A stretch of 64,000 nucleotides of DNA from Ichthyenterobacterium magnum (GTDB lineage: Bacteria; Bacteroidota; Bacteroidia; Flavobacteriales; Flavobacteriaceae). A program made the position numbers and the translations under genes. Below the pieces are notes generated by a model. It ran no database searches. It saw only the letters and a list, made by a program, of their open reading frames with translations, and was not told the origin of the DNA. The DNA lies in NCBI RefSeq assembly GCF_003610635.1, contig NZ_RAQJ01000001.1, positions 496,474 to 560,473 on the forward strand, given 5' to 3'. Numbering within the stretch: the stretch's first letter is position 1; each line of letters starts with the position of its first letter. This document shows, piece by piece, positions 1-64,000 of the stretch.

Positions 1-1
1 A

Positions 2-1315
2 CGCTGTTTTATCGATAATCAATTTATCGAGGCGACGCTTCATATTAAAAACGGAAAGATTTTTAAGATATTCAGTGGTTCTTATCACGATAATAACATG
101 CCGTTTCAAGATTATGGAAACTTGATTGTTATGCCAGGTATAATTGATGCGCACGTTCATATTAATGAGCCAGGTCGTGAAGATTGGGAAGGTTTTGATA
201 CAGCCACTAAAGCTGCAGCAGTTGGAGGCGTCACCACATTGATAGAAATGCCATTGAATGCCAGTCCAGTAACCACAAATTCTAAAGCATTTAAATTAAA
301 ACAAGAGGCTTCAAAAGATAAACTGCACGTGAATTGTGGGTTTTATGGCGGTACTATTCCCTCTAATAGTAATGATATTGAAGACTTAATACAAGATGGC
401 GTTTTTGGTATTAAAGGCTTTTTAACACATTCTGGTATCGATGAATTTCCTAATGTTTCAAAAGAGGACTTAGAAGCCATCGCTCCTATTTTAAAAAAGC
501 ATAATATTCCGCTGTTATTACACTGCGAATTGAGTGATGATAAGGTTCCTGAGGTTATCAATCCTAAAAACTATCAAGAGTATTTAAATTCAAGACCGCA
601 ACATTGGGAAACCAATGCAATTGATTTAGCATTAGACATTCAAAAACGATTTGACATAAAAGTGCATATTGTTCACTTATCAGCTTCTGAAGGTATTGAA
701 CGCATCAAAAAACGTAAGCAGGAAACCAACAAATTAACCGTTGAAACCTGTGCGCATTATTTATATTTTAATGCTGAATCAATTCTGGACGAATCTACCA
801 TTTATAAATGTGCGCCACCAATAAGAGAAAAAGAAAATAACAATAAACTTTGGAACTTTTTATTAGAAGACGGCTTTAATTTTCTAGCATCCGACCACTC
901 ACCTGCTCCTCCAGAACGCAAACAATTAGAAAGTGGTGACTTTTTTAAAGCTTGGGGCGGAATTTCAGGATTGCAATTCACGCTTCCTATTTTGTTTACT
1001 GAAGGCAAAAAAAGAGGATTATCTACTGAAAAATTAATCGTTTTACTCACAAAAAGACCTGCAGAATTTTTAGGAATCGAACATAAAAAAGGAAATTTAA
1101 TTGCTGGATTTGACGCAGATATTACCGTTTGGGATGACACTGAAACATATAAAATTTCAAAAGACAGTATTCAACATAAACATAAAGCAACACCCTATTT
1201 AAACAAAATGGTTTTTGGAAAAGTAATTCATACATTTGTTAATGGCGTTCAAGTCGTTGAGAATTCAAAGTTAAAATCACTTCAACAGGGACAATTATTA
1301 TTAAAAAGCAGATGA
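2..1315 (+). CDS. allB: Allantoinase (5' end outside window)
   Basis: Zinc amidohydrolase that opens the hydantoin ring of allantoin to give allantoate. The frame is open from base 2, and the residues before the ATG at 98 look like the usual N-terminal strand of cyclic amidohydrolases, so the gene starts upstream and the ATG at 98 is probably internal. Seen: the metal-binding DAHVH motif followed by NEPG about 17 residues after that ATG, a likely carboxylated lysine in IKGFL (about residue 106), metal histidines in LLLHCE and HIVHLS, and the SDHSPAP aspartate. The NEPGREDWEGF and MPLNASP motifs separate allantoinase from dihydroorotase. It overlaps allantoicase by 4 bp (ATGA) and heads a plus-strand urate-degradation operon. 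Confidence 0.93.
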   Translation, partial: RCFIDNQFIEATLHIKNGKIFKIFSGSYHDNNMPFQDYGNLIVMPGIIDAHVHINEPGREDWEGFDTATKAAAVGGVTTLIEMPLNASPVTTNSKAFKLKQEASKDKLHVNCGFYGGTIPSNSNDIEDLIQDGVFGIKGFLTHSGIDEFPNVSKEDLEAIAPILKKHNIPLLLHCELSDDKVPEVINPKNYQEYLNSRPQHWETNAIDLALDIQKRFDIKVHIVHLSASEGIERIKKRKQETNKLTVETCAHYLYFNAESILDESTIYKCAPPIREKENNNKLWNFLLEDGFNFLASDHSPAPPERKQLESGDFFKAWGGISGLQFTLPILFTEGKKRGLSTEKLIVLLTKRPAEFLGIEHKKGNLIAGFDADITVWDDTETYKISKDSIQHKHKATPYLNKMVFGKVIHTFVNGVQVVENSKLKSLQQGQLLLKSR

Positions 1316-2310
1316 TAGAAGACAGATTAAAACAATATACAGATTTAGCATCTGAAAAAATTGGAGGACAAGTACTTTATGCAACCGACGATTTTTTTGC
1401 TGAAAAAGAGAACCTTATAAAAGAAGGTCGTGGCATTTTTATTGCCGATAAATATACAGATAGAGGAAAATGGATGGACGGCTGGGAATCTAGACGTAAA
1501 CGTACCGAAGGACACGATTGGGCTATTTTAAAATTAGGTGCAGAAGGAAAGATTAAAGGGTTTGATATTGATACCAATCACTTTTTAGGAAATCATCCAC
1601 CTCATGCTTCGGTTGAAGCAATAAATTTAGAAAACGATATTTCAAATTGGGCTAACGCAGACGAATTATCTTGGGAAGAAATCTTACCTAAATCACCTTT
1701 AAATCCTGGCAGTCAACATTTTTTTGAAATCGATTCAAATAAAATTTACACGCATGTACGTCTTCATATTTATCCTGATGGTGGCGTTGCGCGTTTTAGA
1801 GTATATGGAGACGTTTATAAAGATTGGTCTAAAGTAAACCATGAAGACCTAATTGATTTAGCATTGGTAAACAATTGCGGAAAAGCATTGCATTGTAATG
1901 ATATGTTTTTTAGTGTGATGGATAATCTCATATCGCCAACTAAAGGTAAAAACATGGGAGATGGCTGGGAAACTAAACGTAACCGAACACCAAATAATGA
2001 AGATTATGTAATTCTGAAACTAGGTCATTCGGGAATAATCAAGAAAATAATAGTTGACACAAAACATTTTAAAGGCAACTATCCAGATTCTTGTGCTATT
2101 GATGTTTGTAATTGTGATAGTGATGATGCTGTTTTAAATGGAAATCATGAATGGACATCATTATTACCAAATCAAAAATTAGATGCAGATCGAGAGCATC
2201 ATTTTGAAAAAGAAATTCAGCAAACTAAACAACCAATTACACATGTGAAATTGAAAATATACCCAGATGGTGGCATAAGTAGGTTAAGAATTTTAGGAAC
2301 TATTAAATAA
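1312..2310 (+). CDS. alc: Allantoicase
   Basis: Hydrolyses allantoate to ureidoglycolate and urea. The 332-residue protein is a clear internal duplication, as known for the family. The first half carries DGWESRRKR, ILKLG and IYPDGGVARFRVYG; the second half repeats them as DGWETKRNR, ILKLG and IYPDGGISRLRILG. Length is normal for bacterial allantoicase (about 330-350). The start codon overlaps the allantoinase stop, so translation is probably coupled, and the next gene begins 3 bp after the stop. No ureidoglycolate lyase gene is visible in the window, so the last step to glyoxylate is either encoded elsewhere or spontaneous. Confidence 0.93.
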   Translation: MIEDRLKQYTDLASEKIGGQVLYATDDFFAEKENLIKEGRGIFIADKYTDRGKWMDGWESRRKRTEGHDWAILKLGAEGKIKGFDIDTNHFLGNHPPHASVEAINLENDISNWANADELSWEEILPKSPLNPGSQHFFEIDSNKIYTHVRLHIYPDGGVARFRVYGDVYKDWSKVNHEDLIDLALVNNCGKALHCNDMFFSVMDNLISPTKGKNMGDGWETKRNRTPNNEDYVILKLGHSGIIKKIIVDTKHFKGNYPDSCAIDVCNCDSDDAVLNGNHEWTSLLPNQKLDADREHHFEKEIQQTKQPITHVKLKIYPDGGISRLRILGTIK

Positions 2311-2313
2311 TAT

Positions 2314-3717
2314 ATGATTGAAGTAATTTTACTTATTGCTTGGCTTGTTATTTTTTCAGTAATCGTTGCTGCAACCTATCAGTTACATCATTCTATTAAA
2401 GAATTAAAAGCTCAAGGAAATGACGAAAAAGCTGATGCGCTTCAAACGTCTCAAAACTGGTTTTATGCTTTAATTGTTATTGCTTCTGTTTGTGGAGTTG
2501 GTATTCTATACTTGTTTCTTAAAGGAACAATTTATGAAAGTCACTTTTTTGAATGGCTAAACCTAACCGTAAGGCTTATTCACATTACCTTTGGTATTGC
2601 ATGGATTGGTGCTTCTTTCTATTTTGTGTTTTTAGAAAATGCCTTAAATAGAACTGAAAACGTAAGAGATGAATTGGCTGGGAATTTATGGGCAGTTCAT
2701 GGTGGCGGATTTTATTATGTTGAAAAATACAAACTCGCACCAAAAAAAATTCCAAAGCATTTACATTGGTTTAAATACGAAGCCTATTTTACATGGCTTT
2801 CTGGTTTTTGTTTACTTTCAATTGTCTATTATTTTAATGCCACGTCGTATTTAATCGATCCTGAAGTTTTAGATATTCTTCCTTCTACAGCGATAACAAT
2901 TAGTATCTGTTCTTTAATTATTGGATGGATTTTATATGACCAAATTTGTAAACTATTAAGCAATAACAAAGTTGTTTTCACTTTAGCTATAACAGCATTA
3001 GTATTTCTTTTTGCATGGTTTTATTCCCAAGTATTTAGTGGTCGTGCAGCCTATATTCACTTTGGTGCTTTTTTAGGAACATTAATGGCTGCTAATGTAT
3101 TTTTTATCATCATTCCAGGTCAAAAACGAATGGTCGCTGCAGCCAAAAAAGGCTTGCCACCAAATCCCAAAGATGGCAAAGCTGCCGGTTTACGTTCGTA
3201 TACCAATAACTATTTCACGCTTCCAGTATTATTTGTAATGATAAGTAATCACTTTCCGAGTACTTTTGGAAACTCATATCAATGGTTAGTGCTTATAGGC
3301 ATTACTTTAGGAACAGTAGGTGTTAAGCATTATTTAAACATTCGTGAAAAGGGAGAATTATCAGTTTGGGTCATGCCAGTTTCAATAATCATTTTGTTTG
3401 GCATGGCATTTATGACGGCTCCAACACCTCCAAAATATGAAAATTGCCAAGAAATGGTTTCCTTTACAGAAGTGCAAACCATTATAAATAACAGATGTAC
3501 AATGTGTCATTCATCAAATCCAACTGATGCCATTTGGAAAGTAGCACCTAATGGTATAAAATATGACACTGCAGAACAGATATATAATTTACGAGACAAG
3601 ATTTTTCAACGGGTTGTGGTTAGTAAGAATATGCCATTTAATAATAATCAAACCGGAATGACTCAAGAAGAACGTGACATGATTAATTGTTGGATTAATC
3701 AAGGTGCACCAAAATAA
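2314..3717 (+). CDS. puuD: Membrane-bound urate hydroxylase/oxidase PuuD with C-terminal cytochrome c
   Basis: Integral membrane protein that oxidises urate to 5-hydroxyisourate and passes electrons to the respiratory chain, in place of soluble uricase. Seen: an N-terminal helix, then about eight further hydrophobic segments to about residue 370 with typical PuuD strings (HITFGIAWIGASFYFVFLEN, GGGFYYVEK). A periplasmic tail follows with a c-type heme site CTMCH at about residue 394 and candidate distal ligands in NMPFNNNQTGMT. The order, membrane domain first and cytochrome c last, matches the family. It sits 3 bp after allantoicase and before the fused enzyme that processes its product. Confidence 0.92.
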   Translation: MIEVILLIAWLVIFSVIVAATYQLHHSIKELKAQGNDEKADALQTSQNWFYALIVIASVCGVGILYLFLKGTIYESHFFEWLNLTVRLIHITFGIAWIGASFYFVFLENALNRTENVRDELAGNLWAVHGGGFYYVEKYKLAPKKIPKHLHWFKYEAYFTWLSGFCLLSIVYYFNATSYLIDPEVLDILPSTAITISICSLIIGWILYDQICKLLSNNKVVFTLAITALVFLFAWFYSQVFSGRAAYIHFGAFLGTLMAANVFFIIIPGQKRMVAAAKKGLPPNPKDGKAAGLRSYTNNYFTLPVLFVMISNHFPSTFGNSYQWLVLIGITLGTVGVKHYLNIREKGELSVWVMPVSIIILFGMAFMTAPTPPKYENCQEMVSFTEVQTIINNRCTMCHSSNPTDAIWKVAPNGIKYDTAEQIYNLRDKIFQRVVVSKNMPFNNNQTGMTQEERDMINCWINQGAPK

Positions 3718-3720
3718 TAA

Positions 3721-3809
3721 TGTCATTCCTACAGAGAGAGGAACGAGCAACAAGGAATCTCACTTTAACAAATAGATTCTTCGCTTCGTAAACTACGCTC
3801 AGAATGACA
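3721..3809. repeat. Dispersed palindromic repeat, copy 1
   Basis: An 89-bp intergenic element between puuD and the OHCU-HIU gene. It begins TGTCATTC and ends GAATGACA and contains AAGGAATCTC and CTACGCTCAG internal strings shared with other copies (4703, 6251, 58524, 61240, 63599). No coding content. It resembles the short non-autonomous repeats (REP or MITE type) scattered through flavobacterial genomes. Confidence 0.75.
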
Positions 3810-3822
3810 AAAAACTTTAAAA

Positions 3823-4689
3823 ATGACGTTAACAGAATTAAATAACTTATCAGAGAAAGAAGCGTTTACCCAATTAGAACAATGTTGTGTATCCAAAACT
3901 TGGGTTAATAAAATGATTGCAAGCAGACCGTTTTCTTCGGAAAATGAACTAATCAAAAAAGCTGCTTCTATTTGGTATAACGATTGTTCTGTTGAAGATT
4001 ATAAAGAAGCCTTTACTGGTCACCCAAAAATTGGAAATGTAGAAAGCTTAAAAGAAAAATTTGTACATACAGCAGAATGGGCTGGAAACGAACAATCAAA
4101 AGTTGCAGAAGCCAATATAAAAACTATTGAAGCTTTAGCCAAAGTAAACGAATTATACGAAGATAAGTTTGACTATATATTCATTGTAAGTGCCAATGAT
4201 AAATCTGCCAGCGACATGTTAGCCATTGCATATTCTAGATTGAGCCACAATGCCGATGACGAACTATTTGTCGCCATGAACGAACAGCATAAAATTACTG
4301 TCATTCGTTTAGCGAAACTTATTGAAGGTTTATCAGAAAACGTAGATTTAAGCAGTCATTTAACAACACATGCTTTAGATACTTCTATTGGTGTTCCTGC
4401 AAAGCACATGCTCATTACTTTAAAAGGTTTACGAGACAATCAATGGAAACCCATGAGTGTTGGCATTACTAACAACGATGGCAGAATTTCTGATGTATTA
4501 CCACCAGGAAGGCTCTTAATTCCAGGAGTCTATACCATGACGTTTAACACAGCAAACTATTATAAAAACAATAACCAAAATGGCTTTTATCCCGAAGCTT
4601 CTATTCAATTTGAAGTCACAGACAGTAGCCATTACCATATTCCTTTACTCATAAATCCGTTTGGATATTCGACATACAGAGGAAGTTAA
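3823..4689 (+). CDS. Fused OHCU decarboxylase / 5-hydroxyisourate hydrolase
   Basis: One 288-residue protein carries both steps after urate oxidation: hydrolysis of 5-hydroxyisourate to OHCU, and decarboxylation of OHCU to S-allantoin. Residues 1-165 are UraD-like (LNNLSEKEAFTQLEQCC at the start, the GHPKIG histidine region, SANDKSASDML). Residues about 178-288 are the transthyretin-like HIU hydrolase, with LTTHALDTSIGVPA at its start and the diagnostic C-terminal YRGS. The domain order is the same as in the plant TTL/allantoin synthase fusion, although the C-terminal domain acts first chemically. The start ATG lies just downstream of a repeat element. Confidence in both domains is high. Confidence 0.93.
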   Translation: MTLTELNNLSEKEAFTQLEQCCVSKTWVNKMIASRPFSSENELIKKAASIWYNDCSVEDYKEAFTGHPKIGNVESLKEKFVHTAEWAGNEQSKVAEANIKTIEALAKVNELYEDKFDYIFIVSANDKSASDMLAIAYSRLSHNADDELFVAMNEQHKITVIRLAKLIEGLSENVDLSSHLTTHALDTSIGVPAKHMLITLKGLRDNQWKPMSVGITNNDGRISDVLPPGRLLIPGVYTMTFNTANYYKNNNQNGFYPEASIQFEVTDSSHYHIPLLINPFGYSTYRGS

Positions 4690-4702
4690 AAATAATTTAA
4701 GT

Positions 4703-4791
4703 TGTCATTCCGACAGAATGAGGGACGAATGACGAGGAATCTCATTTTTAATAAATTTAAAAAGAGGTTCTTCTCTTTGTTCAGAATGACA
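4703..4791. repeat. Dispersed palindromic repeat, copy 2
   Basis: An 89-bp element with TGTCATTC at its left end and GAATGACA at its right, containing GAGGAATCTCATTTTT. It lies between the OHCU-HIU gene and the DUF6986 gene, has the same length as copy 1, and has no coding content. Confidence 0.75.
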
Positions 4792-4811
4792 TAAACCAAA
4801 TAATTACAAGT

Positions 4812-6245
4812 ATGAATTTAAGTATTTCAGAAGATAAAAAAGCAAGCATTTTTGACGATTTAAAAACGGCAAATCAAGCATTTAATAAAATATATAGAGG
4901 CGATAGAGAAGATAGGCAACCAATCCATACCGTTTATGGTGGAGCAAACCTTTTTAAATCTAATACAACAGACGTTTTAGGAAGTATTGCTTTAAAATCA
5001 TTGTTACACTATGCACCAAATTTTATTGAATTTGGTAAGGCTTTTAAATTAAAAGGAAGCAAAAAGCTACCTTCAAAACCTAAGAAGCAAGAAAAACTCA
5101 TAAAAGAATTAGAAGGTTTATCTGCTGAAGACTTAAAGAATCATCCAGCCGGATTTTCATATAACATCTATCAAAAAGTCATTGCTAAATTAAAAAAAGA
5201 AGGTGTTGAAGATTTTAGAATCGATTTTGAAGATGGCTTCGGTAACCGTTCAGATAAAGAGGAAGATGAAACTGCTATTTTCGCAGCACAGCAAGTTGCA
5301 ACTGGAATGGCTGATGGCACATTATCGCCTTTCATTGGTATTAGAATTAAACCTTTTACTGAAGAATTAAAACATCGCGGACAAAGAACGCTCGATTTAT
5401 TCTTAACCACATTGCTTATAGAAACTGGTGGAAAGTTACCAGACAACTTTATAGTCATGTTACCAAAAGTGACCATTCCTGAGCAAATCATTGCCTTAGT
5501 GTCCTTTTTTGAAGTCATAGAAGAAAAATTCAATTTAGAATCTGGAACACTTAAAATGGAGATGATGGTCGAAACCACACAATCCATAATGGATCATAAT
5601 GGCACCAATCCATTATTCAGATTTATAGCTGCAAGTAAAGGACGTTGCATTGCCACACATTTTGGCACTTACGATTATACCGCTTCAAATAACATCACAG
5701 CATCGTATCAAGAAATGGATCATGATGTTTGCGATTTCGCGCATTATACTACAAAAGTAGCATTAGCACATACAGGTATTTGGTTATCAGACGGCGCGAC
5801 CAACACGATGCCTATTGGGCCTCATCGTGGTGATTTAACTGAGGTACAAGAACAAGAAAACAAAAAAGTTGTTCATCGTGCTTGGTTAAAAGGGTATAAA
5901 CATATTCGTCATTCATTATACAAAGGTTTATATCAAGGTTGGGATTTAAATCCAGCGCAATTACCAATGCGTTACACTGCGGTTTATGCCTTCTTTTTAG
6001 AGAGTTATGATGATGCTGTTATACGTTTAAAAACCTTTGTTGAAAAAGCAGCGCAAGCCACTTTAATTGGTGATACTTTTGATGATGCAGCAACTGGTCA
6101 AGGGCTTTTAAATTATTTCTTAAAAGCATTAAACAGTGGTGCCATTACTATAGACGAAGTATTAGCTACTGGATTAACTTTAGATGAAATTAGAACACGT
6201 TCGTTTGCCAAAATATTAAAGGATAGGCGTTCAAAATTGAAGTAA
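4812..6245 (+). CDS. DUF6986 family protein, HpcH/HpaI-aldolase-like TIM barrel
   Basis: A 477-residue protein of the DUF6986 aldolase/citrate-lyase-like family, whose function is not established to my knowledge. Seen: acidic metal-type motifs spaced as in the aldolase/malate-synthase-like fold (DFRIDFEDGFGNR about residue 140, IGIRIKPF about 180, VMLPKVTIPEQI about 215, MEMMVETTQSIMD about 250), then a distinctive HFGTYDYTASNNI block and PIGPHRGD. Position as last gene of the urate operon suggests it acts on a product of the pathway, most obviously glyoxylate, for example by aldol or malate-synthase-like condensation. That is inference. 'Phosphoenolpyruvate kinase' labels sometimes given to the family are not supported here. 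Confidence 0.75.
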   Translation: MNLSISEDKKASIFDDLKTANQAFNKIYRGDREDRQPIHTVYGGANLFKSNTTDVLGSIALKSLLHYAPNFIEFGKAFKLKGSKKLPSKPKKQEKLIKELEGLSAEDLKNHPAGFSYNIYQKVIAKLKKEGVEDFRIDFEDGFGNRSDKEEDETAIFAAQQVATGMADGTLSPFIGIRIKPFTEELKHRGQRTLDLFLTTLLIETGGKLPDNFIVMLPKVTIPEQIIALVSFFEVIEEKFNLESGTLKMEMMVETTQSIMDHNGTNPLFRFIAASKGRCIATHFGTYDYTASNNITASYQEMDHDVCDFAHYTTKVALAHTGIWLSDGATNTMPIGPHRGDLTEVQEQENKKVVHRAWLKGYKHIRHSLYKGLYQGWDLNPAQLPMRYTAVYAFFLESYDDAVIRLKTFVEKAAQATLIGDTFDDAATGQGLLNYFLKALNSGAITIDEVLATGLTLDEIRTRSFAKILKDRRSKLK

Positions 6246-6250
6246 TTTTT

Positions 6251-6339
6251 TTGCCATCCTGAACTTGATTCAGAATCTCATAAATTGTGGATTTGGTATC
6301 ACACTTCGACTGCGCTCAGTACAAGTGTTCGGAATGACA
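6251..6339. repeat. Dispersed palindromic repeat, copy 3
   Basis: Between the convergent DUF6986 and NTPase genes. It contains TGCCATCCTGAACTTGATTC, CACTTCGACTGCGCTCAG and the terminal GGAATGACA. The CTTCGACTRCGCTCAG core is shared with copies at 34488, 61240, 61631 and 63599. It occupies almost the whole gap. Confidence 0.7.
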
Positions 6340-6341
6340 AC

Positions 6342-6830
6342 TTACACAAGTATTTCTAAATCGTCTTTTTTTAAAACTGAATATTCAGAGATATTATAAT
6401 GTTTAATAATAGCATCAAGTAGAGATTCACGAACTATTAAAATAAGATGCTGAGATTTGTTATTTTTATACTGAATGATTATACGTTTAGCCGAATCATG
6501 CAAGCCTTTATTTTTAAGTTCAAGTTTTCCTAATTCGTCAATAATTAAATAAGAGTAGTCTTTTTTATCATTAACATTAATTAAATACTCATTTGCTTTT
6601 TTAAACGATGATTTTAAAAACTGAAACGGTCCAATACTAAGAATATCATTATCGTTTCCAGAATCTACTTCCAGAGGAAATGTCGTTTTAGATTTTACTT
6701 TCAGAAAATAACGCTTTCCTTTCTCATTATCTGGGCAAACTAGACCGTCAACATCATTTCGGTTGTTACACCAATCTAAAAGCGCTGTTGTCTTTCCTGT
6801 TCGTATATCTCCTGTTAGAATATAAATCAT
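6342..6830 (-). CDS. THEP1-like P-loop nucleoside-triphosphatase
   Basis: A 162-residue cytoplasmic P-loop NTPase. Walker A is GDIRTGKTT at residues 7-15 and the Walker B/acidic region is IIDELGKLELKNKG, the pattern of the THEP1 family, whose members hydrolyse NTPs in vitro but have unclear roles. Length is close to THEP1 (about 170-180). It overlaps the upstream membrane-protein gene by 4 bp and forms a three-gene minus-strand operon with that gene and xdhC, pointing to a role in molybdenum-hydroxylase maturation or purine metabolism (inference). The C-terminal part is lysine-rich with no extra domain. Confidence 0.7.
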   Translation of the reverse strand: MIYILTGDIRTGKTTALLDWCNNRNDVDGLVCPDNEKGKRYFLKVKSKTTFPLEVDSGNDNDILSIGPFQFLKSSFKKANEYLINVNDKKDYSYLIIDELGKLELKNKGLHDSAKRIIIQYKNNKSQHLILIVRESLLDAIIKHYNISEYSVLKKDDLEILV

Positions 6831-7834
6831 TCTGAAGGCACTTTAAAATGAATACAATTAGAAATACTATTCGCCATAAAATACTTAAATCGCGTATAGC
6901 CTTTTAAGTGTTTGGTTTCTTTCCAAGTATATGATATAATATGCCTGAAGTAGGGAAACAAATCCATAGCATTGGCAATATCTTCTTTGTATTGTGACTC
7001 TTTTTTATTCAGATATTTACGAACCAACTTCAACAGCAAAGGCCCTAAAACTAAATACCAAAGCATTAAAATTAAAAAGCTTCTTAGCACAATATAAATT
7101 GCTTTTTGCCATCCAAATAATGGTCCGCCAAAAAAGTAAAATGCTAATACAATTAAGGCTACAGTAAATAACCACACCCAAATAACTTTTGTTTTAAAAG
7201 AGACTTTTTTCGTATTGCCTTCTGAAACCAAATCACTTGGTTGCATCTCAAAAACAGACTGTTCTTTTTGACTAATAATAGTTATCACACTTTTTATAAA
7301 AATACCAGTTAAAATTCCGCCAATTCCATAAACCAAAAGATAGGTTGTAACTAAAACGAATGTTGCAGATGCATCAGACATAAAGCTCATTTTATTCTGA
7401 ATCCAAACTCCATAAATATCTATGGCTTCCCAGAGTTCTGTTCCGTAAACCACAGTAAGTACAATTAATTTTTGAAAGGCAGACTGTAAAAATGTAACAA
7501 CACCTAAAACAATTAATGTAAAACCTCTCCATGAAAAATTTGAAAACAAAAAGGCTCCTAAAACGGCTTGAAAACTCACAGATATATAAGCCGCAAATGG
7601 CGAATAGGGACTTACTGCCATTTTAATAATAAGCACAATGATTAATGCTTTAAAAATTGCTTGCCATTTGTTTTCGGCATAAAATGCAATTAGACTAATA
7701 AGTAATATAGCGATTCCGCCAACAATCAACCCTGTAAATGGTGAATTAAACACATGTAAAAAACCGCCGAGACCAGACTCGTTTAAAGCCCAAAGTGCAG
7801 TTAATTTATCGATGACAGATTTGTTATTCTTCAT
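6827..7834 (-). CDS. Multispanning membrane protein of unknown function, xdhC operon
   Basis: A 335-residue integral membrane protein. I see about five or six hydrophobic segments in residues 30-195 and two more around 215-270, with a charged C-terminal tail. The N-terminal half contains WALNESGLGGFLH and NSPFTGL before the first long helix and an AVSPYSPFAAY loop. Those short polar re-entrant-looking loops recall substrate-binding subunits of ECF-type transporters, but I do not recognise a named family. It overlaps xdhC upstream and the THEP1-like NTPase downstream by 4 bp each, so the three are translated together. A membrane partner for the NTPase is a reasonable guess only. Confidence 0.6.
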   Translation of the reverse strand: MKNNKSVIDKLTALWALNESGLGGFLHVFNSPFTGLIVGGIAILLISLIAFYAENKWQAIFKALIIVLIIKMAVSPYSPFAAYISVSFQAVLGAFLFSNFSWRGFTLIVLGVVTFLQSAFQKLIVLTVVYGTELWEAIDIYGVWIQNKMSFMSDASATFVLVTTYLLVYGIGGILTGIFIKSVITIISQKEQSVFEMQPSDLVSEGNTKKVSFKTKVIWVWLFTVALIVLAFYFFGGPLFGWQKAIYIVLRSFLILMLWYLVLGPLLLKLVRKYLNKKESQYKEDIANAMDLFPYFRHIISYTWKETKHLKGYTRFKYFMANSISNCIHFKVPSE

Positions 7835-8601
7835 GTATTGTAATGCGCTTGAAGTAATTGTGCAACAACACTAATTGCAATTTCTTTTGGTGTATCTCCA
7901 CCAATTGCTAATCCAATTGGGCAAACTACATTGCTCATGCCTTCTTCAATATTCATCTCCTTAATAAGCATATTGTTGAAACGAACTTTTTTGGTTTTAC
8001 TTCCTATTAAACCAAGGTATTTAGTTTCGTTTTGAAGTGCCATTGCAATAAGGTCAAAATCAATTCCGTGGTCATGAGTTAATACTAGCACATAACAATT
8101 GCTTCCCCATTTTACAGCATCTTTAAACGTTTTAAAATCATTCTGTTTTACCTGAATTGTATTAATTTGCTTATCTAATTTAATATTAGAAAACCAATCT
8201 TCACGAGAATCGATTAAATTCACTTTAAAAGGCGTATCAACTAACAGTTTAGAAATTTCAACACCAATATGTCCTGCTCCAAATAAAAATAATTCAGGTG
8301 ATTGATTCATAGGTTCTATAATAAATTCAACTTTTCCGCCACAGCATTGTTCAAATTCTGGTCCTAAAGTATAGGTAGATTCAATGATTCTATTTTCATT
8401 AATAGCAATTATAGCTTCATCAATAGCTTTAAACTCTAGTTTTCCGCCTCCAATGGTTCCAAAAATAGTTTTGTTTTGAGTAACAATCATTCTTGAAGAC
8501 ACCACACAAGGTGTAGACCCTAAACACTTGGTAACCGTTACCAAAGCAATTGGTTCTTGCTTTTCTTTAAAGCCCGATAATAGTTCAACCCAATTCAACA
8601 T
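7831..8601 (-). CDS. xdhC: XdhC/CoxI family protein, molybdenum hydroxylase maturation factor
   Basis: XdhC proteins bind the molybdenum cofactor, assist its sulfuration and insert it into xanthine dehydrogenase. Seen: the N-terminal XdhC_CoxI domain (TVTKCLGSTPC, then TIGGGKLE), an FEQCCGGKVEF segment in the middle, and a C-terminal Rossmann domain (LFLFGAGHIGVEISKLL about residue 105; VLVLTHDHGIDFDL; YLGLIGSKTKK; PIGLAIGGDTPKEIA). At 256 residues it has both usual domains. It is first in an operon with the membrane protein and NTPase. No xanthine dehydrogenase subunit genes occur in the window; they may lie upstream of base 1. Confidence 0.9.
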   Translation of the reverse strand: MLNWVELLSGFKEKQEPIALVTVTKCLGSTPCVVSSRMIVTQNKTIFGTIGGGKLEFKAIDEAIIAINENRIIESTYTLGPEFEQCCGGKVEFIIEPMNQSPELFLFGAGHIGVEISKLLVDTPFKVNLIDSREDWFSNIKLDKQINTIQVKQNDFKTFKDAVKWGSNCYVLVLTHDHGIDFDLIAMALQNETKYLGLIGSKTKKVRFNNMLIKEMNIEEGMSNVVCPIGLAIGGDTPKEIAISVVAQLLQAHYNT

Positions 8602-8757
8602 AGAAATAAAATGCCAATAAAAATAAGACTTTTTTTAACGGAATGTATCCTATAATAATACTATGTTTAAACTTGAAATTTTTCTTACTATTATTTAAGT
8701 GAAATTAATGTAAACTTTAGTAGATTGTCTCGTCTATTTAATTCATAACAAGAAATT

Positions 8758-9093
8758 ATGTCTAAAACATATTACGATCCTGCCGATTTAAGAAAATTTG
8801 GAAACATTACTGAATGGAATGAAGAACTTGGAAATAAGTTTTTTGATTACTATGGAAAAGTTTTTGAAGAAGGTGCACTTACTGCTCGCGAGAAATCTTT
8901 AATTGCTTTGGCCGTTGCGCATACAGAACAATGCCCTTATTGTATTGATGCTTATACCAAAGATAGCTTACAACGTGGTGTTACTAAAGAAGAAATGATG
9001 GAAGCCATTCATGTTGGCGCTGCAATAAAAAGTGGTGCAACTTTAGTGCATGGTGTGCAAATGATGAATAAAGTGAATAAATTAGAAATGTAA
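8758..9093 (+). CDS. Arsenosugar-biosynthesis-associated AhpD/CMD-like protein
   Basis: A 111-residue alpha-helical protein of the carboxymuconolactone decarboxylase/AhpD fold, the peroxidase-like subfamily found next to arsS. The redox motif CPYC lies at about residue 60 (AHTEQCPYCIDAYTKDS), with the family's downstream HVGAAIKSGATLVHG. A resolving or protecting role for reactive trivalent arsenicals is possible but not shown. It is the first gene of the arsenosugar operon and is separated from arsS by 3 bp. The 156-bp gap to the divergent xdhC operon should hold both promoters; I see no convincing -33/-7 pair there. Confidence 0.85.
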   Translation: MSKTYYDPADLRKFGNITEWNEELGNKFFDYYGKVFEEGALTAREKSLIALAVAHTEQCPYCIDAYTKDSLQRGVTKEEMMEAIHVGAAIKSGATLVHGVQMMNKVNKLEM

Positions 9094-9096
9094 TTA

Positions 9097-10152
9097 ATGG
9101 CAACCAAGTCCCTACATAAACGTGAAAGTGATTTAGCAAATAGTAATAGGCAATTAGAAATTTTATCTAATGGTATTTTTCAAAATGGAGAACTACCAAC
9201 CTTTAAAACTAAAATTGCTGAAACAAATCAGTTTCCGTTAAAAGCTAAAAAACTAGAAATACTTCAGATTAACGTTGGTTATATGTGTAACCAAGTATGT
9301 GAACATTGTCATGTTGATGCTGGTCCAGACCGAAAAGAAATCATGACGCGCGAAACCATGCAACAATGTTTGGATGTTATTAAAAATACTGGAGCACATA
9401 CATTAGATTTAACTGGAGGCGCTCCAGAGATGAATCCTGATTTTAGATGGTTTGTTGAAGAAGCAGCCAAAGCTGGCATTAAAGATTTTATAGTGCGTTC
9501 TAATCTAACAATAATAAGAGCTAATAAGAAGTATTATGATTTACCAGAATTCTTTAAAAAGCATAACGTACATGTCGTGAGTTCTATGCCACATTGGACT
9601 CGTGGAAAAACAGACAAGCAACGAGGCGATGGTGTTTTTGATAAATCTATAAAAGCATTACAAGAATTAAATGCCGTAGGTTACGGAATGCCAGATAGCA
9701 CATTAAAGCTTGATTTGGTTTATAATCCATCTGGTGCTTTTTTACCTGGAGACCAAATGTCTATGGAAAAGGATTTTAAAAAAGCTTTAAAAGAAGACTT
9801 TGACATTCAGTTTCATAACCTATTTGCTATTACCAATTTACCTATAAGTCGTTTTTTAGATTATTTAATTGCTTCAGAAAATTATGAAGATTATATGTAT
9901 CAATTAGTAGAAGCCTATAATCCAACTGCTGTTGCAAATGTAATGTGTACAAATACCTTATCTATAAGTTGGGATGGATACTTATTTGATTGTGATTTTA
10001 ATCAGATGCTTGAATTACCTGTAAACAGTAAAGTAAAGCATATTTCAGAATATAATGAAGAACTTCTTGAAGGTCGAAATATTATTATTTCACAACATTG
10101 CTATGGCTGTACTGCTGGAGCTGGAAGTAGTTGTCAAGGTGTTGTAGCTTAA
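9097..10152 (+). CDS. arsS: Arsenosugar biosynthesis radical SAM protein ArsS
   Basis: Radical SAM enzyme that attaches a 5'-deoxyadenosyl group to dimethylarsenite, the carbon-arsenic step leading to arsenosugars. Seen: the [4Fe-4S] motif CNQVCEHCH at about residues 63-71 in a typical INVGYMCNQVC context, the glycine-rich DLTGGAPEMN (SAM-binding GGE-like region), and cysteine-rich C-terminal strings SWDGYLFDCDFNQ and CYGCTAGAGSSCQG, which look like auxiliary ligands as in the SPASM/twitch-like tails of this subfamily. The 351-residue length is normal. It lies between the AhpD-like gene and a rhodanese gene, with arsM a few genes downstream, which strongly supports the call. Confidence 0.93.
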   Translation: MATKSLHKRESDLANSNRQLEILSNGIFQNGELPTFKTKIAETNQFPLKAKKLEILQINVGYMCNQVCEHCHVDAGPDRKEIMTRETMQQCLDVIKNTGAHTLDLTGGAPEMNPDFRWFVEEAAKAGIKDFIVRSNLTIIRANKKYYDLPEFFKKHNVHVVSSMPHWTRGKTDKQRGDGVFDKSIKALQELNAVGYGMPDSTLKLDLVYNPSGAFLPGDQMSMEKDFKKALKEDFDIQFHNLFAITNLPISRFLDYLIASENYEDYMYQLVEAYNPTAVANVMCTNTLSISWDGYLFDCDFNQMLELPVNSKVKHISEYNEELLEGRNIIISQHCYGCTAGAGSSCQGVVA

Positions 10153-10154
10153 TT

Positions 10155-10649
10155 ATGAAAAAAATACTTTTATACTTTCTAGTTAGTTTTTCAACTTTTG
10201 GTTTCTCTCAAGAATCACTTTCAGAGTTACTCAAAGAATTTAATGAAGAAAGCATTCCATATATAACCGTTCAAGAATTAGTTGTACCAAAAACTAAAGT
10301 GATTCTTTTAGATGCTAGAGAAGAGAATGAATTTAATGCTAGTCATTTAAAGGATGCTATTTTTGTAGGTTATGATAACTTTGAAATAGAAACTGTTACT
10401 AATTTCATAAAAGACAAAAGCACTAAAATTGTTGTGTATTGCTCACTTGGGATACGCTCTGAAGACATTGCCGAAAAACTCAAAGCTGAAGGCTACACAA
10501 ATGTTTTTAATCTCTATGGAGGAATTTTTGAATGGAAAAATAACAACTTCAAAATTTACGATATAGACAACAATGAAACCGAAAATATTCATGCTTTTAG
10601 TGAAGAATGGAGTAAATGGCTAACAAAAGGCACTAAAGTTTATGAGTAA
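10155..10649 (+). CDS. Exported rhodanese-like protein
   Basis: Single-domain rhodanese. I start it at the ATG at 10155, 2 bp after the arsS stop, because this gives a clean Sec signal peptide (MKKILLYFLVSFSTFGFSQ) and avoids overlapping arsS; an in-frame start at 10131 would bury the signal peptide. Seen: LLDAREENEFNASHLKDA, then the active-site loop VVYCSLGIRSEDIA with a cysteine, so it is probably catalytic. Rhodaneses move sulfane sulfur, and in this operon a periplasmic thiol or arsenic-thiol role is plausible but unproven. The gene ends inside the next one (8-bp overlap), supporting co-expression. Confidence 0.85.
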   Translation: MKKILLYFLVSFSTFGFSQESLSELLKEFNEESIPYITVQELVVPKTKVILLDAREENEFNASHLKDAIFVGYDNFEIETVTNFIKDKSTKIVVYCSLGIRSEDIAEKLKAEGYTNVFNLYGGIFEWKNNNFKIYDIDNNETENIHAFSEEWSKWLTKGTKVYE

Positions 10650-11253
10650 AAATTTAATTATAGTTTTTACTCGAAATCCTGAATTAGGAAAAGTAAAAAC
10701 GCGTCTTGCTAAAACCATTGGAGATATATCTGCTCTAAATATTTATAAGTTTCTTTTAGAGCATACAGAAAAAACGATTAGAAATATTAGCTCTGACAAA
10801 GCTGTTTATTATTCAGTAAAAATTAGAGATAACGATATTTGGGATACATCTATTTATCAAAAATACCAACAAGAAGGTGAAGATTTAGGCATTAAAATGC
10901 TTAATGCTTTTAAAAATGGTTTTGAAAGCAATTATAAAAAAATAATTATAGTTGGTAGTGACTTATTTGATTTAGAACCAAAACATATTGAAGAAGCTTT
11001 CCATAAACTAGATAACCACGATGTAGTTATTGGTCCTGCTAAAGATGGTGGTTACTATTTATTAGGAATGAAAAAACTATACTCTGAAGTCTTTAAAAAT
11101 AAAACTTGGGGAACTGAAACTGTTAGACAAGACACTCTAAACGATTTACAAAACGAAAGTGTATTTTTGCTTGAGGAATTAAATGATGTTGATACATACA
11201 ACGATATTAAAGATAATAACATATTAAAATCATTAATTACAAGCAATGATTAA
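10642..11253 (+). CDS. TIGR04282-family arsenosugar biosynthesis glycosyltransferase (DUF2064)
   Basis: A 203-residue nucleotide-sugar-transferase-like protein. Seen: the N-terminal IVFTRNPELGKVKTRLA (nucleotide-binding loop with K/R residues), IVGSDLFDLEPKHIEEAF with the acidic metal site, and GPAKDGGYYLLGMK followed by WGTETV, the pattern of the family named after its presence in arsenosugar clusters. It may transfer or activate a sugar-phosphate unit for the arsenosugar aglycone; the substrate is not known from sequence. The gene overlaps the rhodanese gene upstream by 8 bp and the nucleoside phosphorylase downstream by 8 bp. Confidence 0.87.
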   Translation: MSKNLIIVFTRNPELGKVKTRLAKTIGDISALNIYKFLLEHTEKTIRNISSDKAVYYSVKIRDNDIWDTSIYQKYQQEGEDLGIKMLNAFKNGFESNYKKIIIVGSDLFDLEPKHIEEAFHKLDNHDVVIGPAKDGGYYLLGMKKLYSEVFKNKTWGTETVRQDTLNDLQNESVFLLEELNDVDTYNDIKDNNILKSLITSND

Positions 11254-12061
11254 ACAGATAAACAAAACAACCGAATACTTACAAGAAAAAGGATTCGATA
11301 ATCCTGAAATAGGAATCATCCTAGGTACAGGATTAGGACAACTTATCAATGAAATAGAGATTATAAAGGAAGCTAGTTATAATCATATTCCTAACTTTCC
11401 AACAGCAACTGTAGAGTTTCATAAAGGGAAACTTATCTATGGTATTTTAGCAGGAAAAAAAGTAGTCGTTATGCAAGGTCGCTTTCATTTATATGAAGGC
11501 TACACTTTACAAGATGTGACGTATCCTGTTCGCGTAATGGAAAAACTTGGCATAAAAACACTATTAGTTTCAAATGCCTCTGGAGCGATAAACTTAAACT
11601 TTAAAAAAGGTGAATTAATGCTTATTGAAGACCATATTAATCTTCAAGGCAGTTCACCATTAGCCTTTAAAGGCGTAGAACAATTAGGCGAACGTTTTAC
11701 AGATATGAGTGCACCTTATGATGCAGATATTAATGCTAAATTTGAACACATTGCAAAAACTAACAACATTAAATTACACAAAGGTGTATATGCATCTGTT
11801 GTTGGACCTCAACTAGAAACTAGAGCAGAATATAGAATGCTTAAAATTATTGGCTCTGATGCTGTTGGTATGAGTACAGTACCAGAAATTATTGTTGCTA
11901 ATCATTTAAATTTAAAAGTAGCTGCTGTGTCAGTTTTAACCGATGAATGCGACCCAGATAATCTAAAGCCTGTAAATATTGCAGAAATTATTGCTATGGC
12001 TGCAAAGGCAGAACCAGAAATGATAACCTTATTTAAAGAACTAATAAAAAGTTTACAGTAA
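11246..12061 (+). CDS. Purine nucleoside phosphorylase (trimeric, PunA-like)
   Basis: Cleaves the N-glycosidic bond of purine nucleosides with phosphate. Seen: IGIILGTGLGQL (phosphate loop), GRFHLYEGY, VSNASGAIN, then VGPQLETRAEYRM and VGMSTVPEIIVA, all hallmarks of the trimeric PNP family; 271 residues is typical. In this operon the likely substrate is the ArsS product, a dimethylarsinoyl-deoxyadenosine-type nucleoside: removing adenine would give an arseno-ribose-1-phosphate for the glycosyltransferases. The family call is firm and the arsenical substrate is inference. It overlaps the TIGR04282 gene by 8 bp and is followed by a short tandem repeat and arsM. Confidence 0.92.
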   Translation: MIKQINKTTEYLQEKGFDNPEIGIILGTGLGQLINEIEIIKEASYNHIPNFPTATVEFHKGKLIYGILAGKKVVVMQGRFHLYEGYTLQDVTYPVRVMEKLGIKTLLVSNASGAINLNFKKGELMLIEDHINLQGSSPLAFKGVEQLGERFTDMSAPYDADINAKFEHIAKTNNIKLHKGVYASVVGPQLETRAEYRMLKIIGSDAVGMSTVPEIIVANHLNLKVAAVSVLTDECDPDNLKPVNIAEIIAMAAKAEPEMITLFKELIKSLQ

Positions 12062-12100
12062 ACAGTAAGAGTTTGCAGTCTTTTAAATGACATAGATAAC

Positions 12101-12141
12101 ACTGAATACTGAATACTGAATACTGAATACTGAATACTGAA
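12101..12141 (+). repeat. 7-bp tandem repeat in the arsM leader
   Basis: Five exact copies of ACTGAAT in a row, followed by a partial sixth (ACTGAA), ending three bases before the arsM ATG at 12145. It lies in the 83-bp gap between the phosphorylase gene and arsM, where a ribosome would bind. Copy-number change by slippage would alter the leader length in steps of 7. Confidence 0.95.
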
Positions 12142-12144
12142 ACT

Positions 12145-13116
12145 ATGGATAATTACTTAGAAACCACTCACGACGTATATAAAGAAGCAGCTTTAACACC
12201 AGATGTTGGCTTATGTTGTACTACAAATCCAATTTGGGAATTACCAGGATTAAAGATTCCTAGAATCATGCAAGAAATGAATTACGGTTGTGGTTCAACG
12301 GTTCATGCTCGTGATTTAACTAACAATCCTAAAATGCTTTATGTTGGTGTTGGAGGCGGAATGGAACTATTACAATTCTCTTATTTCAACAGACAAAAAA
12401 GTGGTGTTATTGGTATTGATGTAGTAGACGAAATGTTAGAAGCATCTCGTAAAAACTTTATTGAAGCCGAAGCGCAAAACGATTGGTTTAAGTCTGAATT
12501 TGTTGACCTTAAAAAAGGGGACGCGATGAATCTTCCTGTTGAAGACAATAGCATTGATGTTGCAGCTCAAAACTGCTTATTCAATATTTTTAAAGCAGAT
12601 GATTTAAAGAAAGCGATTGAAGAAATGTATCGTGTTTTAAAACCTCATGGACGTTTAGTCATGAGCGATCCAACTTGTGAGCAACCAATGAATGATGAAC
12701 TTCGTAATGATGAACGCTTAAGAGCCTTATGTTTAAGTGGAAGTTTACCAATTGCTGAGTACGTTAAGGCCTTAACAGATGCTGGTTTTGGTACTATTGA
12801 AATTCGTGCTCGTAAACCATATAGAATTTTAGACCCAAAAAATTATCCAACAGACGAATTAATTTATATTGAATCTATTGAAGTTGCAGCTATAAAAGAT
12901 CCAATGCCAGCAGATGGACCTTGTATTTTTACAGGTAAAGCAGCAATCTATTATGGTGACGACGATTATTTTGACGATAAAGCTGGTCATGTATTATTAA
13001 AAAATCAACCTTTAGCAATTTGCGATAAAACAGCTGGAGCATTACAATCTTTAGGTAGAGACGATATTTATTTTAGCAAGTCTACGTTCCATTATGATGG
13101 CGGAGGTTGTTGCTAG
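12145..13116 (+). CDS. arsM: Arsenosugar biosynthesis arsenite methyltransferase ArsM
   Basis: SAM-dependent methyltransferase that methylates As(III) to mono- and dimethylarsenicals, the substrate for ArsS. Seen: N-terminal cysteines in VGLCCTTNP and YGCGST, the SAM-binding glycine motif MLYVGVGGGMELLQ (about residue 70), GIDVVDEM, then AAQNCLFNIF and EMYRVLKPHGRLVMSD (post-motif III), and a C-terminal GGGCC. The distribution of cysteines suits trivalent arsenic binding. At 323 residues it belongs to the shorter Bacteroidota type linked to arsS. It is probably expressed with the upstream operon, through the repeat-bearing leader, and ends at a strong terminator. Confidence 0.93.
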   Translation: MDNYLETTHDVYKEAALTPDVGLCCTTNPIWELPGLKIPRIMQEMNYGCGSTVHARDLTNNPKMLYVGVGGGMELLQFSYFNRQKSGVIGIDVVDEMLEASRKNFIEAEAQNDWFKSEFVDLKKGDAMNLPVEDNSIDVAAQNCLFNIFKADDLKKAIEEMYRVLKPHGRLVMSDPTCEQPMNDELRNDERLRALCLSGSLPIAEYVKALTDAGFGTIEIRARKPYRILDPKNYPTDELIYIESIEVAAIKDPMPADGPCIFTGKAAIYYGDDDYFDDKAGHVLLKNQPLAICDKTAGALQSLGRDDIYFSKSTFHYDGGGCC

Positions 13117-13134
13117 GAGATACATTTATAAAAT

Positions 13135-13169
13135 AAAAAAGGAGCATCAAATTGATGCTCCTTTTTTTT
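13135..13169 (+). terminator. Rho-independent terminator after arsM
   Basis: A near-perfect hairpin GGAGCATCAA/TTGATGCTCC (13141-13161), preceded by an A-run and followed by eight Ts. It marks the end of the arsenosugar core operon and separates it from the phosphate transporter gene. Confidence 0.9.
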
Positions 13170-13233
13170 AACAATCTTAGAGCGTAAGCAATAGTATTTA
13201 TCAACGTCAAAGAATAGAAACTAAATCCTCACT

Positions 13234-14349
13234 ATGATTTTAATCCTATTATTTCTTTCTGCATGTTTTTTAGCTTACAGTAATGGTGCCAATGATAACT
13301 TTAAAGGTGTTGCCACGCTTTTTGGAAGTGGAACAACAAACTTTAAAAAGGCTATTGGTTGGGCAACAGCTACAACCTTTTCAGGTTCAGTTGCTGCTAT
13401 ATTTCTAGCTAATGAACTAGTGAAGAATTTTTCAGGGAAAGGATTGGTTCCAGACGATTTAATTACAGTTCCTATTTTTGCCATATCTATAGCTTTAGGT
13501 GCAGCAATAACGGTATTTATAGCAACAAAAATTGGGATGCCAATTTCAACAACACATAGTTTGGTTGGCGCATTATTTGGAGCTGGTGTAATGGCTGTAG
13601 GCATGCAGTTTAATTTCGATAAACTTATAGATAAGTTTTTATTCCCTTTAATTATAAGTCCATTAATGGCTGCAGTTGTTAGTTTACTTGTCTACATAAT
13701 TTTCAGATTCTTTAGAAAGCGATTAGGTGTTACTAAAACTACTAATCTAAACATCCATAAAAAACAAACGCCTTCTATTCCGTCTATGAATATGGATAAT
13801 ACTATTAACCTAAAAACTTCTAAATCTATTGAGGCTACACTAGAACAAACTATAGAAACTTATGAAGGTCAAATTTTGGGATTAAGTTCTCAAAAGGTTT
13901 TAGATTCTTTACATTATTTAAGCGCTGGTATTGTAAGTTTTGCAAGAGGATTAAATGATACACCAAAAATAATTGGGCTTTTAGTTATTATTAATGCTAT
14001 CGATATAAAATGGAGCATGATTATCATTGCTATTATTATGGCTTTGGGCGGATTAATTAATGCCAAAAAAGTAGGTGTTACCATGAGTAAAAAAATTACA
14101 CCTATGAATTCTGGGCAAGGATTTACAGCTAACCTAGTTACTGGCTTATTAGTTACAACAGCTAGCTTTCACGGTATGCCAGTTTCTACAACACATGTCT
14201 CTGTAGGTTCCATTTTTGGTATTGGTACTGCAACAAAAAAAGCAAATCTAAAAATGGTAAGTAAAATATTATTATCTTGGTTGCTAACACTTCCAATGGC
14301 AGCTATTGTTAGTGGTTTATTGTATAAGTTGCTAGAAACTTTATCATAA
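13234..14349 (+). CDS. PiT-family inorganic phosphate transporter
   Basis: A cation-coupled inner-membrane phosphate permease of 371 residues. Seen: duplicated PiT signatures, first AYSNGANDNFKGVAT (about residues 12-26) and second FARGLNDTPKIIGLL (about 232-246), each followed by helices with GMPISTTHSLVGALFG or GMPVSTTHVSVGSIFG. A hydrophilic central loop of about 50 residues separates the halves. No PhoU-like partner is adjacent. PiT carriers also take up arsenate, so its position between arsM and the remaining arsenosugar genes may reflect the arsenic supply, although ordinary phosphate uptake is the simplest role. Confidence 0.92.
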   Translation: MILILLFLSACFLAYSNGANDNFKGVATLFGSGTTNFKKAIGWATATTFSGSVAAIFLANELVKNFSGKGLVPDDLITVPIFAISIALGAAITVFIATKIGMPISTTHSLVGALFGAGVMAVGMQFNFDKLIDKFLFPLIISPLMAAVVSLLVYIIFRFFRKRLGVTKTTNLNIHKKQTPSIPSMNMDNTINLKTSKSIEATLEQTIETYEGQILGLSSQKVLDSLHYLSAGIVSFARGLNDTPKIIGLLVIINAIDIKWSMIIIAIIMALGGLINAKKVGVTMSKKITPMNSGQGFTANLVTGLLVTTASFHGMPVSTTHVSVGSIFGIGTATKKANLKMVSKILLSWLLTLPMAAIVSGLLYKLLETLS

Positions 14350-14358
14350 TATTAAGTT

Positions 14359-15240
14359 ATCGAAAAATACATCGACATTATAAAAAATTCCTACTCGGAT
14401 TATTGGAATTATTTAAAAAACGAAATTCTATTTCAGAATAATTGGGATAACTATTTTTATGGGTTAATTGCCATTTCTTTAATTATTTGGATTTTAGAAA
14501 TTGCTTTCCCATGGCGTAAAAATCAGGCTGTTTTTAGAAAAGATTTTTGGTTGGATGCCTTTTACATGTTCTTCAATTTCTTTCTTCTAAATTTAATTGT
14601 ATTCATAGCTTTGTCTAATACTGCTGCCGAGTTTTTGAATGATGTTTTAAGTCTCGCTGGTTTATCTATTTCTAGTTTTCAGTTATTTGATGTTGATGAT
14701 TTACCAAAATGGCTGGGTCTCTTAATTTTCTTTTTAGTAAGTGATTTTATACAATGGAATACACATCGTTTATTACATCGTATCCCTTTGTTATGGAGCT
14801 TTCATAAAGTACATCACTCGGTAAAAGAAATGGGCTTTGCAGCACATTTACGTTACCATTGGATGGAACCTGTTGTTTATAAATCTTTGCTTTATATCCC
14901 GATTGCTATTATTGGAGGTTTTGATGCACAAGATGTCGCCATTGTTTATTTCTTTGCCATTGCAATTGGTCATTTAAACCATGCTAACTTGGGCTGGGAT
15001 TATGGCTTTTTAAAGTATGTGTTTAATAACCCTAAAATGCACATATGGCATCATGCAAAAGAATTACCAAAACATGTAAGCTATGGTGTTAATTACGGAC
15101 TGACTTTAAGTCTTTGGGACTATATTTTTAAAACCAACTATGTGCCTTATGATGGCACGTATATTGAACTTGGTTTTGAAAATGATGAACAATTTCCAAA
15201 AGATTTTATTAGTCAAGAATTGTATCCTTTAAAAAAATGA
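14359..15240 (+). CDS. Sterol desaturase / fatty acid hydroxylase family membrane protein (start unclear)
   Basis: Di-iron membrane oxygenase family. The metal histidines are present: THRLLH, FHKVHHS, HLNHAN and MHIWHH. The reading frame is protein-like from 14356, directly after an in-frame stop at 14353-14355, and encodes the expected N-terminus (EKYIDIIKNSYSDYWNYL, a first membrane helix, then PWRKNQ). It has no ATG or GTG, and no TTG until 14551, which would remove about 64 conserved-looking residues. I therefore place the start near 14359 as a rare ATC or neighbouring codon. It overlaps the DUF547 lipoprotein gene by 4 bp. The substrate is unknown; lipid or arsenolipid modification is speculative. 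Confidence 0.8.
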   Translation: MEKYIDIIKNSYSDYWNYLKNEILFQNNWDNYFYGLIAISLIIWILEIAFPWRKNQAVFRKDFWLDAFYMFFNFFLLNLIVFIALSNTAAEFLNDVLSLAGLSISSFQLFDVDDLPKWLGLLIFFLVSDFIQWNTHRLLHRIPLLWSFHKVHHSVKEMGFAAHLRYHWMEPVVYKSLLYIPIAIIGGFDAQDVAIVYFFAIAIGHLNHANLGWDYGFLKYVFNNPKMHIWHHAKELPKHVSYGVNYGLTLSLWDYIFKTNYVPYDGTYIELGFENDEQFPKDFISQELYPLKK

Positions 15241-16136
15241 AATATTTCTATTTTTTATTAATTAGCATTTTTATGTCTTCCTGTTGTAGCACAAAACAAA
15301 TTGCACAAACTAAGCCTAAAAATACTGAGCTATTAAAACCTCTTACAGTAGAAGAAATCCCTACTATAGAAAAAGACAACATTACACAAACAGTTGAAGT
15401 TATTGATAATAATGGTAAAGTAATTGTAGGAGTCGAAACTATTGAAGAAGCAGACGATATATTAAAAGCATTAGAAACAGAAAAACAAACCCAAATATTT
15501 AATCATTCTTCTTGGAATAATTTACTACAAAAGCATGTTACCAATCATGGTGTTGTTAATTACAAAGGATTTAAGAAAGATGCCAAAATACTTCGAAATT
15601 ACATTGCATCTTTGGGTGAGTTAAAGCCAAACGATGATTGGACAAAACAAGAAAAACTTGCTTATTGGATTAATGCTTATAATGCAATGACTATAGATTT
15701 AATTCTTCGTAACTATCCCATTAACAGTATTAAAGATATAGATAAACCATGGGAACAACGTTTATGGAAACTTGGTAATAAATGGTACAATCTCGACGAA
15801 ATTGAACACCAAATTATTAGAAAAATGAATGAGCCACGCATTCATTTTGCATTAGTTTGTGCAGCTAAATCTTGTCCTAAATTACATAACAAAGCATTTA
15901 CTGGGTTAAGTTTAGAAAATGATTTAACCATGCTTACTAAAGGGTTTCTTGCAGACAAATCAAAAAATGATATCACTCAAAACAATCTTAAATTATCAAA
16001 AATATTTAAATGGTTTGCTAAAGATTTTAAAATAGATGGCTCGCTGATTGATTTTTTAAACCAATACACTGATGTGAATATTTCAGACAAAGCAAAAAAG
16101 AGTTTTAAAGATTACAACTGGTATTTAAATGAGTAA
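15237..16136 (+). CDS. DUF547 domain lipoprotein
   Basis: A 299-residue exported lipoprotein with a signal ending in a lipobox-like SSC (residues 1-17). A low-complexity acidic linker of about 75 residues is followed by the DUF547 domain: WNNLLQKHV, YWINAYNAMTIDLIL, WKLGNKWYNLDEIEHQIIR, RIHFALVCAAKSCP. The ALVCAAKSCP cysteines and the WINAYNA block are family hallmarks; the function of DUF547 is not established. It is coupled (ATGA) to the sterol-desaturase gene upstream and overlaps the TIGR04283 glycosyltransferase downstream by 8 bp. A second DUF547 gene lies at 20183-20890. Confidence 0.88.
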   Translation: MKYFYFLLISIFMSSCCSTKQIAQTKPKNTELLKPLTVEEIPTIEKDNITQTVEVIDNNGKVIVGVETIEEADDILKALETEKQTQIFNHSSWNNLLQKHVTNHGVVNYKGFKKDAKILRNYIASLGELKPNDDWTKQEKLAYWINAYNAMTIDLILRNYPINSIKDIDKPWEQRLWKLGNKWYNLDEIEHQIIRKMNEPRIHFALVCAAKSCPKLHNKAFTGLSLENDLTMLTKGFLADKSKNDITQNNLKLSKIFKWFAKDFKIDGSLIDFLNQYTDVNISDKAKKSFKDYNWYLNE

Positions 16137-16821
16137 ACTCTCCATAATTATTCCTATTCTCAATGAAGAAAACTACATTGGTAAGCTACTTCAACATCTT
16201 ATTAGTAATTCTAACAAAAATAACATAGCAGAAATTATTGTTGTTGATTGTGGAAGCACAGATAACTCTCTAAAAATAATAGATAAATATAATGATGTTA
16301 AGGTAGTTAACTCACAAAAAGGAAGAGCCAAACAAATGAATACTGGTGCAAATACTTCAACAGGAAGTATTCTATATTTTTTACACGCAGATTCATTTCC
16401 GCCAAAAAATTTTGACCAACTAATTATTAACGAAGTCAAAAAAGGTAACCAAGCAGGTTGTTTTAGAATGCAGTTTGATTATAACCATTGGTGGCTACAG
16501 CTAGCAAGTTGGTTAACTCAGTTTTCTTGGAGAGCTTGTCGTGGCGGAGACCAAAGTCAGTTTATCACTAGAACTCTATTCGAAGAAATTGGAGGTTACG
16601 ATGAAAATTATATCATCTATGAAGATAACATTTTAATTAATGAATTGTATACTCGAGGTGAATTTGTTGTAATTCAAGATAAAATTAAAACCTCAGCACG
16701 TTGTTATAAGCGTAATGGTATTTGGCGTTTACAATATCACTTTTGGACTATCTATGTAAAGAAATGGTTTGGTGCTTCTGCTGAAGAATTACTTGCTTAT
16801 TATAGAAAGTATATACATTAA
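16129..16821 (+). CDS. TIGR04283-family arsenosugar biosynthesis glycosyltransferase (GT2)
   Basis: A GT-A fold family 2 glycosyltransferase of 230 residues. Seen: IIPILNEENYI at the N-terminus, IVVDCGSTDNSL, KGRAKQMNTGA, the metal-binding FLHADSFPP (DXD-like), GGDQSQFITR and YEDNILINELYTRG (catalytic region ED). The GGDQSQF and HADSFPP patterns fit the TIGR04283 subfamily that co-occurs with arsS and arsM. It probably adds a glycerol- or sugar-linked group in arsenosugar assembly; the acceptor is inferred only from context. It is the last plus-strand gene before the convergent Omp85 gene, whose end overlaps it by 4 bp. Confidence 0.87.
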   Translation: MSKLSIIIPILNEENYIGKLLQHLISNSNKNNIAEIIVVDCGSTDNSLKIIDKYNDVKVVNSQKGRAKQMNTGANTSTGSILYFLHADSFPPKNFDQLIINEVKKGNQAGCFRMQFDYNHWWLQLASWLTQFSWRACRGGDQSQFITRTLFEEIGGYDENYIIYEDNILINELYTRGEFVVIQDKIKTSARCYKRNGIWRLQYHFWTIYVKKWFGASAEELLAYYRKYIH

Positions 16822-18080
16822 AAATACTGCCCAATACCAAAAACAAATCCATTTGTTGCATTTTGGGTAATGCCAACGCCATAGTCAATTCTAAAAATAG
16901 CGTTGAATATTTTTTTATGCATGAACCTTAAGCCTATCCCTGGATATACACGTATATTTTGTGAGTTACTAAAATCTCCTAAGTTTCCTCCTGGATTTCG
17001 CCAAGTTCCCGCATCTATAAAAGAATTTCCTTGTAATATAAACCAATCTCTTTCATAAAGTGTATGCCGATATTCTGTATTTAAAACGATAACACCAGTA
17101 CCTCTATCTATGGTATTACCAACACCTCTTACATTTAGGTTATTATCTACAGAAAATGGCGCAAAAGGTGTATCGTCATTTGTAGAAAACCCTATACGTA
17201 ATCTACTTGCCCAGTTTCCTTTTTTTCCTAAACGCTTAAAATACGAGAAATCATTCCATCCTATTAAAAATTCTGGTAACGTTTTATTTCTTGAAGTTAC
17301 ATACTGAAAATTAAGCATGCTCTTAAACCCCGAAACATATTGGTAGCTGTAATCTAAGTTATTATGTTCATAAATTACTTTATACAACAATTTGTGAACT
17401 TTTAATTCTTGAGGTATTCCAGAATCTATTGCTCCAGATTTGTATGAGTAATTTTCAGTGAAATAATTTACACCAAACTCAAAACGATTTGTGAAATTAA
17501 GCTGATATAGGCCTAAAATTTCAAATGAATTATTATTATACCTATAATTTGCTGTTGTATTATTAAAAAATACAGGTTCTTGCGTGGTTAAATCTTGGTG
17601 GTTTATAGCTAACCCTAATGTTTTAGAAAACAAATAAGGTGCTCTAAAGTTTAATGCATATGAACTATAAATGTCTTTTTGGTAAAACCCTCCAAATGTA
17701 ATGTTTTGCCCAAAGAGATTAAATTCGTATAACCCTAAACGATAAGCAAATTCGTTATCATTAGTTGTATAAAAATTTGCCGATGGAATGATCGTAAAGT
17801 TCTCTTCTATAGTATAAAATACATTATACTCATTTTCTACTTCTGAAGGAAACACTTGAAAGTACACATGAGCAACTGAAGGCAAACGTTTTAACAGTTT
17901 AATATCATCTTTAATTATTGTTGAGTCTAATACTTTGCCTGCTTTTATACTTGCAATTTTTTTTACAAAAGATGTTTTGAGCTTTTTATTACCTTGTACT
18001 TTTAAGTCTGCAACTCTGTATTGTTGAGAAAATCCTTGACTCAAAATTCCTAAAAAAATTAAAACAAGTATAGTTCTCAT
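16818..18080 (-). CDS. Omp85/BamA-like outer membrane protein with short POTRA region
   Basis: A 420-residue exported protein (signal peptide MRTILVLIFLGILSQGFSQ). Residues about 20-100 form a POTRA-like domain (VADLKVQGNKKLKTSFVKK, LLKRLPSVAHVYFQV); the rest is beta-strand-rich and ends in an aromatic residue (GFVFGIGQYF), as for an outer-membrane 16-stranded barrel. NVRGVGN about three quarters in resembles the conserved RG motif of Omp85 loop 6. It is much shorter than BamA (about 800+), so it is probably a TamA/FhaC-like accessory transporter or surface-antigen protein. Its start overlaps the GH113-like gene by 4 bp. Confidence 0.8.
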   Translation of the reverse strand: MRTILVLIFLGILSQGFSQQYRVADLKVQGNKKLKTSFVKKIASIKAGKVLDSTIIKDDIKLLKRLPSVAHVYFQVFPSEVENEYNVFYTIEENFTIIPSANFYTTNDNEFAYRLGLYEFNLFGQNITFGGFYQKDIYSSYALNFRAPYLFSKTLGLAINHQDLTTQEPVFFNNTTANYRYNNNSFEILGLYQLNFTNRFEFGVNYFTENYSYKSGAIDSGIPQELKVHKLLYKVIYEHNNLDYSYQYVSGFKSMLNFQYVTSRNKTLPEFLIGWNDFSYFKRLGKKGNWASRLRIGFSTNDDTPFAPFSVDNNLNVRGVGNTIDRGTGVIVLNTEYRHTLYERDWFILQGNSFIDAGTWRNPGGNLGDFSNSQNIRVYPGIGLRFMHKKIFNAIFRIDYGVGITQNATNGFVFGIGQYF

Positions 18081-19081
18081 TTAAATGCATATTGTTTTTT
18101 AATGATTGCTTCTACTGGCTTGTTTTGAGGCGTAAATTGGTTGTCTTTTTCGCCTCCATTATTTTCATAATCATGAAACCATTTCCAAATAAAGCCTCCA
18201 GCAAACCAATCTTCTTCCCAAAAAGTATTAAAAAGTGCTTGCGTAGTATTATTTTGCCCTTGAAAATTAAGCGACGTTATTGTATGATCACTTTGCCAAG
18301 GTTCTTTCCCTGTATAATCCATACTCCTATAACCAAACTCTGTAAATAATATTGGTTTATTATAGGTGTCTGAAAGCCCTTTAATAATTGGTTTATGTGA
18401 TTGCCATCCTTTTAAACATTCTTCAACAGTTGGTGTTTTACTATTGCTTACAGGAAAATAAGCATCAATACCAATATAGTCTAATTCGCTCCAAAATGGT
18501 GTACGTTTAAATTCATCCCAATTAGCAGCATAAGTTAATTTGCCATTATATATTGTCTTGATTTTTTTAATCAGGTTATGCCAATACTCTGGTCGTTCTT
18601 TCACAAAATTTTCTAACTCTGTTCCTATACAAAATAGCTCCGATTTTGTTTCTTGAGCCAATTCGGCATAGTCTAATATAAATTTAGAATATGAATCTTC
18701 AAGTGTTTTCCAATCGGTTTCAGAAGTCATTTTTATATATCCTGTAAATTCACCTTGCCAAACCCATATTTGAGGTTTAACCATAATTTTAATATCCTTT
18801 TTTTGTAATTCTTCAATATATTGTTTTGCACCAGCTCTTGTTTCACCAAACCATTGTCTATCTGTATTATGAATAATATCTGGGTGCAATAAATTGCGAA
18901 TAAATCCAAAAGGCATTATCGCAGCATAATTAGCATTTACATTAATTACTGGATTTACATGCGTTTCATCAATCTCGACAGGAGAAGCCACAAAACTAAC
19001 GCCATTAATCTTTTGATTTTGTGAAGTACAGGATTGAATAATCAATACAATAAAAACAATTAGGAGCTTATATAATTTCAT
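18077..19081 (-). CDS. Glycoside hydrolase family 113-like lipoprotein
   Basis: A 334-residue lipoprotein (signal LIVFIVLIIQSC with a lipobox cysteine at about residue 18) with a TIM-barrel hydrolase domain. Seen: IMVKPQIWVWQGEF, ELFCIGTELENFV with the likely acid/base glutamate, YAANWDEF, DYIGIDAYFPVS, and PILFTEFGYRSMDYT with the likely nucleophile glutamate. These match the GH113 pattern, known for beta-mannanase activity, but the real substrate is unknown. The gene is coupled to the downstream Omp85 gene and preceded by a barrel-protein gene, so it may act at the cell surface. Confidence 0.8.
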   Translation of the reverse strand: MKLYKLLIVFIVLIIQSCTSQNQKINGVSFVASPVEIDETHVNPVINVNANYAAIMPFGFIRNLLHPDIIHNTDRQWFGETRAGAKQYIEELQKKDIKIMVKPQIWVWQGEFTGYIKMTSETDWKTLEDSYSKFILDYAELAQETKSELFCIGTELENFVKERPEYWHNLIKKIKTIYNGKLTYAANWDEFKRTPFWSELDYIGIDAYFPVSNSKTPTVEECLKGWQSHKPIIKGLSDTYNKPILFTEFGYRSMDYTGKEPWQSDHTITSLNFQGQNNTTQALFNTFWEEDWFAGGFIWKWFHDYENNGGEKDNQFTPQNKPVEAIIKKQYAFK

Positions 19082-19119
19082 AACAATACTGTTTATAAAA
19101 CTCCTAATTTAGTACTTAT

Positions 19120-20046
19120 CTAAAACAAAGCTCTTAAACCTAAGCTAAATGTTTGTCCTAATCCTTGAAAATTATTACCTCTAACAAATTTATCAAAAGA
19201 CGCTTCAACATTTAAAACATCTGTTAATTGATACTTTCCTCCAAAACCTAAAGATGTTGAGTTTTGAGAAAAATCATTTCCTAAATCAATTAAAAAAGCC
19301 TGTTTTGTATTTGCAAATACAGTAGTTTTAGATGAAGGGAAATAACTTAAAAACACACTTAATGGTACAAACAAACTATTATTTGCAAAGCGTTCACCGT
19401 TATTAAAATCTAGACTAGATATATCAATGTTATTTTCATTAACTCTTTTCTTTCCAAAGTTAAACCCTAAATCAGCTTCAGTAAAAACTTGCCATTTATT
19501 GCTTCCAAAAGTTTTATCGTAAAAGAACTTAGTTTCCCAAAACACACTTCTTTTATCTAAATATGGCGCATTAGCTTTATCTTTAAATATTGGTAAATAC
19601 ACAGAACTTGTAAAAGAAAAATTAGGAACACTAGCAAAAGGTTGTACTCTAATTGAAGGTGCTATGGTAGTTAAACCAAATCTTGCATTGGCATTATCTT
19701 CAAACTTAAAAACATCTAAAGCGCCTGCTCCACCAAATGTGTTTGATCTTACCTGAAAAATTAATCCAACATTAATACGAGAATTATTACTAACACCTGT
19801 ATAAACTTCAGTAGTATTTGTAAAAAATGTTTGTCTCGGTATTGTAACAGATTTGCTACGTTCGTTTGTACTTTCGGTTTGCGTATAAATACTATTAAAA
19901 AACTTAATATCCCATTGCCCTTTCTTTAATAGTTTTGAAGGTGTATATTCTTGAATATTACTTTTTGATGTTTCTTCTGTATCGTCTTGTGCAAATCCAG
20001 AAAATGTAATGGTAGTTAATACTAGTAATGCAATTATTTTTTTCAT
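19120..20046 (-). CDS. Predicted outer-membrane beta-barrel protein, unknown function
   Basis: A 308-residue protein with a clear signal peptide (MKKIIALLVLTTITFSGFAQ), a short acidic/serine linker (DDTEETSKSNIQEYTPSKL), then alternating aromatic and small residues typical of outer-membrane beta strands, ending LGLRALF. I do not recognise a named family. It is upstream of the GH113-like and Omp85 genes on the same strand with a 38-bp gap and may be co-transcribed. The 136-bp gap to the next upstream gene, the second DUF547 gene, holds a dispersed repeat. Confidence 0.65.
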   Translation of the reverse strand: MKKIIALLVLTTITFSGFAQDDTEETSKSNIQEYTPSKLLKKGQWDIKFFNSIYTQTESTNERSKSVTIPRQTFFTNTTEVYTGVSNNSRINVGLIFQVRSNTFGGAGALDVFKFEDNANARFGLTTIAPSIRVQPFASVPNFSFTSSVYLPIFKDKANAPYLDKRSVFWETKFFYDKTFGSNKWQVFTEADLGFNFGKKRVNENNIDISSLDFNNGERFANNSLFVPLSVFLSYFPSSKTTVFANTKQAFLIDLGNDFSQNSTSLGFGGKYQLTDVLNVEASFDKFVRGNNFQGLGQTFSLGLRALF

Positions 20047-20058
20047 AGTGCTATTTTT

Positions 20059-20179
20059 ATTCTCCCAAAAGCGGGAATATGATTATTATTTGGTTACTAC
20101 TTTATGAGATTCCCATTTCACTCATTAATTATTAAATAATATATTGTATTCATGAATCTACGATTTCGTGGGAATGACA
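20059..20179. repeat. Intergenic element, left member of inverted pair
   Basis: About 121 bp. It starts with a TCCCAAAAGCGGGA hairpin and ends GGAATGACA. Bases 20120-20179 are a perfect 60-bp inverted copy of 22472-22531, and similarity continues with mismatches to the far hairpin on each side. The two copies flank the second DUF547 gene and the FAD oxidoreductase gene. Confidence 0.9.
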
Positions 20180-20182
20180 AAA

Positions 20183-20890
20183 TCATTGTTTATTTAAAGT
20201 CCAGTTATAAGTAAAGTAGGTAAGTTTATAGTTGTTTGGGATTTTTTCTTTTCTATATCTATTTATGAAATCTATTTCAGAACCGTTTTGAACAAAGTCT
20301 TCTTTATACCATTTTAAAATTTCAGAACCAGCAACACGTTTCTTTTTTACATTTACTTTTAGGAAACTCCCATTTAAAGCTTTTATTGTTTGTGCTTCTA
20401 GTTGTGCTTCTAATGTATCTGGCAAATACGCTTTATTAATTAAAGGAGGACAACCAATAGCTCCACAAACTAATACAAAATGAAAACGTGCATCTTTAAA
20501 TTTTGCGCGTAACAATTTATTTTCAATCGTATTCAATGTTACCTCTTTACCAGCTAAACTATATTTAGTCTTATCAAAAAACCCATCATTATCTAAGGGT
20601 GAGTTTGTTGGATAATTATCTATGATACCTTTAATAACCGAAAGGTTATATGCGTTAATCCAGAAAGCTTGATACGTTTTAGAATCACTTTCAGAAACTT
20701 TAATTCCTTTTGCTAAACTTAATAATTCATTTAAAGCATCTTGTTTGGCATGTATTTTTGAATAGGCCACTTTTCCATTAGATACATTTGTTTCAAAAAA
20801 ACTATCCGCTTTAGAAAAAAAGGTGTTCATATCTTGAGCAAACCCTAATGATGAAACTAAAAAAACTATAATTAATATATATGATTTCAT
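20183..20890 (-). CDS. DUF547 domain secreted protein (second copy)
   Basis: A 235-residue protein with a signal peptide (MKSYILIIVFLVSSLGFAQ) followed directly by a DUF547 domain: FWINAYNLSVIKGIIDNYP, KEVTLNTIENKLLR, RFHFVLVCGAIGCPPLINKAY, KWYKEDFVQNG. Unlike the copy at 15237 it has no lipobox cysteine and no linker. It retains the LVCGAxxCP cysteines. Function is unknown. It lies between the paired inverted repeats and is divergent from the FAD oxidoreductase gene; the 233-bp gap (20891-21123) should hold promoters for both, and I see only AT-rich sequence and a small hairpin there. Confidence 0.88.
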   Translation of the reverse strand: MKSYILIIVFLVSSLGFAQDMNTFFSKADSFFETNVSNGKVAYSKIHAKQDALNELLSLAKGIKVSESDSKTYQAFWINAYNLSVIKGIIDNYPTNSPLDNDGFFDKTKYSLAGKEVTLNTIENKLLRAKFKDARFHFVLVCGAIGCPPLINKAYLPDTLEAQLEAQTIKALNGSFLKVNVKKKRVAGSEILKWYKEDFVQNGSEIDFINRYRKEKIPNNYKLTYFTYNWTLNKQ

Positions 20891-21123
20891 TTTCTAATAA
20901 TTTTATGTTACTGCAAATTTAATGTCCATTCTGTCAACTAAATGTTAGCTAACTTACACTCTTCAAAAAAAAATCTAGCGTCTCATTTCTAGATTAAACC
21001 TTACATTATATATTTAATTTAAACCTGTTCTAAATTGAAAACCTAAACTTAAGTTCTTACCTTTAGTTGCGACATAAGGCTCAACAACAACCAAAAAGTT
21101 TCCCGACTTCTCGGGCATTAAAA

Positions 21124-22470
21124 ATGGAACATATTGTTATTATTGGAAACGGAATTTCTGGTGTCACTACCGCTAGGCATATTAGAAAGCTTTCCAACAA
21201 AAAAATTACTATTGTCTCTGCTGAAACCGATTACTTTTTTTCTCGTACAGCACTCATGTACATTTATATGGGGCACATGAAATTTGAACATACGCAACCC
21301 TATGAAAATTGGTTCTGGAAAAAGAATCGCATTGAACTAAAGAAAGGTTATGTTAAGTCTATTGAAACAAAATCTAAAACATTGCATTTTGCAGAAGGTG
21401 ATTCTTTGCAATACGATAAACTCGTAATTGCCACAGGAAGTAAACCTAATAAATTTGGTTGGCCAGGACAAGATTTAGATGGTGTTATGGGCATGTATCA
21501 CAAACAAGATTTAGAAAACCTTGAAAAACATGCTCCAGATAATAAAACATGCAAACGCGCAGTAATTGTTGGCGGTGGATTAATAGGAATTGAACTAGCC
21601 GAAATGTTACATTCTCGTCATATTCCAGTAACTTTTTTGGTAAGAGAAAGTAGTTTCTGGAATGGTGTTTTACCTGCTGGAGAATCTTCGATGATTAACA
21701 AAGAAATACTAAATAATGGTATTGATTTACGTTTATCAACCAATTTAAAAGAAATTGTATCTGATGAAAACAGAAAAGTAAAATCTGTTATTATTGAAGA
21801 AACGGGAGAAGAAATAGCTTGTAATGTGGTTGGTTTAACAGCTGGTGTATCACCAAATATTAATTTTTTAAAAGATTCTGAAATTGAAATTGGTCGTGGT
21901 GTAAAAGTAAATCGCTTTTTAGAAACCAATATCCCAGATGTATACGCTATTGGTGACTGTGCTGAGCAACACGAACCTATTGGGCAACGCAGACCAATTG
22001 AAGCCGTTTGGTATACAGGACGCATGATGGGAGAAACTGTTGCACAAACCATATGTAATAACCGTATAGAATACAAGCCAGGTCATTGGTTTAACTCTGC
22101 AAAATTTATAGATATTGAATATCAAACTTATGGTTGGGTATTTGGAGAACGTGGACGTCCAGATTATGAAAAACATTTTCATTGGATGCATCCCAATAAC
22201 AACAAATGCATTACCGTGGCTTATCATAAAGACACAAATTTGTTTTTAGGAATAAATACTTTCGGAATTAGAATGCGTCATGAGTTTTTTGATAAAATTC
22301 TAACAGAAAAGCAAACTGTAGCATACGTTTTAGAACATTTAGCTGATGCTAATTTTGATCCTGAGTTTTACAAACTTTATGAAAATGAAATTATAAATCA
22401 ATTCAATAAAGAAAATAACACCAACATTAAATTGAAAAAGAAAAGCTGGAAACGCATTTTCAGCGTATAG
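21124..22470 (+). CDS. NAD(P)/FAD-dependent oxidoreductase (pyridine nucleotide-disulfide type)
   Basis: A 448-residue flavoprotein. I start at the ATG at 21124, where the FAD dinucleotide motif begins at once (HIVIIGNGISGVTTARHIR); an in-frame start at 21067 adds 19 residues read through a CCCGACTTCTCGGG hairpin and is less likely. Seen: KLVIATGSKPN, the second dinucleotide fold AVIVGGGLIGIELAEMLH (about residue 160), and the FAD-contact DVYAIGDCAEQ (about residue 275). The C-terminal 130 residues are of unrecognised type. The neighbouring gene encodes a membrane 4Fe-4S protein, so it may feed electrons to or from a membrane redox chain. Natural substrate unknown. Confidence 0.85.
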   Translation: MEHIVIIGNGISGVTTARHIRKLSNKKITIVSAETDYFFSRTALMYIYMGHMKFEHTQPYENWFWKKNRIELKKGYVKSIETKSKTLHFAEGDSLQYDKLVIATGSKPNKFGWPGQDLDGVMGMYHKQDLENLEKHAPDNKTCKRAVIVGGGLIGIELAEMLHSRHIPVTFLVRESSFWNGVLPAGESSMINKEILNNGIDLRLSTNLKEIVSDENRKVKSVIIEETGEEIACNVVGLTAGVSPNINFLKDSEIEIGRGVKVNRFLETNIPDVYAIGDCAEQHEPIGQRRPIEAVWYTGRMMGETVAQTICNNRIEYKPGHWFNSAKFIDIEYQTYGWVFGERGRPDYEKHFHWMHPNNNKCITVAYHKDTNLFLGINTFGIRMRHEFFDKILTEKQTVAYVLEHLADANFDPEFYKLYENEIINQFNKENNTNIKLKKKSWKRIFSV

Positions 22471-22471
22471 C

Positions 22472-22588
22472 TGTCATTCCCACGAAATCGTAGATTCATG
22501 AATACAATATATTATTTAATAATTAATGAGTAAAATGAGAATCCATATATAGATAACTAAAATCGATTCCTGCTTTCGCAGGAATGCC
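22472..22588. repeat. Intergenic element, right member of inverted pair
   Basis: About 117 bp between the FAD oxidoreductase gene and the ferredoxin gene. It starts TGTCATTCCCACGAAATCG and ends in a CCTGCTTTCGCAGG hairpin. The first 60 bp are an exact reverse complement of 20120-20179. It also supplies a spurious ATG at 22584 in the ferredoxin frame. Confidence 0.9.
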
Positions 22589-22598
22589 AAAACAAAAT

Positions 22599-24179
22599 AT
22601 GAAACATATTCAAAACATAGGACTTGGTTTATTTTTAACTGGTCTTGCCATATTTATCTCACTTATATTTCTTGGAAAATATGAAGTCTCGTCTCAATTA
22701 TTTGACGAAATAGTAACAAACAAAGGCGTAAAAAGTGAGCTTTTTATAAACGATTTAAAAGCAAATGTTGTTGGAAAAAAATTTTCCAACCCATTTACAT
22801 TTTCATCTAAAATTACATCTGCTTTAAAAACAGCAAATGAAACTCATAAACAAAATAACGAATGGAATAAAGTGATTTGGAGCAAACCACATAGTTTTGC
22901 TTACGAAATTGCAAAAAGTGCAGGTTCAGGACCCATAAAAGAAAACAAAGGTTTATTCTGGTGGCTTACTTTCGGACTTGGAATTATTGGTGCCTTACTA
23001 TTTATCATTCCGCAAGTAATTACTTTAGGATCAGCTGGTATAAAGAACAATGGCATATTCCATAATGCAGCTACAAATCGTGGTTGGATTGGTTGGTTTG
23101 CTTTTATCTTTTTGGTAGGGTTTTATATACTACTCTATTTTAGACCAGATTATATTGTTAATTGGGTATATTTGGTTGACCCAATAAGCGAAAGCTTAAG
23201 TGGTAATCCAGCTAGCCAATGGTTTTTATACGGATTTTTATATTGTGTTGTAATGACTGTTATGGCTGTGCGTATGTACATAAAATATCGCCATAACAAA
23301 TATCAAGTATTACGTACTACCTCTGTTTTATTTTTTCAAATAGTATTTGCTTTTTTAATTCCAGAAATATTAGTTCGTTTTGAAAAACCATGGTACGATT
23401 TTAAAAATGCATTCCCATTAGATTATGATTTTTTCTTCAAATGGAATTTAGACGAACTAATTGCTAGTGGTGGTTTTGGGTTATTCATTCTAATTTGGGG
23501 AATTATATTAACACTAGTAATTGTACCAGTTATGGTATACTTCTTTGGGAAACGTTGGTATTGTTCTTGGGTTTGTGGCTGTGGTGGTTTAGCTGAAACT
23601 TTAGGCGATCCATATAGGCAATTATCTGACAAATCTGTTAAAACATGGAAGTTAGAGCGTTGGTTAGTACATGGTGTTTTAGTTTTTGCATTAGTTATGA
23701 CAAGCTTTACTTTATATGCGTATTTTTCTGGAGCTGATGCAGTTTTAGGAATTAAAACACAAACTATTCAAGATATTTATGGTTTTCTAATTGGTTCTAT
23801 TTTCGCTGGTGTAATTGGTACAGGATTCTATCCTATTTTTGGTAATCGTGTTTGGTGTCGTTTTGGTTGCCCATTAGCAGCTTATATGGGAATTGTTCAA
23901 CGTTTTAAATCACGATTTAGAATTACAACCAATGGTGGTCAATGTATCTCTTGCGGTAACTGTTCTACATATTGTGAACAAGGTATTGATGTTAGAGCTT
24001 ATGCTCAAAAAGGTGAAAATATTGTAAGAGCAAGTTGTGTTGGTTGCGGTATTTGTTCGGCTGTTTGCCCAAGAGGTGTATTAAAATTAGAAAATGGCCC
24101 AGAAAAAGGACGTATTAATCCTACAGATATTTTATTAGGAAATGATGTTAATTTGATGGATTTAGTAAATCAGAAGTAA
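22599..24179 (+). CDS. Membrane-bound 4Fe-4S ferredoxin-type protein (NapH/CcoG-like)
   Basis: A 526-residue inner-membrane iron-sulfur protein. I prefer the ATG at 22599 because the ATG at 22584 lies inside the repeat hairpin. Seen: an N-terminal helix, a soluble loop, about six more membrane helices, the cysteine motif YCSWVCGCGGLAETLGDP (about residue 325) and FGCPLAAYMG (about 425), then two C-terminal ferredoxin clusters, CISCGNCSTYCEQG and CVGCGICSAVCPRG. This is the polyferredoxin arrangement of NapH, RdxA and CcoG relatives, which pass electrons across or at the membrane. It follows the flavoprotein gene on the same strand and is probably its partner (inference). Confidence 0.85.
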   Translation: MKHIQNIGLGLFLTGLAIFISLIFLGKYEVSSQLFDEIVTNKGVKSELFINDLKANVVGKKFSNPFTFSSKITSALKTANETHKQNNEWNKVIWSKPHSFAYEIAKSAGSGPIKENKGLFWWLTFGLGIIGALLFIIPQVITLGSAGIKNNGIFHNAATNRGWIGWFAFIFLVGFYILLYFRPDYIVNWVYLVDPISESLSGNPASQWFLYGFLYCVVMTVMAVRMYIKYRHNKYQVLRTTSVLFFQIVFAFLIPEILVRFEKPWYDFKNAFPLDYDFFFKWNLDELIASGGFGLFILIWGIILTLVIVPVMVYFFGKRWYCSWVCGCGGLAETLGDPYRQLSDKSVKTWKLERWLVHGVLVFALVMTSFTLYAYFSGADAVLGIKTQTIQDIYGFLIGSIFAGVIGTGFYPIFGNRVWCRFGCPLAAYMGIVQRFKSRFRITTNGGQCISCGNCSTYCEQGIDVRAYAQKGENIVRASCVGCGICSAVCPRGVLKLENGPEKGRINPTDILLGNDVNLMDLVNQK

Positions 24180-24180
24180 A

Positions 24181-24213
24181 AGTCTTCGATAAGCTCAGAC
24201 CAACAACTGTTTT
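24181..24213. repeat. Short direct repeat, left copy
   Basis: AGTCTTCGATAAGCTCAGAC followed by CAACAACTGTTTTTC. It matches 24424-24456 (about 80% identity by eye) in the same orientation. Its TCGAYAAGCTCRGAC core is the same as that in the dispersed palindromic repeats. The pair brackets the GIY-YIG remnant. Confidence 0.65.
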
Positions 24214-24275
24214 TCATTATTGTACAACAAAAAAATATCACGTTAATTATTAAAAACAAATTAAAGTTGCAATGC

Positions 24276-24425
24276 ACAAATCCGACAGAAGCTATAAAAA
24301 TTGAAAAACAGATACAAGGTTGGTCTCGAAAAAAGAAAAAAACTTTAATTGAAGGAAACTGGAAAGACTTCATTGAATTTTCAAAAAACTATACTGAATA
24401 TGGACATCCAAATAAACGAGAATAG
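24276..24425 (+). pseudogene. GIY-YIG endonuclease remnant (C-terminal fragment)
   Basis: The frame continues open after the ferredoxin stop and from 24276 reads TNPTEAIKIEKQIQGWSRKK, then LIEGNWKDFIEFSKNYTEYG, ending at the TAG at 24423. This is the characteristic C-terminal third of small Bacteroidota GIY-YIG nucleases (EAIKREKQIKGW, then a tryptophan near the end). The catalytic GIY/YIG strands and arginine helix are missing upstream, where the frame gives unrelated sequence. There is no start codon suited to it. It is therefore a decayed fragment bracketed by two short direct repeats, overlapping the 5' end of the next gene. Confidence 0.75.
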
Positions 24426-24951
24426 TCCTCGACAAGCTCGGACCGACAAATCGTTTTTAATTTGTCTTTTAAAAAAACATATAACATTATTCCTTTTTAT
24501 ACTATTTTCATGCTTATCAGCTTTTGGTCAAAAAACCTATCAGAAAACCTACTTTGATAATGGTAATTTAAAATCTGAAGGTTGGGTTGAAAACAATCAA
24601 AAAACTAAATACTGGAAGTTTTACTATAAAAATGGGACTCTAAAAAAAGAAGGTCGTTTCAATAAAGGCAAAGAAACAAAGTATTGGTATTTTTACCGCG
24701 CAGACGGAACCAAAGAAAAAGAAGGACATTTTAATAATGGCGTTAAAAACAAATGGTGGTTATTCTACGATGATATGGAAATGATTATTCACAAATGTCA
24801 GCTTAAAAACAATCAAAAAAACGGCTATTGTTTGATGTATGAAAACAAAAAAATAATCTCTGCAAGGAAATATAAAGCTGGAAAGCAAATTAAAGAATGG
24901 ACAGATTTTAAGTCCTTTAGAAAAGAAAACAATTTAAGAGACCTTCAATGA
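24400..24951 (+). CDS. YwqK/MORN-repeat exported protein
   Basis: Residues about 50-150 contain tandem MORN-like units (YFDNGNLKSEGWVENNQKT, FYKNG-type strands, KEGRFNKGKETKYW, KEGHFNNGVKNKWW), as in the YwqK family, which is labelled an antitoxin in databases but is mostly uncharacterised. A hydrophobic segment LFLFILFSCLSAFGQ at about residues 33-47 looks like a signal peptide, preceded by an unusually long basic leader. That leader is translated from a dispersed repeat (24424-24456), so the original start is uncertain; the ATG at 24400 is the nearest, and 24349 is also possible. The gene ends inside the next one (ATGA). Confidence 0.75.
   Translation: MDIQINENSPRQARTDKSFLICLLKKHITLFLFILFSCLSAFGQKTYQKTYFDNGNLKSEGWVENNQKTKYWKFYYKNGTLKKEGRFNKGKETKYWYFYRADGTKEKEGHFNNGVKNKWWLFYDDMEMIIHKCQLKNNQKNGYCLMYENKKIISARKYKAGKQIKEWTDFKSFRKENNLRDLQ
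24424..24456. repeat. Short direct repeat, right copy
   Basis: AGTCCTCGACAAGCTCGGAC followed by CGACAAATCGTTTTTA. It is the second copy of the 24181 repeat and lies inside the 5' part of the MORN-protein gene, where it encodes SPRQARTDKS. Confidence 0.65.
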
Positions 24952-25661
24952 CCAAGACCTGTATTGAGCGTAACCGAAATATAAAAGTCATCATTCCTGC
25001 CTATAACGAAGCAGGCTCTATAGCCAATGTCATAAATGATATTCCAGAAATTGTAGATGAAATTATTGTTGTGAGCAACAATTCTACAGATGATACAGAA
25101 GCAAATGCCAAAAATGCTGGAGCTACAGTTTTGCAAGAAAACAGAAAAGGTTACGGTTACGCATGTTTAAAAGGTATGGATTACGTTGCCCAGCAAAAGA
25201 ATGACCCAGATATTATTGTGTTTTTAGATGGCGATTATAGTGACTATCCCGAAGAACTTATAAAAATAGTTAATCCAATAATAAATGATAATATCGATTT
25301 TGTAATTGGAGCTCGTGTTAAACGACTACGTGAAAAAGGTTCTATGACTCCTCAACAAGTGTTTGGCAATTGGTTAGCTACTTTTTTAATGAAGATTATA
25401 TTTAGAGCTAAGTTTACAGACCTTGGCCCTTTTAGAGCCATTAAATATGACAAATTATTAGCCTTAAACATGGAAGACAAAACCTATGGATGGACTGTAG
25501 AAATGCAGTTAAAAGCTTTAAAACAAAAATTATTGTATAAAGAAATACCTGTAAACTACAGAAACAGAATAGGCGTCTCAAAAGTTTCAGGAACCTTAAA
25601 AGGTAGTATCTTTGCAGGCGTAAAAATTCTAGGTTGGATTTTTAAATACAGTTTTAAGTAA
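24948..25661 (+). CDS. Family 2 glycosyltransferase (DPM1-like)
   Basis: A 237-residue GT-A enzyme without membrane helices. Seen: VIIPAYNEAGSIANVI at the N-terminus, IIVVSNNSTDDT, ENRKGYGYACLKG, the metal-binding VFLDGDYSDYPEEL (DGD), and TDLGPFRAIKYD, as in dolichol/undecaprenol-phosphate sugar transferases. It probably builds a lipid-phosphate sugar donor for the two membrane glycosyltransferases downstream. Its start overlaps the MORN-protein stop (ATGA) and its stop overlaps the next start by 1 bp (TAATG), so the three glycosyltransferases form one coupled unit. Confidence 0.88.
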   Translation: MTKTCIERNRNIKVIIPAYNEAGSIANVINDIPEIVDEIIVVSNNSTDDTEANAKNAGATVLQENRKGYGYACLKGMDYVAQQKNDPDIIVFLDGDYSDYPEELIKIVNPIINDNIDFVIGARVKRLREKGSMTPQQVFGNWLATFLMKIIFRAKFTDLGPFRAIKYDKLLALNMEDKTYGWTVEMQLKALKQKLLYKEIPVNYRNRIGVSKVSGTLKGSIFAGVKILGWIFKYSFK

Positions 25662-27151
25662 TGATTTTTAATATAGCTATTATAGTAATTTATACGATTG
25701 CGATTGTACTCATTTTCATGTATGCATTGGCGCAACTAAATCTACTATTTAATTATTTAGCCGCCAAAAAAAACCATAAAGACTGTCCAAAACTAAATCT
25801 TTCTAATTCTGAAGAAATCCCTTATGTAACCATTCAGCTTCCTGTGTATAATGAGCTTTATGTTATGGAACGTTTATTAGAAAACATAGCAGATATAGAC
25901 TATCCAAAAGACAAATTAGAAATACAAGTTTTAGATGATTCAACAGATGAAACTCTTGAAACTACTGCTACTCAAATAAAAAAAATACAGCAAACCGGTT
26001 TAGATATTCAGCATATAACACGTAGCAATCGTGAAGGTTTTAAAGCTGGTGCTTTAAAAGAAGGTTTAGAAACTGCAAAAGGTGATTTTATAGCTATTTT
26101 TGATGCCGATTTTCTTCCAAAAAAAGATTGGCTAAAACGTACTATTCCATTTTTTAAAGATTCAGAAATAGGTGTTGTACAAACACGATGGGGACATATT
26201 AACCGTAACTATTCTTTACTAACCAAAATTCAAGCCTTTGCACTCGATGCACATTTTACACTTGAGCAAGTTGGTAGAAATAGTAAAGGGCATTTTATCA
26301 ATTTTAATGGCACAGCTGGTGTTTGGCGTAAAGACTGCATTATTGATGCTGGAAATTGGGAAGGTGATACACTTACAGAGGATTTAGATTTAAGCTATAG
26401 AGCACAACTTAAAAACTGGAAATTTAAATACCTTGAAGATGTTGAAACTCCTGCTGAATTGCCTGTAGTTATAAGTGCTGCACGATCACAGCAGTTTCGT
26501 TGGAATAAAGGCGGAGCCGAGAACTTTAGAAAAATGCTTTGGCGTATTCTAAAATCTAAAAATATTTCGGCTAAAACTAAAATTCATGGCATGCTCCATT
26601 TATTAAATAGCTCTATGTTTTTAAGTGTTTTTATTGTTGCTGTTTTAAGTATTCCTATGTTATATATTAAAAACGAATATGCGCATTTACGTTTTTACTT
26701 TTACATGATGAGTTTCTTTGTTATTAGCACCGTAATTTTCTTTGTGTGTTATTGGTTTATGTACAAGAAAATCTATGGTAGTGGTTTTAAAAATTTCTTT
26801 TCTTATGTAGGCATGTTTTTTACCTTTTTCTCAATTGCCATGGGCTTTTCACTTCATAATTCTATTGCAGTATTAGAAGGTCATATTGGTAAACGTAGTG
26901 AGTTTGTACGAACGCCTAAATTTAATATTACAACCTTAAAGGATTCCTGGAAAGGCAATAAATATTTAAGAAAAAAACTATCCTTAAATGTCATTATAGA
27001 AGGTGGTTTAATGCTTTATTTTGCCTTTGGTTTATACAGTGCATTTGTAGTTGGTGACCAAGGTGGTGATTTTGGACTTTTCCCATTTCATTTAATGCTC
27101 TTTTTAGGTTTTGGGTATGTGTTTTTTAAATCTTTATCATCTAAAGTATAA
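25661..27151 (+). CDS. Processive-type membrane glycosyltransferase (GT2, cellulose-synthase-like)
   Basis: A 496-residue inner-membrane enzyme. One N-terminal helix (residues 3-27), a cytosolic GT-A domain, and about four C-terminal helices. Seen: VLDDSTDET (first Asp), IFDADFLPK (DXD), the FNGTAGVWRKDCI block, TEDLDLSYRA (ED general base), and QQFRWNKGG, the Q(Q)xRW signature of cellulose synthase, ceramide glucosyltransferase and related enzymes. It probably adds a sugar to a lipid or forms a glycan chain. It is coupled by TAATG at both ends to its neighbours. Confidence 0.88.
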   Translation: MIFNIAIIVIYTIAIVLIFMYALAQLNLLFNYLAAKKNHKDCPKLNLSNSEEIPYVTIQLPVYNELYVMERLLENIADIDYPKDKLEIQVLDDSTDETLETTATQIKKIQQTGLDIQHITRSNREGFKAGALKEGLETAKGDFIAIFDADFLPKKDWLKRTIPFFKDSEIGVVQTRWGHINRNYSLLTKIQAFALDAHFTLEQVGRNSKGHFINFNGTAGVWRKDCIIDAGNWEGDTLTEDLDLSYRAQLKNWKFKYLEDVETPAELPVVISAARSQQFRWNKGGAENFRKMLWRILKSKNISAKTKIHGMLHLLNSSMFLSVFIVAVLSIPMLYIKNEYAHLRFYFYMMSFFVISTVIFFVCYWFMYKKIYGSGFKNFFSYVGMFFTFFSIAMGFSLHNSIAVLEGHIGKRSEFVRTPKFNITTLKDSWKGNKYLRKKLSLNVIIEGGLMLYFAFGLYSAFVVGDQGGDFGLFPFHLMLFLGFGYVFFKSLSSKV

Positions 27152-28548
27152 TGCAATTATGGAAGTTTCATAAAACTCCAATTCTTCTAACATTTGTTAG
27201 CGCAGTACTTTACTTTTTTTTCGCTTATAATTTAATTAGAACTGAATATAGTAAGTTAATCTTTTTATACTTTGGTTTATGTATTCTGTTTTATTTTGTG
27301 ATGTATTCAACCAAGATTCCCCTTAGGTTTCTAGTTGTAATTTCCATTTTATTTCGATTAGTATTTTTAATGGCTACGCCAAATTTATCACAAGATTTTT
27401 ATCGGTTTATTTGGGACGGACGTATGATTTTAGAAGGGATTAACCCTTATTTATTTACTCCAGAATCTTTTATTGCAAGTAACCAATTACCAATTAGTCA
27501 AGCCCAAGAATTATATATTGGTATGGGAAAACTTAATGCAAGTCATTTCACCAATTATCCGCCTATAAACCAACTATGCTTTAGTATTGCTGCTCTGTTT
27601 TCTGGAAAAAGTATTTTAGGCTCAGCTATGGTCATGCGATTACTCATTATTATGGCTGATATTGGAACCCTTTATTTTGGAAAGAAACTATTAGAAAAAT
27701 TAAATCTTCCTATTAAAAATATATTCTGGTACATTCTTAACCCCTTTATTATTATTGAACTCACTGGAAATCTTCATTTTGAAGGCGTTATGATTTTCTT
27801 TTTAGTATGGAGTTTATACCTGTTACATTCAAATAAATGGAAATTAGCCGCACTTATTTTTGCTTGTTCTATTTCAGTTAAGTTAATTCCTTTAATGTTT
27901 TTACCATTATTTTATCAATGGTTTACTTCGACGCAGCTCTGTATAAGCATAAAAAAAGAAAATCTGTTAGATCAAGGCTTGACAAAGCTTATAAGCTTTT
28001 ACGGTATTGTAGGTATTTCAACATTACTTTTATTTCTTCCTTTTTTTAATTTAGATTTTATAAGTAACTATAGTAAAACTGTTGCATTGTGGTTTAACAA
28101 TTTTGAATTTAATGCAAGTATATACTATGTAGCACGAGAAATTGGTTATTGGTTTAGAGGTTATAATGAAATAGCAGTTATTGGCAAAACACTTGCAATT
28201 ATAGTCGTTTTAATTATTTTAGGTTTAGCTTTTTTAAAAAAAATTAAAACGTTACCACAACTAATATCTGCAATGTTATTAGCTATAACTGCATACTTGT
28301 TTTTTAGCACAACAGTGCATCCGTGGTATATTGCTACGCCACTAATTTTATCTGTATTTACTAGTTACAAGTTTCCTGTTGTGTGGAGTTTTGTAATTAT
28401 TCTAAGTTATTTAGCTTATATCAATATTGATAAAGCAGATAAATCTGAAAACCTATGGGTTATAGGTTTAGAGTACCTTATCATTTACAGTTTTTTTATT
28501 TGGGAAGTGTTTTTTAAAAAGCCTAAAGCTAATCTTCATCTTCAATAA
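27151..28548 (+). CDS. Polytopic mannosyltransferase-like protein (GT-C fold, GT87-type)
   Basis: A 465-residue membrane protein with about ten to twelve hydrophobic segments. The loop LSQDFYRFIWDGRMILEGIN (residues about 80-99) contains the acidic D and arginine pattern of GT-C polyprenyl-phosphate sugar-dependent transferases. NYPPINQL and FEGVMIFFLVW are family-like strings. It would use the lipid-linked donor made by the GT2 at 24948 to modify a periplasmic or lipid acceptor; this is inference from order and coupling. The 3' end overlaps the convergent gene at 28529 by 20 bp. Confidence 0.8.
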   Translation: MQLWKFHKTPILLTFVSAVLYFFFAYNLIRTEYSKLIFLYFGLCILFYFVMYSTKIPLRFLVVISILFRLVFLMATPNLSQDFYRFIWDGRMILEGINPYLFTPESFIASNQLPISQAQELYIGMGKLNASHFTNYPPINQLCFSIAALFSGKSILGSAMVMRLLIIMADIGTLYFGKKLLEKLNLPIKNIFWYILNPFIIIELTGNLHFEGVMIFFLVWSLYLLHSNKWKLAALIFACSISVKLIPLMFLPLFYQWFTSTQLCISIKKENLLDQGLTKLISFYGIVGISTLLLFLPFFNLDFISNYSKTVALWFNNFEFNASIYYVAREIGYWFRGYNEIAVIGKTLAIIVVLIILGLAFLKKIKTLPQLISAMLLAITAYLFFSTTVHPWYIATPLILSVFTSYKFPVVWSFVIILSYLAYINIDKADKSENLWVIGLEYLIIYSFFIWEVFFKKPKANLHLQ

Positions 28549-28828
28549 TTTCTGGGTCTTGAACTGCTTTTGGGTCATCTATCTCAAAATCTTCATAATC
28601 ATCCTCATCATAATTTTGCATTGTAACTTGAAGTTTTGAACTCACTTTCACTAAATATTTAGTGTCATCAGTTACTACTTCTACAGCTTCAATAAGTTCA
28701 TTATTTATATTAAATGAAATAATGTGATCATCATCATATCCATAAGGATATTTTTCAACTAATAATGCTAAGATTTCTGGAGTCAGCTTTTTAAAATCAA
28801 CAATAACTCGTTTAAAATTATCTTTCAT
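28529..28828 (-). CDS. Small conserved acidic protein of unknown function
   Basis: A 99-residue soluble protein that starts MKDNFKRVIVDFKKLTPEIL and ends in a strongly acidic tail (YDEDDYEDFEIDD). I use the ATG at 28828; an upstream start at 28870 would add 14 hydrophobic residues. Relatives in Flavobacteriaceae are sometimes labelled 'DNA primase', but no primase motif (zinc finger, TOPRIM acidic residues) is visible. It faces the glycosyltransferase operon and shares its last 20 bp. Its role is unknown. Confidence 0.7.
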   Translation of the reverse strand: MKDNFKRVIVDFKKLTPEILALLVEKYPYGYDDDHIISFNINNELIEAVEVVTDDTKYLVKVSSKLQVTMQNYDEDDYEDFEIDDPKAVQDPEIIEDED

Positions 28829-28915
28829 TTTAAATATAATAAGTTGGTTAATTACAACTCTAATATACAAACGAATTGTTATAATTTTAAAAAATACACA
28901 ATAAATATTAGTGTA

Positions 28916-29719
28916 TTAAATCATTTTAAGTGTATTAATTTCTTGGTTAGTAAGGTGTTTCCAATGACCTCTTGGTAAGTCTTTTTTAGTTAAATGTGCT
29001 ATAGCTACACAATCAACTTTAATGATGTCATATTTTAAATGCCCAAAAATAGTGTGTAATATTGTGTTACCTGTATTCTTTATTTTTAAGCCAATTTCTT
29101 TTTTGGTGGCTCCATCAATGTAGCTTACTTCTTCAACATTAATAAGTTTGCCATCAATTTTAAGTCCTTCTTGTATTTTTTTAAAATCTTCAAACTTTAA
29201 ATTTTTATCTAGTTCTATTTGAAATAAGCGTGATACTCCATTTTTTGAATTAGTGAATTTCTTTACAACGGTGTCATCATTAGTAAATAGTAATAAACCA
29301 GTAGAGTTTCTTCCTAAACGCCCAATTGGTTTTATTCTTGTAGATGTTGCATTGGCAACTAAATCCATTACAGTACGTCCTTTGTTTTCGCTAGTAGTGG
29401 TAGCAAAACCTTTTGGTTTATTTAGTAAAACATAAGTTTTCTTTTCTGGATTTATACGGCTTCCGTCGTAACGTACATCATCATCAATTTTAACCTTAAA
29501 GCCCATTTCTGTAACAACTTTTCCATTAACTGTTACTAAGCCAATTGCGATATGCTCATCAGCTTCGCGACGTGAACACATTCCAGAATTAGCTATATAT
29601 TTGTTTAAGCGAATTTCATCAGGATTACTATTTGCTTTTTGCTGAGTTTTCTTTTTCATAAAAGGTTTTCCTTTTGAAAAATTTCTACCTTTTCCTTTAT
29701 TACCTTGCTGCTTACTCAT
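28916..29719 (-). CDS. RsuA/RluB-family pseudouridine synthase, altered catalytic motif
   Basis: A 267-residue protein with a lysine- and glutamine-rich N-terminal tail (residues 1-35), an S4 RNA-binding domain (RLNKYIANSGMCSRREADEH), a linker, and a pseudouridine synthase domain (VLLNKPKGFATT, IKPIGRLGRNSTGLLLFTND). The family's catalytic aspartate normally follows GRL (GRLD); here the codon is GGA and the residue is glycine. The C-terminal DLPRGHWKHLTNQE is typical of the family. Either the position varies within this clade or the enzyme is impaired. A TATCTTTG -7-like box lies 15 bp upstream of the ATG. Confidence 0.85.
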   Translation of the reverse strand: MSKQQGNKGKGRNFSKGKPFMKKKTQQKANSNPDEIRLNKYIANSGMCSRREADEHIAIGLVTVNGKVVTEMGFKVKIDDDVRYDGSRINPEKKTYVLLNKPKGFATTTSENKGRTVMDLVANATSTRIKPIGRLGRNSTGLLLFTNDDTVVKKFTNSKNGVSRLFQIELDKNLKFEDFKKIQEGLKIDGKLINVEEVSYIDGATKKEIGLKIKNTGNTILHTIFGHLKYDIIKVDCVAIAHLTKKDLPRGHWKHLTNQEINTLKMI

Positions 29720-29733
29720 TGTAATTTTTTTTG

Positions 29734-29741
29734 CAAAGATA
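29734..29741 (-). promoter_or_regulatory. Bacteroidota -7-like box (TATCTTTG) upstream of the pseudouridine synthase gene
   Basis: On the minus strand the sequence reads TATCTTTGCA, a match to the Bacteroidota TANNTTTG -7 element, about 15 bp before the ATG. No TTG at the normal -33 distance is visible, so this is a partial promoter call and implies a very short leader. Confidence 0.4.
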
Positions 29742-29846
29742 CATAACCTTATTTCAAAACCTATTCTAGTATAGAATTTGTAAAATCGAAGAAATCCTTA
29801 ATGGTATTGACTTACTTACACTACTACATTTAGAGCTTTGAGCAGA

Positions 29847-30117
29847 TTAACTTTTAAGTCTTTTTTTAAAACTAAAAACCAATTTTAATATATTAAAAAG
29901 GAGTAAGATTAAAATGATTTTAACTGCAAAATTTAAAATTTTCAAAACTAACTCTGAAGCTTCTATTGACATGGCATAGCTTTCTAACGTTTCAGGGTGA
30001 ATCCCTAAAACTATTGAAAATGACACTATAAAGAGTTTGTTGTTAGAAGGCATATCTGTGAATGAAAGCACACCATATACTAAAAAAATTTCCTAAAATT
30101 ATAACGGCAATGTTCAT
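29847..30117 (-). pseudogene. Small membrane protein gene with apparent frameshift at a T7 run
   Basis: On the minus strand an ATG immediately follows the prenyltransferase stop (TGA then ATG at 30117-30115) and encodes MNIAVIILGNF; the frame then breaks at a run of seven Ts (A-run at 30082-30088 on the plus strand). Removing one T joins it in frame to LVYGVLSFTDMPSNNKLFIV, then ILLLFNILKLVFSFKKRLKS, a sensible protein of about 89 residues with two or three membrane segments. The intact 3' part runs 30071-29847. It is either a recent frameshift, a slippage-controlled gene or a base-calling error. No family recognised. Confidence 0.6.
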
Positions 30118-31020
30118 TCAAATACGTTTTAAAACTAGATTAATATCAATCAACAAAATACAAAAAACACCTGCTACAATAATGACCTTTAAAATATTAT
30201 GTAGTAACAAATAATGTGTTTTTGTACTTGACTTCCAAAGTAGCAATAGAAAAATAGTAAGTAAAACAACACTTAAATAAAAATAGAGATACATATGTCC
30301 AACTTCATATCTATATAGCAATAAATATGTTGGAATTAAAGTTAAAATAGCTAAAACAGTAAGCATTACTTTGCTTGTATTCTCGCCATAAGTAATTGGA
30401 ATGGTTTTATAATTTAAAGCTAAATCTCCTTTTATATTTTCTAAATCTTTAGTGAGTTCACGCATTGAAATAATTAAGAATAAAAATAATGCATGTACAA
30501 AAATAACGGCATCAAAATTTTTATAATACATAAAAATGGCAAAAAAAGGAACAATGGTTAGTATCGCAGACGTAAGGTTGCCAACAAAAGGCATTTTTTT
30601 TAATTTATGTGAGTAAAGCCAAATACCAAATATGTATAAAGAAAAGAAAATAACAGCTCTAAACGACACATAACTTGCCATTATTACAGCCAAAAAATTA
30701 AGCACAAAATAAAATGACAGCTTTGTGTTTTGACTAACGAGTCTATCAAGCTTAGATTTTTCTGGTCTGTTAATTAAGTCCTTTTCAGAGTCGTAAAAAT
30801 TATTAATAATATAACCAGCTGCAATAGTTGCTGCAGATGCTAATACGAGTATAAATAAATTACCATCAAACACAACCTGTTTTAATGGCTTATTATGAGC
30901 CAAAATATAAATTGATGCAAGATATTGTGCTATTACAATAATTAGAATATTGTAACCTCTAACCACAGAAAACATACTGAAAAATTTTAACAGTACATGC
31001 TTTTGTTTACGAGAAAACAT
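30118..31020 (-). CDS. UbiA-family geranylgeranylglycerol-phosphate geranylgeranyltransferase-like protein
   Basis: A 300-residue membrane prenyltransferase with about eight or nine helices. The first aspartate-rich motif is NNFYDSEKDLINRPEKSKLD (about residue 67) and the second is TKDLENIKGDLALNYKTIPI (about 190), both matching UbiA enzymes of the digeranylgeranylglycerol-phosphate synthase branch found in Archaea and Bacteroidota. It probably prenylates a glycerol-phosphate lipid, or an equivalent ring acceptor; specificity is inferred from family and from the mevalonate genes upstream on the same strand. It is 10 bp from the mevalonate kinase gene. Confidence 0.85.
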   Translation of the reverse strand: MFSRKQKHVLLKFFSMFSVVRGYNILIIVIAQYLASIYILAHNKPLKQVVFDGNLFILVLASAATIAAGYIINNFYDSEKDLINRPEKSKLDRLVSQNTKLSFYFVLNFLAVIMASYVSFRAVIFFSLYIFGIWLYSHKLKKMPFVGNLTSAILTIVPFFAIFMYYKNFDAVIFVHALFLFLIISMRELTKDLENIKGDLALNYKTIPITYGENTSKVMLTVLAILTLIPTYLLLYRYEVGHMYLYFYLSVVLLTIFLLLLWKSSTKTHYLLLHNILKVIIVAGVFCILLIDINLVLKRI

Positions 31021-31030
31021 AGGTGAATTT

Positions 31031-31960
31031 TTAGAAGTTATAAACGACTTCTAATTTATAATCTTTAAGAGATTGTTGTGCAATGTCAATATTTTCAGTA
31101 AAACCTAAAATATAACCTCCGCCACCAGAACCACACAGCTTTAAGTAATACTCATTGGTTTCAATGCCTTTTTTCCAGAGTTCATGAAATTGCTTCGGAA
31201 TCATTGGTTTAAAATGATTTAAAACCACTTTAGACAATTGTTTAGTATTACTAAATAACGACTTGATGTCTCCTTTTAAAAAATCATCTACACATGCGTC
31301 TGTATGTTTTATAAACTGGTCTTTAAGCATACTACGAAAACCTTCTTGTTTCATATTCTCCATAAAAATACGAACCATAGGAGCTGTTTCTCCAGTAATT
31401 CCAGAATCTAATAAAAAGACAGCTCCTTTACCTTCATTTTTTTGAGATGGAATACCAGTTGCTTCAATATTATCTTTTGAATTGATAAGAATTGGAATAC
31501 TTAAATAACTATTTAAAGGATCTAAACCAGACGATTTTCCATGGAAAAACGATTCCATTTCAGAAAAAATAGATTTTAACTTCAGCAGTTTTTCTCTTGT
31601 TAAATTTTCAAGAACTGTAATAGTATCTTGAGCATACTTATCATAAATAGCAGCTACCAAAGCACCACTACTACCAACACCATAACCCTGAGGAATAGAC
31701 GAATCAAAATACATACCTGCATCAACATCTGCTTGCATTTTTTTAGTATCAAAAGTTACCAAAGCTGCATCAATATCTTGAAGATAGGCTACAAATTGTT
31801 TTAAGCTTTTATTAGATTTAATAGCTTCTTCAGATGGATTCTCATCCATCTTTAATGCGCCATTATAAAAACTATAAGGGATAGATAATCCTTTAGAATC
31901 TTTAATAATTCCGTACTCACCAAAGAGTAATATTTTTGAGTAAAAAAGTGGTCCTTTCAT
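31031..31960 (-). CDS. Mevalonate kinase (GHMP kinase family)
   Basis: ATP-dependent kinase of 309 residues. Seen: SKILLFGEYGIIKDSKGLS at the start, DSSIPQGYGVGSSGALVAA as the glycine/serine-rich ATP loop (about residue 90), a catalytic-lysine/aspartate region around HGKSSGLDPLNSYLS, and LCGSGGGGYILGFTE as the C-terminal GHMP motif. Together with diphosphomevalonate decarboxylase upstream and a prenyltransferase downstream it supports isoprenoid precursor synthesis by the mevalonate route. Phosphomevalonate kinase, HMG-CoA reductase and synthase are not in the window. A close GHMP subfamily with a different substrate cannot be fully excluded. Confidence 0.85.
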   Translation of the reverse strand: MKGPLFYSKILLFGEYGIIKDSKGLSIPYSFYNGALKMDENPSEEAIKSNKSLKQFVAYLQDIDAALVTFDTKKMQADVDAGMYFDSSIPQGYGVGSSGALVAAIYDKYAQDTITVLENLTREKLLKLKSIFSEMESFFHGKSSGLDPLNSYLSIPILINSKDNIEATGIPSQKNEGKGAVFLLDSGITGETAPMVRIFMENMKQEGFRSMLKDQFIKHTDACVDDFLKGDIKSLFSNTKQLSKVVLNHFKPMIPKQFHELWKKGIETNEYYLKLCGSGGGGYILGFTENIDIAQQSLKDYKLEVVYNF

Positions 31961-31987
31961 TTACTATCTTGATTTGGAACGATTAAG

Positions 31988-33070
31988 TTACAATTGTTTT
32001 GCTCCAAAACCTATTCTATCACAAATATAGTGACCATTTTGGCAATACGCAACTAACTCGTTTTTAATGAATTCATAAACCTGCTCAGCTTCATTTTCTG
32101 GATATAGAACATGCACATTAGCGCCTGCATCTAAAGTGAAGCAAACATGAGTTCCTGTTTCTTTTCTAAACGCCCAAATTTTATTAATTATTTCAAGCGT
32201 ATTAGGTTTCATTAAAATAAAATAAGGCATACTTGTCATCATCATTGCATGTAAAGTCAACGCTTCACTTTCTACAATATTAATGAACGTTTTTAGGTCA
32301 CCTACTTTAAATACGTTGATAAGCTCAGAAAGGTTTTTATGCGCTTGTTTAAATCGCTCTTTAGCAAATGGATGATTGTACATTAAATTATGTCCAACTG
32401 TACTACTTACTTGCTTTTCCCCTTTATCTACTAGCAAAATTGTATCGTGAAAATTCTTAAAATTTTCATGAACTTCAAAAGGGTATTTAACACCAAATAA
32501 GTCTGAACTTTCATCAATTTCTTCATGCTTTCCCCAAACTACCAAATCACCTTTTAAGCTTCTACATGCACTACCAGAACCTAAACGTGCTAAAAATGAT
32601 GCCTTTTGTATGAAAAACTCTTCAGGTATATCTGAATCAAGTTCTTTTTCAATACTCATTAAGCATAATGCTAAAGCACTCATACCAGAAGCAGACGAGG
32701 CAATACCTGAGCTATGAGGAAATGTATTAGCTGTTTCAATTTTAAAATAATAATCTTTTAAAAATGGTAAATAAGATTCGATTCGCTTGAAAAACGTTTC
32801 AATTTTTGGTTTAAAATCGTCTTGCTGCTTTCCGTCTAAAAACACATCAAATGAAAATTCATCTTGATTACTTTTTTTAGAAAATGATAACGTTGTAGTC
32901 GTTTTACATGCATCTAACGTAAAACTTACCGATGGATTTTCTGGAATTTGATGTTCTCGTTTTCCCCAATATTTTACTAACGCAATATTACTTGGAGATG
33001 ACCAAGTAAAACTTCCGCTTTCTAATAAATTGTTACATGCTTTTGGTATAAATTGTTGTTCTAGCATCAA
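31988..33070 (-). CDS. mvaD: Diphosphomevalonate decarboxylase
   Basis: ATP-dependent decarboxylation of mevalonate-5-diphosphate to isopentenyl diphosphate. Seen: SPSNIALVKYWGKREHQIPE (the family's first signature), PSVSFTLDACKTTTTLSF, NTFPHSSGIASSASGMSALA (ATP loop and catalytic region), SFLARLGSGSACRSLKGDLV, and FTLDAGANVHVLY (aspartate near the C-terminus). The length of 360 residues is slightly above the usual 320-340 because of a short N-terminal extension. A 27-bp gap separates it from the mevalonate kinase gene, so the two are likely co-transcribed. Confidence 0.93.
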   Translation of the reverse strand: MMLEQQFIPKACNNLLESGSFTWSSPSNIALVKYWGKREHQIPENPSVSFTLDACKTTTTLSFSKKSNQDEFSFDVFLDGKQQDDFKPKIETFFKRIESYLPFLKDYYFKIETANTFPHSSGIASSASGMSALALCLMSIEKELDSDIPEEFFIQKASFLARLGSGSACRSLKGDLVVWGKHEEIDESSDLFGVKYPFEVHENFKNFHDTILLVDKGEKQVSSTVGHNLMYNHPFAKERFKQAHKNLSELINVFKVGDLKTFINIVESEALTLHAMMMTSMPYFILMKPNTLEIINKIWAFRKETGTHVCFTLDAGANVHVLYPENEAEQVYEFIKNELVAYCQNGHYICDRIGFGAKQL

Positions 33071-33165
33071 TCAATTTTATTCTGACAAAGACTGTTAAAA
33101 ACAGGTTTGTTATTTATTTAAAAATTCTTCTGCAAAAGTAGGTAAATTTCATGGGTCTTTTCATT

Positions 33166-33696
33166 TTACATAGACATTGAAAGTAACTTTACCATAGTAT
33201 TGTAATTTCTAGCTGTACCAATTGTTTTGAGTTTACGTTCGAAAAAACTCATATTAAATTTGGCTTTACCATATCCTTTTTCGCAATAAAAATAAATACA
33301 ATCGTTGATGATAAAATACTCTTCGCCTTTATAGATTTTTTCTGAAGCAGCTTTTACCAATTCAGAATCTGGAGTTGTATGCAACATCGTAAAATAACTC
33401 TTCACTTTTTTTTCTTCAGAAAATGGGCAATCGTTAAAAATGCGTTGCAAATCTTGTCGTATTCTAACCAAAACCGATACTTCAAACCCAAACTTTTCTA
33501 TAATAGCCTTTTGAATTTTATGTTCTAAATTTTGAAGATTTGTTTCTGCAGATTTTAAAATTATATTACCACTTTGTATGTAGGTTTTAACGTCTTCAAA
33601 ACCAGATGCAGTTAATAGATTACGTAAATCTGCCATGGGTACTTTTTTGTGACCTCCAACATTTATTCCTTTTAGTAAAACTATATATATGTTCAT
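33166..33696 (-). CDS. DUF1697 domain protein
   Basis: A 176-residue cytoplasmic protein with the DUF1697 signature MNIYIVLLKGINVGGHKKVP then DLRNLLTASGFEDVKTYIQS and GNIIL. Function of the family is not established. Its start codon directly abuts the stop of the FAD oxidoreductase gene upstream (33697), so it is probably translated from the same transcript. No membrane segment or signal peptide. Confidence 0.85.
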   Translation of the reverse strand: MNIYIVLLKGINVGGHKKVPMADLRNLLTASGFEDVKTYIQSGNIILKSAETNLQNLEHKIQKAIIEKFGFEVSVLVRIRQDLQRIFNDCPFSEEKKVKSYFTMLHTTPDSELVKAASEKIYKGEEYFIINDCIYFYCEKGYGKAKFNMSFFERKLKTIGTARNYNTMVKLLSMSM

Positions 33697-34953
33697 TTAT
33701 TTCGACATTGATTTTGCAGCAAGATATGCGCCAGTCCAAGCGTTTTGAAAATTAAAACCTCCTGTTACTGCATCTACATTTAATACTTCGCCAGCAAAGT
33801 ATAAGTTTTTATGCAGCTTACTTTCAAAAGTTTTAAAATTCACTTCTTTTAAATTAATGCCTCCTGCAGTTACAAACTCTTCTTTAAATGTACTTTTCCC
33901 TTCAACCTTAAAAACGGCTTTTGTTAATTGTAATGCCAAAGCGTCTAATTGTTGTTTATTTAGCTCTGCCCAAGTTGTTTTTTCAGAAATATGAGATGCT
34001 AAAACCAATTGTTGCCAAAGTCGTTTAGGCAAATCAAATTGCGCAAATTTAAACACGGTTTTCTTATTTAGTTCTTGCTTTAATTCTTTTAAATTATCTA
34101 AACAATCGTTAAGTGATTGCCTTATAAAATTAATTTCTATTTCAAATTTATAATCACGTTTTGCCAGTTCTATAGCACCAAAAGCTGACAGTTTTAAAAT
34201 TGCCGGAGCACTCATACCAACATGTGTAATAAGTAAAGGACCTTCAGATTCTAGATTAGAATCTACAACTTTAATGGCAACATTTTTAGCTACAACTCCA
34301 GGAATGGTTTTTATACGTTTGTCTTTAATATCAAAAGTAAACAGAGACGGAATTGGTTGAGAAATCGTATGATTTAAATCTTCGAGCAACTTCCATATTT
34401 TTGGGTTACTTCCCGTTGCTATCAATAGTTTTTCTGAAATGAAATCGCCTTGGTTGGTTTGTAGTTTAAAATTATCTAAACCATGAGATGCTTCGACTGC
34501 GCTCAGCATGACATTATCATTATTATTTGGGTAAATGGATTTTACCGAGTGGTTATATAAAATGTTAACATTATGCTTTTTTGCTTCATTTAAAAAACAA
34601 TCAATTATTGTTTGTGATGAATTTGATACTGGAAACATTCTGCCATCGTCTTCAATTTTGAGTTCAACGCCTCTGTTTTCAAACCACTCAATAGTATCGC
34701 CTGTCATAAATTGATGAAAAGGGCCTAATAATTCTTTCTCACCTCTTGGATAGTTTTGTACTAGTTCTGAAGGGATAAACTCTGCATGTGTAACATTACA
34801 ACGTCCACCTCCAGAAATTTTCACTTTTTGCAAACCTTCTTTTCCACGTTCAAGAATAGCAATTTTTAATTCAGGATTAAATTCTGCAATATTAATGGCT
34901 GCAAAAAATCCTGCTGCGCCGCCTCCAACAATTATAACGTCGTATTTTTTCAT
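33697..34953 (-). CDS. HI0933/YhiN-family FAD-dependent oxidoreductase (BaiN-like)
   Basis: A 418-residue flavoprotein of the YhiN/HI0933 family. Seen: DVIIVGGGAAGFFAAINIAE at the N-terminus, GGGRCNVTHAEFIP, LLIATGSNPKIW, TFDIKDKRIKTIPGVVAKN in the inserted domain, TAGGINLKEV and the C-terminal FAGEVLNVDAVTGGFNFQNA. The physiological substrate is unclear for most members. Unusually, residues about 145-156 (VMLSAVEAS) are translated from a dispersed-repeat core (34488-34513) inserted in frame between two strands without breaking the gene. It forms a two-gene operon with DUF1697. Confidence 0.88.
   Translation of the reverse strand: MKKYDVIIVGGGAAGFFAAINIAEFNPELKIAILERGKEGLQKVKISGGGRCNVTHAEFIPSELVQNYPRGEKELLGPFHQFMTGDTIEWFENRGVELKIEDDGRMFPVSNSSQTIIDCFLNEAKKHNVNILYNHSVKSIYPNNNDNVMLSAVEASHGLDNFKLQTNQGDFISEKLLIATGSNPKIWKLLEDLNHTISQPIPSLFTFDIKDKRIKTIPGVVAKNVAIKVVDSNLESEGPLLITHVGMSAPAILKLSAFGAIELAKRDYKFEIEINFIRQSLNDCLDNLKELKQELNKKTVFKFAQFDLPKRLWQQLVLASHISEKTTWAELNKQQLDALALQLTKAVFKVEGKSTFKEEFVTAGGINLKEVNFKTFESKLHKNLYFAGEVLNVDAVTGGFNFQNAWTGAYLAAKSMSK
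34488..34513. repeat. Dispersed-repeat core inside a coding sequence
   Basis: ATGCTTCGACTGCGCTCAGC followed by ATGACA, the same CTTCGACTGCGCTCAG core as the intergenic copy at 6303. Here it lies within the HI0933-family gene and is translated as VMLSAVEAS on the minus strand. Confidence 0.8.
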
Positions 34954-35001
34954 TGTAAAATTAACTGCGTAAATTTAGCATTATAAAAGCGTATCACCTA
35001 A

Positions 35002-35856
35002 ATGAATAAATTCCTTTTCTCAATATTATTTCTTGCTACAAGTTGCAATACTGGTAACTTAAAAGTTATAGCAGATTTACCTATAGATTTAAATGAGGTT
35101 TCTGGCTTAACAGTTGATCAAAAAAACAATGTTTTTTGGATGATAAATGATAGTGGAAATAAATCAATTCTATATGGATTAGACAAAAATGGAACTATTA
35201 TAAGAGAGATTTTTATTCATGCAAAAAATAGAGATTGGGAAGATTTAACTACAGATATATATGGCAATATTTATATTGGTGACTTTGGGAATAATGATAA
35301 TGATAGTAAAGAATTAGCAATCTTAAAAATTGCGAAAGATTCGCTTAACAATAAAACTATTATTCCTGAAAGAATTTCATTCACTTATCCAGAACAAAAA
35401 AAATTCCCTCCCAAAAAAAGCAAACGTCATTTTGATTGCGAATCATTTTTCTTCTATAAAGATAGTCTTTACTTATTTACTAAAAGCAGAGTGTCAAAGA
35501 AAAAAGGACAAACAAATTTGTATCAGTTACCTTCAAAAAAAGGCCAATATAAAGCCAAATTACTAAGCTCATTTAATACTTGTGAAGAATCAGAATGTTG
35601 GGTTACTTCTGCTGACATAAATAAAGAAGGAAACAAAATGGCTTTATTAACTGAAAGCAATGTGTTTATTTTTTCAGACTTCAAAGACAATGATTTTTTT
35701 AATGGATATGTAACGAAATATAATTTTAATTTCAACTCACAAAAAGAAAGTGTATTTTTCAAAAATGACAGTACTCTTTATATTGCAGATGAATATTTAG
35801 GAATTCATGGTGGCAATTTATACGAGTTTAGCTTAAATGTTAAATCTAAAAATTAA
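35002..35856 (+). CDS. Lipoprotein with predicted beta-propeller-like repeats, unknown function
   Basis: A 284-residue exported protein with a lipobox-type signal (MNKFLFSILFLATSC). The rest resembles a beta-propeller of the phytase/esterase-like kind: LNEVSGLTVDQKNNVFWMIN, RDWEDLTTDIYGNIYIGDFG, then FDCESFFFYKDSLYLFTKSR and EECWVTSADINKEGNKMALL-like strands. Each repeat pairs 'ground-truth' strings (EVSGL, DWEDL, DCESF, SECWV), a pattern seen in Bacteroidota SdiA/esterase-like proteins whose substrates are unknown. It is convergent with the TesB gene and overlaps it by 4 bp. Confidence 0.7.
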   Translation: MNKFLFSILFLATSCNTGNLKVIADLPIDLNEVSGLTVDQKNNVFWMINDSGNKSILYGLDKNGTIIREIFIHAKNRDWEDLTTDIYGNIYIGDFGNNDNDSKELAILKIAKDSLNNKTIIPERISFTYPEQKKFPPKKSKRHFDCESFFFYKDSLYLFTKSRVSKKKGQTNLYQLPSKKGQYKAKLLSSFNTCEESECWVTSADINKEGNKMALLTESNVFIFSDFKDNDFFNGYVTKYNFNFNSQKESVFFKNDSTLYIADEYLGIHGGNLYEFSLNVKSKN

Positions 35857-36719
35857 CTTTTTAAAGGTCGCATTAAACCTTCTTGTGCTACTGAAGCCAC
35901 CAACTTACCATCTCTAGTAAAAATGTGTCCTCTAGCAAATCCGCGAGCGTTAGATGTGCTTGGCGTATCTAAAGTATACAACATCCAATCATTAAAATCG
36001 AAATCTCTAAAATACCACATACTATGGTCTAGACTTGCTGTTTGTGTATTTCCCCAATGTGCTTTACTCGCATGAGGATGCAGTGCTACACCCAAAATAT
36101 TATAATCTGATATATACGTTAAAATCTGTTGTTTTGTTGCTAAATCTAAAGTTGAAGAATCTCCTTTTAATTTAAACCAAACTTCTGTATGTGGTTCTAA
36201 ATCCTTTTTATCAAATGGGTTTATAATATCTACTGGCTTAAATTCTATGGGTCTTGGAATTTCTAAAAACGACTTAGTAGCCTTTGGTAAAAAATCACCA
36301 AATTGCTGAAGCATGTCACTCCAACTTGCTAATTCTTCAGGTTGCTTTATATCGTCTTTTATCTTAATTTGATGCTCATAACCATCTTCATTTTTATGAA
36401 AAGACGCTGCTATAATAAAAATAATTTTATCGCCCTGATTAGCAGTAACACGTCGTGTAGAAAAACTGCCTCCATCTCTAATTATGTCAACTTGGTAAGT
36501 AATTGGTAAAGCTAAATCTCCTGCTTCTAAAAAATAAGAATGCATGGAATGTAATACGCGACCATTTGTAATTGTTCTATTAGCAGCATTTAAAGATTGT
36601 GCTAAAACTTGACCACCAAAAACATTTGGGCTACCAACGGTTTTACTTATACCATTAAATTGATTTTCAGCTATTTTTTTTAAGACTAAAACCTTAAGTA
36701 AATCATTTACAGAATTCAT
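35853..36719 (-). CDS. tesB: Acyl-CoA thioesterase II
   Basis: Hydrolyses acyl-CoA to free fatty acid and CoA. The 288-residue protein is a double hot-dog: the first half has VFGGQVLAQSLNAANRT, VLHSMHSYFLEAGD and SFSTRRVTANQ; the second half has DYNILGVALHPH, TASLDHSMWYFRDFDFNDWM and the C-terminal GHIFTRDGKLVASVAQEGLM. All are TesB landmarks, including the catalytic aspartate in LDHSMWY. A TATATTTG -7-like box lies about 25 bp upstream. It appears to be a separate transcription unit from the SRPBCC gene. Confidence 0.92.
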   Translation of the reverse strand: MNSVNDLLKVLVLKKIAENQFNGISKTVGSPNVFGGQVLAQSLNAANRTITNGRVLHSMHSYFLEAGDLALPITYQVDIIRDGGSFSTRRVTANQGDKIIFIIAASFHKNEDGYEHQIKIKDDIKQPEELASWSDMLQQFGDFLPKATKSFLEIPRPIEFKPVDIINPFDKKDLEPHTEVWFKLKGDSSTLDLATKQQILTYISDYNILGVALHPHASKAHWGNTQTASLDHSMWYFRDFDFNDWMLYTLDTPSTSNARGFARGHIFTRDGKLVASVAQEGLMRPLKS

Positions 36720-36743
36720 TAATTACTTTAATTATTAAGACAT

Positions 36744-36751
36744 CAAATATA
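36744..36751 (-). promoter_or_regulatory. -7-like box (TATATTTG) upstream of tesB
   Basis: The minus strand reads TATATTTG, an exact TANNTTTG match, about 25 bp before the tesB ATG. The nearest upstream TTG is about 26 bp from it, longer than the usual -33/-7 spacing, so only the -7 element is supported. Confidence 0.4.
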
Positions 36752-36756
36752 ACTAA

Positions 36757-37182
36757 TTACTCTACTAAATAATCTTTCAATCTCTGTTTAATAAAATAGT
36801 CCCAGCCGCCTTGACAGCTTTGGCGAGTAAATTCGGGGATATCTTGAGGCAAGGTTTCTAAACCTTCACAAGTAATGCGCAATATTGATTGATGTTTATG
36901 CTCTAAAATCTCAAAAACAGCTATAGACTCACCTTCATATTCCTTGTATTGCCATGTATAAGTTATTTTTTTGTTTGGGATTACCTCAACAATTTTCCAT
37001 AAGTGCGTGAATTGTCGCCCTTCGTTTTCGATTAAAAATTGGGTTGTAAAACCAACTTCGGGTTTGAAGTCTGGAATGTTTTCAAAATACCACTGTATCA
37101 TTTGTTGGTGCTCTGTAATGGCTTTCCAAAGGGTTTCTGTAGATGTATTAAACCTTTGTTCTACAATAATTGGTTTTCTCAT
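36757..37182 (-). CDS. SRPBCC (AHSA1-like) domain protein
   Basis: A 141-residue soluble protein of the START/AHSA1-like superfamily. Seen: VEQRFNTSTETLWKAITEHQ at the N-terminus, MIQWYFENIPDFKPEVG, KITYTWQYKEY, and GGWDYFIKQRLKDYL at the C-terminus, which are typical of the SRPBCC ligand-binding fold. The ligand cannot be read from sequence. It sits between the giant calcineurin-barrel gene and tesB on the same strand. Confidence 0.85.
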   Translation of the reverse strand: MRKPIIVEQRFNTSTETLWKAITEHQQMIQWYFENIPDFKPEVGFTTQFLIENEGRQFTHLWKIVEVIPNKKITYTWQYKEYEGESIAVFEILEHKHQSILRITCEGLETLPQDIPEFTRQSCQGGWDYFIKQRLKDYLVE

Positions 37183-37194
37183 AACTTAAATACT

Positions 37195-40100
37195 CTAAAA
37201 CCCAAAGCCCATCTTAAAAGCTATACGTAAACCATCATCACTATTAAAAGCTGAAATATTAGCAGTAATCATATCTGCTGCATTTGCGAAAATTCCACCT
37301 CCAATCGATGTATTCCAATTTCTAGAATTGTCATCTTCAATCCAAACGCGGCCATAATCTAATCCGCCATAAAGCCCAATTTGTAATGGTAGAATTCCTG
37401 TTTTAACTTTTCGTAGATTTAATCTTAAGTCTGTGCTTTGTACAAAAGCTCGCTTACCTGTAAAACGCTCATTTCTGTAACCACGTAATCCTTCATTTGC
37501 TCCAATATTTGCGGCTTGGTAAAACTCAAAACCATCTCCTAAATTAATTTGACCTTTTAATTTTGTAGCTAATACTAATTGTCCGTTTGGCATTAGTTTA
37601 TAATTAAAACCAAGCTCTGGAATAAGATATCCATAGCCTTTTGAAGAATCGATGTTATTTTTATAACCTGTTTGTATAGCAACCATCATTCCTAATGTTG
37701 GAAATGCTTTGTTATCTAAATTTGCATAGTGATATTTAGCATCGATACCATAAAAATTATTACTAACATCTATATTATCACCTATAAAAACATTAATGAA
37801 TCGTCCAGCTGTTTCTTCAATTTCATAAGACTCATAAGCTAATCCTATTTTAAAAATTGCACCTAAACGACCTCTCCAAATTAATGAAGGCGCTAACTTT
37901 ATTGTTCTTAACTTCACACGATTATAGTCTAAATTTACATCAAGACCATCATTCTCGTCAGCTTCTGGATTAGGTGTTTCGTTTCCAAATCCAAAGAAAT
38001 TAATAGCATAATTTGGACTAGTAAACTTAGCATTTAACTTAAGGTTCATGTTTCCAACCACATTTGCAAATTCTCCTTTGTACCCTAAATCGAAACCTTG
38101 AGTAGCAAAATAATATGCGCCAGAGATTGTATGTTGTGACGAAAAAGGATTTCTCTCAAAACCATAATTGGTTATGGTGTTAGTAAACCCAATTTTTAAT
38201 CCGTCATCAGGATTTGAACCTATAGTTGGAATAAATTGGTTACTATTATTTTTTAGTTTCTTATGGTCATAAACATTAATTTGATAATCATCGGTTAGTT
38301 TTTTACTTCCAAGAATAGTAACAAACTTGCTTTCTTTGGTTTTATAATCATACATCTTAACTTTTTTACCATTTTGGATATTGTAAGTATCTCGATTCTG
38401 ACCTCCAATTAATCGTAGTCTAATTAGCTTATCGCCTTCGCCTGAGACCTTAAACACATCATCATCATCTAAGCCATAAATCCATATTTCTTTAGTGTCA
38501 TTACTTGTGTACGTACGTTGGTAAAATACATCTGCTTTTTCACCTTTTTTAATTCTATATCCTGTTACTTTTGTATTGCCCTTTGGCATACGCTTAACCT
38601 CAAACCAATCGTCTTTATTTGTCCCTTTTATAATAGCAAATTGATTAATATGATTGTAATACTCATCAGATATCTTTTGAAGATTTGCTCTTCTCCCTTG
38701 TAGCTTTCGTTTAATCTCTTGTATGGTTTTTTGATTTACTTCTGAAGGAAAATAAGTAAAGGCTTCATCAATAACAGCATCAGTTAAATTCTCGACAATA
38801 TGCTTTACTTGAGCATCCCAAACACTTCGATTAGATTGATTTATTAAGGCCACATCTAAAGGATAAGGTTCTAAATTAAACCACTTTGGGCTTTTTAAAT
38901 CTTCATCATAGCTCTTCATTAAACGTAAAGAAGGTATTACTGTTGTAGCAAAACTTAATAAAGCACCATCTGCCATAATAGAGAATGCTTGGTCTCGATC
39001 TCTTGGCATTGGTCTATAAATCGTTTTACTTTTTTCTTTAAATTTAGCCCAACGCCATTGATCTTCGTGTCTGTCCCAATCGCCAATAAGCATATCAAAT
39101 AAACGCGCTCGTATGTATGCAGCTTCATCTAGTTTATGATCTTCATCTTCATGTAATTCTTTTAACAAATCATCTGTACTAATTAATTCATTTGAAAAAC
39201 CAAAACTTGCCTTATCTCCATGTCCATCTGAGGCACGCTCTTCAATCATATATAACTCATCTCCAAACTCATCATTAAAATGACCTAAAGCATTTTGTTT
39301 TGGTATATAATATAAAACTGGATTTGTATGAAAGATGCCCACTGCTTTAGACAGCGTGCCAATAGTAAAAGGCGCATAAGGATGAGAACCTGTAAACACA
39401 TCTAACAACAAGCCTTCTGTATACGTATCGTTAAATTGCCCTTCAATATATTGATCTTTAAATGCTACAGATTGAAGGTATTGCACGGCATTTTTCCGTA
39501 AAGCTCTCATTACATATTCTCTACCATCTTTATCTTTTAAACGTATGGATTTAGATTGGTGTCCACCTCCTTTTCGTACGACTGTTAAACCACCAAATAA
39601 AGTGTCTAAGTTAACCGTTGGCACTGTTACTTTTTTACTAAAATCATCACGATAACGTTCTCCCCAAAGCGTCTTATAAAGTCTACCTTTTGTTGTTTCT
39701 TTTTCAGAGTATATTGACGTTGTTTTTTTGTTTGAAAAGCTATTTGGGTACGTTGTAAATTTCTTTTTATCGTTTGGTTTTAAAACTTGTGTTTCAAAAA
39801 CTACTTTATTATCTGCTACTGAATAAAACCGAACATAAGACGAACCATCTTTAAACACATCTAACCTAGCATAGCCTGAAGTTCCGTATGAAAATTGACC
39901 GTTACCTACATTTCGTGTTGCTGATACTTTAGATCCAGAACCACTAACAATTTGCGGTAAATTGTCCTGAACAATATACTGTAAATTATGGTCGTGCCCA
40001 GAAACAAAAATGGTTTTATTGTTTTCTTGAGATAAAGTAATGATGCGTTTTCTGAACTCGTTATACAGTTTATTTTGAATATCAACTGTGGTTACTCCAC

Positions 40101-40872
40101 CTGTTTTTCTTATTAAATTTTTTAAAGTTCCTAAAACTGGAATAGGAGACATGTGACTCCCAAAAGAATATTGCCCACCATGAGAACCATTGGTAAACAT
40201 AGGATGATGTACTGCTACAATAGTTGTCTTACCACGTGCCTTTTTTATCTGACTCTCAAATTCATCAAAAAACTTTGTTCGTGTTTTTATCTCACAATCA
40301 TCATTTATCGTTGGGTGTTTATCCCAATTGGTTAAATACCACTCAGAATCTACAAGAATCAAAACAACATCATCTGAGATATTAACCTTTTCTATTGGGC
40401 AGCCATTTTCTGGTAAGAACGTGTTTTTTCCTAACTTATCTTCAACATATTTTTCTTGTCGTTTTAAACCTTTTACACCATCACTATACCAATCATGATT
40501 ACCAGGAATAAAAATAGTTTCACCTTTAAAATTCTCAACAGCATTTATTTGTGTATTAAGCTGGTGTTCTGCAAATGCTCTTTGTTCATGTGATTTTTTT
40601 GGCAACCCATTTTCATAAATATTATCACCTAAAAAAATTACAGTACTGTTTTTAGATGCCTTATTTAATTCTGATTTAAAAGCTTTTATGGTTTGAGAAG
40701 AATTACCAATTGGACTATTTCCGCCATCTCCAATTAAGTAGAATGAATATGCTATTTCTTTATCTGGAAAGAATGCGGTAGCATTATAATTACTATACTG
40801 TGGCTTATACGTTGCGCAAGAACTTATTAAAAAAGTTATAAGAATGAAAACGAGGGAATATTTATGATGCAT
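37195..40872 (-). CDS. Giant lipoprotein: metallophosphatase + kinase-like region + Omp85-type barrel
   Basis: A 1225-residue exported protein with a lipobox signal (FILITFLISSC). Residues about 45-310 are a calcineurin-like metallophosphatase: IGDGGN, FLGDNIYENG, PGNHDW, VHHPMFTNGSHGG and VSGHDHN supply the usual metal ligands. Residues about 430-650 look kinase-like: a glycine-rich GGGHQSKSIRL, EYVMRALRK (candidate ATP lysine, about residue 452), IGDWDRHEDQWRW (about 596) and PRDRDQAFS (about 622), as in HipA/FAM20-type atypical kinases. From about 880 it is strand-rich, with LRGYR (about 1127) and a terminal phenylalanine, as in Omp85 barrels. The phosphatase and barrel are well supported; the kinase reading is inference. 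Confidence 0.8.
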   Translation of the reverse strand: MHHKYSLVFILITFLISSCATYKPQYSNYNATAFFPDKEIAYSFYLIGDGGNSPIGNSSQTIKAFKSELNKASKNSTVIFLGDNIYENGLPKKSHEQRAFAEHQLNTQINAVENFKGETIFIPGNHDWYSDGVKGLKRQEKYVEDKLGKNTFLPENGCPIEKVNISDDVVLILVDSEWYLTNWDKHPTINDDCEIKTRTKFFDEFESQIKKARGKTTIVAVHHPMFTNGSHGGQYSFGSHMSPIPVLGTLKNLIRKTGGVTTVDIQNKLYNEFRKRIITLSQENNKTIFVSGHDHNLQYIVQDNLPQIVSGSGSKVSATRNVGNGQFSYGTSGYARLDVFKDGSSYVRFYSVADNKVVFETQVLKPNDKKKFTTYPNSFSNKKTTSIYSEKETTKGRLYKTLWGERYRDDFSKKVTVPTVNLDTLFGGLTVVRKGGGHQSKSIRLKDKDGREYVMRALRKNAVQYLQSVAFKDQYIEGQFNDTYTEGLLLDVFTGSHPYAPFTIGTLSKAVGIFHTNPVLYYIPKQNALGHFNDEFGDELYMIEERASDGHGDKASFGFSNELISTDDLLKELHEDEDHKLDEAAYIRARLFDMLIGDWDRHEDQWRWAKFKEKSKTIYRPMPRDRDQAFSIMADGALLSFATTVIPSLRLMKSYDEDLKSPKWFNLEPYPLDVALINQSNRSVWDAQVKHIVENLTDAVIDEAFTYFPSEVNQKTIQEIKRKLQGRRANLQKISDEYYNHINQFAIIKGTNKDDWFEVKRMPKGNTKVTGYRIKKGEKADVFYQRTYTSNDTKEIWIYGLDDDDVFKVSGEGDKLIRLRLIGGQNRDTYNIQNGKKVKMYDYKTKESKFVTILGSKKLTDDYQINVYDHKKLKNNSNQFIPTIGSNPDDGLKIGFTNTITNYGFERNPFSSQHTISGAYYFATQGFDLGYKGEFANVVGNMNLKLNAKFTSPNYAINFFGFGNETPNPEADENDGLDVNLDYNRVKLRTIKLAPSLIWRGRLGAIFKIGLAYESYEIEETAGRFINVFIGDNIDVSNNFYGIDAKYHYANLDNKAFPTLGMMVAIQTGYKNNIDSSKGYGYLIPELGFNYKLMPNGQLVLATKLKGQINLGDGFEFYQAANIGANEGLRGYRNERFTGKRAFVQSTDLRLNLRKVKTGILPLQIGLYGGLDYGRVWIEDDNSRNWNTSIGGGIFANAADMITANISAFNSDDGLRIAFKMGFGF

Positions 40873-40952
40873 TATTTTGGTAGTTAATTATCAAGTTAAA
40901 GTTACGTCTTTTTTATAAATTACATCTAACCTAACACCGAAGGATTAAGGTG

Positions 40953-42176
40953 TTAAGCATTTATAATTTCAGTATTAAAAATTACTTCACTAGCTATAGT
41001 TTTATGCACAGGGCAGCGCGATGCAATTTCTTTTAAGCGCTGTTTTTGGGAGTCATCTAAATTTCCAATAAACTTTAACTTTTTATTAATATGATCTAAA
41101 TAACCTGGTTTTTCTATATCTAATTCTAATGCGTCACTATGTTTTCTAGAATGTGAGACATATACAAACACTTCTTGTAAATCCCATTGTTTGCGTTGCG
41201 CATACATTTTTAATGTCATTACTGTACAAGCTGCTAATCCAGCATTTAAATACTCATAAGGCGATGGCCCAAAATCATCTCCTCCAATTGATGCAGGTTC
41301 ATCTGCTATCATACTATGATTTTTAGTTTGAATTGACGTTGTAAAATTGTCTTCAACTAAATTTAAATGACCAACTAATTGTTCGCCATGGGTTTCTAAC
41401 ATATCATTTTCTTGTTGCGGAAAATAGCGCTGTACCCAAGTACCAATTACATTTCCAGCATAATTACTATCGTTAGAATTAGACAACAAGTGATCTGCGT
41501 TATCTAAGGTTACAAAACTTTTTGGATGATGTGCATTCACATACAACTGTTCTGCATTTTTAATACCGACAATGGTATCTGTTGGAGAATGCATTATTAA
41601 CAGCGGTTTTCGTAAGTTTTTTACAACTGAAGGCAAATCGGTTTTATCAAAATCTGAAACAAATTCAGGGTTTATTTTAAATGGTCGCCCACCAATATTT
41701 ACTTCGGTTAATTCGCCCTCTCTTATGGAGTCGATATCATGCGAAAACAAATGCTTAACATGGCTTACCGTAGCTGGTGCACCAATTGTTGCAACAGCTT
41801 TTATGTTTTCTAGTTTTGAAGCGGCACTAATTACAGCTGCGCCACCAAGCGAATGACCTACAATTAATTCTGGCGCTTTATAATTGTTCGTCATAAAATT
41901 GCTTACAGCAATTAAATCTTCAACGTTTCCTGAAAAATGACTTTCGGTAAATTCGCCTTCGCTTTTCCCTAAACCTGTAAAATCAAATCGTACCACACCA
42001 AACCCATAATTGGTTAGTGCCCGACTAATATTTTTTACAGCACTTAACGAACTTGTACAGGTAAAACAATGTGCAAAAATGGCATATCGACTAGGTTTTT
42101 GGTTTGCTGGAAGCTCTAAATAAGCTTGTAATTTAAGTCCTTTTTTATTTTGAATATTGAGTTTCGTGCTTCTCAT
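40953..42176 (-). CDS. Bifunctional alpha/beta hydrolase / OsmC-like protein
   Basis: A 407-residue fusion. Residues about 1-255 are an alpha/beta hydrolase with an HCFTC oxyanion region, the nucleophile elbow [12 protein letters not shown] (Ser about residue 108), and a late aspartate/histidine ([20 protein letters not shown]). Residues about 270-407 are OsmC-like: [37 protein letters not shown] and the C-terminal RCPVHKTI, giving the two peroxidatic cysteines. OsmC enzymes reduce organic hydroperoxides. It is last in a minus-strand run of thiol and methionine-repair genes, overlapping the second MsrA by 32 bp. Confidence 0.9.
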
Positions 42177-42690
42177 TTGTTCTTAAATGATTTAATTTTT
42201 CTTGATTTGTATAAACTGAAAATTGTTTTAATAAAAGCTTCAATTTTGGATTGATAAACGCTTTACAAAAAGGTTTATTTGGGTTCTTTTGATAATAGTT
42301 TTGAATGGCTTCACGTGAGACTTTAAATTCTGAAAAAGGAAATACTTTAGTTATAATCTTATCATCAAAATCTTTTTGAAGGTTTTTAATTATCTCTTTA
42401 GATTCATATTCTTGTTCCTTAGAAAAGGAATATATAGCTGAACGGTATTTTTCTCTCATAGAGTGATTACTTGTGCTTTTATGGGTATGCAAATGAATCT
42501 CTATTAATGCTTTTAATGTAATTTCTTTAGGGTTAAAATGAACGATTACTGCTTCTGAAAATGTATTATTTTCATCAATTGAAGCGACGTATCCTTGTTC
42601 TACTTTTTCAACACCCTTTAAAGATTGAAACACAGCTTCGGTACACCAATGGCAACCACCACCAAACCCTATTTTAGTTTTTCTATCCAT
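42145..42690 (-). CDS. msrA: Peptide-methionine (S)-S-oxide reductase MsrA (copy 1 of 2)
   Basis: Reduces methionine-S-sulfoxide in proteins. The active site is [20 protein letters not shown] (catalytic Cys about residue 12; HW replaces the commoner FW), with [15 protein letters not shown] and [21 protein letters not shown] (a DPT-like region altered to KST). The C-terminal part includes [20 protein letters not shown]. It is more divergent than the msrA at 43553. It overlaps the glutaredoxin-like gene by 22 bp upstream and the hydrolase-OsmC gene by 32 bp downstream. Confidence 0.87.
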
Positions 42691-42917
42691 TTGTTTAACT
42701 CTAAATCTGATGGATTTCTCAATTTTTTCGTTCCAATAGTAATTGTTGGAAAATTAAGCTTTCTGTTTTTATAAAGACCACGCAGTAGTATTGCGTGGTC
42801 TTTATTTTCTTCAACATCCAGAAATATATAATCTAAATGGCGCGTTTCAAAAAACGCTTTATAATGTTGTGTTTTGTGGCATCTTTCGGTGCCATAAAGT
42901 TTAATTTTTGTTGCCAT
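42669..42917 (-). CDS. Small glutaredoxin-like protein
   Basis: An 82-residue thioredoxin-fold protein starting KIKLYGTERCHKTQHYK with the redox motif reduced to CxxT (ERCHKT), so it is monothiol or non-redox. LNFPTITIGTKKLRNPSD gives the cis-proline (FPT) and the ending LNKWIEKLK is typical of glutaredoxin helix 4. It is abutted by the TlpA-like gene upstream and overlaps msrA downstream, suggesting a supply of reducing equivalents for methionine sulfoxide reduction (inference). Confidence 0.78.
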   Translation of the reverse strand: MATKIKLYGTERCHKTQHYKAFFETRHLDYIFLDVEENKDHAILLRGLYKNRKLNFPTITIGTKKLRNPSDLELNKWIEKLK

Positions 42918-43409
42918 TTATTTCAATGTTTTTAAAAACTCAATAGCCGCATCTGGATTTAAGTGAAAATCACTAAACACAACATTGTCATGTTTATCAA
43001 TAAAAATAAACCATGGTGTGCCTCCAGTTTTATAGTTTGCCATTATGTTAGAATGTGATTTATCATCATTTCCAGCATCATGACCAAATGGTATTTTTAA
43101 ATTATATTGTTTTTGAGTTTCAACCATCTTTTCAAAAGTATTTACATCATGACCTTCAAAAACGGTTTGAATTGCTAAAAAGGTAATGTTTTCGCTTTCT
43201 TTTAAAGCATTAACCATTTTCTTTAAATCTGGCAACCCTTTGCTATGGCAACCTGGGCACCAATGCTGAAAACAATACACAATTTTAAATTGTCCTTTAA
43301 AATCTGTAAGTTTTATGGCTTCCGTTTTATTCCCATTAGCATCTACCCAATGCTTCACATTAAATTCTGGAGCTTTAAAAACTTGTGTTTGTTCTGCTTT
43401 ATTTGACAT
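42918..43409 (-). CDS. TlpA/peroxiredoxin-like thioredoxin-fold protein
   Basis: A 163-residue soluble thioredoxin-fold protein without a signal peptide. Seen: FKAPEFNVKHWVDANG, LTDFKGQFKIVYCFQHWCPG with the CPGC motif at about residue 53, FLAIQTVFEGHDVNTFEK, and YKTGGTPWFIFIDKHDNVVF with the cis-proline TPW. The CPGC motif fits a redoxin with thiol-disulfide or peroxidase activity. It is 1 bp from the glutaredoxin-like gene and is probably co-translated. Confidence 0.85.
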   Translation of the reverse strand: MSNKAEQTQVFKAPEFNVKHWVDANGNKTEAIKLTDFKGQFKIVYCFQHWCPGCHSKGLPDLKKMVNALKESENITFLAIQTVFEGHDVNTFEKMVETQKQYNLKIPFGHDAGNDDKSHSNIMANYKTGGTPWFIFIDKHDNVVFSDFHLNPDAAIEFLKTLK

Positions 43410-43442
43410 TATTTTGACTTTCTATTTGGTTTGAATTTACAT

Positions 43443-43542
43443 TGTCAACTTCGAGTGATTTTTCAAAAAAAAATTATATCGAGAAGTAATTATTAAATGT
43501 TCTCGATACGATTTCGAAATTTCGAAATCACTCGAACTGACA
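43443..43542. repeat. Inverted-repeat element between msrA and the redoxin gene
   Basis: A 100-bp stretch with TGTCAACTTCGAGTGATTT at its left end and AAATCACTCGAACTGACA at its right, forming a long hairpin with an internal palindrome TTTCGAAATTTCGAAA. It differs from the TGTCATTC family but has the same TGTCA/TGACA termini and TTCGA core. Confidence 0.7.
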
Positions 43543-43552
43543 CCATTTTTAG

Positions 43553-44092
43553 TTATTTTAATTTATCAGCATGTAGTTTTCTCAGTTTTGCCAACTTAGG
43601 TGTAATTACAAAACTACAATAGCCTTGCGTTTGATTATTTTTATAATAATCTTGGTGCTCTTTTTCTGCTTCATAAAACACATCTAAAGGAGAAATTTCT
43701 GTAACAATTGGGTTTTCATAATAAGGTGTTATTTCTTTTGAAACAAGTTCAGCAATTTCCTTTTGCAAATCGTTATGATAATAAATTACCGAACGATATT
43801 GTGTGCCTACATCTGCACCTTGTCGATTCAAAGTTGTTGGATCGTGAGTGGTCATGAAAATCACTAAAACATCTTCATACGAAATGATATTAGCATCAAA
43901 AGTTACTTGTACTACCTCGGCATGCCCAGTTAAACCTGAGCAAATCTCTCTGTATGTTGGATGCCCTGGAGCGTTTCCACCAGAATACCCAGAAACTACT
44001 TTTTCTACACCTTTTACTTCTTGAAACACAGCTTCTGTACACCAAAAACAGCCACCACCAAATGTGGCTAATTGTAGGTTTTTAGTTGTCAT
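43553..44092 (-). CDS. msrA: Peptide-methionine (S)-S-oxide reductase MsrA (copy 2 of 2)
   Basis: Canonical MsrA of 179 residues: [20 protein letters not shown] with catalytic cysteine (about residue 15), SGYSGGNAPGHPTYREICSG, TGHAEVVQVTFD, MTTHDPTTLNRQGADVGTQY and YHNDLQKEIAELV. It reduces the S-epimer of methionine sulfoxide. Its start lies inside the end of msrB (11-bp overlap), so MsrB and MsrA are made together and cover both sulfoxide epimers. Confidence 0.95.
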   Translation of the reverse strand: MTTKNLQLATFGGGCFWCTEAVFQEVKGVEKVVSGYSGGNAPGHPTYREICSGLTGHAEVVQVTFDANIISYEDVLVIFMTTHDPTTLNRQGADVGTQYRSVIYYHNDLQKEIAELVSKEITPYYENPIVTEISPLDVFYEAEKEHQDYYKNNQTQGYCSFVITPKLAKLRKLHADKLK

Positions 44093-44543
44093 TTGAAATC
44101 TCCTTTTCTAGTTGCATCGATTCTGAATTAATACAATAACGCAATCCGCTTGGTTCTGGTCCATCAGGAAATACGTGCCCTAAATGGGCATCGCAAGTAT
44201 TACACATCACCTCAACGCGCACCATTCCAAAAGCCGTATCTCTTTCATACTTAATAGCGTTTTCTTTTATAGGTTGCGTAAAACTAGGCCAACCTGTACC
44301 AGAACTAAATTTAATTGTAGAATCGAACAAAGGTGTATTGCAACACACACAATTATACTTGCCTGCATCGTGAGCACTACAAAGCGCGCCACTATGTGGT
44401 CGTTCAGTACCTTTTTGTCTTGTAATTCTAAATTGCTCTGGAGTTAATTGAGCTTGCCATTGGGCTTCTGATTTTTCAACTCGCTTATCTGGAGTTGGAT
44501 TTCCTTTTACGGAAAAGTTGATGACTTCTTTCCAAGTTAGCAT
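44082..44543 (-). CDS. msrB: Peptide-methionine (R)-S-oxide reductase MsrB
   Basis: Reduces the R-epimer of methionine sulfoxide. Seen: zinc cysteines CVCC and CNTC, SSGTGWPSFTQP, AHLGHVFPDGPEPSGLRYC and INSESMQL with the catalytic cysteine in RYCINS (about residue 143). The 153-residue length is standard. It heads the operon msrB-msrA-(repeat)-redoxin-glutaredoxin-msrA-hydrolase/OsmC. The 247-bp gap to the YHS gene holds a terminator hairpin and otherwise AT-rich sequence with no gene. Confidence 0.95.
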   Translation of the reverse strand: MLTWKEVINFSVKGNPTPDKRVEKSEAQWQAQLTPEQFRITRQKGTERPHSGALCSAHDAGKYNCVCCNTPLFDSTIKFSSGTGWPSFTQPIKENAIKYERDTAFGMVRVEVMCNTCDAHLGHVFPDGPEPSGLRYCINSESMQLEKEISNDN

Positions 44544-44730
44544 ACTTTTTGTCCTTTCTTTCTGTTAATTATTATTGTTTTAATTAGGTCAGAAACAACC
44601 TCATTATTGAAGTTAATAAGAATAATCTTATCTTAAGTTATTCGGTTTCTTTTCTAGTTAATAATATGCTTTTTTTAACTTAAAAGTAGTCGAAAAAACG
44701 TTTAAAAACTTACAGTTTTACAAAAACGAC

Positions 44731-44772
44731 AAAAGCACATCAATAACTATAAGTATTGATGTGCTTTTTTTA
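44731..44772 (-). terminator. Terminator hairpin downstream of the YHS gene
   Basis: A perfect 12-bp stem AGCACATCAATA/TATTGATGTGCT (44734-44745 and 44754-44765) with an 8-base loop and a T-tract on each strand (seven Ts on the plus side, four on the minus side). It lies 19 bp downstream of the minus-strand YHS gene and may act in both directions. Confidence 0.8.
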
Positions 44773-44790
44773 TACTCATGAAGGTATAAT

Positions 44791-45264
44791 TTAATTGAAA
44801 GTTTTGCTTAATTTTTTCCAATTTTTATTCGCTCCAGCAACAAGTTTGTCATGGTTTTTTTCATTCAACCATAATTGTTGAGCATCTAAATTAAGATCAT
44901 ATAAAAACAAGAAATACTTTCCGCCTTTTACAATAAACTTATTAGGATCTGGTCTAAATTTTGCTCCAGCATAAATTCCAAAAGCACAAAACCCACCATA
45001 TTGCGGTTTGTACTTATTTGGGTTTTTATCAAACGTAGTTTTTTGTTCTGCTGATGTAAAATAATATGTTATTTTTTCATGTACAGATTTAAATTCTTTT
45101 AAGCCTTTTTGAGCAATTCCTAAATCTAAATATGACACTGGACTGTAGCCTTGTAAATGTATTGTACTATTATCTACATTATTTGCCATTCTATCTTGAG
45201 CTAATGTTATTGAGCTTACTACTAGAGCAACTACTAAAGTGATTGATTTAATTATATTTTTCAT
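44791..45264 (-). CDS. YHS-domain exported protein
   Basis: A 157-residue protein with a signal peptide (IKSITLVVALVVSSITLAQ). The YHS-type region is around YSPVSYLDLGIAQKGLKEF, ITYYFTSAEQKTTFDKNPN and YKPQYGGFCAFGIYAGAKF, with the YGGFCA cysteine; a C-terminal helix-rich end follows. YHS proteins are thought to bind metal, but no activity is established for this type. It is 41 bp downstream of the SnoaL-like gene, on the same strand. Confidence 0.8.
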   Translation of the reverse strand: MKNIIKSITLVVALVVSSITLAQDRMANNVDNSTIHLQGYSPVSYLDLGIAQKGLKEFKSVHEKITYYFTSAEQKTTFDKNPNKYKPQYGGFCAFGIYAGAKFRPDPNKFIVKGGKYFLFLYDLNLDAQQLWLNEKNHDKLVAGANKNWKKLSKTFN

Positions 45265-45305
45265 TTTATTTCTGTTGTTTTAATTATTAATCTTTTTATT
45301 ATTTA

Positions 45306-45659
45306 TTACTGTGCATTGAAGTATTCTTCTTGAATAACTTTTCCGTCATTATTCCATTTACGACGAATAATCTCGTGCCAGTAAATTTTAGTATCGTCTT
45401 TCATGTTAAAATCGAAAGTAAACTCTGAAGCAGATACATTTCCGTCTACAATGGTATGATGTAAAGTGATACCATTTACAGCAGCAATTGCTCCAGCAAA
45501 GCCTTCCATTTTTTCAATCATTTGCGCTTTATTGGTTGTTGCTAAACCATTATAATCTGAAGTAGTTGCATTATCTGCAAAAAATTCTTTTACAGCATCT
45601 ACAATTGCACCTTGAGCTACGATGTTGTCCATTTTTGTTGCTTGTTCTTTAATATTCAT
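45306..45659 (-). CDS. SnoaL-like (NTF2-fold) protein
   Basis: A 117-residue soluble protein with the NTF2/SnoaL-like pattern: VDAVKEFFADNATTSDYNGL, then MIEKMEGFAGAIAAVNGITL, HHTIVDGNVSASEFTFDFN and EIIRRKWNNDGKVIQEEYFN. Many relatives bind small hydrophobic molecules; no catalytic residues can be named. It lies between the AraC regulator gene and the YHS gene, all on the minus strand, and is a candidate target of that regulator. Confidence 0.8.
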   Translation of the reverse strand: MNIKEQATKMDNIVAQGAIVDAVKEFFADNATTSDYNGLATTNKAQMIEKMEGFAGAIAAVNGITLHHTIVDGNVSASEFTFDFNMKDDTKIYWHEIIRRKWNNDGKVIQEEYFNAQ

Positions 45660-45767
45660 GTTTTCTATTTTTAGTGATTAAACAAATTGTGTTATGTAAT
45701 TACACTGCAAATATCTACATGTAAGAGACTAAAAAACGTACAAAAAAAACGCTAAGAATTGTACTTT

Positions 45768-46817
45768 TTATTTTTTGAATGCAGAAGGTGAAACACCAAC
45801 ATGATTTGTGAAGAATGAAGAAAAATGGTTAGCTTCTTCAAAACCTAAAGCAAAAGCAACTTCTTTAACAGGTTCATCTTCTGCTAACATGGTTTTGGCA
45901 GATTGAATGATTTGCGAACGAATTAATTGCCCTAGAGAATTATTCATTTTATGCTTTACTTTTTTAGATAAAGCTTTAACACTCACATTCATTTTATCAG
46001 CATAAAACCCAAGTGAATGTTCTTCTTTATGAAATAGATTGATAAGCTCAATTAAATCTTGAGAAAATGCATCTCTATTTTCATAATCAAACGCATCTCT
46101 AAATTGTTTTGGCGTTTGACCGACACTATTTTTAAAAACGCGATTAAAATATGCAGGATCTTTATAACCTTGATCGTAAGCAATTTCTTGAATACTTTTA
46201 TTTGTAAATGCAACTTCCTTTTTATTTTCAGCTAACAGCTTATTATGTATCAGTTTGTTTATGGTAATCCCTAACTTATCTTTCACTAAATGCTGAACAT
46301 TATTATTAGATGATGATAAATGATGAATTAAAGTCGTTGTGTTTATTTTATTTGTGTATTCTTTATCAATAACGTCTTTAACATCAAAAATAAGTTGGTA
46401 TTCATCTTTATTTGCATGAAATGGATTTTGCCAAAACCATTGTTCTGTAGATACATCAATAAGATTACTCATGTTATCATTAAACACACCGCTTTTTAAG
46501 AAACTCTTACAATCTTTGCATTGGTTAAAGTTTATATAGCCTAACGAAATAAGGTGTTTAAATAGCACACGAACATCTTTAGATTTAAAAATGATATCAT
46601 CAGGGAAATCAATAAAACGGACTACAAAATCATCAGACAAGAATTTTATATACTGTCCTTTTTCTAAAAAGATAGCTTTGTCTTTCCAATTGTTATAGCT
46701 ATTAAAATCTACTTGAATACTACCGGTACCATTAAGTATATGAACCAAGGTATACTTGTTAATAAAATAAACTTTATTGATTTCGGCTTTTATCTTATGT
46801 ACCATATAGAGTTGCAA
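45768..46817 (-). CDS. AraC-family regulator with two C-terminal HTH domains
   Basis: A 349-residue transcription factor. The N-terminal 140 residues are a cupin-like or sensor region (IQVDFNSYNNWKDKAIF, FVVRFIDFPDDI). Then two AraC DNA-binding modules: one about 160-240 ending in SIQEIAYDQGYKDPAYFNRV then FKNSVGQTPKQFRDA, the other about 265-349 ending in PVKEVAFALGFEEANHFSSF then FTNHVGVSPSAFKK. Most AraC regulators have one such module. It is divergent from the HD-PycTM gene and upstream of the SnoaL and YHS genes. Confidence 0.85.
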   Translation of the reverse strand: MQLYMVHKIKAEINKVYFINKYTLVHILNGTGSIQVDFNSYNNWKDKAIFLEKGQYIKFLSDDFVVRFIDFPDDIIFKSKDVRVLFKHLISLGYINFNQCKDCKSFLKSGVFNDNMSNLIDVSTEQWFWQNPFHANKDEYQLIFDVKDVIDKEYTNKINTTTLIHHLSSSNNNVQHLVKDKLGITINKLIHNKLLAENKKEVAFTNKSIQEIAYDQGYKDPAYFNRVFKNSVGQTPKQFRDAFDYENRDAFSQDLIELINLFHKEEHSLGFYADKMNVSVKALSKKVKHKMNNSLGQLIRSQIIQSAKTMLAEDEPVKEVAFALGFEEANHFSSFFTNHVGVSPSAFKK

Positions 46818-46960
46818 AGCTATAATACAATAGTTGAAAATATTAAAGCTTCCTTACAATTTGATTTGCAATTGAGCGTTTGAAAGAAATGTCAAAATTT
46901 ACGACATAAGATAATGTTAATTAAAGTTTAGTATTTTTACTAAATAAACTACAATACAAT

Positions 46961-48157
46961 ATGGATACACTTATTGCTAAGACCGAAAGTTATGTTGTTA
47001 ATTTCTTAAATGAAAACCTAGACAAATCTTTTATTTATCATAATCTAGCACATACAAAACGTGTTGTAGAAAAAGCTCAAGAACTTGCTGATGGAGAACA
47101 GATAGAGCCTTCTCAAAAAGACCTTTTAATTTTAGCTTCTTGGTTTCATGATGTTGGTTTTGCACAAAACCTAAAAAAACATGAAACACATAGTGTTGCT
47201 ATTGCCAAAGATTTTTTAAAATCTCAAAATCAATCTGAAGCTGATATTAAAACAGTTTCAGATTTAATTATGGCAACTCAAATGGGTCATGAGCCCCAAA
47301 ATATTTTAGAAAAAATTATTCAAGATGCAGATTGCTCTCATATTGGCAGCAAAAATTTTAGTGATTTAACCGAACTACTTCGCAAAGAATGGGAATTAAC
47401 TTGCGATAAAACATTAACTGAGTCTGAATGGTTAAAAGAAAATATTGATTTTTTATCTAATCATCATCGATTCTATACAGATTTTGCTTCATCTAATTGG
47501 GAAAAAACAAAAGGCAAAAACTTAGCTCGATTATTAAAATCTCAAAAAAAGCTGACTCAAGACTCTATTAAATTAAAGCAAAAAAAAGAAGAATTAGCTT
47601 TTAAAAAAACCAAAGTAGAATTACCAGAACGTGGCATAGAAACCATGTTTAGAGTAGCTTTAAGAAACCACATAACCCTAAGTGATATTGCCGATACTAA
47701 AGCTAATATTTTATTATCTGTAAACGCAATTATTATATCGTTGGTGCTTTCTAATTTAGTATCAAAGCTAGATAATCCATCAAACGATTATTTAATATGG
47801 CCTACTGTTATTTTTACATTATTTACTGTAGCATCTATTGTGCTTTCAGTTTTGGCAACACGACCAAACGTAACTCAAGGAAAATTTAACAAACAAGATG
47901 TAGCAGATAAAAAAGTAAATCTTCTATTTTTTGGGAATTTTCATAAAATGAACCTTGACGAGTTTGAATGGGCAATGCACGAAATGATGAAAGATAGAGA
48001 TTACCTTTATGGCTCTTTAACTAAAGATTTATACTTTTTAGGGTTAGTATTAAACAGAAAATATAATTTACTTCGCTTAACTTATACTGTTTTTATGATT
48101 GGTATTGTTATTAGTGTATTATCCTTTGCTGTAGCTTTTTATTTGCAGAGTCTTTAA
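46961..48157 (+). CDS. HD-domain protein fused to a Pycsar-type (PycTM) membrane effector domain
   Basis: A 398-residue fusion. Residues about 1-185 form an HD phosphohydrolase: NLAHTKRVVEK, LASWFHDVGFAQNLKKHE (the HD pair) and IIQDADCSHIGS (the late Asp). A lysine-rich linker follows, then the PycTM domain (about 220-398): ITLSDIADTKANILLSVNAI then ISLVLSNLV, two helices, VNLLFFGNFHKMNLDEF, MKDRDYLYGSLTKDLYFLG and a last helix. PycTM proteins act as cCMP/cUMP-responsive effectors in Pycsar defence, but no pyrimidine cyclase is present here, so the partner is unknown. It is divergent from the AraC gene. Confidence 0.85.
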   Translation: MDTLIAKTESYVVNFLNENLDKSFIYHNLAHTKRVVEKAQELADGEQIEPSQKDLLILASWFHDVGFAQNLKKHETHSVAIAKDFLKSQNQSEADIKTVSDLIMATQMGHEPQNILEKIIQDADCSHIGSKNFSDLTELLRKEWELTCDKTLTESEWLKENIDFLSNHHRFYTDFASSNWEKTKGKNLARLLKSQKKLTQDSIKLKQKKEELAFKKTKVELPERGIETMFRVALRNHITLSDIADTKANILLSVNAIIISLVLSNLVSKLDNPSNDYLIWPTVIFTLFTVASIVLSVLATRPNVTQGKFNKQDVADKKVNLLFFGNFHKMNLDEFEWAMHEMMKDRDYLYGSLTKDLYFLGLVLNRKYNLLRLTYTVFMIGIVISVLSFAVAFYLQSL

Positions 48158-50536
48158 TTACTTAAACTCTTCCATCAATTCATCTATAGTCATTGAAGAT
48201 TTTTCACAAAAATTATCTTTATAAATCACTTCAACTCGTAACGCTTTTAAACCAGAAACACCTTGTAAGTCTTCAAGTATTAACTCTTCTAGCTTACCTA
48301 AACAACCTTTAGATTGAAGGTACTTAATATACTTTCTATATTCTCGTGCATCTTTATCTTGAGAATAGACAATAGCTATTTTTCCAGGTACTGTTAATCG
48401 CTCGTCTGTGTTTTTAATATGTGCTTTATCTATTCGTTTTTTAATAATCTCGTAACGAATATTATAAGCACCATCTACATCAAATTGCTTTTCATCCATA
48501 CGAAATTTAATAGCCATAGGATTACTATGCACTAAAATTAAAGAGGCTACTTGTAAATCATGTTCCAATTGCTTTCTGGTATTAAAAGCCACTTGTTCCA
48601 TTTCGTAAGTATTCTGTAATTGCCAAAGGCGAAGATTGTATAAATACAAATCGTCAAAGGTTTTGTTTTTAACCAAAGACTGACCTATATACATATTGTA
48701 TTCTACACCATCCGTTTTATAGCGTTCAAAATAATGAGGAAACATAGCTTGCGCTTCTTCTTGTTTCTTGTCAATAAAGTTTGCTAATTTTTCATTAAGC
48801 AACATAACACTATATTCATAAGCTTTACGTTTTTCATAAACCACATGAAGATCTTTATCTAGTCTATTCATATAGACTTCTACCAATTCCTTTAGTTCAT
48901 TATTTATCACTTTTATATGGCTAAATACAGGGTAAATGTCACGTTTAAGAAAATCTAAAATTCCAATTTCATCACCAGCTTTAAGCCCTTCTTTTACGTC
49001 GACTATATATTCTTCTACTCTGAACATTAACTCTTTGTAAATTGGCAATTTTTCAGTCTGACAAGCTTCTTTAAGCACCTTAATTGCTAAGGTTAACTGT
49101 GTTGTTAAATCTTCTTTTATTGCTGTATTTCTAGCTAAAGAGGAGCCTTTAATATCACTTTGCCCAAATAAAGGATACACGTCGTTAAAGACGATATCAT
49201 CTATTTGCGGATTCTCCTCTTTGTTATATAAATCTGTTTGGTATTTTTCTGCTGCTTCATAAAAACGCCATTTAACTGTAGGATGAATAGATGTATAATG
49301 TTCTTGAATTGTTGCTTCAAGCGTGTTTAAATACTCTTCAGAACTTCGCTCAACAGCAGCTTCAAATACAGGAATAATATCTACTAACTTTTGTTGGTTT
49401 ACTGAGTTAAGCTCATAAGGTCTAGGAGATGCAATTTCTAAAAGTGCTAAATCATTATGTTTAGAAGCTTTAATAGGAATTAAGATAATGCTACCAATAC
49501 CTTTCTCTTTTAAACGCTTATAAAACGTATTGTGTCCAGAAGATTCACCATAAGCATCGACATTAGATATCGCTACAGGTTCTATTTTATTAAATACTTT
49601 ATCTATAATATGTAAACAAAAAAACGTTCTGCAAGACACCATTTGTTCATTATCTAATATTAAACTTTCAGATTTTTTAATTCTTGTAGACTCTAAACTT
49701 TTATTTGCGATTTCAAAAAGTGAAAACCCTAGTTTTAAATCACTAATTCTATAAAATTCACTTAAGCTTAAACGTAATTTTTGTACGATGCTACCATCAT
49801 CTTTTTTAAGAAGGTCTGAACGAATTTCTGAAATAGTTTGATCCTGAGTAACATCAAATAAGTTCATAATTCCAAACCCTTTCAAGACATAACTGTTTGG
49901 CGGAAACTTTTCTTTCCAAATATCGATATTGTGAAAATTGTCTAACAATAATTTAATATCTTCATCTGTAATTTCTGGTGCAGCATCTGTTTTAACAATA
50001 TCCATAAAATCACCATTAAGCGCAACACGATAATGATGTGTGATACCGTTATTTTTATTTGGAAAATCAAAGAAAAATGGACGTTTAAAGTCAATTGGCT
50101 TGTTATAAACTGACATTAAAATTATGGTACAAGCTGCAATATACATTTGGCTTTCTTCCATGTTTCTAACCTTAAAATCAAAGTCCTTGCCTGCATTTTC
50201 TAAAATAGATTCAAAACGTTTAGAAAATTTAAACGATGTAAAAGAAAATGGTACGCTAGCTGCTTTTATCTCATTATCTGTTAAGATTTCAGGAAACAAT
50301 CCTTCTAGCATTAAATCTATCTGATCGGCATATTTATCTAATAATGAAAAATCATCAAAGCCTTCTACCAGTTCTGGAAATTGCCCTAAATATTCTGATA
50401 CTTGTTTAGCAGACTTATGGTAAGGATGATTTACATCTTCAGCATATTTTTTATAAAAATCGAATACCTTTGCAAAACTTACAAAAAGCTGCATTGGTAA
50501 TTCTGGTGTTTTATGTTTAGAATGAATAATTTTCAT
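48158..50536 (-). CDS. GAF-domain-containing cytosolic protein
   Basis: A long soluble protein (792 residues from the ATG at 50536; an in-frame ATG at 50557 adds 7). A middle part at about residues 255-405 has GAF-like features (KLGFSLFEIANKSL, VSCRTFFCLHIIDKVFNKI, IGSIILIPIKASKHNDLALLE). The rest is helix- and coiled-coil-rich with no recognisable catalytic motif. It ends at the base after the HD-PycTM stop, so the two converge without overlap. Role unknown; signal sensing via GAF is possible. Confidence 0.72.
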   Translation of the reverse strand: MKIIHSKHKTPELPMQLFVSFAKVFDFYKKYAEDVNHPYHKSAKQVSEYLGQFPELVEGFDDFSLLDKYADQIDLMLEGLFPEILTDNEIKAASVPFSFTSFKFSKRFESILENAGKDFDFKVRNMEESQMYIAACTIILMSVYNKPIDFKRPFFFDFPNKNNGITHHYRVALNGDFMDIVKTDAAPEITDEDIKLLLDNFHNIDIWKEKFPPNSYVLKGFGIMNLFDVTQDQTISEIRSDLLKKDDGSIVQKLRLSLSEFYRISDLKLGFSLFEIANKSLESTRIKKSESLILDNEQMVSCRTFFCLHIIDKVFNKIEPVAISNVDAYGESSGHNTFYKRLKEKGIGSIILIPIKASKHNDLALLEIASPRPYELNSVNQQKLVDIIPVFEAAVERSSEEYLNTLEATIQEHYTSIHPTVKWRFYEAAEKYQTDLYNKEENPQIDDIVFNDVYPLFGQSDIKGSSLARNTAIKEDLTTQLTLAIKVLKEACQTEKLPIYKELMFRVEEYIVDVKEGLKAGDEIGILDFLKRDIYPVFSHIKVINNELKELVEVYMNRLDKDLHVVYEKRKAYEYSVMLLNEKLANFIDKKQEEAQAMFPHYFERYKTDGVEYNMYIGQSLVKNKTFDDLYLYNLRLWQLQNTYEMEQVAFNTRKQLEHDLQVASLILVHSNPMAIKFRMDEKQFDVDGAYNIRYEIIKKRIDKAHIKNTDERLTVPGKIAIVYSQDKDAREYRKYIKYLQSKGCLGKLEELILEDLQGVSGLKALRVEVIYKDNFCEKSSMTIDELMEEFK

Positions 50537-50670
50537 TTTGTCGCTTCTGTAATTCATAAAGATACAAATTGTAGATTTAGTCGTAAAATATATGACGAGT
50601 TAACACGCGTTTTGTTACAGAAATTAATAGTGTAATTATAGTTAAAACCAATGTATCTCTTATATAAACA

Positions 50671-50703
50671 AGAAAAGCTTCTCAAAATTGAGAAGCTTTT
50701 TTA
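50671..50703 (-). terminator. Terminator hairpin downstream of tRNA-Leu
   Basis: Hairpin AAAAGCTTCTC/GAGAAGCTTTT with an AAAATT loop and T-tracts on both strands, starting 4 bp after the tRNA 3' end on the minus strand. Confidence 0.8.
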
Positions 50704-50705
50704 AG

Positions 50706-50787
50706 TACAGGCGGCGAGACTCGAACTCGCACACCTCGCGGCACTAGATCCTAAGTCTAGCGTGTCTACCAATTCCACCACGCCTGC
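50706..50787 (-). tRNA. tRNA-Leu (anticodon TAG)
   Basis: An 82-nt tRNA on the minus strand. Acceptor arm GCAGGCG pairs with CGCCTGT plus discriminator A; D-arm region GTGGAATTGGTAGACACGC; anticodon stem CTAGA/TCTAG with loop CTTAGGA giving anticodon TAG (codon CUA); a class II variable arm (TGCCGCGAGGTGT); TPsiC arm GCGAGTTCGAGTCTCGC. The long variable arm and GGTAGACACGC are typical of tRNA-Leu. CCA is not encoded. It lies in the 366-bp gene-free gap between the GAF gene and the M20 gene, which otherwise holds only the terminator and AT-rich leader. Confidence 0.96.
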
Positions 50788-50874
50788 ATTAACCTAAGTT
50801 TTGGGGTGCAAATATAAACAATAGTTTCAATATTCAAATAACTTTAAATAAGAAAAAAGTTCTTTTCAATTTTG

Positions 50875-50882
50875 TATTTTTG
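50875..50882 (+). promoter_or_regulatory. -7-like box (TATTTTTG) upstream of the M20 dipeptidase gene
   Basis: TATTTTTG matches the Bacteroidota TANNTTTG -7 element, 20 bp before the ATG at 50903. No clear TTG at the usual -33 distance; partial call only. Confidence 0.35.
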
Positions 50883-50902
50883 GATCAAATACAATTCACT
50901 CC

Positions 50903-52291
50903 ATGAAAAACACAAAATCATACATTGATCAGCATAAAAATCGTTTTTTAAACGAATTAATTGAGCTTCTTAAAATTCCATCTGTAAGCGCAGATTCTAC
51001 TTATAAAAATGATGTTTTAAAAACAGCCGAAGTGGTAAAAGACAGCTTAAAAGCTGCTGGCTGTGACACTGTAGAAATTTGTAAGACAGAAGGTTTTCCA
51101 ATTGTTTATGGCGAAAAAATTATTGATTCTAATTTACCAACCGTATTAGTATATGGTCATTATGATGTGCAACCTGCAGATCCTATTGAATTGTGGGATT
51201 CACCACCTTACGAACCCATTATAAAAACTACAGACATACATCCTGAAGGTGCTATTTTTGCTCGTGGTGCTTGCGATGATAAAGGTCAAATGTACATGCA
51301 TGTTAAAGCCTTAGAGTTTATGACATCTACAAACCAATTGCCTTGTAATGTAAAATTTATGATTGAAGGCGAAGAAGAAGTTGGTAGCGTGAGTCTTTCA
51401 AAATTTGTTGAAGAGAATCACGAAAAACTAAAAAACGATGTTATTCTTATTTCTGACACGGGAATGATTGCTAAAGACGTACCATCAATCACAACTGGTT
51501 TACGTGGTTTAAGCTACGTTGAAGTAGAAGTTACTGGACCAAATAGAGATTTACATTCAGGATTATATGGAGGCGCAGTTGCAAACCCAATAAATATTTT
51601 AACCAAAATGATTGCTTCTCTTCATGATGAAAATAATCATATCACCATTCCTGGTTTTTATGATAGAGTTGAAGAGCTTTCTAAAGATGAAAGAGCGCAA
51701 ATGGCAAAGGCTCCTTTTTCAATAGAAGCATATCAAAAAGCTATAGATATCGATTCGGTTTATGGAGAAGAAGGTTATACTACAAATGAGCGAAATTCAA
51801 TACGTCCAACTTTAGATGTTAATGGTATTTGGGGTGGATATATTGGTGAAGGTGCTAAAACTGTAATTGCTAGTAAAGCTTATGCTAAAATTTCAATGCG
51901 TTTGGTACCAAATCAAGATTGGGAAGATATTACACAATTGTTTAAAACACATTTTGAAAACATAGCTCCAAAAGGTGTGAGAGTAAAAGTAACGCCTCAT
52001 CATGGTGGGCAAGGTTACGTTACACCTATAGATAGTATTGGTTATCAAGCTGCTTCTAAAGCTTATGAAGATACTTTTGGAAAAACACCTATTCCGCAAC
52101 GTAGTGGTGGAAGTATTCCAATTGTATCTCTTTTTGAAAAAGAATTAAAAAGTAAAACTATTTTAATGGGCTTTGGTTTAAATAGCGATGCAATACATTC
52201 TCCAAACGAACATTTTGGAGTTTGGAATTACTTAAAAGGCATTGAAACTATTCCGTTATTTTACAAGTACTTTACTGAACTTAAAAAGTAA
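50903..52291 (+). CDS. M20-family dipeptidase
   Basis: Zinc metallopeptidase of 462 residues that cleaves dipeptides in the cytosol (no signal peptide). Seen: VLVYGHYDVQPADPIELWDS (first metal His and catalytic Asp), FARGACDDKGQMYMHVKALE (bridging Asp), FMIEGEEEVGSVSLSKF (EE pair), SDTGMIAKDVPSI, the dimerisation-domain string RDLHSGLYGGAVANPINILT, and GGSIPIVSLFE near the C-terminus with the last His region (HSPNEHFG). The length and motif set fit the PepV/CNDP-like dipeptidases. Confidence 0.93.
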   Translation: MKNTKSYIDQHKNRFLNELIELLKIPSVSADSTYKNDVLKTAEVVKDSLKAAGCDTVEICKTEGFPIVYGEKIIDSNLPTVLVYGHYDVQPADPIELWDSPPYEPIIKTTDIHPEGAIFARGACDDKGQMYMHVKALEFMTSTNQLPCNVKFMIEGEEEVGSVSLSKFVEENHEKLKNDVILISDTGMIAKDVPSITTGLRGLSYVEVEVTGPNRDLHSGLYGGAVANPINILTKMIASLHDENNHITIPGFYDRVEELSKDERAQMAKAPFSIEAYQKAIDIDSVYGEEGYTTNERNSIRPTLDVNGIWGGYIGEGAKTVIASKAYAKISMRLVPNQDWEDITQLFKTHFENIAPKGVRVKVTPHHGGQGYVTPIDSIGYQAASKAYEDTFGKTPIPQRSGGSIPIVSLFEKELKSKTILMGFGLNSDAIHSPNEHFGVWNYLKGIETIPLFYKYFTELKK

Positions 52292-52292
52292 G

Positions 52293-53654
52293 CTATTCTT
52301 TAATAACCTTATACGTTCTGGATTTTTGAGATGTAGAAATATTTAAAAAATAAACACCTTTAGCTAAGTGATTTACATCTAAAGACGTTTTCTTTTTATC
52401 AGATTGTTCTTGTAATATTAATTTACCAGACACATCATATAAATTATAAGAGAAGTTAGCTTTAAAAGCTATTTCAATATTAAGCTTGTTTTTTACAGGA
52501 TTAGGATAGATAGTGATTTCTGTTTGAGAAAACGTATCTAAATTTAATGTATCAAATAGTATACACTCACTACGTTCTGTACACGTACCTGAAGTTATCT
52601 CAACAGCATAATTTCCATTTACCGTAGGCATAAATGATTGATTAACAGCTCCAGATATTGCAGTATCTGTATCACAGTTTATCCATTGGTATAAACCACT
52701 TGTCTCGTTTGAGGTTAGCGTAGTTATTGTTTGTGTAACCGTATTATCAATAGCAATCAAACCAGCTTTAGTTACCATATAGCCCATAATTAGCTTAGCC
52801 ATTTCGTGATAATAAGGTAAGTTAAAATTACTTATACGATCATCCATAGAATGATATTCGTTATTTTCGTCACCTTCAGACCAAGCTTCTCCAACTAAAA
52901 CAGCAGGAAATCCCCTATTCCAAAAACTAGAATGATCACTTAATTCTGTACCTGGATTAATAATATTTATATTAAGATCAAATGTGTAAGTATTAAACAC
53001 ACTAACAATATCGTTAGACATAGCTAAAGAAGCAGCATCATTTTGATGAATATCAATATCTATACTCTTATCTCCATCACCATCATATGCCATCATATCA
53101 ATATTTAAAACACCTAAAATGTTATCGCCATTTGTTACAGCTTCAATAGCATAAGCACGAGAACCATTTAAGCCATTTTCTTCTTCATCCCAAAGTGCAT
53201 AAACTATAGTATTGTCTAAGCATTGCGTAGATAATATTCTAGCTATTTCTATTATAGTAGCTGTTCCGCTTGCATTATCATCTGCACAATAATCTGCTAC
53301 AGTATCATAATGTGCACAAATAATATAAATATTATTGGGATTAGTTTTACCTATTTGAGTTGCAATTATATTACGTCCATTACCATCAAATTGTTGGGCA
53401 GTTACTGTAATATTATCTAATTGATTAAAACGTTGCACCAAATAATCGGCTGCTAAATTATTATTAGCTTGTTGCCTATTTATTATGGTTTCCGTCATTC
53501 CATTTACAACAACAGATTGTTCGCCAGAAAATTCATTTACAGTTAATACTAAAGCATCTAAATTTACTTGATTGATTATATCTTGAATAGTTTGTCCATA
53601 AGAGTTTATAGCAAACACAAGGAAACATAATATGGTGATTTTAAGGTTTTTCAT
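52293..53654 (-). CDS. Secreted M28-family peptidase with T9SS sorting domain
   Basis: An exported zinc aminopeptidase-like protein (453 residues; signal peptide ILCFLVFAINSYGQ). The peptidase domain carries IICAHYDTVADYCADDNASG (metal His and Asp), YALWDEEENGLNGSRAYAI (catalytic Glu pair), NIDMMAYDGDGDKSID and TELSDHSSFWNRGFP (last metal His). A linker containing one cysteine-rich insert follows (residues about 310-375), then a C-terminal domain of about 70 residues with YPNPVKNKLNIEI and LAKGVYFLNIS, the type A sorting signal for type IX secretion. The protein is therefore predicted to be surface-bound or released. Confidence 0.92.
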   Translation of the reverse strand: MKNLKITILCFLVFAINSYGQTIQDIINQVNLDALVLTVNEFSGEQSVVVNGMTETIINRQQANNNLAADYLVQRFNQLDNITVTAQQFDGNGRNIIATQIGKTNPNNIYIICAHYDTVADYCADDNASGTATIIEIARILSTQCLDNTIVYALWDEEENGLNGSRAYAIEAVTNGDNILGVLNIDMMAYDGDGDKSIDIDIHQNDAASLAMSNDIVSVFNTYTFDLNINIINPGTELSDHSSFWNRGFPAVLVGEAWSEGDENNEYHSMDDRISNFNLPYYHEMAKLIMGYMVTKAGLIAIDNTVTQTITTLTSNETSGLYQWINCDTDTAISGAVNQSFMPTVNGNYAVEITSGTCTERSECILFDTLNLDTFSQTEITIYPNPVKNKLNIEIAFKANFSYNLYDVSGKLILQEQSDKKKTSLDVNHLAKGVYFLNISTSQKSRTYKVIKE

Positions 53655-53890
53655 TTGGGTAAAAACAGTACATTTTAAACCAAATATACTTCATTTTAAT
53701 GATTTTAGAATATAGTAATTATAGGAAACTAAAAATGTAGCATCTAAGCTATCAGAAATGCATTAAACAAAACTCGTCAAAAAGCTAAAACTACTTCTGG
53801 TCATTCAATCTAAATTTTAGAGATTTTAATGTAACAAATTATCAAGTTTTGCGTTCTAATAGACATCCATCAATCAAAATCGAACGCTTT

Positions 53891-54991
53891 ATGTTAAAAA
53901 AATTCTTCATCATCTGTTCTGGTTCAGACACAGATATTCTAAACGACTGCTCTATTGGTGAGCAAAACAAATATGCTGGCATTGGAGCCACAGTTTTTTT
54001 TACTGCTGTAATGGCATTTATTGCAGCTAGCTACGCTCTATACACAGTATTTGATAATTACTTTACAGCTATAGCTTTTGGCTTTGTTTGGGGTCTTCTT
54101 ATCTTTAATCTAGACCGCTTTATTGTATCTACAATTAAAAAGAGAAATAGCATTATAGATGAATTGATACAAGCTTCACCAAGAATTATATTAGCAGTAA
54201 TTATTGCTGTTGTCATCTCTAAACCATTAGAGTTGAAAATCTTTGAAAAAGAAATTAACCAAGTTTTATTAGAACAAAAAAATGACTTAACACTTGCAAA
54301 TCAAAATCAAATAGCACAGCAATTTTCTCCAAATATTGAAGGTTTAAAAAATGAAATCACAATACTTCAAAATGAAATTAATACCAAAGAAACAGAAGTC
54401 AACACACTTTATGACACTTATATATCTGAAGCCGAAGGTACAGCAGGCACAAAATTATTAGGAAAAGGCCCTGTTTACAAAGAAAAAAGAGACAAGCATG
54501 ATGCAGCACTTTTAGAGTTACAACAACTAAAAACGGATAACAAAACTAAAATTGCTCAAATTGAAACTCAAATAGCACAATTAAAAACAAACTACAACAC
54601 ACAAGTTATAACAACGCAGCCAATAATTGATGGTTTCGATGGTTTAATGGCTCGTGTGAACGCATTAGGAACACTACCTTGGTTACCATCATTTTTTATA
54701 TTCTTATTGTTTTTGGCTATTGAAACATCTCCAATATTTGCAAAATTATTATCACCTAAAGGTGAGTACGATTTTAAATTAGAAGATACTGAAACTGCAG
54801 TTAAAACTTGGGTAGACCAAAAAGTATACGAACGTCAAGTTTTGTTGCAAACAGATAGAACGCTTAATAATAAGATATATAACGATATTGCCGAAGAAGA
54901 TGAATTATATAACTACAAAAGAAAAAAAGCAAGAGAGCTCATGCAATTACAAGCAGACGCTTTCTTTAAACATCAAAAAAATGCCTTGTAA
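53891..54991 (+). CDS. DUF4407 membrane protein
   Basis: A 366-residue protein; I use the ATG at 53891 (MLKKFFIICSGSDTDILNDC), the usual DUF4407 N-terminus, rather than 53849. Two helices near residues 30-80, a third at about 100-120, a long coiled-coil region (LKNEITILQNEINTKETEV; QLKTDNKTKIAQIETQIAQL), a fourth helix (LPSFFIFLLFLAIETSPIFA) and a basic helical tail. Function is not established. It is convergent with the STAS-like gene, 5 bp apart. Confidence 0.85.
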   Translation: MLKKFFIICSGSDTDILNDCSIGEQNKYAGIGATVFFTAVMAFIAASYALYTVFDNYFTAIAFGFVWGLLIFNLDRFIVSTIKKRNSIIDELIQASPRIILAVIIAVVISKPLELKIFEKEINQVLLEQKNDLTLANQNQIAQQFSPNIEGLKNEITILQNEINTKETEVNTLYDTYISEAEGTAGTKLLGKGPVYKEKRDKHDAALLELQQLKTDNKTKIAQIETQIAQLKTNYNTQVITTQPIIDGFDGLMARVNALGTLPWLPSFFIFLLFLAIETSPIFAKLLSPKGEYDFKLEDTETAVKTWVDQKVYERQVLLQTDRTLNNKIYNDIAEEDELYNYKRKKARELMQLQADAFFKHQKNAL

Positions 54992-54996
54992 TTTTT

Positions 54997-55278
54997 TTAA
55001 GCAGCAGCTTCTTCAGATTTAAAATGCTGATACAAATCTTTACAACCCATACCAATAATTGATAAGCGTTTATTTTTGATTAAAGATTCGTTATGTAATT
55101 GCGCTAAAGCGTTTACACCGTAACGATCTATGCTATCTAAAGCTTCTATACTTATAGTTATTGCTTCAGCATTTTCAAAAACATGTTTAAATTCACTTTT
55201 AAATTGATGAACATTGTTTCGATTTAAATCACCTTTAATCTTAAAATAGTTGTTGTAATTTGTAATTTCTAGTCTCAT
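54997..55278 (-). CDS. STAS-domain-like protein
   Basis: A 93-residue protein from the ATG at 55278 (an ATG at 55290 would add 4). Seen: LEITNYNNYFKIKGDLNRNN, NAEAITISIEALDSIDRYGV, then NALAQLHNESLIKNKRLSII, the pattern of STAS anti-sigma-antagonist or SpoIIAA-like domains, although the phosphorylatable serine is not obvious. IDRYGVNAL occupies the usual motif position (DSxGI-like, here DRYGV). No sigma-factor or kinase partner is adjacent. The gap upstream (55279-55465) holds no gene. Confidence 0.75.
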   Translation of the reverse strand: MRLEITNYNNYFKIKGDLNRNNVHQFKSEFKHVFENAEAITISIEALDSIDRYGVNALAQLHNESLIKNKRLSIIGMGCKDLYQHFKSEEAAA

Positions 55279-55465
55279 AATACATAGCATTTGGTTAACA
55301 ATACATTTAGGGCTACTAATCGCTTGAATGCTAGATAAATATCTTAAAATATTTTAAGAAGCAAGCACTTTTTCGATTAAATGTATAATTGGTAAGATTA
55401 GACTTGTAGATGGTAATTTTTTATCGATAAACTGCAGGTGTTAAAATATTAAAACACTCATTTTT

Positions 55466-57199
55466 TTAACTACTTTTCACTTTATTAATATACGCATTTA
55501 CTCTATCTTCTAAAATTGAAAGCGTAACAGTACCTTGACCTAAAATAACTTCGTGAAAGTCTCTTATATCAAATTTAGAACCTAATTCTTTTTTGGCTTT
55601 TTTTAGTAGTTCTCTAATTTTTAACTCTCCAATTTTATACGATAATGCTTGTCCTGGCCATGAAATATAACGGTCTGTTTCAGTATTGATTTCATGAATT
55701 GACAACGCTGTATTTGCCGCCATATAGTCTACAACTTGCTGTCTCGTCCATTCCTTAGCATGAATACCTGTATCGACAACCAATCGGCAAGCTCGCCACA
55801 TTTCGTAAGTTAGCTTTCCAAATTGTTCATAAGGCGTTGTATACATTCCCATATCTTCTGCCAAGAACTCACAGTATAATCCCCAACCTTCTCCATAAGC
55901 AGATAAGTATAAATCTTTTCTAAATTGCGGAATACTATCTCCTAATTCATTATTTAAACTGCCTTGTAAATGATGCCCAGGAACCGCTTCATGAACGGTT
56001 AAAGATGGCATAGTATATAAAGTTCTACTAGGCAAGTTGTAGGTATTAACCCAATAATAACCAGGATCTGTACTTCCTTTTTCTGTTCCAATATATCTTC
56101 CAGTTGTATATTTAGGAGCAATAGCATCAGGTACTGGAGCTACACCATAAGGCTTACGAGGTAAGGTTTTAAAAAAACGTGGTAATTGCGCATCTGCTCG
56201 TTTAGCCATATCTCTAGCAATCATTAAAAGCTCTTCAGGAGATTTAGCATAAAACTGCTCGTCTGTTCTTAAAAACTGTAAGAAATCTGCAAAACTACCT
56301 TTAAAGTCTAAATCTTTAATAATTTGCTCCATTTCAGACTTTATACGAGCGACTTCATTTAAACCGATTTGATGTATATCGTCAGCTGTGTATTGCTCAC
56401 TTGTTGTATAAAAATTAATTCGGTTTTGATATTTTTCTTTACCATTTGGTGTTTGAGAAACACCAAGTGTGGTTCTAGTTTTAGGCAAATATTCGGTTTC
56501 AAAAAATGTTTTTATTTTTTGAAACTCAGGTGTAACATTAGTTTCTATAGCAATTTTTGCCGCTTGTAAAACAGAATCTTTTTGAGTTTGCGTTAAATCA
56601 TTTGGCAAGTTTTTAAATGGCGAATAGTAGAAGCTATCTTCAAAATTATCAACAATATGTGTATCATAAGACGACTCATAACCTTTAAAAATAACTCTTG
56701 GTTGAGACACACCTTTTTCTAAACCTTCACGAAGGTTTACAAGATTCTGACTTACAAATTCTGGAATTGCATTTAGTTTGTTAAGATACGTTTTAACTTG
56801 CTCGTAATTAGCTAAAGGTCTTACTTCATATGTTAAGTTACTATGAAATCCAGAGTCTGATAATAATGGATTTAAATAGCTTTCAAATTCGTAAAAATCA
56901 ATTTGATCTTGTAATACAAATTTTAATAGATCTAGAGATATTTGTTCTGTTTCACTTAAATCTTCAGTATTAATTTCTGCAAGCTGCTTAAGGGCTGTTT
57001 TAGCATATTCGGCTTCACTTTTATAATACTCCTTGGTAAAAAATCCTAATGGATACTCTTTTTCATCATATCCTTTATGGTCTTGGTAATTGGTTATTAT
57101 AGCTTCTAAATTCAAGGTTGAGCTTTTTGTTTCAGCTTTATTACAACTTAAAACTGATACTACAACTAGAACTAAAATTATATTCAAATGAGTCTTCAT
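55466..57199 (-). CDS. DUF885-family lipoprotein (predicted zinc peptidase)
   Basis: A 577-residue lipoprotein (signal ILVLVVVSVLSC). The DUF885 domain has a zincin-like active site TVHEAVPGHHLQG (HExxxGHH-type) at about residue 405, then LSAYGEGWGLYCEFL with a downstream glutamate as a likely third ligand, and SWPGQALSYKIGELKIREL near the end. Members are predicted M32-like metallopeptidases; the substrate is unknown. The gene stands alone, about 190 bp from its downstream neighbour, with a weak TTG-N18-TATAAATA promoter-like pair upstream. Confidence 0.88.
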   Translation of the reverse strand: MKTHLNIILVLVVVSVLSCNKAETKSSTLNLEAIITNYQDHKGYDEKEYPLGFFTKEYYKSEAEYAKTALKQLAEINTEDLSETEQISLDLLKFVLQDQIDFYEFESYLNPLLSDSGFHSNLTYEVRPLANYEQVKTYLNKLNAIPEFVSQNLVNLREGLEKGVSQPRVIFKGYESSYDTHIVDNFEDSFYYSPFKNLPNDLTQTQKDSVLQAAKIAIETNVTPEFQKIKTFFETEYLPKTRTTLGVSQTPNGKEKYQNRINFYTTSEQYTADDIHQIGLNEVARIKSEMEQIIKDLDFKGSFADFLQFLRTDEQFYAKSPEELLMIARDMAKRADAQLPRFFKTLPRKPYGVAPVPDAIAPKYTTGRYIGTEKGSTDPGYYWVNTYNLPSRTLYTMPSLTVHEAVPGHHLQGSLNNELGDSIPQFRKDLYLSAYGEGWGLYCEFLAEDMGMYTTPYEQFGKLTYEMWRACRLVVDTGIHAKEWTRQQVVDYMAANTALSIHEINTETDRYISWPGQALSYKIGELKIRELLKKAKKELGSKFDIRDFHEVILGQGTVTLSILEDRVNAYINKVKSS

Positions 57200-57272
57200 T
57201 AATTTCTATTTATATTAATTACAATACGCTGTCAACAAACTTACAACAAGTATTACTAAGAATAAAGTAAGT

Positions 57273-58520
57273 CTAAAATCTTCTATCCGGATTAAAAACA
57301 TCTAGCGACATCGAAGACTTTTTTTGCATGACTTCTTCTGAAACTAATTTACCAGTTGCTGTAGCCATACTCCAACCCATCATGGCATGACCTGTTGCAA
57401 TAGTTAGGTTATTACATTTAGATGATTTACCAATAAAAGGCAGACCATCTGGAGAAACTGGTCGTAATCCCGAAGCTGCATTTTGTTTTTCAGTTTCTGA
57501 TATTTTGATATTAGAATAAAACTCCTGAACACCTTGAGCAATTGCTTCTACTCTAACCTTATTAATATCGTGATTGATTCCTGCAATTTCCATAGTTCCT
57601 GCAAAACGTGTAAACCCATTCATAGGTGTTATGGCAACTTTTCGTTCTGTTAAAATTGCTGGAATTGTAATTCCTGTTTTTTGTTTCGTGTTAATTCGAT
57701 ACCCTTTTCCTGCTTGTAGCAATAAGTTTATTCCTAATTTTTTACTTAAGATTGATGACCAAGAGCCAGCAGCTAAAATAAATTCGTCTGCTTTTAATGT
57801 TGCTTTATTTGTTTTAATTGAAGTGATTTTTTCACCAACCACTTCAACATCAATAACTTTTTCGTGTAAACGAAAAACAACTCCAGATTTTTTTAAATGT
57901 GTTTTCATATCCTCCATAAATTCATGAGGCGTTGTATGAGAATCACATAAATAATACGTCGCTCCAATTGAATTTATCGTTGCATTGGGTTCTAATTTAT
58001 TTATCTCATCTGAAGATAATGTAGATACATCTAAACCTTCATTTTTTGCTACAGCTGCAATTTTTATTTCTTCTTCCAAGGCCTTTTCTGTCTGACATAG
58101 CATTAAAAGCCCTTTCTTTTCATAATGAAATCTAAAACCTTCAGAATCTTTAATATCGTCGTACAACTCCTGACTTAATAAAGCTATGTCTTTTATAGTT
58201 GGAATTGCTTTAGCAACATGTTTTGCATTACAAGATTTATTAAAAGCTAAAGTCCATTTTAAGAAGTCTAAATCTAAACGTGGTTTTATATATAAAGGAC
58301 TCGACTTATCGAACATCCATTTGAGTCCTTTTTTCATCACGCCTGGAGCAGACAAAGGAATGATATGACTTGGCGATAGATATCCTGCATTAACATAAGA
58401 AGCTCCAGAATCCATATTAGATTGGTCTATAACCGTTACTTTACAGCCTTCTTTTTGAAGGTAATATGCAGAACATAAGCCTATAATTCCGCCTCCAATA
58501 ACAATGACTTCTTTACTCAT
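57273..58520 (-). CDS. FAD-dependent D-amino-acid (hydroxy-D-proline) dehydrogenase
   Basis: A DadA-like flavoenzyme. I use the ATG at 58520 because the ATG at 58529 lies in a dispersed repeat. Seen: VIVIGGGIIGLCSAYYLQKE (FAD motif), GYLSPSHIIPL, FILAAGSWSSIL, and GLRPVSPDGLPFIG with CNNLTIATGHAMMGWSMA (C-terminal FAD/substrate region). Among hydroxyproline genes it most likely oxidises cis-4-hydroxy-D-proline to 1-pyrroline-4-hydroxy-2-carboxylate. General D-amino-acid dehydrogenase activity cannot be excluded from sequence. Confidence 0.88.
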   Translation of the reverse strand: MSKEVIVIGGGIIGLCSAYYLQKEGCKVTVIDQSNMDSGASYVNAGYLSPSHIIPLSAPGVMKKGLKWMFDKSSPLYIKPRLDLDFLKWTLAFNKSCNAKHVAKAIPTIKDIALLSQELYDDIKDSEGFRFHYEKKGLLMLCQTEKALEEEIKIAAVAKNEGLDVSTLSSDEINKLEPNATINSIGATYYLCDSHTTPHEFMEDMKTHLKKSGVVFRLHEKVIDVEVVGEKITSIKTNKATLKADEFILAAGSWSSILSKKLGINLLLQAGKGYRINTKQKTGITIPAILTERKVAITPMNGFTRFAGTMEIAGINHDINKVRVEAIAQGVQEFYSNIKISETEKQNAASGLRPVSPDGLPFIGKSSKCNNLTIATGHAMMGWSMATATGKLVSEEVMQKKSSMSLDVFNPDRRF

Positions 58521-58523
58521 TTT

Positions 58524-58623
58524 TGTCATACTGAACTTGTTTCAGTATCTCATCATTTATTAATTTCTATTAAAAAGATTCCCAATCAAGACTTCGACAA
58601 GCTCAGTCTGACAGTTGGGAATG
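58524..58623. repeat. Dispersed palindromic repeat, copy 4
   Basis: About 100 bp in the hydroxyproline cluster. It has TGTCATACTGAACTTGTTTC, GTATCTCATCATT, CTTCGACAAGCTCAGTCTGA and GGGAATGA. It lies between the dehydrogenase and epimerase genes and covers almost the whole gap. Confidence 0.7.
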
Positions 58624-58638
58624 ATTTGATTTATAAAA

Positions 58639-59646
58639 TCAAATCACCTGAAATCCATAAGCATAAGGGTCATCTTCATCATCAATCGTTATGGTGTTAT
58701 GCCCAAATACTTTTGCCCAACCTTGAATGCTTGGGATAATGGCTTTTATATTATCTAATCGCGTCTCTTCTTCTACACGACCAATAAATTTGCTTCCTAT
58801 AAAACTCTCATGAACAAAAGGCTCTCCAATTTTTAGTTTGCCTTTAGCATATAGTTGAGCTAAACGTGCAGATGTCCCAGTACCACAAGGACTTCTGTCG
58901 ATGGCTTTATCGCCATAAAAAACAGCATTTCTTCCTGAAGAGCTCGCATCTAATGGATTTCCTGTCCACAACATATGCGACACATCTCTTATAGTTTCAT
59001 TTTCAGGATGCACAAAAAGATTACGATATTTTATATTAATTCTATCTCTTACTACTTGTGAATATTGAGTAATTTTTGAAGCTGTAAAATCATGAACTCC
59101 AGAAAAATTATCTTGTGGATCAACTATTGCATAGTAATTTCCGCCATATGCAACATCAAAAGTAATCTCACCTAATTCTGGGCATTCAACAGTTAATCCT
59201 TCAGCTGCTAAATAACTTTTTACGTTAGTCAATTTTACCCAATCGACTTTATTTCCTGTTTGTTGATATTCGATTTCAACCAATCCAGCAGGTGCTTCCA
59301 TTCTAATTTTTCCTGGAACCTTCGGAATTACTAAACCTTCTTCAATAACAATGGTTATTGTTCCTATTGTTCCGTGTCCACACATTGGCAAACAACCAGA
59401 AGTTTCAATAAATAAAATGGCAAAATCGTTGTCTGGATTATGTGGCGGATATAAAATGCTTCCACTCATCATATCATGGCCTCGTGGTTCAAACATCAAC
59501 CCTTTACGAATCCAATCGTATTCTTTCAAAAAATGTTGTCGCTTTTCACTCATAGTATTACCAATGAGGTTTGGACCGCCTTCTTTAATAACTCTTACAG
59601 GATTTCCACAAGTGTGTGCATCAATACAAACAAAAGTTGATTTCAT
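58639..59646 (-). CDS. 4-hydroxyproline 2-epimerase (proline racemase family)
   Basis: Converts trans-4-hydroxy-L-proline to cis-4-hydroxy-D-proline, the entry step of hydroxyproline degradation. Both catalytic cysteines are present: GCLPMCGHGTIG (about residue 90) and DRSPCGTGTSARLA (about 253). Having Cys at both positions separates epimerases/racemases from trans-3-hydroxyproline dehydratases, which have Thr at one. The RGHDMMSGSI and WTGNPLDASSSGRNAVF strings are also typical. Proline racemase activity is the main alternative, but the neighbourhood favours hydroxyproline. Confidence 0.93.
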   Translation of the reverse strand: MKSTFVCIDAHTCGNPVRVIKEGGPNLIGNTMSEKRQHFLKEYDWIRKGLMFEPRGHDMMSGSILYPPHNPDNDFAILFIETSGCLPMCGHGTIGTITIVIEEGLVIPKVPGKIRMEAPAGLVEIEYQQTGNKVDWVKLTNVKSYLAAEGLTVECPELGEITFDVAYGGNYYAIVDPQDNFSGVHDFTASKITQYSQVVRDRINIKYRNLFVHPENETIRDVSHMLWTGNPLDASSSGRNAVFYGDKAIDRSPCGTGTSARLAQLYAKGKLKIGEPFVHESFIGSKFIGRVEEETRLDNIKAIIPSIQGWAKVFGHNTITIDDEDDPYAYGFQVI

Positions 59647-59648
59647 TC

Positions 59649-61232
59649 TTATAGAGCTTTAGTTGTTTGCGCATTATTAACTAATCTTGAAATACCTAGC
59701 GGATTTTCATTTTTCAATTCATTTGGAAGCAAATCATTTGGCCAATCTTGATAACTAAAAGGTCTTACCCAACGTTTTATGGAATGAATCCCAACTGCCG
59801 TAAAACGACTATCTGTTGAAGACGGATAAGGTCCTCCATGAACCATCGATGGACACACCTCAACTCCTGTTGGAACGCCATTGTAAATAATTCGTCCAAC
59901 ACGGTTTTGCATAGCTGAAATTATTTCAGGATAGTTTGCAACTTCGTTATCATCTGCAATTAGAGTTCCTGTTAATTGGCCTTCTAATTGTGAAATTATT
60001 TCTTCTAATTGATTTTTATCTTCGCATTGTACAACCACCGAGAAAGGTCCAAATACTTCTTGATGAAGCGTTGGATTTTCTAAAAATGTTTTCCCTTCAA
60101 CTGTTGCAATGGTTTGCCTTGCATAATTTGTTTGTACATCAGATTCGTAATCTGCTACAACAGTTAAATTGGGTTGAGAAATAGCATTTTTCTTATGGTT
60201 TTCATATGCTCCAATAATGTTTGGGTGCAACATACAAGACGGTTCTATTTTCACAATCTCATTAGACAAGTCTTGAATAAAGCTTGATAGTGCATCTCCT
60301 TTAATTCCCAATAATAATCCTGGATTAGTGCAGAACTGTCCAGTTCCTAATGTGATTGAGCCAGCGTATGTTTTCGCTAGAGCTTTACCTCTATTATTTA
60401 AAGCTTTAGGAAGAATAACTACAGGATTAATACTTCCCATTTCTGCAAATACAGGAATAGGTTCTTCGCGTTGCGCTGCTAAATCGTATAATGCTCGTCC
60501 GCCTTTAATACTACCTGTAAAACCAACCGCTTTTACGCCAGCATGTTTTACCAATTGAGCTCCTACTTCTATTCCACTTGAATTTATATTTGAAAACACA
60601 CCATTTGGCATTCCTGTTTTTTCTGCTGCTTTTACAATTGCAGAAGCTACTAATTCACCAGTTCCTGCATGCATTGGATGCGACTTAACGATTATTGGGC
60701 AACCTGAAGCTAAAGCTGCTGCTGTGTCTCCGCCTGCTGTTGAATAAGCCAACGGGAAGTTACTTGCTCCAAACACGACAACTGGTCCTAAAGGAATGAG
60801 CATTTTACGAATATCTGATTTTGGCATAGGTTCTCTATCGGGTTGTGCAGTATCAATTGTTGCTTCTACCCAAGACCCTTCTGCAATTAATTCGGCAAAA
60901 CTTCGTAATTGTCCAACAGTTCTACCACGTTCTCCTTTGGCTCGTCCTTCTGGCAATCCCGTTTCTGAACAATAGGTTTTAATCAATTTGTCATCTAGTG
61001 CTAAAATTTCATCTGCAATCGCATTTAAAAATTCTGCCTTTCGTTTTCCTGAAAGTGTTCTAAATGTTTTAAAAGCAGTAGAAGCAAGATTAACTGCTTC
61101 ATTTATTTCTTCAGAAGTTGCTTCTGTAAAAATGTTTGAGTTTTCAATATTCAACTTTGGATTAAAGGTCTTATAAACCTTAGTTCCTTTAGCAGACAAT
61201 TGATTTCCTATATAATTTTTTCCTGTTATCAT
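59649..61232 (-). CDS. 2,5-dioxovalerate (alpha-ketoglutarate semialdehyde) dehydrogenase
   Basis: NAD(P)-dependent aldehyde dehydrogenase of 527 residues, last step to 2-oxoglutarate. Seen: LGPVVVFGASNFPLAYSTAG, HPMHAGTGELVASA, VGFTGSIKGGRAL (nucleotide-binding), MGSINPVVILPKAL (catalytic Glu region) and GTGQFCTNPGLLLG with the catalytic cysteine (about residue 301). It falls in the long KGSA dehydrogenase class. The stop lies 2 bp upstream of the epimerase start, so the two are coupled. Confidence 0.92.
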   Translation of the reverse strand: MITGKNYIGNQLSAKGTKVYKTFNPKLNIENSNIFTEATSEEINEAVNLASTAFKTFRTLSGKRKAEFLNAIADEILALDDKLIKTYCSETGLPEGRAKGERGRTVGQLRSFAELIAEGSWVEATIDTAQPDREPMPKSDIRKMLIPLGPVVVFGASNFPLAYSTAGGDTAAALASGCPIIVKSHPMHAGTGELVASAIVKAAEKTGMPNGVFSNINSSGIEVGAQLVKHAGVKAVGFTGSIKGGRALYDLAAQREEPIPVFAEMGSINPVVILPKALNNRGKALAKTYAGSITLGTGQFCTNPGLLLGIKGDALSSFIQDLSNEIVKIEPSCMLHPNIIGAYENHKKNAISQPNLTVVADYESDVQTNYARQTIATVEGKTFLENPTLHQEVFGPFSVVVQCEDKNQLEEIISQLEGQLTGTLIADDNEVANYPEIISAMQNRVGRIIYNGVPTGVEVCPSMVHGGPYPSSTDSRFTAVGIHSIKRWVRPFSYQDWPNDLLPNELKNENPLGISRLVNNAQTTKAL

Positions 61233-61239
61233 GATGTTT

Positions 61240-61337
61240 ACATCATTCCCATGAAAATGGGAACCTTAAAGTTTTTACTCAAAATGTGGATTCCGCATCT
61301 CACTTCGACTACGCTCAGTGGGACAGTGCGGAATGAC
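61240..61337. repeat. Dispersed palindromic repeat, copy 5
   Basis: Between the aldehyde dehydrogenase and DUF1272 genes. It contains CATTCCCATGAAAATGGGAA (small hairpin), CACTTCGACTACGCTCAGTG and ends CGGAATGACA. Confidence 0.7.
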
Positions 61338-61346
61338 AAATCAATA

Positions 61347-61616
61347 TTAATTGTTATTCTTAATTCTCTCTTTATGCTTTTCCAAATCAACTGGTTTATG
61401 AACAATTTTGGTTGATACTGGATATTTTTCTAACAAACGCTCTGGACGAATTGGCCGTTTTTCAAATCCACCACCACAATTAGGACAAATCTCATGCAGA
61501 ATATTCTCTACACAATCTTTGCAATAGGTACATTCGAACGTACAAATCATTGCTTCTTTAGAATTGAAAGGCAAATCTTTATTACAATGTTCGCAAGTTG
61601 GTCTTATTTCTAGCAT
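61347..61616 (-). CDS. DUF1272 small zinc-ribbon protein
   Basis: An 89-residue soluble protein with two pairs of zinc ligands: CEHCNKDLP, ICTFECTYCKDC and ICPNCGGGF, the DUF1272 signature. Its function is not known. It lies inside the hydroxyproline gene run between the aldehyde dehydrogenase and the deaminase genes, with repeats on both sides, so its link to the pathway is only positional. Confidence 0.85.
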   Translation of the reverse strand: MLEIRPTCEHCNKDLPFNSKEAMICTFECTYCKDCVENILHEICPNCGGGFEKRPIRPERLLEKYPVSTKIVHKPVDLEKHKERIKNNN

Positions 61617-61630
61617 ATTTTATTTGTGAT

Positions 61631-61662
61631 AAACCTTTCGACTACGCTCAAGGTGGCATTTC
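61631..61662. repeat. Dispersed-repeat fragment
   Basis: AAACCTTTCGACTACGCTCA followed by AGGTGGCATT. It has the repeat core TTCGACTACGCTCA but lacks the left part; partial copy between DUF1272 and the deaminase gene. Confidence 0.55.
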
Positions 61663-61669
61663 ATATTAA

Positions 61670-62584
61670 TTATAAATTTTTATAATCCGGTAATGTTGGT
61701 CTATTTTTTAAACCATCTTCAATAACTTTTAAAACATGTTTTCGCTCTTCGCCATGTAAATTTAGACGAGGTGCACGAACGTTTTCGGTTCCAATTCCTG
61801 TGGCTACTTCTGCTAATTTAATGTTCTGTACTAATTTAGGGTTAATATCTAACTCTAACAATGGTAAAAACCATCTGTAGATTTCTAGTGCTTCTTGAAT
61901 TCGTCCTGCTTTTTGCAACTCATAAATAGCAACCGTTTCTGCTGGAAATGCGCAGACTAATCCAGCAATCCATCCATCTGCTCCCATCAGTAAACTCTCT
62001 AAAGCCAAGGTATCAACTCCAGTCATAATTTTTAAGCGATTTCCAAAACGATTTTTAATTCTGGTTACATTAGAGATATCTCTTGTCGATTCTTTTACAG
62101 CTTCAATATTATTACATTTTAATAACTCATCAAACATATCTAAAGTCACCTCAACTTTATAATCTACTGGATTATTATACACCATTATTGGCAATGACGT
62201 GTTGTTGGCAACGGCTTTAAAATACTCAACCGTTTCTCTATCTCCAGATTTATAACGCATTGGTGGTAACATCATGAGACCTTTTGCACCATCTTCTTCT
62301 GCTTTTTGAGCTGCCGCAATTGCACCTTTTGTGGTTTGTTCAGCAATATTAATAAGCACAGGAACTTTGTCTTTAACGATGTCAACTGAGGTTCTTGTTA
62401 GTATGCGTTTTTCGTCATCACTTAAGGTGCTTGCTTCACCTAAAGTTCCTCCTAAAACAATACCATGCACACCTGCTTCTAATTGCGCTTCGATATTATG
62501 TTCAAACATATGCAAGTCTAAAGTATCTTTATCTGTAAACTTGGTTGTTACTGCTGGCATTACGCCTTTCCATTTAATACTCAT
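61670..62584 (-). CDS. Dihydrodipicolinate-synthase-family enzyme, probable 1-pyrroline-4-hydroxy-2-carboxylate deaminase
   Basis: A 304-residue class I aldolase-type TIM barrel. Seen: GVMPAVTTKFTDKDTLDL, IVLGGTLGEASTLSDDEK (the GTxGE substrate motif), PIMVYNNPVDYKVEV (catalytic Tyr) and NIEAVKESTRDISNVTRI with the Schiff-base lysine (about residue 166). Members of the DapA superfamily beside HypE-type genes deaminate the pyrroline product of D-hydroxyproline to alpha-ketoglutarate semialdehyde. N-acetylneuraminate lyase or KDG aldolase activities are alternatives but fit the neighbours less well. Confidence 0.9.
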   Translation of the reverse strand: MSIKWKGVMPAVTTKFTDKDTLDLHMFEHNIEAQLEAGVHGIVLGGTLGEASTLSDDEKRILTRTSVDIVKDKVPVLINIAEQTTKGAIAAAQKAEEDGAKGLMMLPPMRYKSGDRETVEYFKAVANNTSLPIMVYNNPVDYKVEVTLDMFDELLKCNNIEAVKESTRDISNVTRIKNRFGNRLKIMTGVDTLALESLLMGADGWIAGLVCAFPAETVAIYELQKAGRIQEALEIYRWFLPLLELDINPKLVQNIKLAEVATGIGTENVRAPRLNLHGEERKHVLKVIEDGLKNRPTLPDYKNL

Positions 62585-62676
62585 AAGTTATTTTTTGATG
62601 AAGTAAAATTACTTTATGAAAACGAATATAATTGTTATAGATTTATCCAAATAGAATACTATATTATCCTTATTAT

Positions 62677-62707
62677 TTGTTTAATATATAAAAACGAATA
62701 GTATTTG
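62677..62707 (+). promoter_or_regulatory. Candidate promoter for the hydroxyproline AraC regulator
   Basis: TTG (62677-62679) followed by 19 bp and TAGTATTTG (62699-62707), close to the Bacteroidota TTG / TANNTTTG pattern (one extra base within the -7 box). It lies about 37 bp upstream of the ATG at 62744 in the divergent region between the regulator and the catabolic operon. Confidence 0.45.
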
Positions 62708-62723
62708 CGTAATTTTGAAGCAC

Positions 62724-62743
62724 TGAATCAAGTTCAGCATAAA
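62724..62743. repeat. Dispersed-repeat fragment in the AraC leader
   Basis: CTGAATCAAGTTCAGCATAA is the reverse complement of the TGAACTTGATTCAG string in copy 3 at 6251. It directly precedes the AraC start codon. Confidence 0.5.
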
Positions 62744-63595
62744 ATGAAAGTTCTTCCTTTTAAAATACCGAAACCAGAATTTGATACACTTATCTTTCAA
62801 GAAGACAAGGATGACTTCTTTTTTGACAAACTGCATCAGCACGAAGAAATTCAGTTAAGTTATATTATTGAAGGTGAAGGCACATTAATTGTTGGAGACA
62901 CTATAAATTATTATAAGCCTGATGATGTTTTAGTTATTGGTAGTCATATTCCGCATGTTTTTAAAAGTGATATGCAATCCAATAAGAGTTCTCATATGCT
63001 GACTCTCTTTTTCACGGAATCCTCATTTGGAGATGTTTTTTTTCAACTTGAAGAATTAAAAGAATCTAATAACTTCTTTAAACGCAGCAAACAAGGTTTT
63101 AAAGTGATGTCTCATAAAAAATCATTGAAAGCACTTTTTTTTCAACTTAAATCTGCTTCTAAAATGAGGCAATTTATTCTATTATTAGAGTTGCTTCAAA
63201 CTATAAGTAAAGCCAATTACAAAAGCTTGTCGTCTTTTATTTATGATAAAACATACACTGACATTGAAGGGAACAGAATGCGTGATGTGTTTGATTATAC
63301 CATGGATAATTATAACTTCAATATTTCTTTAAACACCATCGCAGAAGTTGCTAATATGACTAAAAATGCCTTCTGTAAATACTTTAAAAAACGAACCAAT
63401 AAAACCTATGTTCAATTTTTAAACGAATTACGAATAGACCATGCGTGCAAACTATTATTAACTCAAAAAGAATTGTCCGTTATAGAAATTGCTGAACGTA
63501 CTGGATTTAACAATCTATCTAACTTTAATAGACAATTTAAAACGATAAAAAGAATGAATCCTTCTGAGTTTAGGAAACAAAAGAGGCTGTTTTAA
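62744..63595 (+). CDS. AraC-family regulator of the hydroxyproline cluster
   Basis: A 283-residue AraC-type regulator. I use the ATG at 62744 rather than the TTG at 62705, which is read through a repeat fragment. Residues about 1-120 form a cupin sensor domain (FFFDKLHQHEEIQLSYIIEG, VLVIGSHIPHVFKS). Residues about 185-283 are the HTH module: NISLNTIAEVANMTKNAFCK, YFKKRTNKTYVQFLNELRI, and ELSVIEIAERTGFNNLSNFN with a C-terminal RQFKTIKRMNPSEFRK. It is divergent from the catabolic genes and probably activates them in response to hydroxyproline. Confidence 0.88.
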   Translation: MKVLPFKIPKPEFDTLIFQEDKDDFFFDKLHQHEEIQLSYIIEGEGTLIVGDTINYYKPDDVLVIGSHIPHVFKSDMQSNKSSHMLTLFFTESSFGDVFFQLEELKESNNFFKRSKQGFKVMSHKKSLKALFFQLKSASKMRQFILLLELLQTISKANYKSLSSFIYDKTYTDIEGNRMRDVFDYTMDNYNFNISLNTIAEVANMTKNAFCKYFKKRTNKTYVQFLNELRIDHACKLLLTQKELSVIEIAERTGFNNLSNFNRQFKTIKRMNPSEFRKQKRLF

Positions 63596-63598
63596 AAG

Positions 63599-63687
63599 TG
63601 TCATTCAAAATAGAAATGAAGAATCTCAATAAAATAAAATTTTGATTTATAACTATTTGAGATTTTTCGACTCCGCTCAAAATGACA
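63599..63687. repeat. Dispersed palindromic repeat, copy 6
   Basis: An 89-bp element after the AraC gene: TGTCATTC at the left, GAAGAATCTC, TTTTTCGACTCCGCTCAAAA and AATGACA at the right. Same length and ends as copies 1 and 2. Confidence 0.72.
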
Positions 63688-63724
63688 ATTTAATGGAAGT
63701 TTTGACAAATGCCAAGATCTACTT

Positions 63725-64000
63725 TTATATCTTTTTTACGTAATCTGTAATAATAACCGTTAGCGTAGGACCAACTTTACCTTCGATATATTTTTCGTTT
63801 TCATGATCTAAACGAATGTTTCGTACAGCTGTTCCTTGTTTAGCAATCATGCTTGAACCTTTCACTTTTAAATCTTTAATCAATACTACAGAATCTCCAA
63901 CTTGTAGAACGACGCCATTAACATCGCGATGAATTAATTTTTCAGGGTCGGCTTCGCCTTCGCCTGTGGCTTTAGCAAATTCTAGAACCTCATCTTCCAT
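63725..64000 (-). CDS. PhnA-domain protein (5' end outside window)
   Basis: The visible 91 residues end a PhnA-type (alkylphosphonate-utilisation-like) protein: DVNGVVLQVGDSVVLIKDLK, KGSSMIAKQGTAVRNIRLDH, KYIEGKVGPTLTVIITDYVK. The domain is intact here, but the N-terminal zinc-ribbon part usual in full-length relatives is not visible, and the ATG at 64000 is the last codon of the window, so the true start probably lies beyond it. Despite the name, PhnA is not part of the C-P lyase. Confidence 0.8.
   Translation of the reverse strand: MEDEVLEFAKATGEGEADPEKLIHRDVNGVVLQVGDSVVLIKDLKVKGSSMIAKQGTAVRNIRLDHENEKYIEGKVGPTLTVIITDYVKKI

Follow-up and report, generated by a model that had tools for sequence, protein, structure and literature searches.

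A single envelope protein of the flavobacterium Ichthyenterobacterium magnum looks like a fusion of a phosphatase, a previously unrecognised kinase domain and an outer-membrane barrel, as judged from predicted structures. By computation, the protein has three distinct folds and both of its active sites are conserved in the family; tandem copies show reciprocal loss, the kinase domain is used modularly, and it is linked to, and co-lost with, PycTM genes. The gene lies in a 64,000-nucleotide stretch of contig NZ_RAQJ01000001.1 (the window). The full-length model of the 1225-aa product (pLDDT 90.1) contains three confidently predicted parts.

Gene and domain architecture

The open reading frame had been placed at exactly the coordinates given here. 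Features are listed by window position.

37195..40872, minus strand: whole gene, 1225 aa, ATG start (lipoprotein, purple-acid-type phosphatase, atypical kinase fold, beta connector, Omp85 barrel)
40816..40872, minus strand: signal peptide and lipobox (ISSC19), predicted lipidated Cys19
39772..40764, minus strand: calcineurin-like/purple acid phosphatase domain, residues ~37-367 (PF00149, structural match to 1ute, motif tallies)
38638..39675, minus strand: kinase-fold domain, residues ~400-745 (predicted model and structural matches)
39058..39081, minus strand: putative catalytic-loop motif DWDRHEDQ, residues 598-605 (D600 as catalytic residue, Q605 at the Asn position)
38983..39006, minus strand: putative metal-binding-loop motif PRDRDQAF, residues 623-630 (D625, D627)
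38248..38637, minus strand: beta-rich connector, residues ~746-875 (strands in the full-length model; in the place of the POTRA domains of BamA/TamA)
37198..38247, minus strand: Omp85-type beta barrel, residues ~876-1225 (16 long strands)
37474-37488, minus strand: loop-6 motif LRGYR, residue 1129, between barrel strands 11 and 12
46961..48157, plus strand: HD-PycTM membrane protein, 398 aa, linked partner gene (PF18967 and PF01966)
35002..35856, plus strand: beta-propeller lipoprotein, distant relative of the SdiA-regulated family, second linked gene (gene-neighbourhood linkage)

The lipoprotein assignment agrees with ISSC19 in the window protein and with a lipobox rule passed by 104 of 120 full-length homologues; 12 of the 16 failures nonetheless carry Cys-Ala at the same place, as seen by eye. 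A complete calcineurin-type phosphatase, as proposed, is matched by PF00149 above its cut-off (residues 56-295, E 1.3e-10). The domain aligns with pig purple acid phosphatase (1ute) at Z 28.4 over 268 residues (3.0 A, 21% identity). It carries the motifs GDGG, GDNIY, GNHDW, HHP and GHDHN, so that Pfam match, fold and metal-ligand motifs all place it among the calcineurin-like/purple acid phosphatases.

The Omp85-like barrel was likewise recovered. NCBIfam Omp85_fam matches residues 1049-1194 (E 5.9e-15) at 55.6 bits versus the 200 required by its cut-off, and the structure model agrees. DSSP assigns 16 long strands to the modelled barrel, which matches TamA (Z 24.9) and BamA (Z 24.8). Of 120 full-length proteins, 104 have the loop-6 RG(F/Y) motif as LRGYR or LRGFR; among the 116 proteins in the ten listed loop variants, 109 keep RG and 7 keep just the R. 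Both the 16-stranded C-terminal barrel and the loop-6 motif are those of the Omp85 superfamily. Pfam gave no POTRA match in the window protein.

Predicted kinase fold

Residues 400-700, for which a HipA/FAM20-type kinase had been proposed from motif resemblance, were modelled within an isolated segment, residues 383-760 (pLDDT 91.2). The model matches PI4K-II beta (Z 15.4), CotH (14.8), CtkA (13.6), HipA (12.0) and Fam20 (10.7). The best match, to PI4K-II, extends over 260 residues (4.4 A, 10% identity). Foldseek gave CtkA, PI4K-II, HipT and CotH modest TM-scores over the query (0.31-0.45). The outcome named beforehand as refuting the proposal, a region with no kinase fold, did not arise, and the kinase reading is supported; FAM20 is a less likely closest relative, since PI4K-II, CotH and CtkA rank higher.

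The motif residues occupy two loops, one following a long C-lobe helix and the other following the next beta hairpin. A weak alignment with CtkA puts D600 on CtkA residue 155 and Q605 on N160. The predicted model is bilobal, as in the PI4K/HipA/CotH/Fam20-type superfamily, and by conservation and position it has candidates for the Gly-rich loop, the basic residue on beta-3, and the catalytic and metal-binding Asp of that superfamily. Q605 stands where the usual metal-binding Asn follows the catalytic Asp.

Sequence searches were less informative. Pfam matched no family to the kinase region of the window protein up to E 10. CotH (PF08757) and HipA (PF07804/HipA_C) gave no Pfam match to the window protein; one of 67 family members matched CotH (E 0.038) and three matched HipA (best E 0.088). 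Across the 67 members, up to E 10, EnY2 was the commonest Pfam family (15 members, best E 0.0023); the matches are scattered and weak, and the EnY2 assignment was discarded as chance. Fam20C was not among the 25 families listed of the 44 that Pfam matched to the members. A profile search of the PDB returned HDAC6 first and CtkA fourth (E 0.1), beneath three HDAC6 matches; the HDAC6 relationship was rejected as a chance match to the DWD.H string. With matches this weak and below unrelated families in Pfam and the PDB, a kinase assignment from sequence alone was abandoned.

Profile-profile comparison with CotH gave a score of 43.5 (E 5.6e-5, alignment A1). The score fell to 33.8 with a deeper alignment, from which eight decayed or cut rows of the family were left out and in which 28 of 30 CotH rows and 27 of 30 HipA rows were kept, short ones being dropped. 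Controls for the 33.8 were 14.6-17.7 (reversed) and 23.4 (unrelated family). HipA scored 24.7, not above the unrelated family, and was rejected by this method. A high profile score against the connector reflects nothing but 16 shared residues.

Conservation of the active sites

All the motifs originally noted were found: RKGGGHQ (GGG at 435-437), EYVMRALRK (R456, K460), DWDRHEDQWRW (D598, D600, Q605) and PRDRDQAFS (D625, D627). In an alignment of 67 rows with 33-78% identity to the window protein, G436, G437, Q439, R456, K460, D598, W599, D600, R601, H602, Q605, W606, D625 and D627 are invariant, of which W599, R601, H602, Q605 and partly D600 are not independent because the rows were gathered with a W[DE]RH..Q requirement. 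A profile-gathered set made with no motif filter (141 domain rows, 113 genomes) retains R456 in 127 rows, K460 in 132, D600 in 127, Q605 in 128 (Asn in 5), D625 in 128 and D627 in 126. Among 106 phosphatase-bearing proteins less than 80% identical, mostly from the motif-filtered set, columns conserved in at least 98% number 31 of 346 in the kinase, 15 of 333 in the phosphatase, 3 of 130 in the connector and 12 of 350 in the barrel. Motif conservation in these alignments is more than chance. In two barrel-less copies D600 is replaced by Ser.

Both sites are intact in 117 of 132 distinct phosphatase-bearing homologues; 13 retain the kinase site only (12 genuinely, as L090 has a cut N-terminus), two the phosphatase site only, and none has lost both. 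The 55 homologues found by means other than kinase-motif searching divide into 44, 9, 2 and 0, respectively. The two kinase-dead copies with intact phosphatase ligands (L330 in G027 and one L126 gene in G012) each directly adjoin, in tandem, a kinase-intact, phosphatase-dead copy. A rule that every phosphatase-bearing protein retains its kinase was therefore dropped: it held only in motif-picked ORFs, and the homology-based set has these 2 kinase-dead copies among 132. Tandem copies with opposite losses of activity constitute a natural experiment.

The kinase domain is reused modularly: without the phosphatase, without the barrel, or alone. In 48 ORFs, chosen by stretch sizes and so no estimate of prevalence, the phosphatase is present in 11, kinase plus barrel in 23, kinase plus connector in 8 and kinase alone in 6. 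Plasmid records gave five matches; all four with an annotated feature beneath are labelled hypothetical protein.

Gene neighbourhood

The kinase family occurs in 113 of 296 sampled Bacteroidota genomes. Kinase and PycTM occur together in 93 of the 296, PycTM only in 7, kinase only in 20 and neither in 176, counts that come from related and not independent genomes. The two genes lie within 15 kb in 81 of the 93 genomes carrying both, and the HD-PycTM gene is the immediate divergent neighbour of the kinase gene in many relatives. One or more copies keep the full catalytic set in 100 genomes, 93 of which have PycTM. With a boundary between strong and weak PycTM types that was set after the table was seen, none of the 13 kinase genomes lacking an intact copy has a strong-type PycTM, and none of 15 weak-type PycTM genes is linked to the kinase; when all PycTM matches are counted, 3 of the 13 have one (weak, unlinked). 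The kinase tends to adjoin an inner-membrane (HD-)PycTM gene, and PycTM and the catalytic residues are co-lost. In the window, the HD-PycTM gene lies farther out because genes intervene. The nearest neighbours, assessed by eye, are thioesterase, SRPBCC, hydrolase and Msr genes, mostly not the recurring ones.

Proposed function and alternatives

With a probability of roughly 0.6, the kinase-phosphatase chain phosphorylates and dephosphorylates the envelope together with PycTM and propeller partners; we infer catalysis, membrane side, substrate and partner roles. The kinase would phosphorylate a lipid, glycan or protein of the envelope; in most phosphatase-bearing copies, the purple-acid-type phosphatase of the same chain would remove or trim phosphate. 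In two genomes the activities would be divided between tandem copies. Kinase protein, inner-membrane (HD-)PycTM and propeller lipoprotein may form an envelope-spanning module. Against an active kinase stand the weak sequence links to known kinases, Q605 at the Asn position, a periplasmic setting where ATP is not expected, the 13 of 113 genomes in which no intact copy was read and the two phosphatase-bearing copies that lost kinase residues. Tentatively, a phylum-wide Bacteroidota module may exist in which PycTM makes, releases or signals via a nucleotide or other donor, while the kinase-phosphatase modifies the inner face of the outer membrane; kinase and donor supply would then be lost together.

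To our knowledge, few cases of phosphorylation beyond the bacterial cytoplasm have been documented, since no phosphate donor is known in that space. Fam20 is active outside the cytosol. An unannotated outer-membrane kinase family, with a phosphatase and a PycTM gene that tracks the catalytic residues, makes the question of extracytoplasmic phosphorylation directly testable.

The kinase fold may be genuine and the transferred group AMP, glutamate, a sugar or a lipid head group. The kinase-fold families SelO and SidJ transfer other groups, ATP is, as far as we know, not expected in the periplasm, and W606, W608 and the second Asp (D627) are extra conserved residues. This is nevertheless rather unlikely: most copies retain the whole combination of Gly-rich loop, basic beta-3 residues, catalytic Asp and metal Asp, as phosphotransferases do, and a phosphatase is present in the same chain. 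An outer-membrane assembly or translocation factor like BamA/TamA, with both soluble domains accessory, is unlikely. The TamA-like 16-strand barrel with its loop-6 motif speaks for it, as does an assembly role as the conservative hypothesis for unknown Omp85 subfamilies in a 2014 survey (PMC4104836), but POTRA matches are absent in Pfam and forms lacking the barrel retain the kinase. Quite improbable, too, is a structural or nucleotide-sensing pseudokinase controlling phosphatase or barrel. Decayed versions do persist (the 13 of 113 genomes) and Gln replaces Asn, yet 12 copies that have lost their phosphatase ligands retain the catalytic residues of the kinase, both kinase-dead copies adjoin a kinase-intact neighbour, and the kinase domain also stands alone.

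The side of the membrane had been left as surface or periplasmic. Some Bacteroidota lipoproteins are exported to the cell surface, and an acidic surface-export signal follows the lipoprotein Cys in this phylum. This signal was not seen, since 103 of 104 lipobox proteins have no more than a single acidic residue among positions +2 to +6 after Cys. In PlpD, the domain fused to the Omp85 barrel was shown to be periplasmic (PMC11116518). On both counts a periplasmic location of the phosphatase and kinase domains is likelier, and a surface-exposed, autotransporter-like phosphatase-kinase is very improbable.

Comparison with known systems

The pairing of phosphatase and kinase at the envelope had been put forward as one that would be new. 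The phosphatase-Omp85 part was already published as the 'Metallo' Omp85 subfamily, in which PF00149 is termed a metalloprotease domain (Heinz and Lithgow, 2014; PMC4104836). Its text has no word starting with 'kinase' or 'phosph', and word searches of PMC12045153 and PMC12611786 found none beginning with metallo, phosphatase, phosphoesterase or kinase. A kinase domain in Omp85-phosphatase proteins was not found described in the open-access literature searched. The kinase interpretation of the original prediction is supported; kinase activity we infer.

The 'Metallo' subfamily shares PF00149 and the Omp85-type barrel with the window protein, and the two are probably the same proteins. The text of that account (PMC4104836) mentions neither the kinase nor its kinase-only forms nor the gene module, and its metalloprotease reading is here corrected to phosphatase. 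PlpD, a patatin-Omp85 protein, also joins an enzyme domain to an Omp85 barrel, with the enzyme in the periplasm (PMC11116518); it differs in being a lipase and in carrying a POTRA domain. Mammalian purple acid phosphatase (TRAP/ACP5) shares the fold and the GDN and GHDHN motifs (sequence match E 7.5e-4), whereas the window phosphatase is part of an outer-membrane fusion. PI4K type II, the top structural match to the kinase region, is a eukaryotic lipid kinase with 10% identity. HipA and Fam20 share the fold and the DRH catalytic loop; HipA has no significant sequence match to the kinase region of the window protein, and no Fam20C match stands among the Pfam families listed. CotH (PF08757) and CtkA of Helicobacter pylori share the kinase fold, and their Asp-loop and D-x-D..F motifs align approximately with those of the window family; that family differs in lying below Pfam thresholds and in its fusion to a phosphatase and a barrel.

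Domain layout and predicted folds

The putative three-domain lipoprotein is encoded by one reading frame:
37195-40872, minus strand, ORF of 1225 residues

At its N-terminus, a signal peptide leads into a lipobox whose last residue is Cys19; a PF00149 phosphatase (E 1.3e-10) comes next. The C-terminal Omp85 barrel matches an NCBIfam model below the family cut-off. The middle of the protein yielded no Pfam family in scans up to E 1 and up to E 10. A model of residues 383-760, built on an alignment of 67 rows, reached a pLDDT of 91.2 and a pTM of 0.90. Foldseek against the PDB ranked CtkA first (E 4.3e-6), with Rio2, PI4K-II, HipT and CotH within the top 13 matches at modest TM-scores. A second, DALI-like comparison matched PI4K-II beta (Z 15.4, 260 aligned, 4.4 A), CotH (Z 14.8, 251 aligned), CtkA (Z 13.6, 235 aligned), HipA (Z 12.0, 220 aligned) and Fam20 (Z 10.7, 228 aligned). 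The near-full-length model (residues 26-1225, 57 rows; pLDDT 90.1, pTM 0.87) resembles the purple acid phosphatase of pig (268 residues aligned at 3.0 A, Z 28.4) and the barrels of TamA (Z 24.9) and BamA (Z 24.8). Sixteen long barrel strands were counted; LRGYR lies between the 11th and the 12th, the place corresponding to loop 6 of BamA. Since the modelled domains match kinase, phosphatase and barrel structures, the original prediction of a phosphatase-kinase-barrel protein, with a kinase fold in residues 400-700, holds at the level of predicted folds. The kinase is filed as a new family of the PI4K/CotH/HipA/Fam20 superfamily, outside the CotH and HipA families.

Conservation of the active sites

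The motif residues on which the kinase assignment had rested (Gly-rich loop, DWDRH and PRDRD) appear strongly conserved. The Gly loop, R456, K460, D598, D600, Q605, D625 and D627 are identical in 67 of 67 rows, an invariance partly forced by the pattern W[DE]RH..Q used to choose them. Among 141 domain rows gathered by profile and free of a motif filter, the catalytic and basic positions are each kept in 126 to 132. In a weak alignment with CtkA, D600 falls on residue 155, Q605 on N160 and D625 one residue off D179, positions that are catalytic in CtkA. Profile comparison with CotH places the same motifs in register. With a deeper alignment its score is 33.8; reversed controls reach 14.6-17.7 and an unrelated family 23.4. 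The HipA profile scored 24.7 versus the same 23.4. The ligand motifs of the phosphatase are kept in most proteins.

A set gathered by homology comprised 132 distinct ORFs with phosphatase, kinase and barrel (135 before repeats were dropped). Both sites are intact in 117, the kinase site alone in 13 and the phosphatase site alone in two; none of the 132 has lost both. Eight of the 13 kinase-only ORFs lack three or more phosphatase ligands, and another (L090) is merely cut at its N-terminus. One search with patterns including WDRHEDQW supplied 77 of the ORFs; the 55 from other searches divide into 44 with both sites, nine with the kinase only, two with the phosphatase only and none with neither. 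One phosphatase-only ORF lies in genome G027:
C1:95771-99463 (L330), Q605, D625 and Gly loop lost, phosphatase kept

The adjoining ORF (L036) has lost five phosphatase ligands and kept the kinase. G012 has a tandem of three genes: the flanking ones, L035 and a gene of L126, keep the kinase but have a dead phosphatase, and the gene between them keeps the phosphatase but has a dead kinase. This reciprocal loss, seen in the tandems of only two genomes, suggests a need for both activities, acting together. Second copies in G031 (L125), G007 (L127), G013 (L128) and G010 (L129) have lost three to seven phosphatase ligands with an intact kinase; each of these genomes also holds another copy with intact ligands.

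Architectures

Kinase-bearing ORFs (48) were sampled from 44 genome stretches. The counts are not frequencies, because the stretches were chosen to cover different frame lengths, and there is uncertainty about some of the starts and contig ends. Phosphatase, kinase, a beta-rich connector and barrel occur together in 11 ORFs; 23 lack the phosphatase, eight lack phosphatase and barrel, and six consist of the kinase alone. Five of these six begin, by eye, with a hydrophobic segment, from which we infer an anchor that leaves the kinase facing the periplasm. Kinase-alone relatives L117-L120 share a conserved CF(E/D)C motif at the C-terminus. The phosphatase-less barrel forms include decayed kinases; a decayed kinase still joined to a barrel was seen in L239, L240, L241, L242, L247, L248, L249, L250 and L251, from several families. 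Ser replaces D600 in two barrel-less copies. Locus L234 (G130:C27:60000-69500) holds three adjacent barrel-less kinase-connector genes, in one of which Ser replaces the catalytic Asp.

Linkage to PycTM and the propeller lipoprotein

In relatives, the kinase gene lies near genes for a propeller lipoprotein and for a membrane protein with (HD-)PycTM. Their window counterparts are:
35002-35856, plus strand, propeller lipoprotein
46961-48157, plus strand, HD-PycTM membrane protein

The PycTM cluster, built by single linkage, occurred in 63 of 80 loci drawn from the WDRHEDQW-pattern search. Among 75 loci having the cluster, it stood directly beside the kinase gene in divergent orientation in 40. 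Seven of eight distant members scanned contain PycTM; the eighth, cut by the stretch end, shows HD only.

The kinase occurs in 113 of the 296 Bacteroidota genomes surveyed and some PycTM in 112. Stronger PycTM matches (E 7.8e-20 or better, a line drawn after inspection of the table) occur in 100 genomes; on this line, 93 of the 296 have both, seven PycTM only, 20 the kinase only and 176 neither. The two genes lie within 15 kb in 81 of the 93 (median 2.8 kb) and within 5 kb in 69; in the other 12 they are on different contigs (10) or 48 and 513 kb apart (two). No weaker PycTM lies within 15 kb of a kinase in the 15 kinase genomes with such a match.

When kinase copies from all 113 genomes were considered, 100 genomes had at least one copy with D600, Q/N605, D625 and D627 intact, and 93 of these had the stronger PycTM. 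It occurs in none of the 13 genomes lacking an intact copy (Fisher p 2e-12, kinship ignored), among which the G092 match stops short of the catalytic positions and G071, G072 and G295 are partial. Both states are found within each of four families (f30, f31, f33, f48); the co-loss is therefore not one event. Against co-loss stand seven intact-kinase genomes without stronger PycTM, five from one genus (g101), and, when all PycTM matches are counted, weak, unlinked PycTM in three of the 13 (G072, G239, G293).

By hhalign, the two groups of propeller proteins are homologous (98.1%, E 1.2e-13). A propeller profile, biased to linked copies because it was built from them, matched at least 71 of the 296 genomes at E 1e-40 or better; 65 of the 71 have the kinase, within 5 kb in 52. 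Near the locus in the window lie these genes, the Msr-like ones being named by eye:
42145-42690 and 43553-44092, MsrA-like
44082-44543, MsrB-like
48158-50557, 799-aa protein beside HD-PycTM

The 799-aa protein has relatives in 49 loci, where the median distance to the kinase is two genes.

Location and comparison with known systems

Acidic surface-export signals exist on lipoproteins of Bacteroidota. None was seen after the Cys here; at most one acidic residue stands at +2 to +6 in 103 of 104 lipobox proteins. In PlpD, the domain joined to an Omp85 barrel has been demonstrated to lie in the periplasm (PMC11116518). Of the two locations first proposed, surface or periplasm, the periplasm is more likely and the surface less so, because of the PlpD precedent and the lack of a visible acidic signal. 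The difficulty for a periplasmic kinase is the phosphate donor; the PlpD paper, too, describes an environment lacking ATP (PMC11116518).

The pairing of phosphate-adding and phosphate-removing domains had been put forward as possibly new. The combination of phosphatase and Omp85 barrel was described as a subfamily in 2014, with PF00149 termed a metalloprotease domain; no word starting with "kinase" occurs in the text of that survey (PMC4104836), and the kinase part was not found described. Annotated plasmid-borne relatives are labelled hypothetical protein. Searches of the open-access literature turned up no description of this kinase family, of its architectures or of the module with PycTM and propeller.
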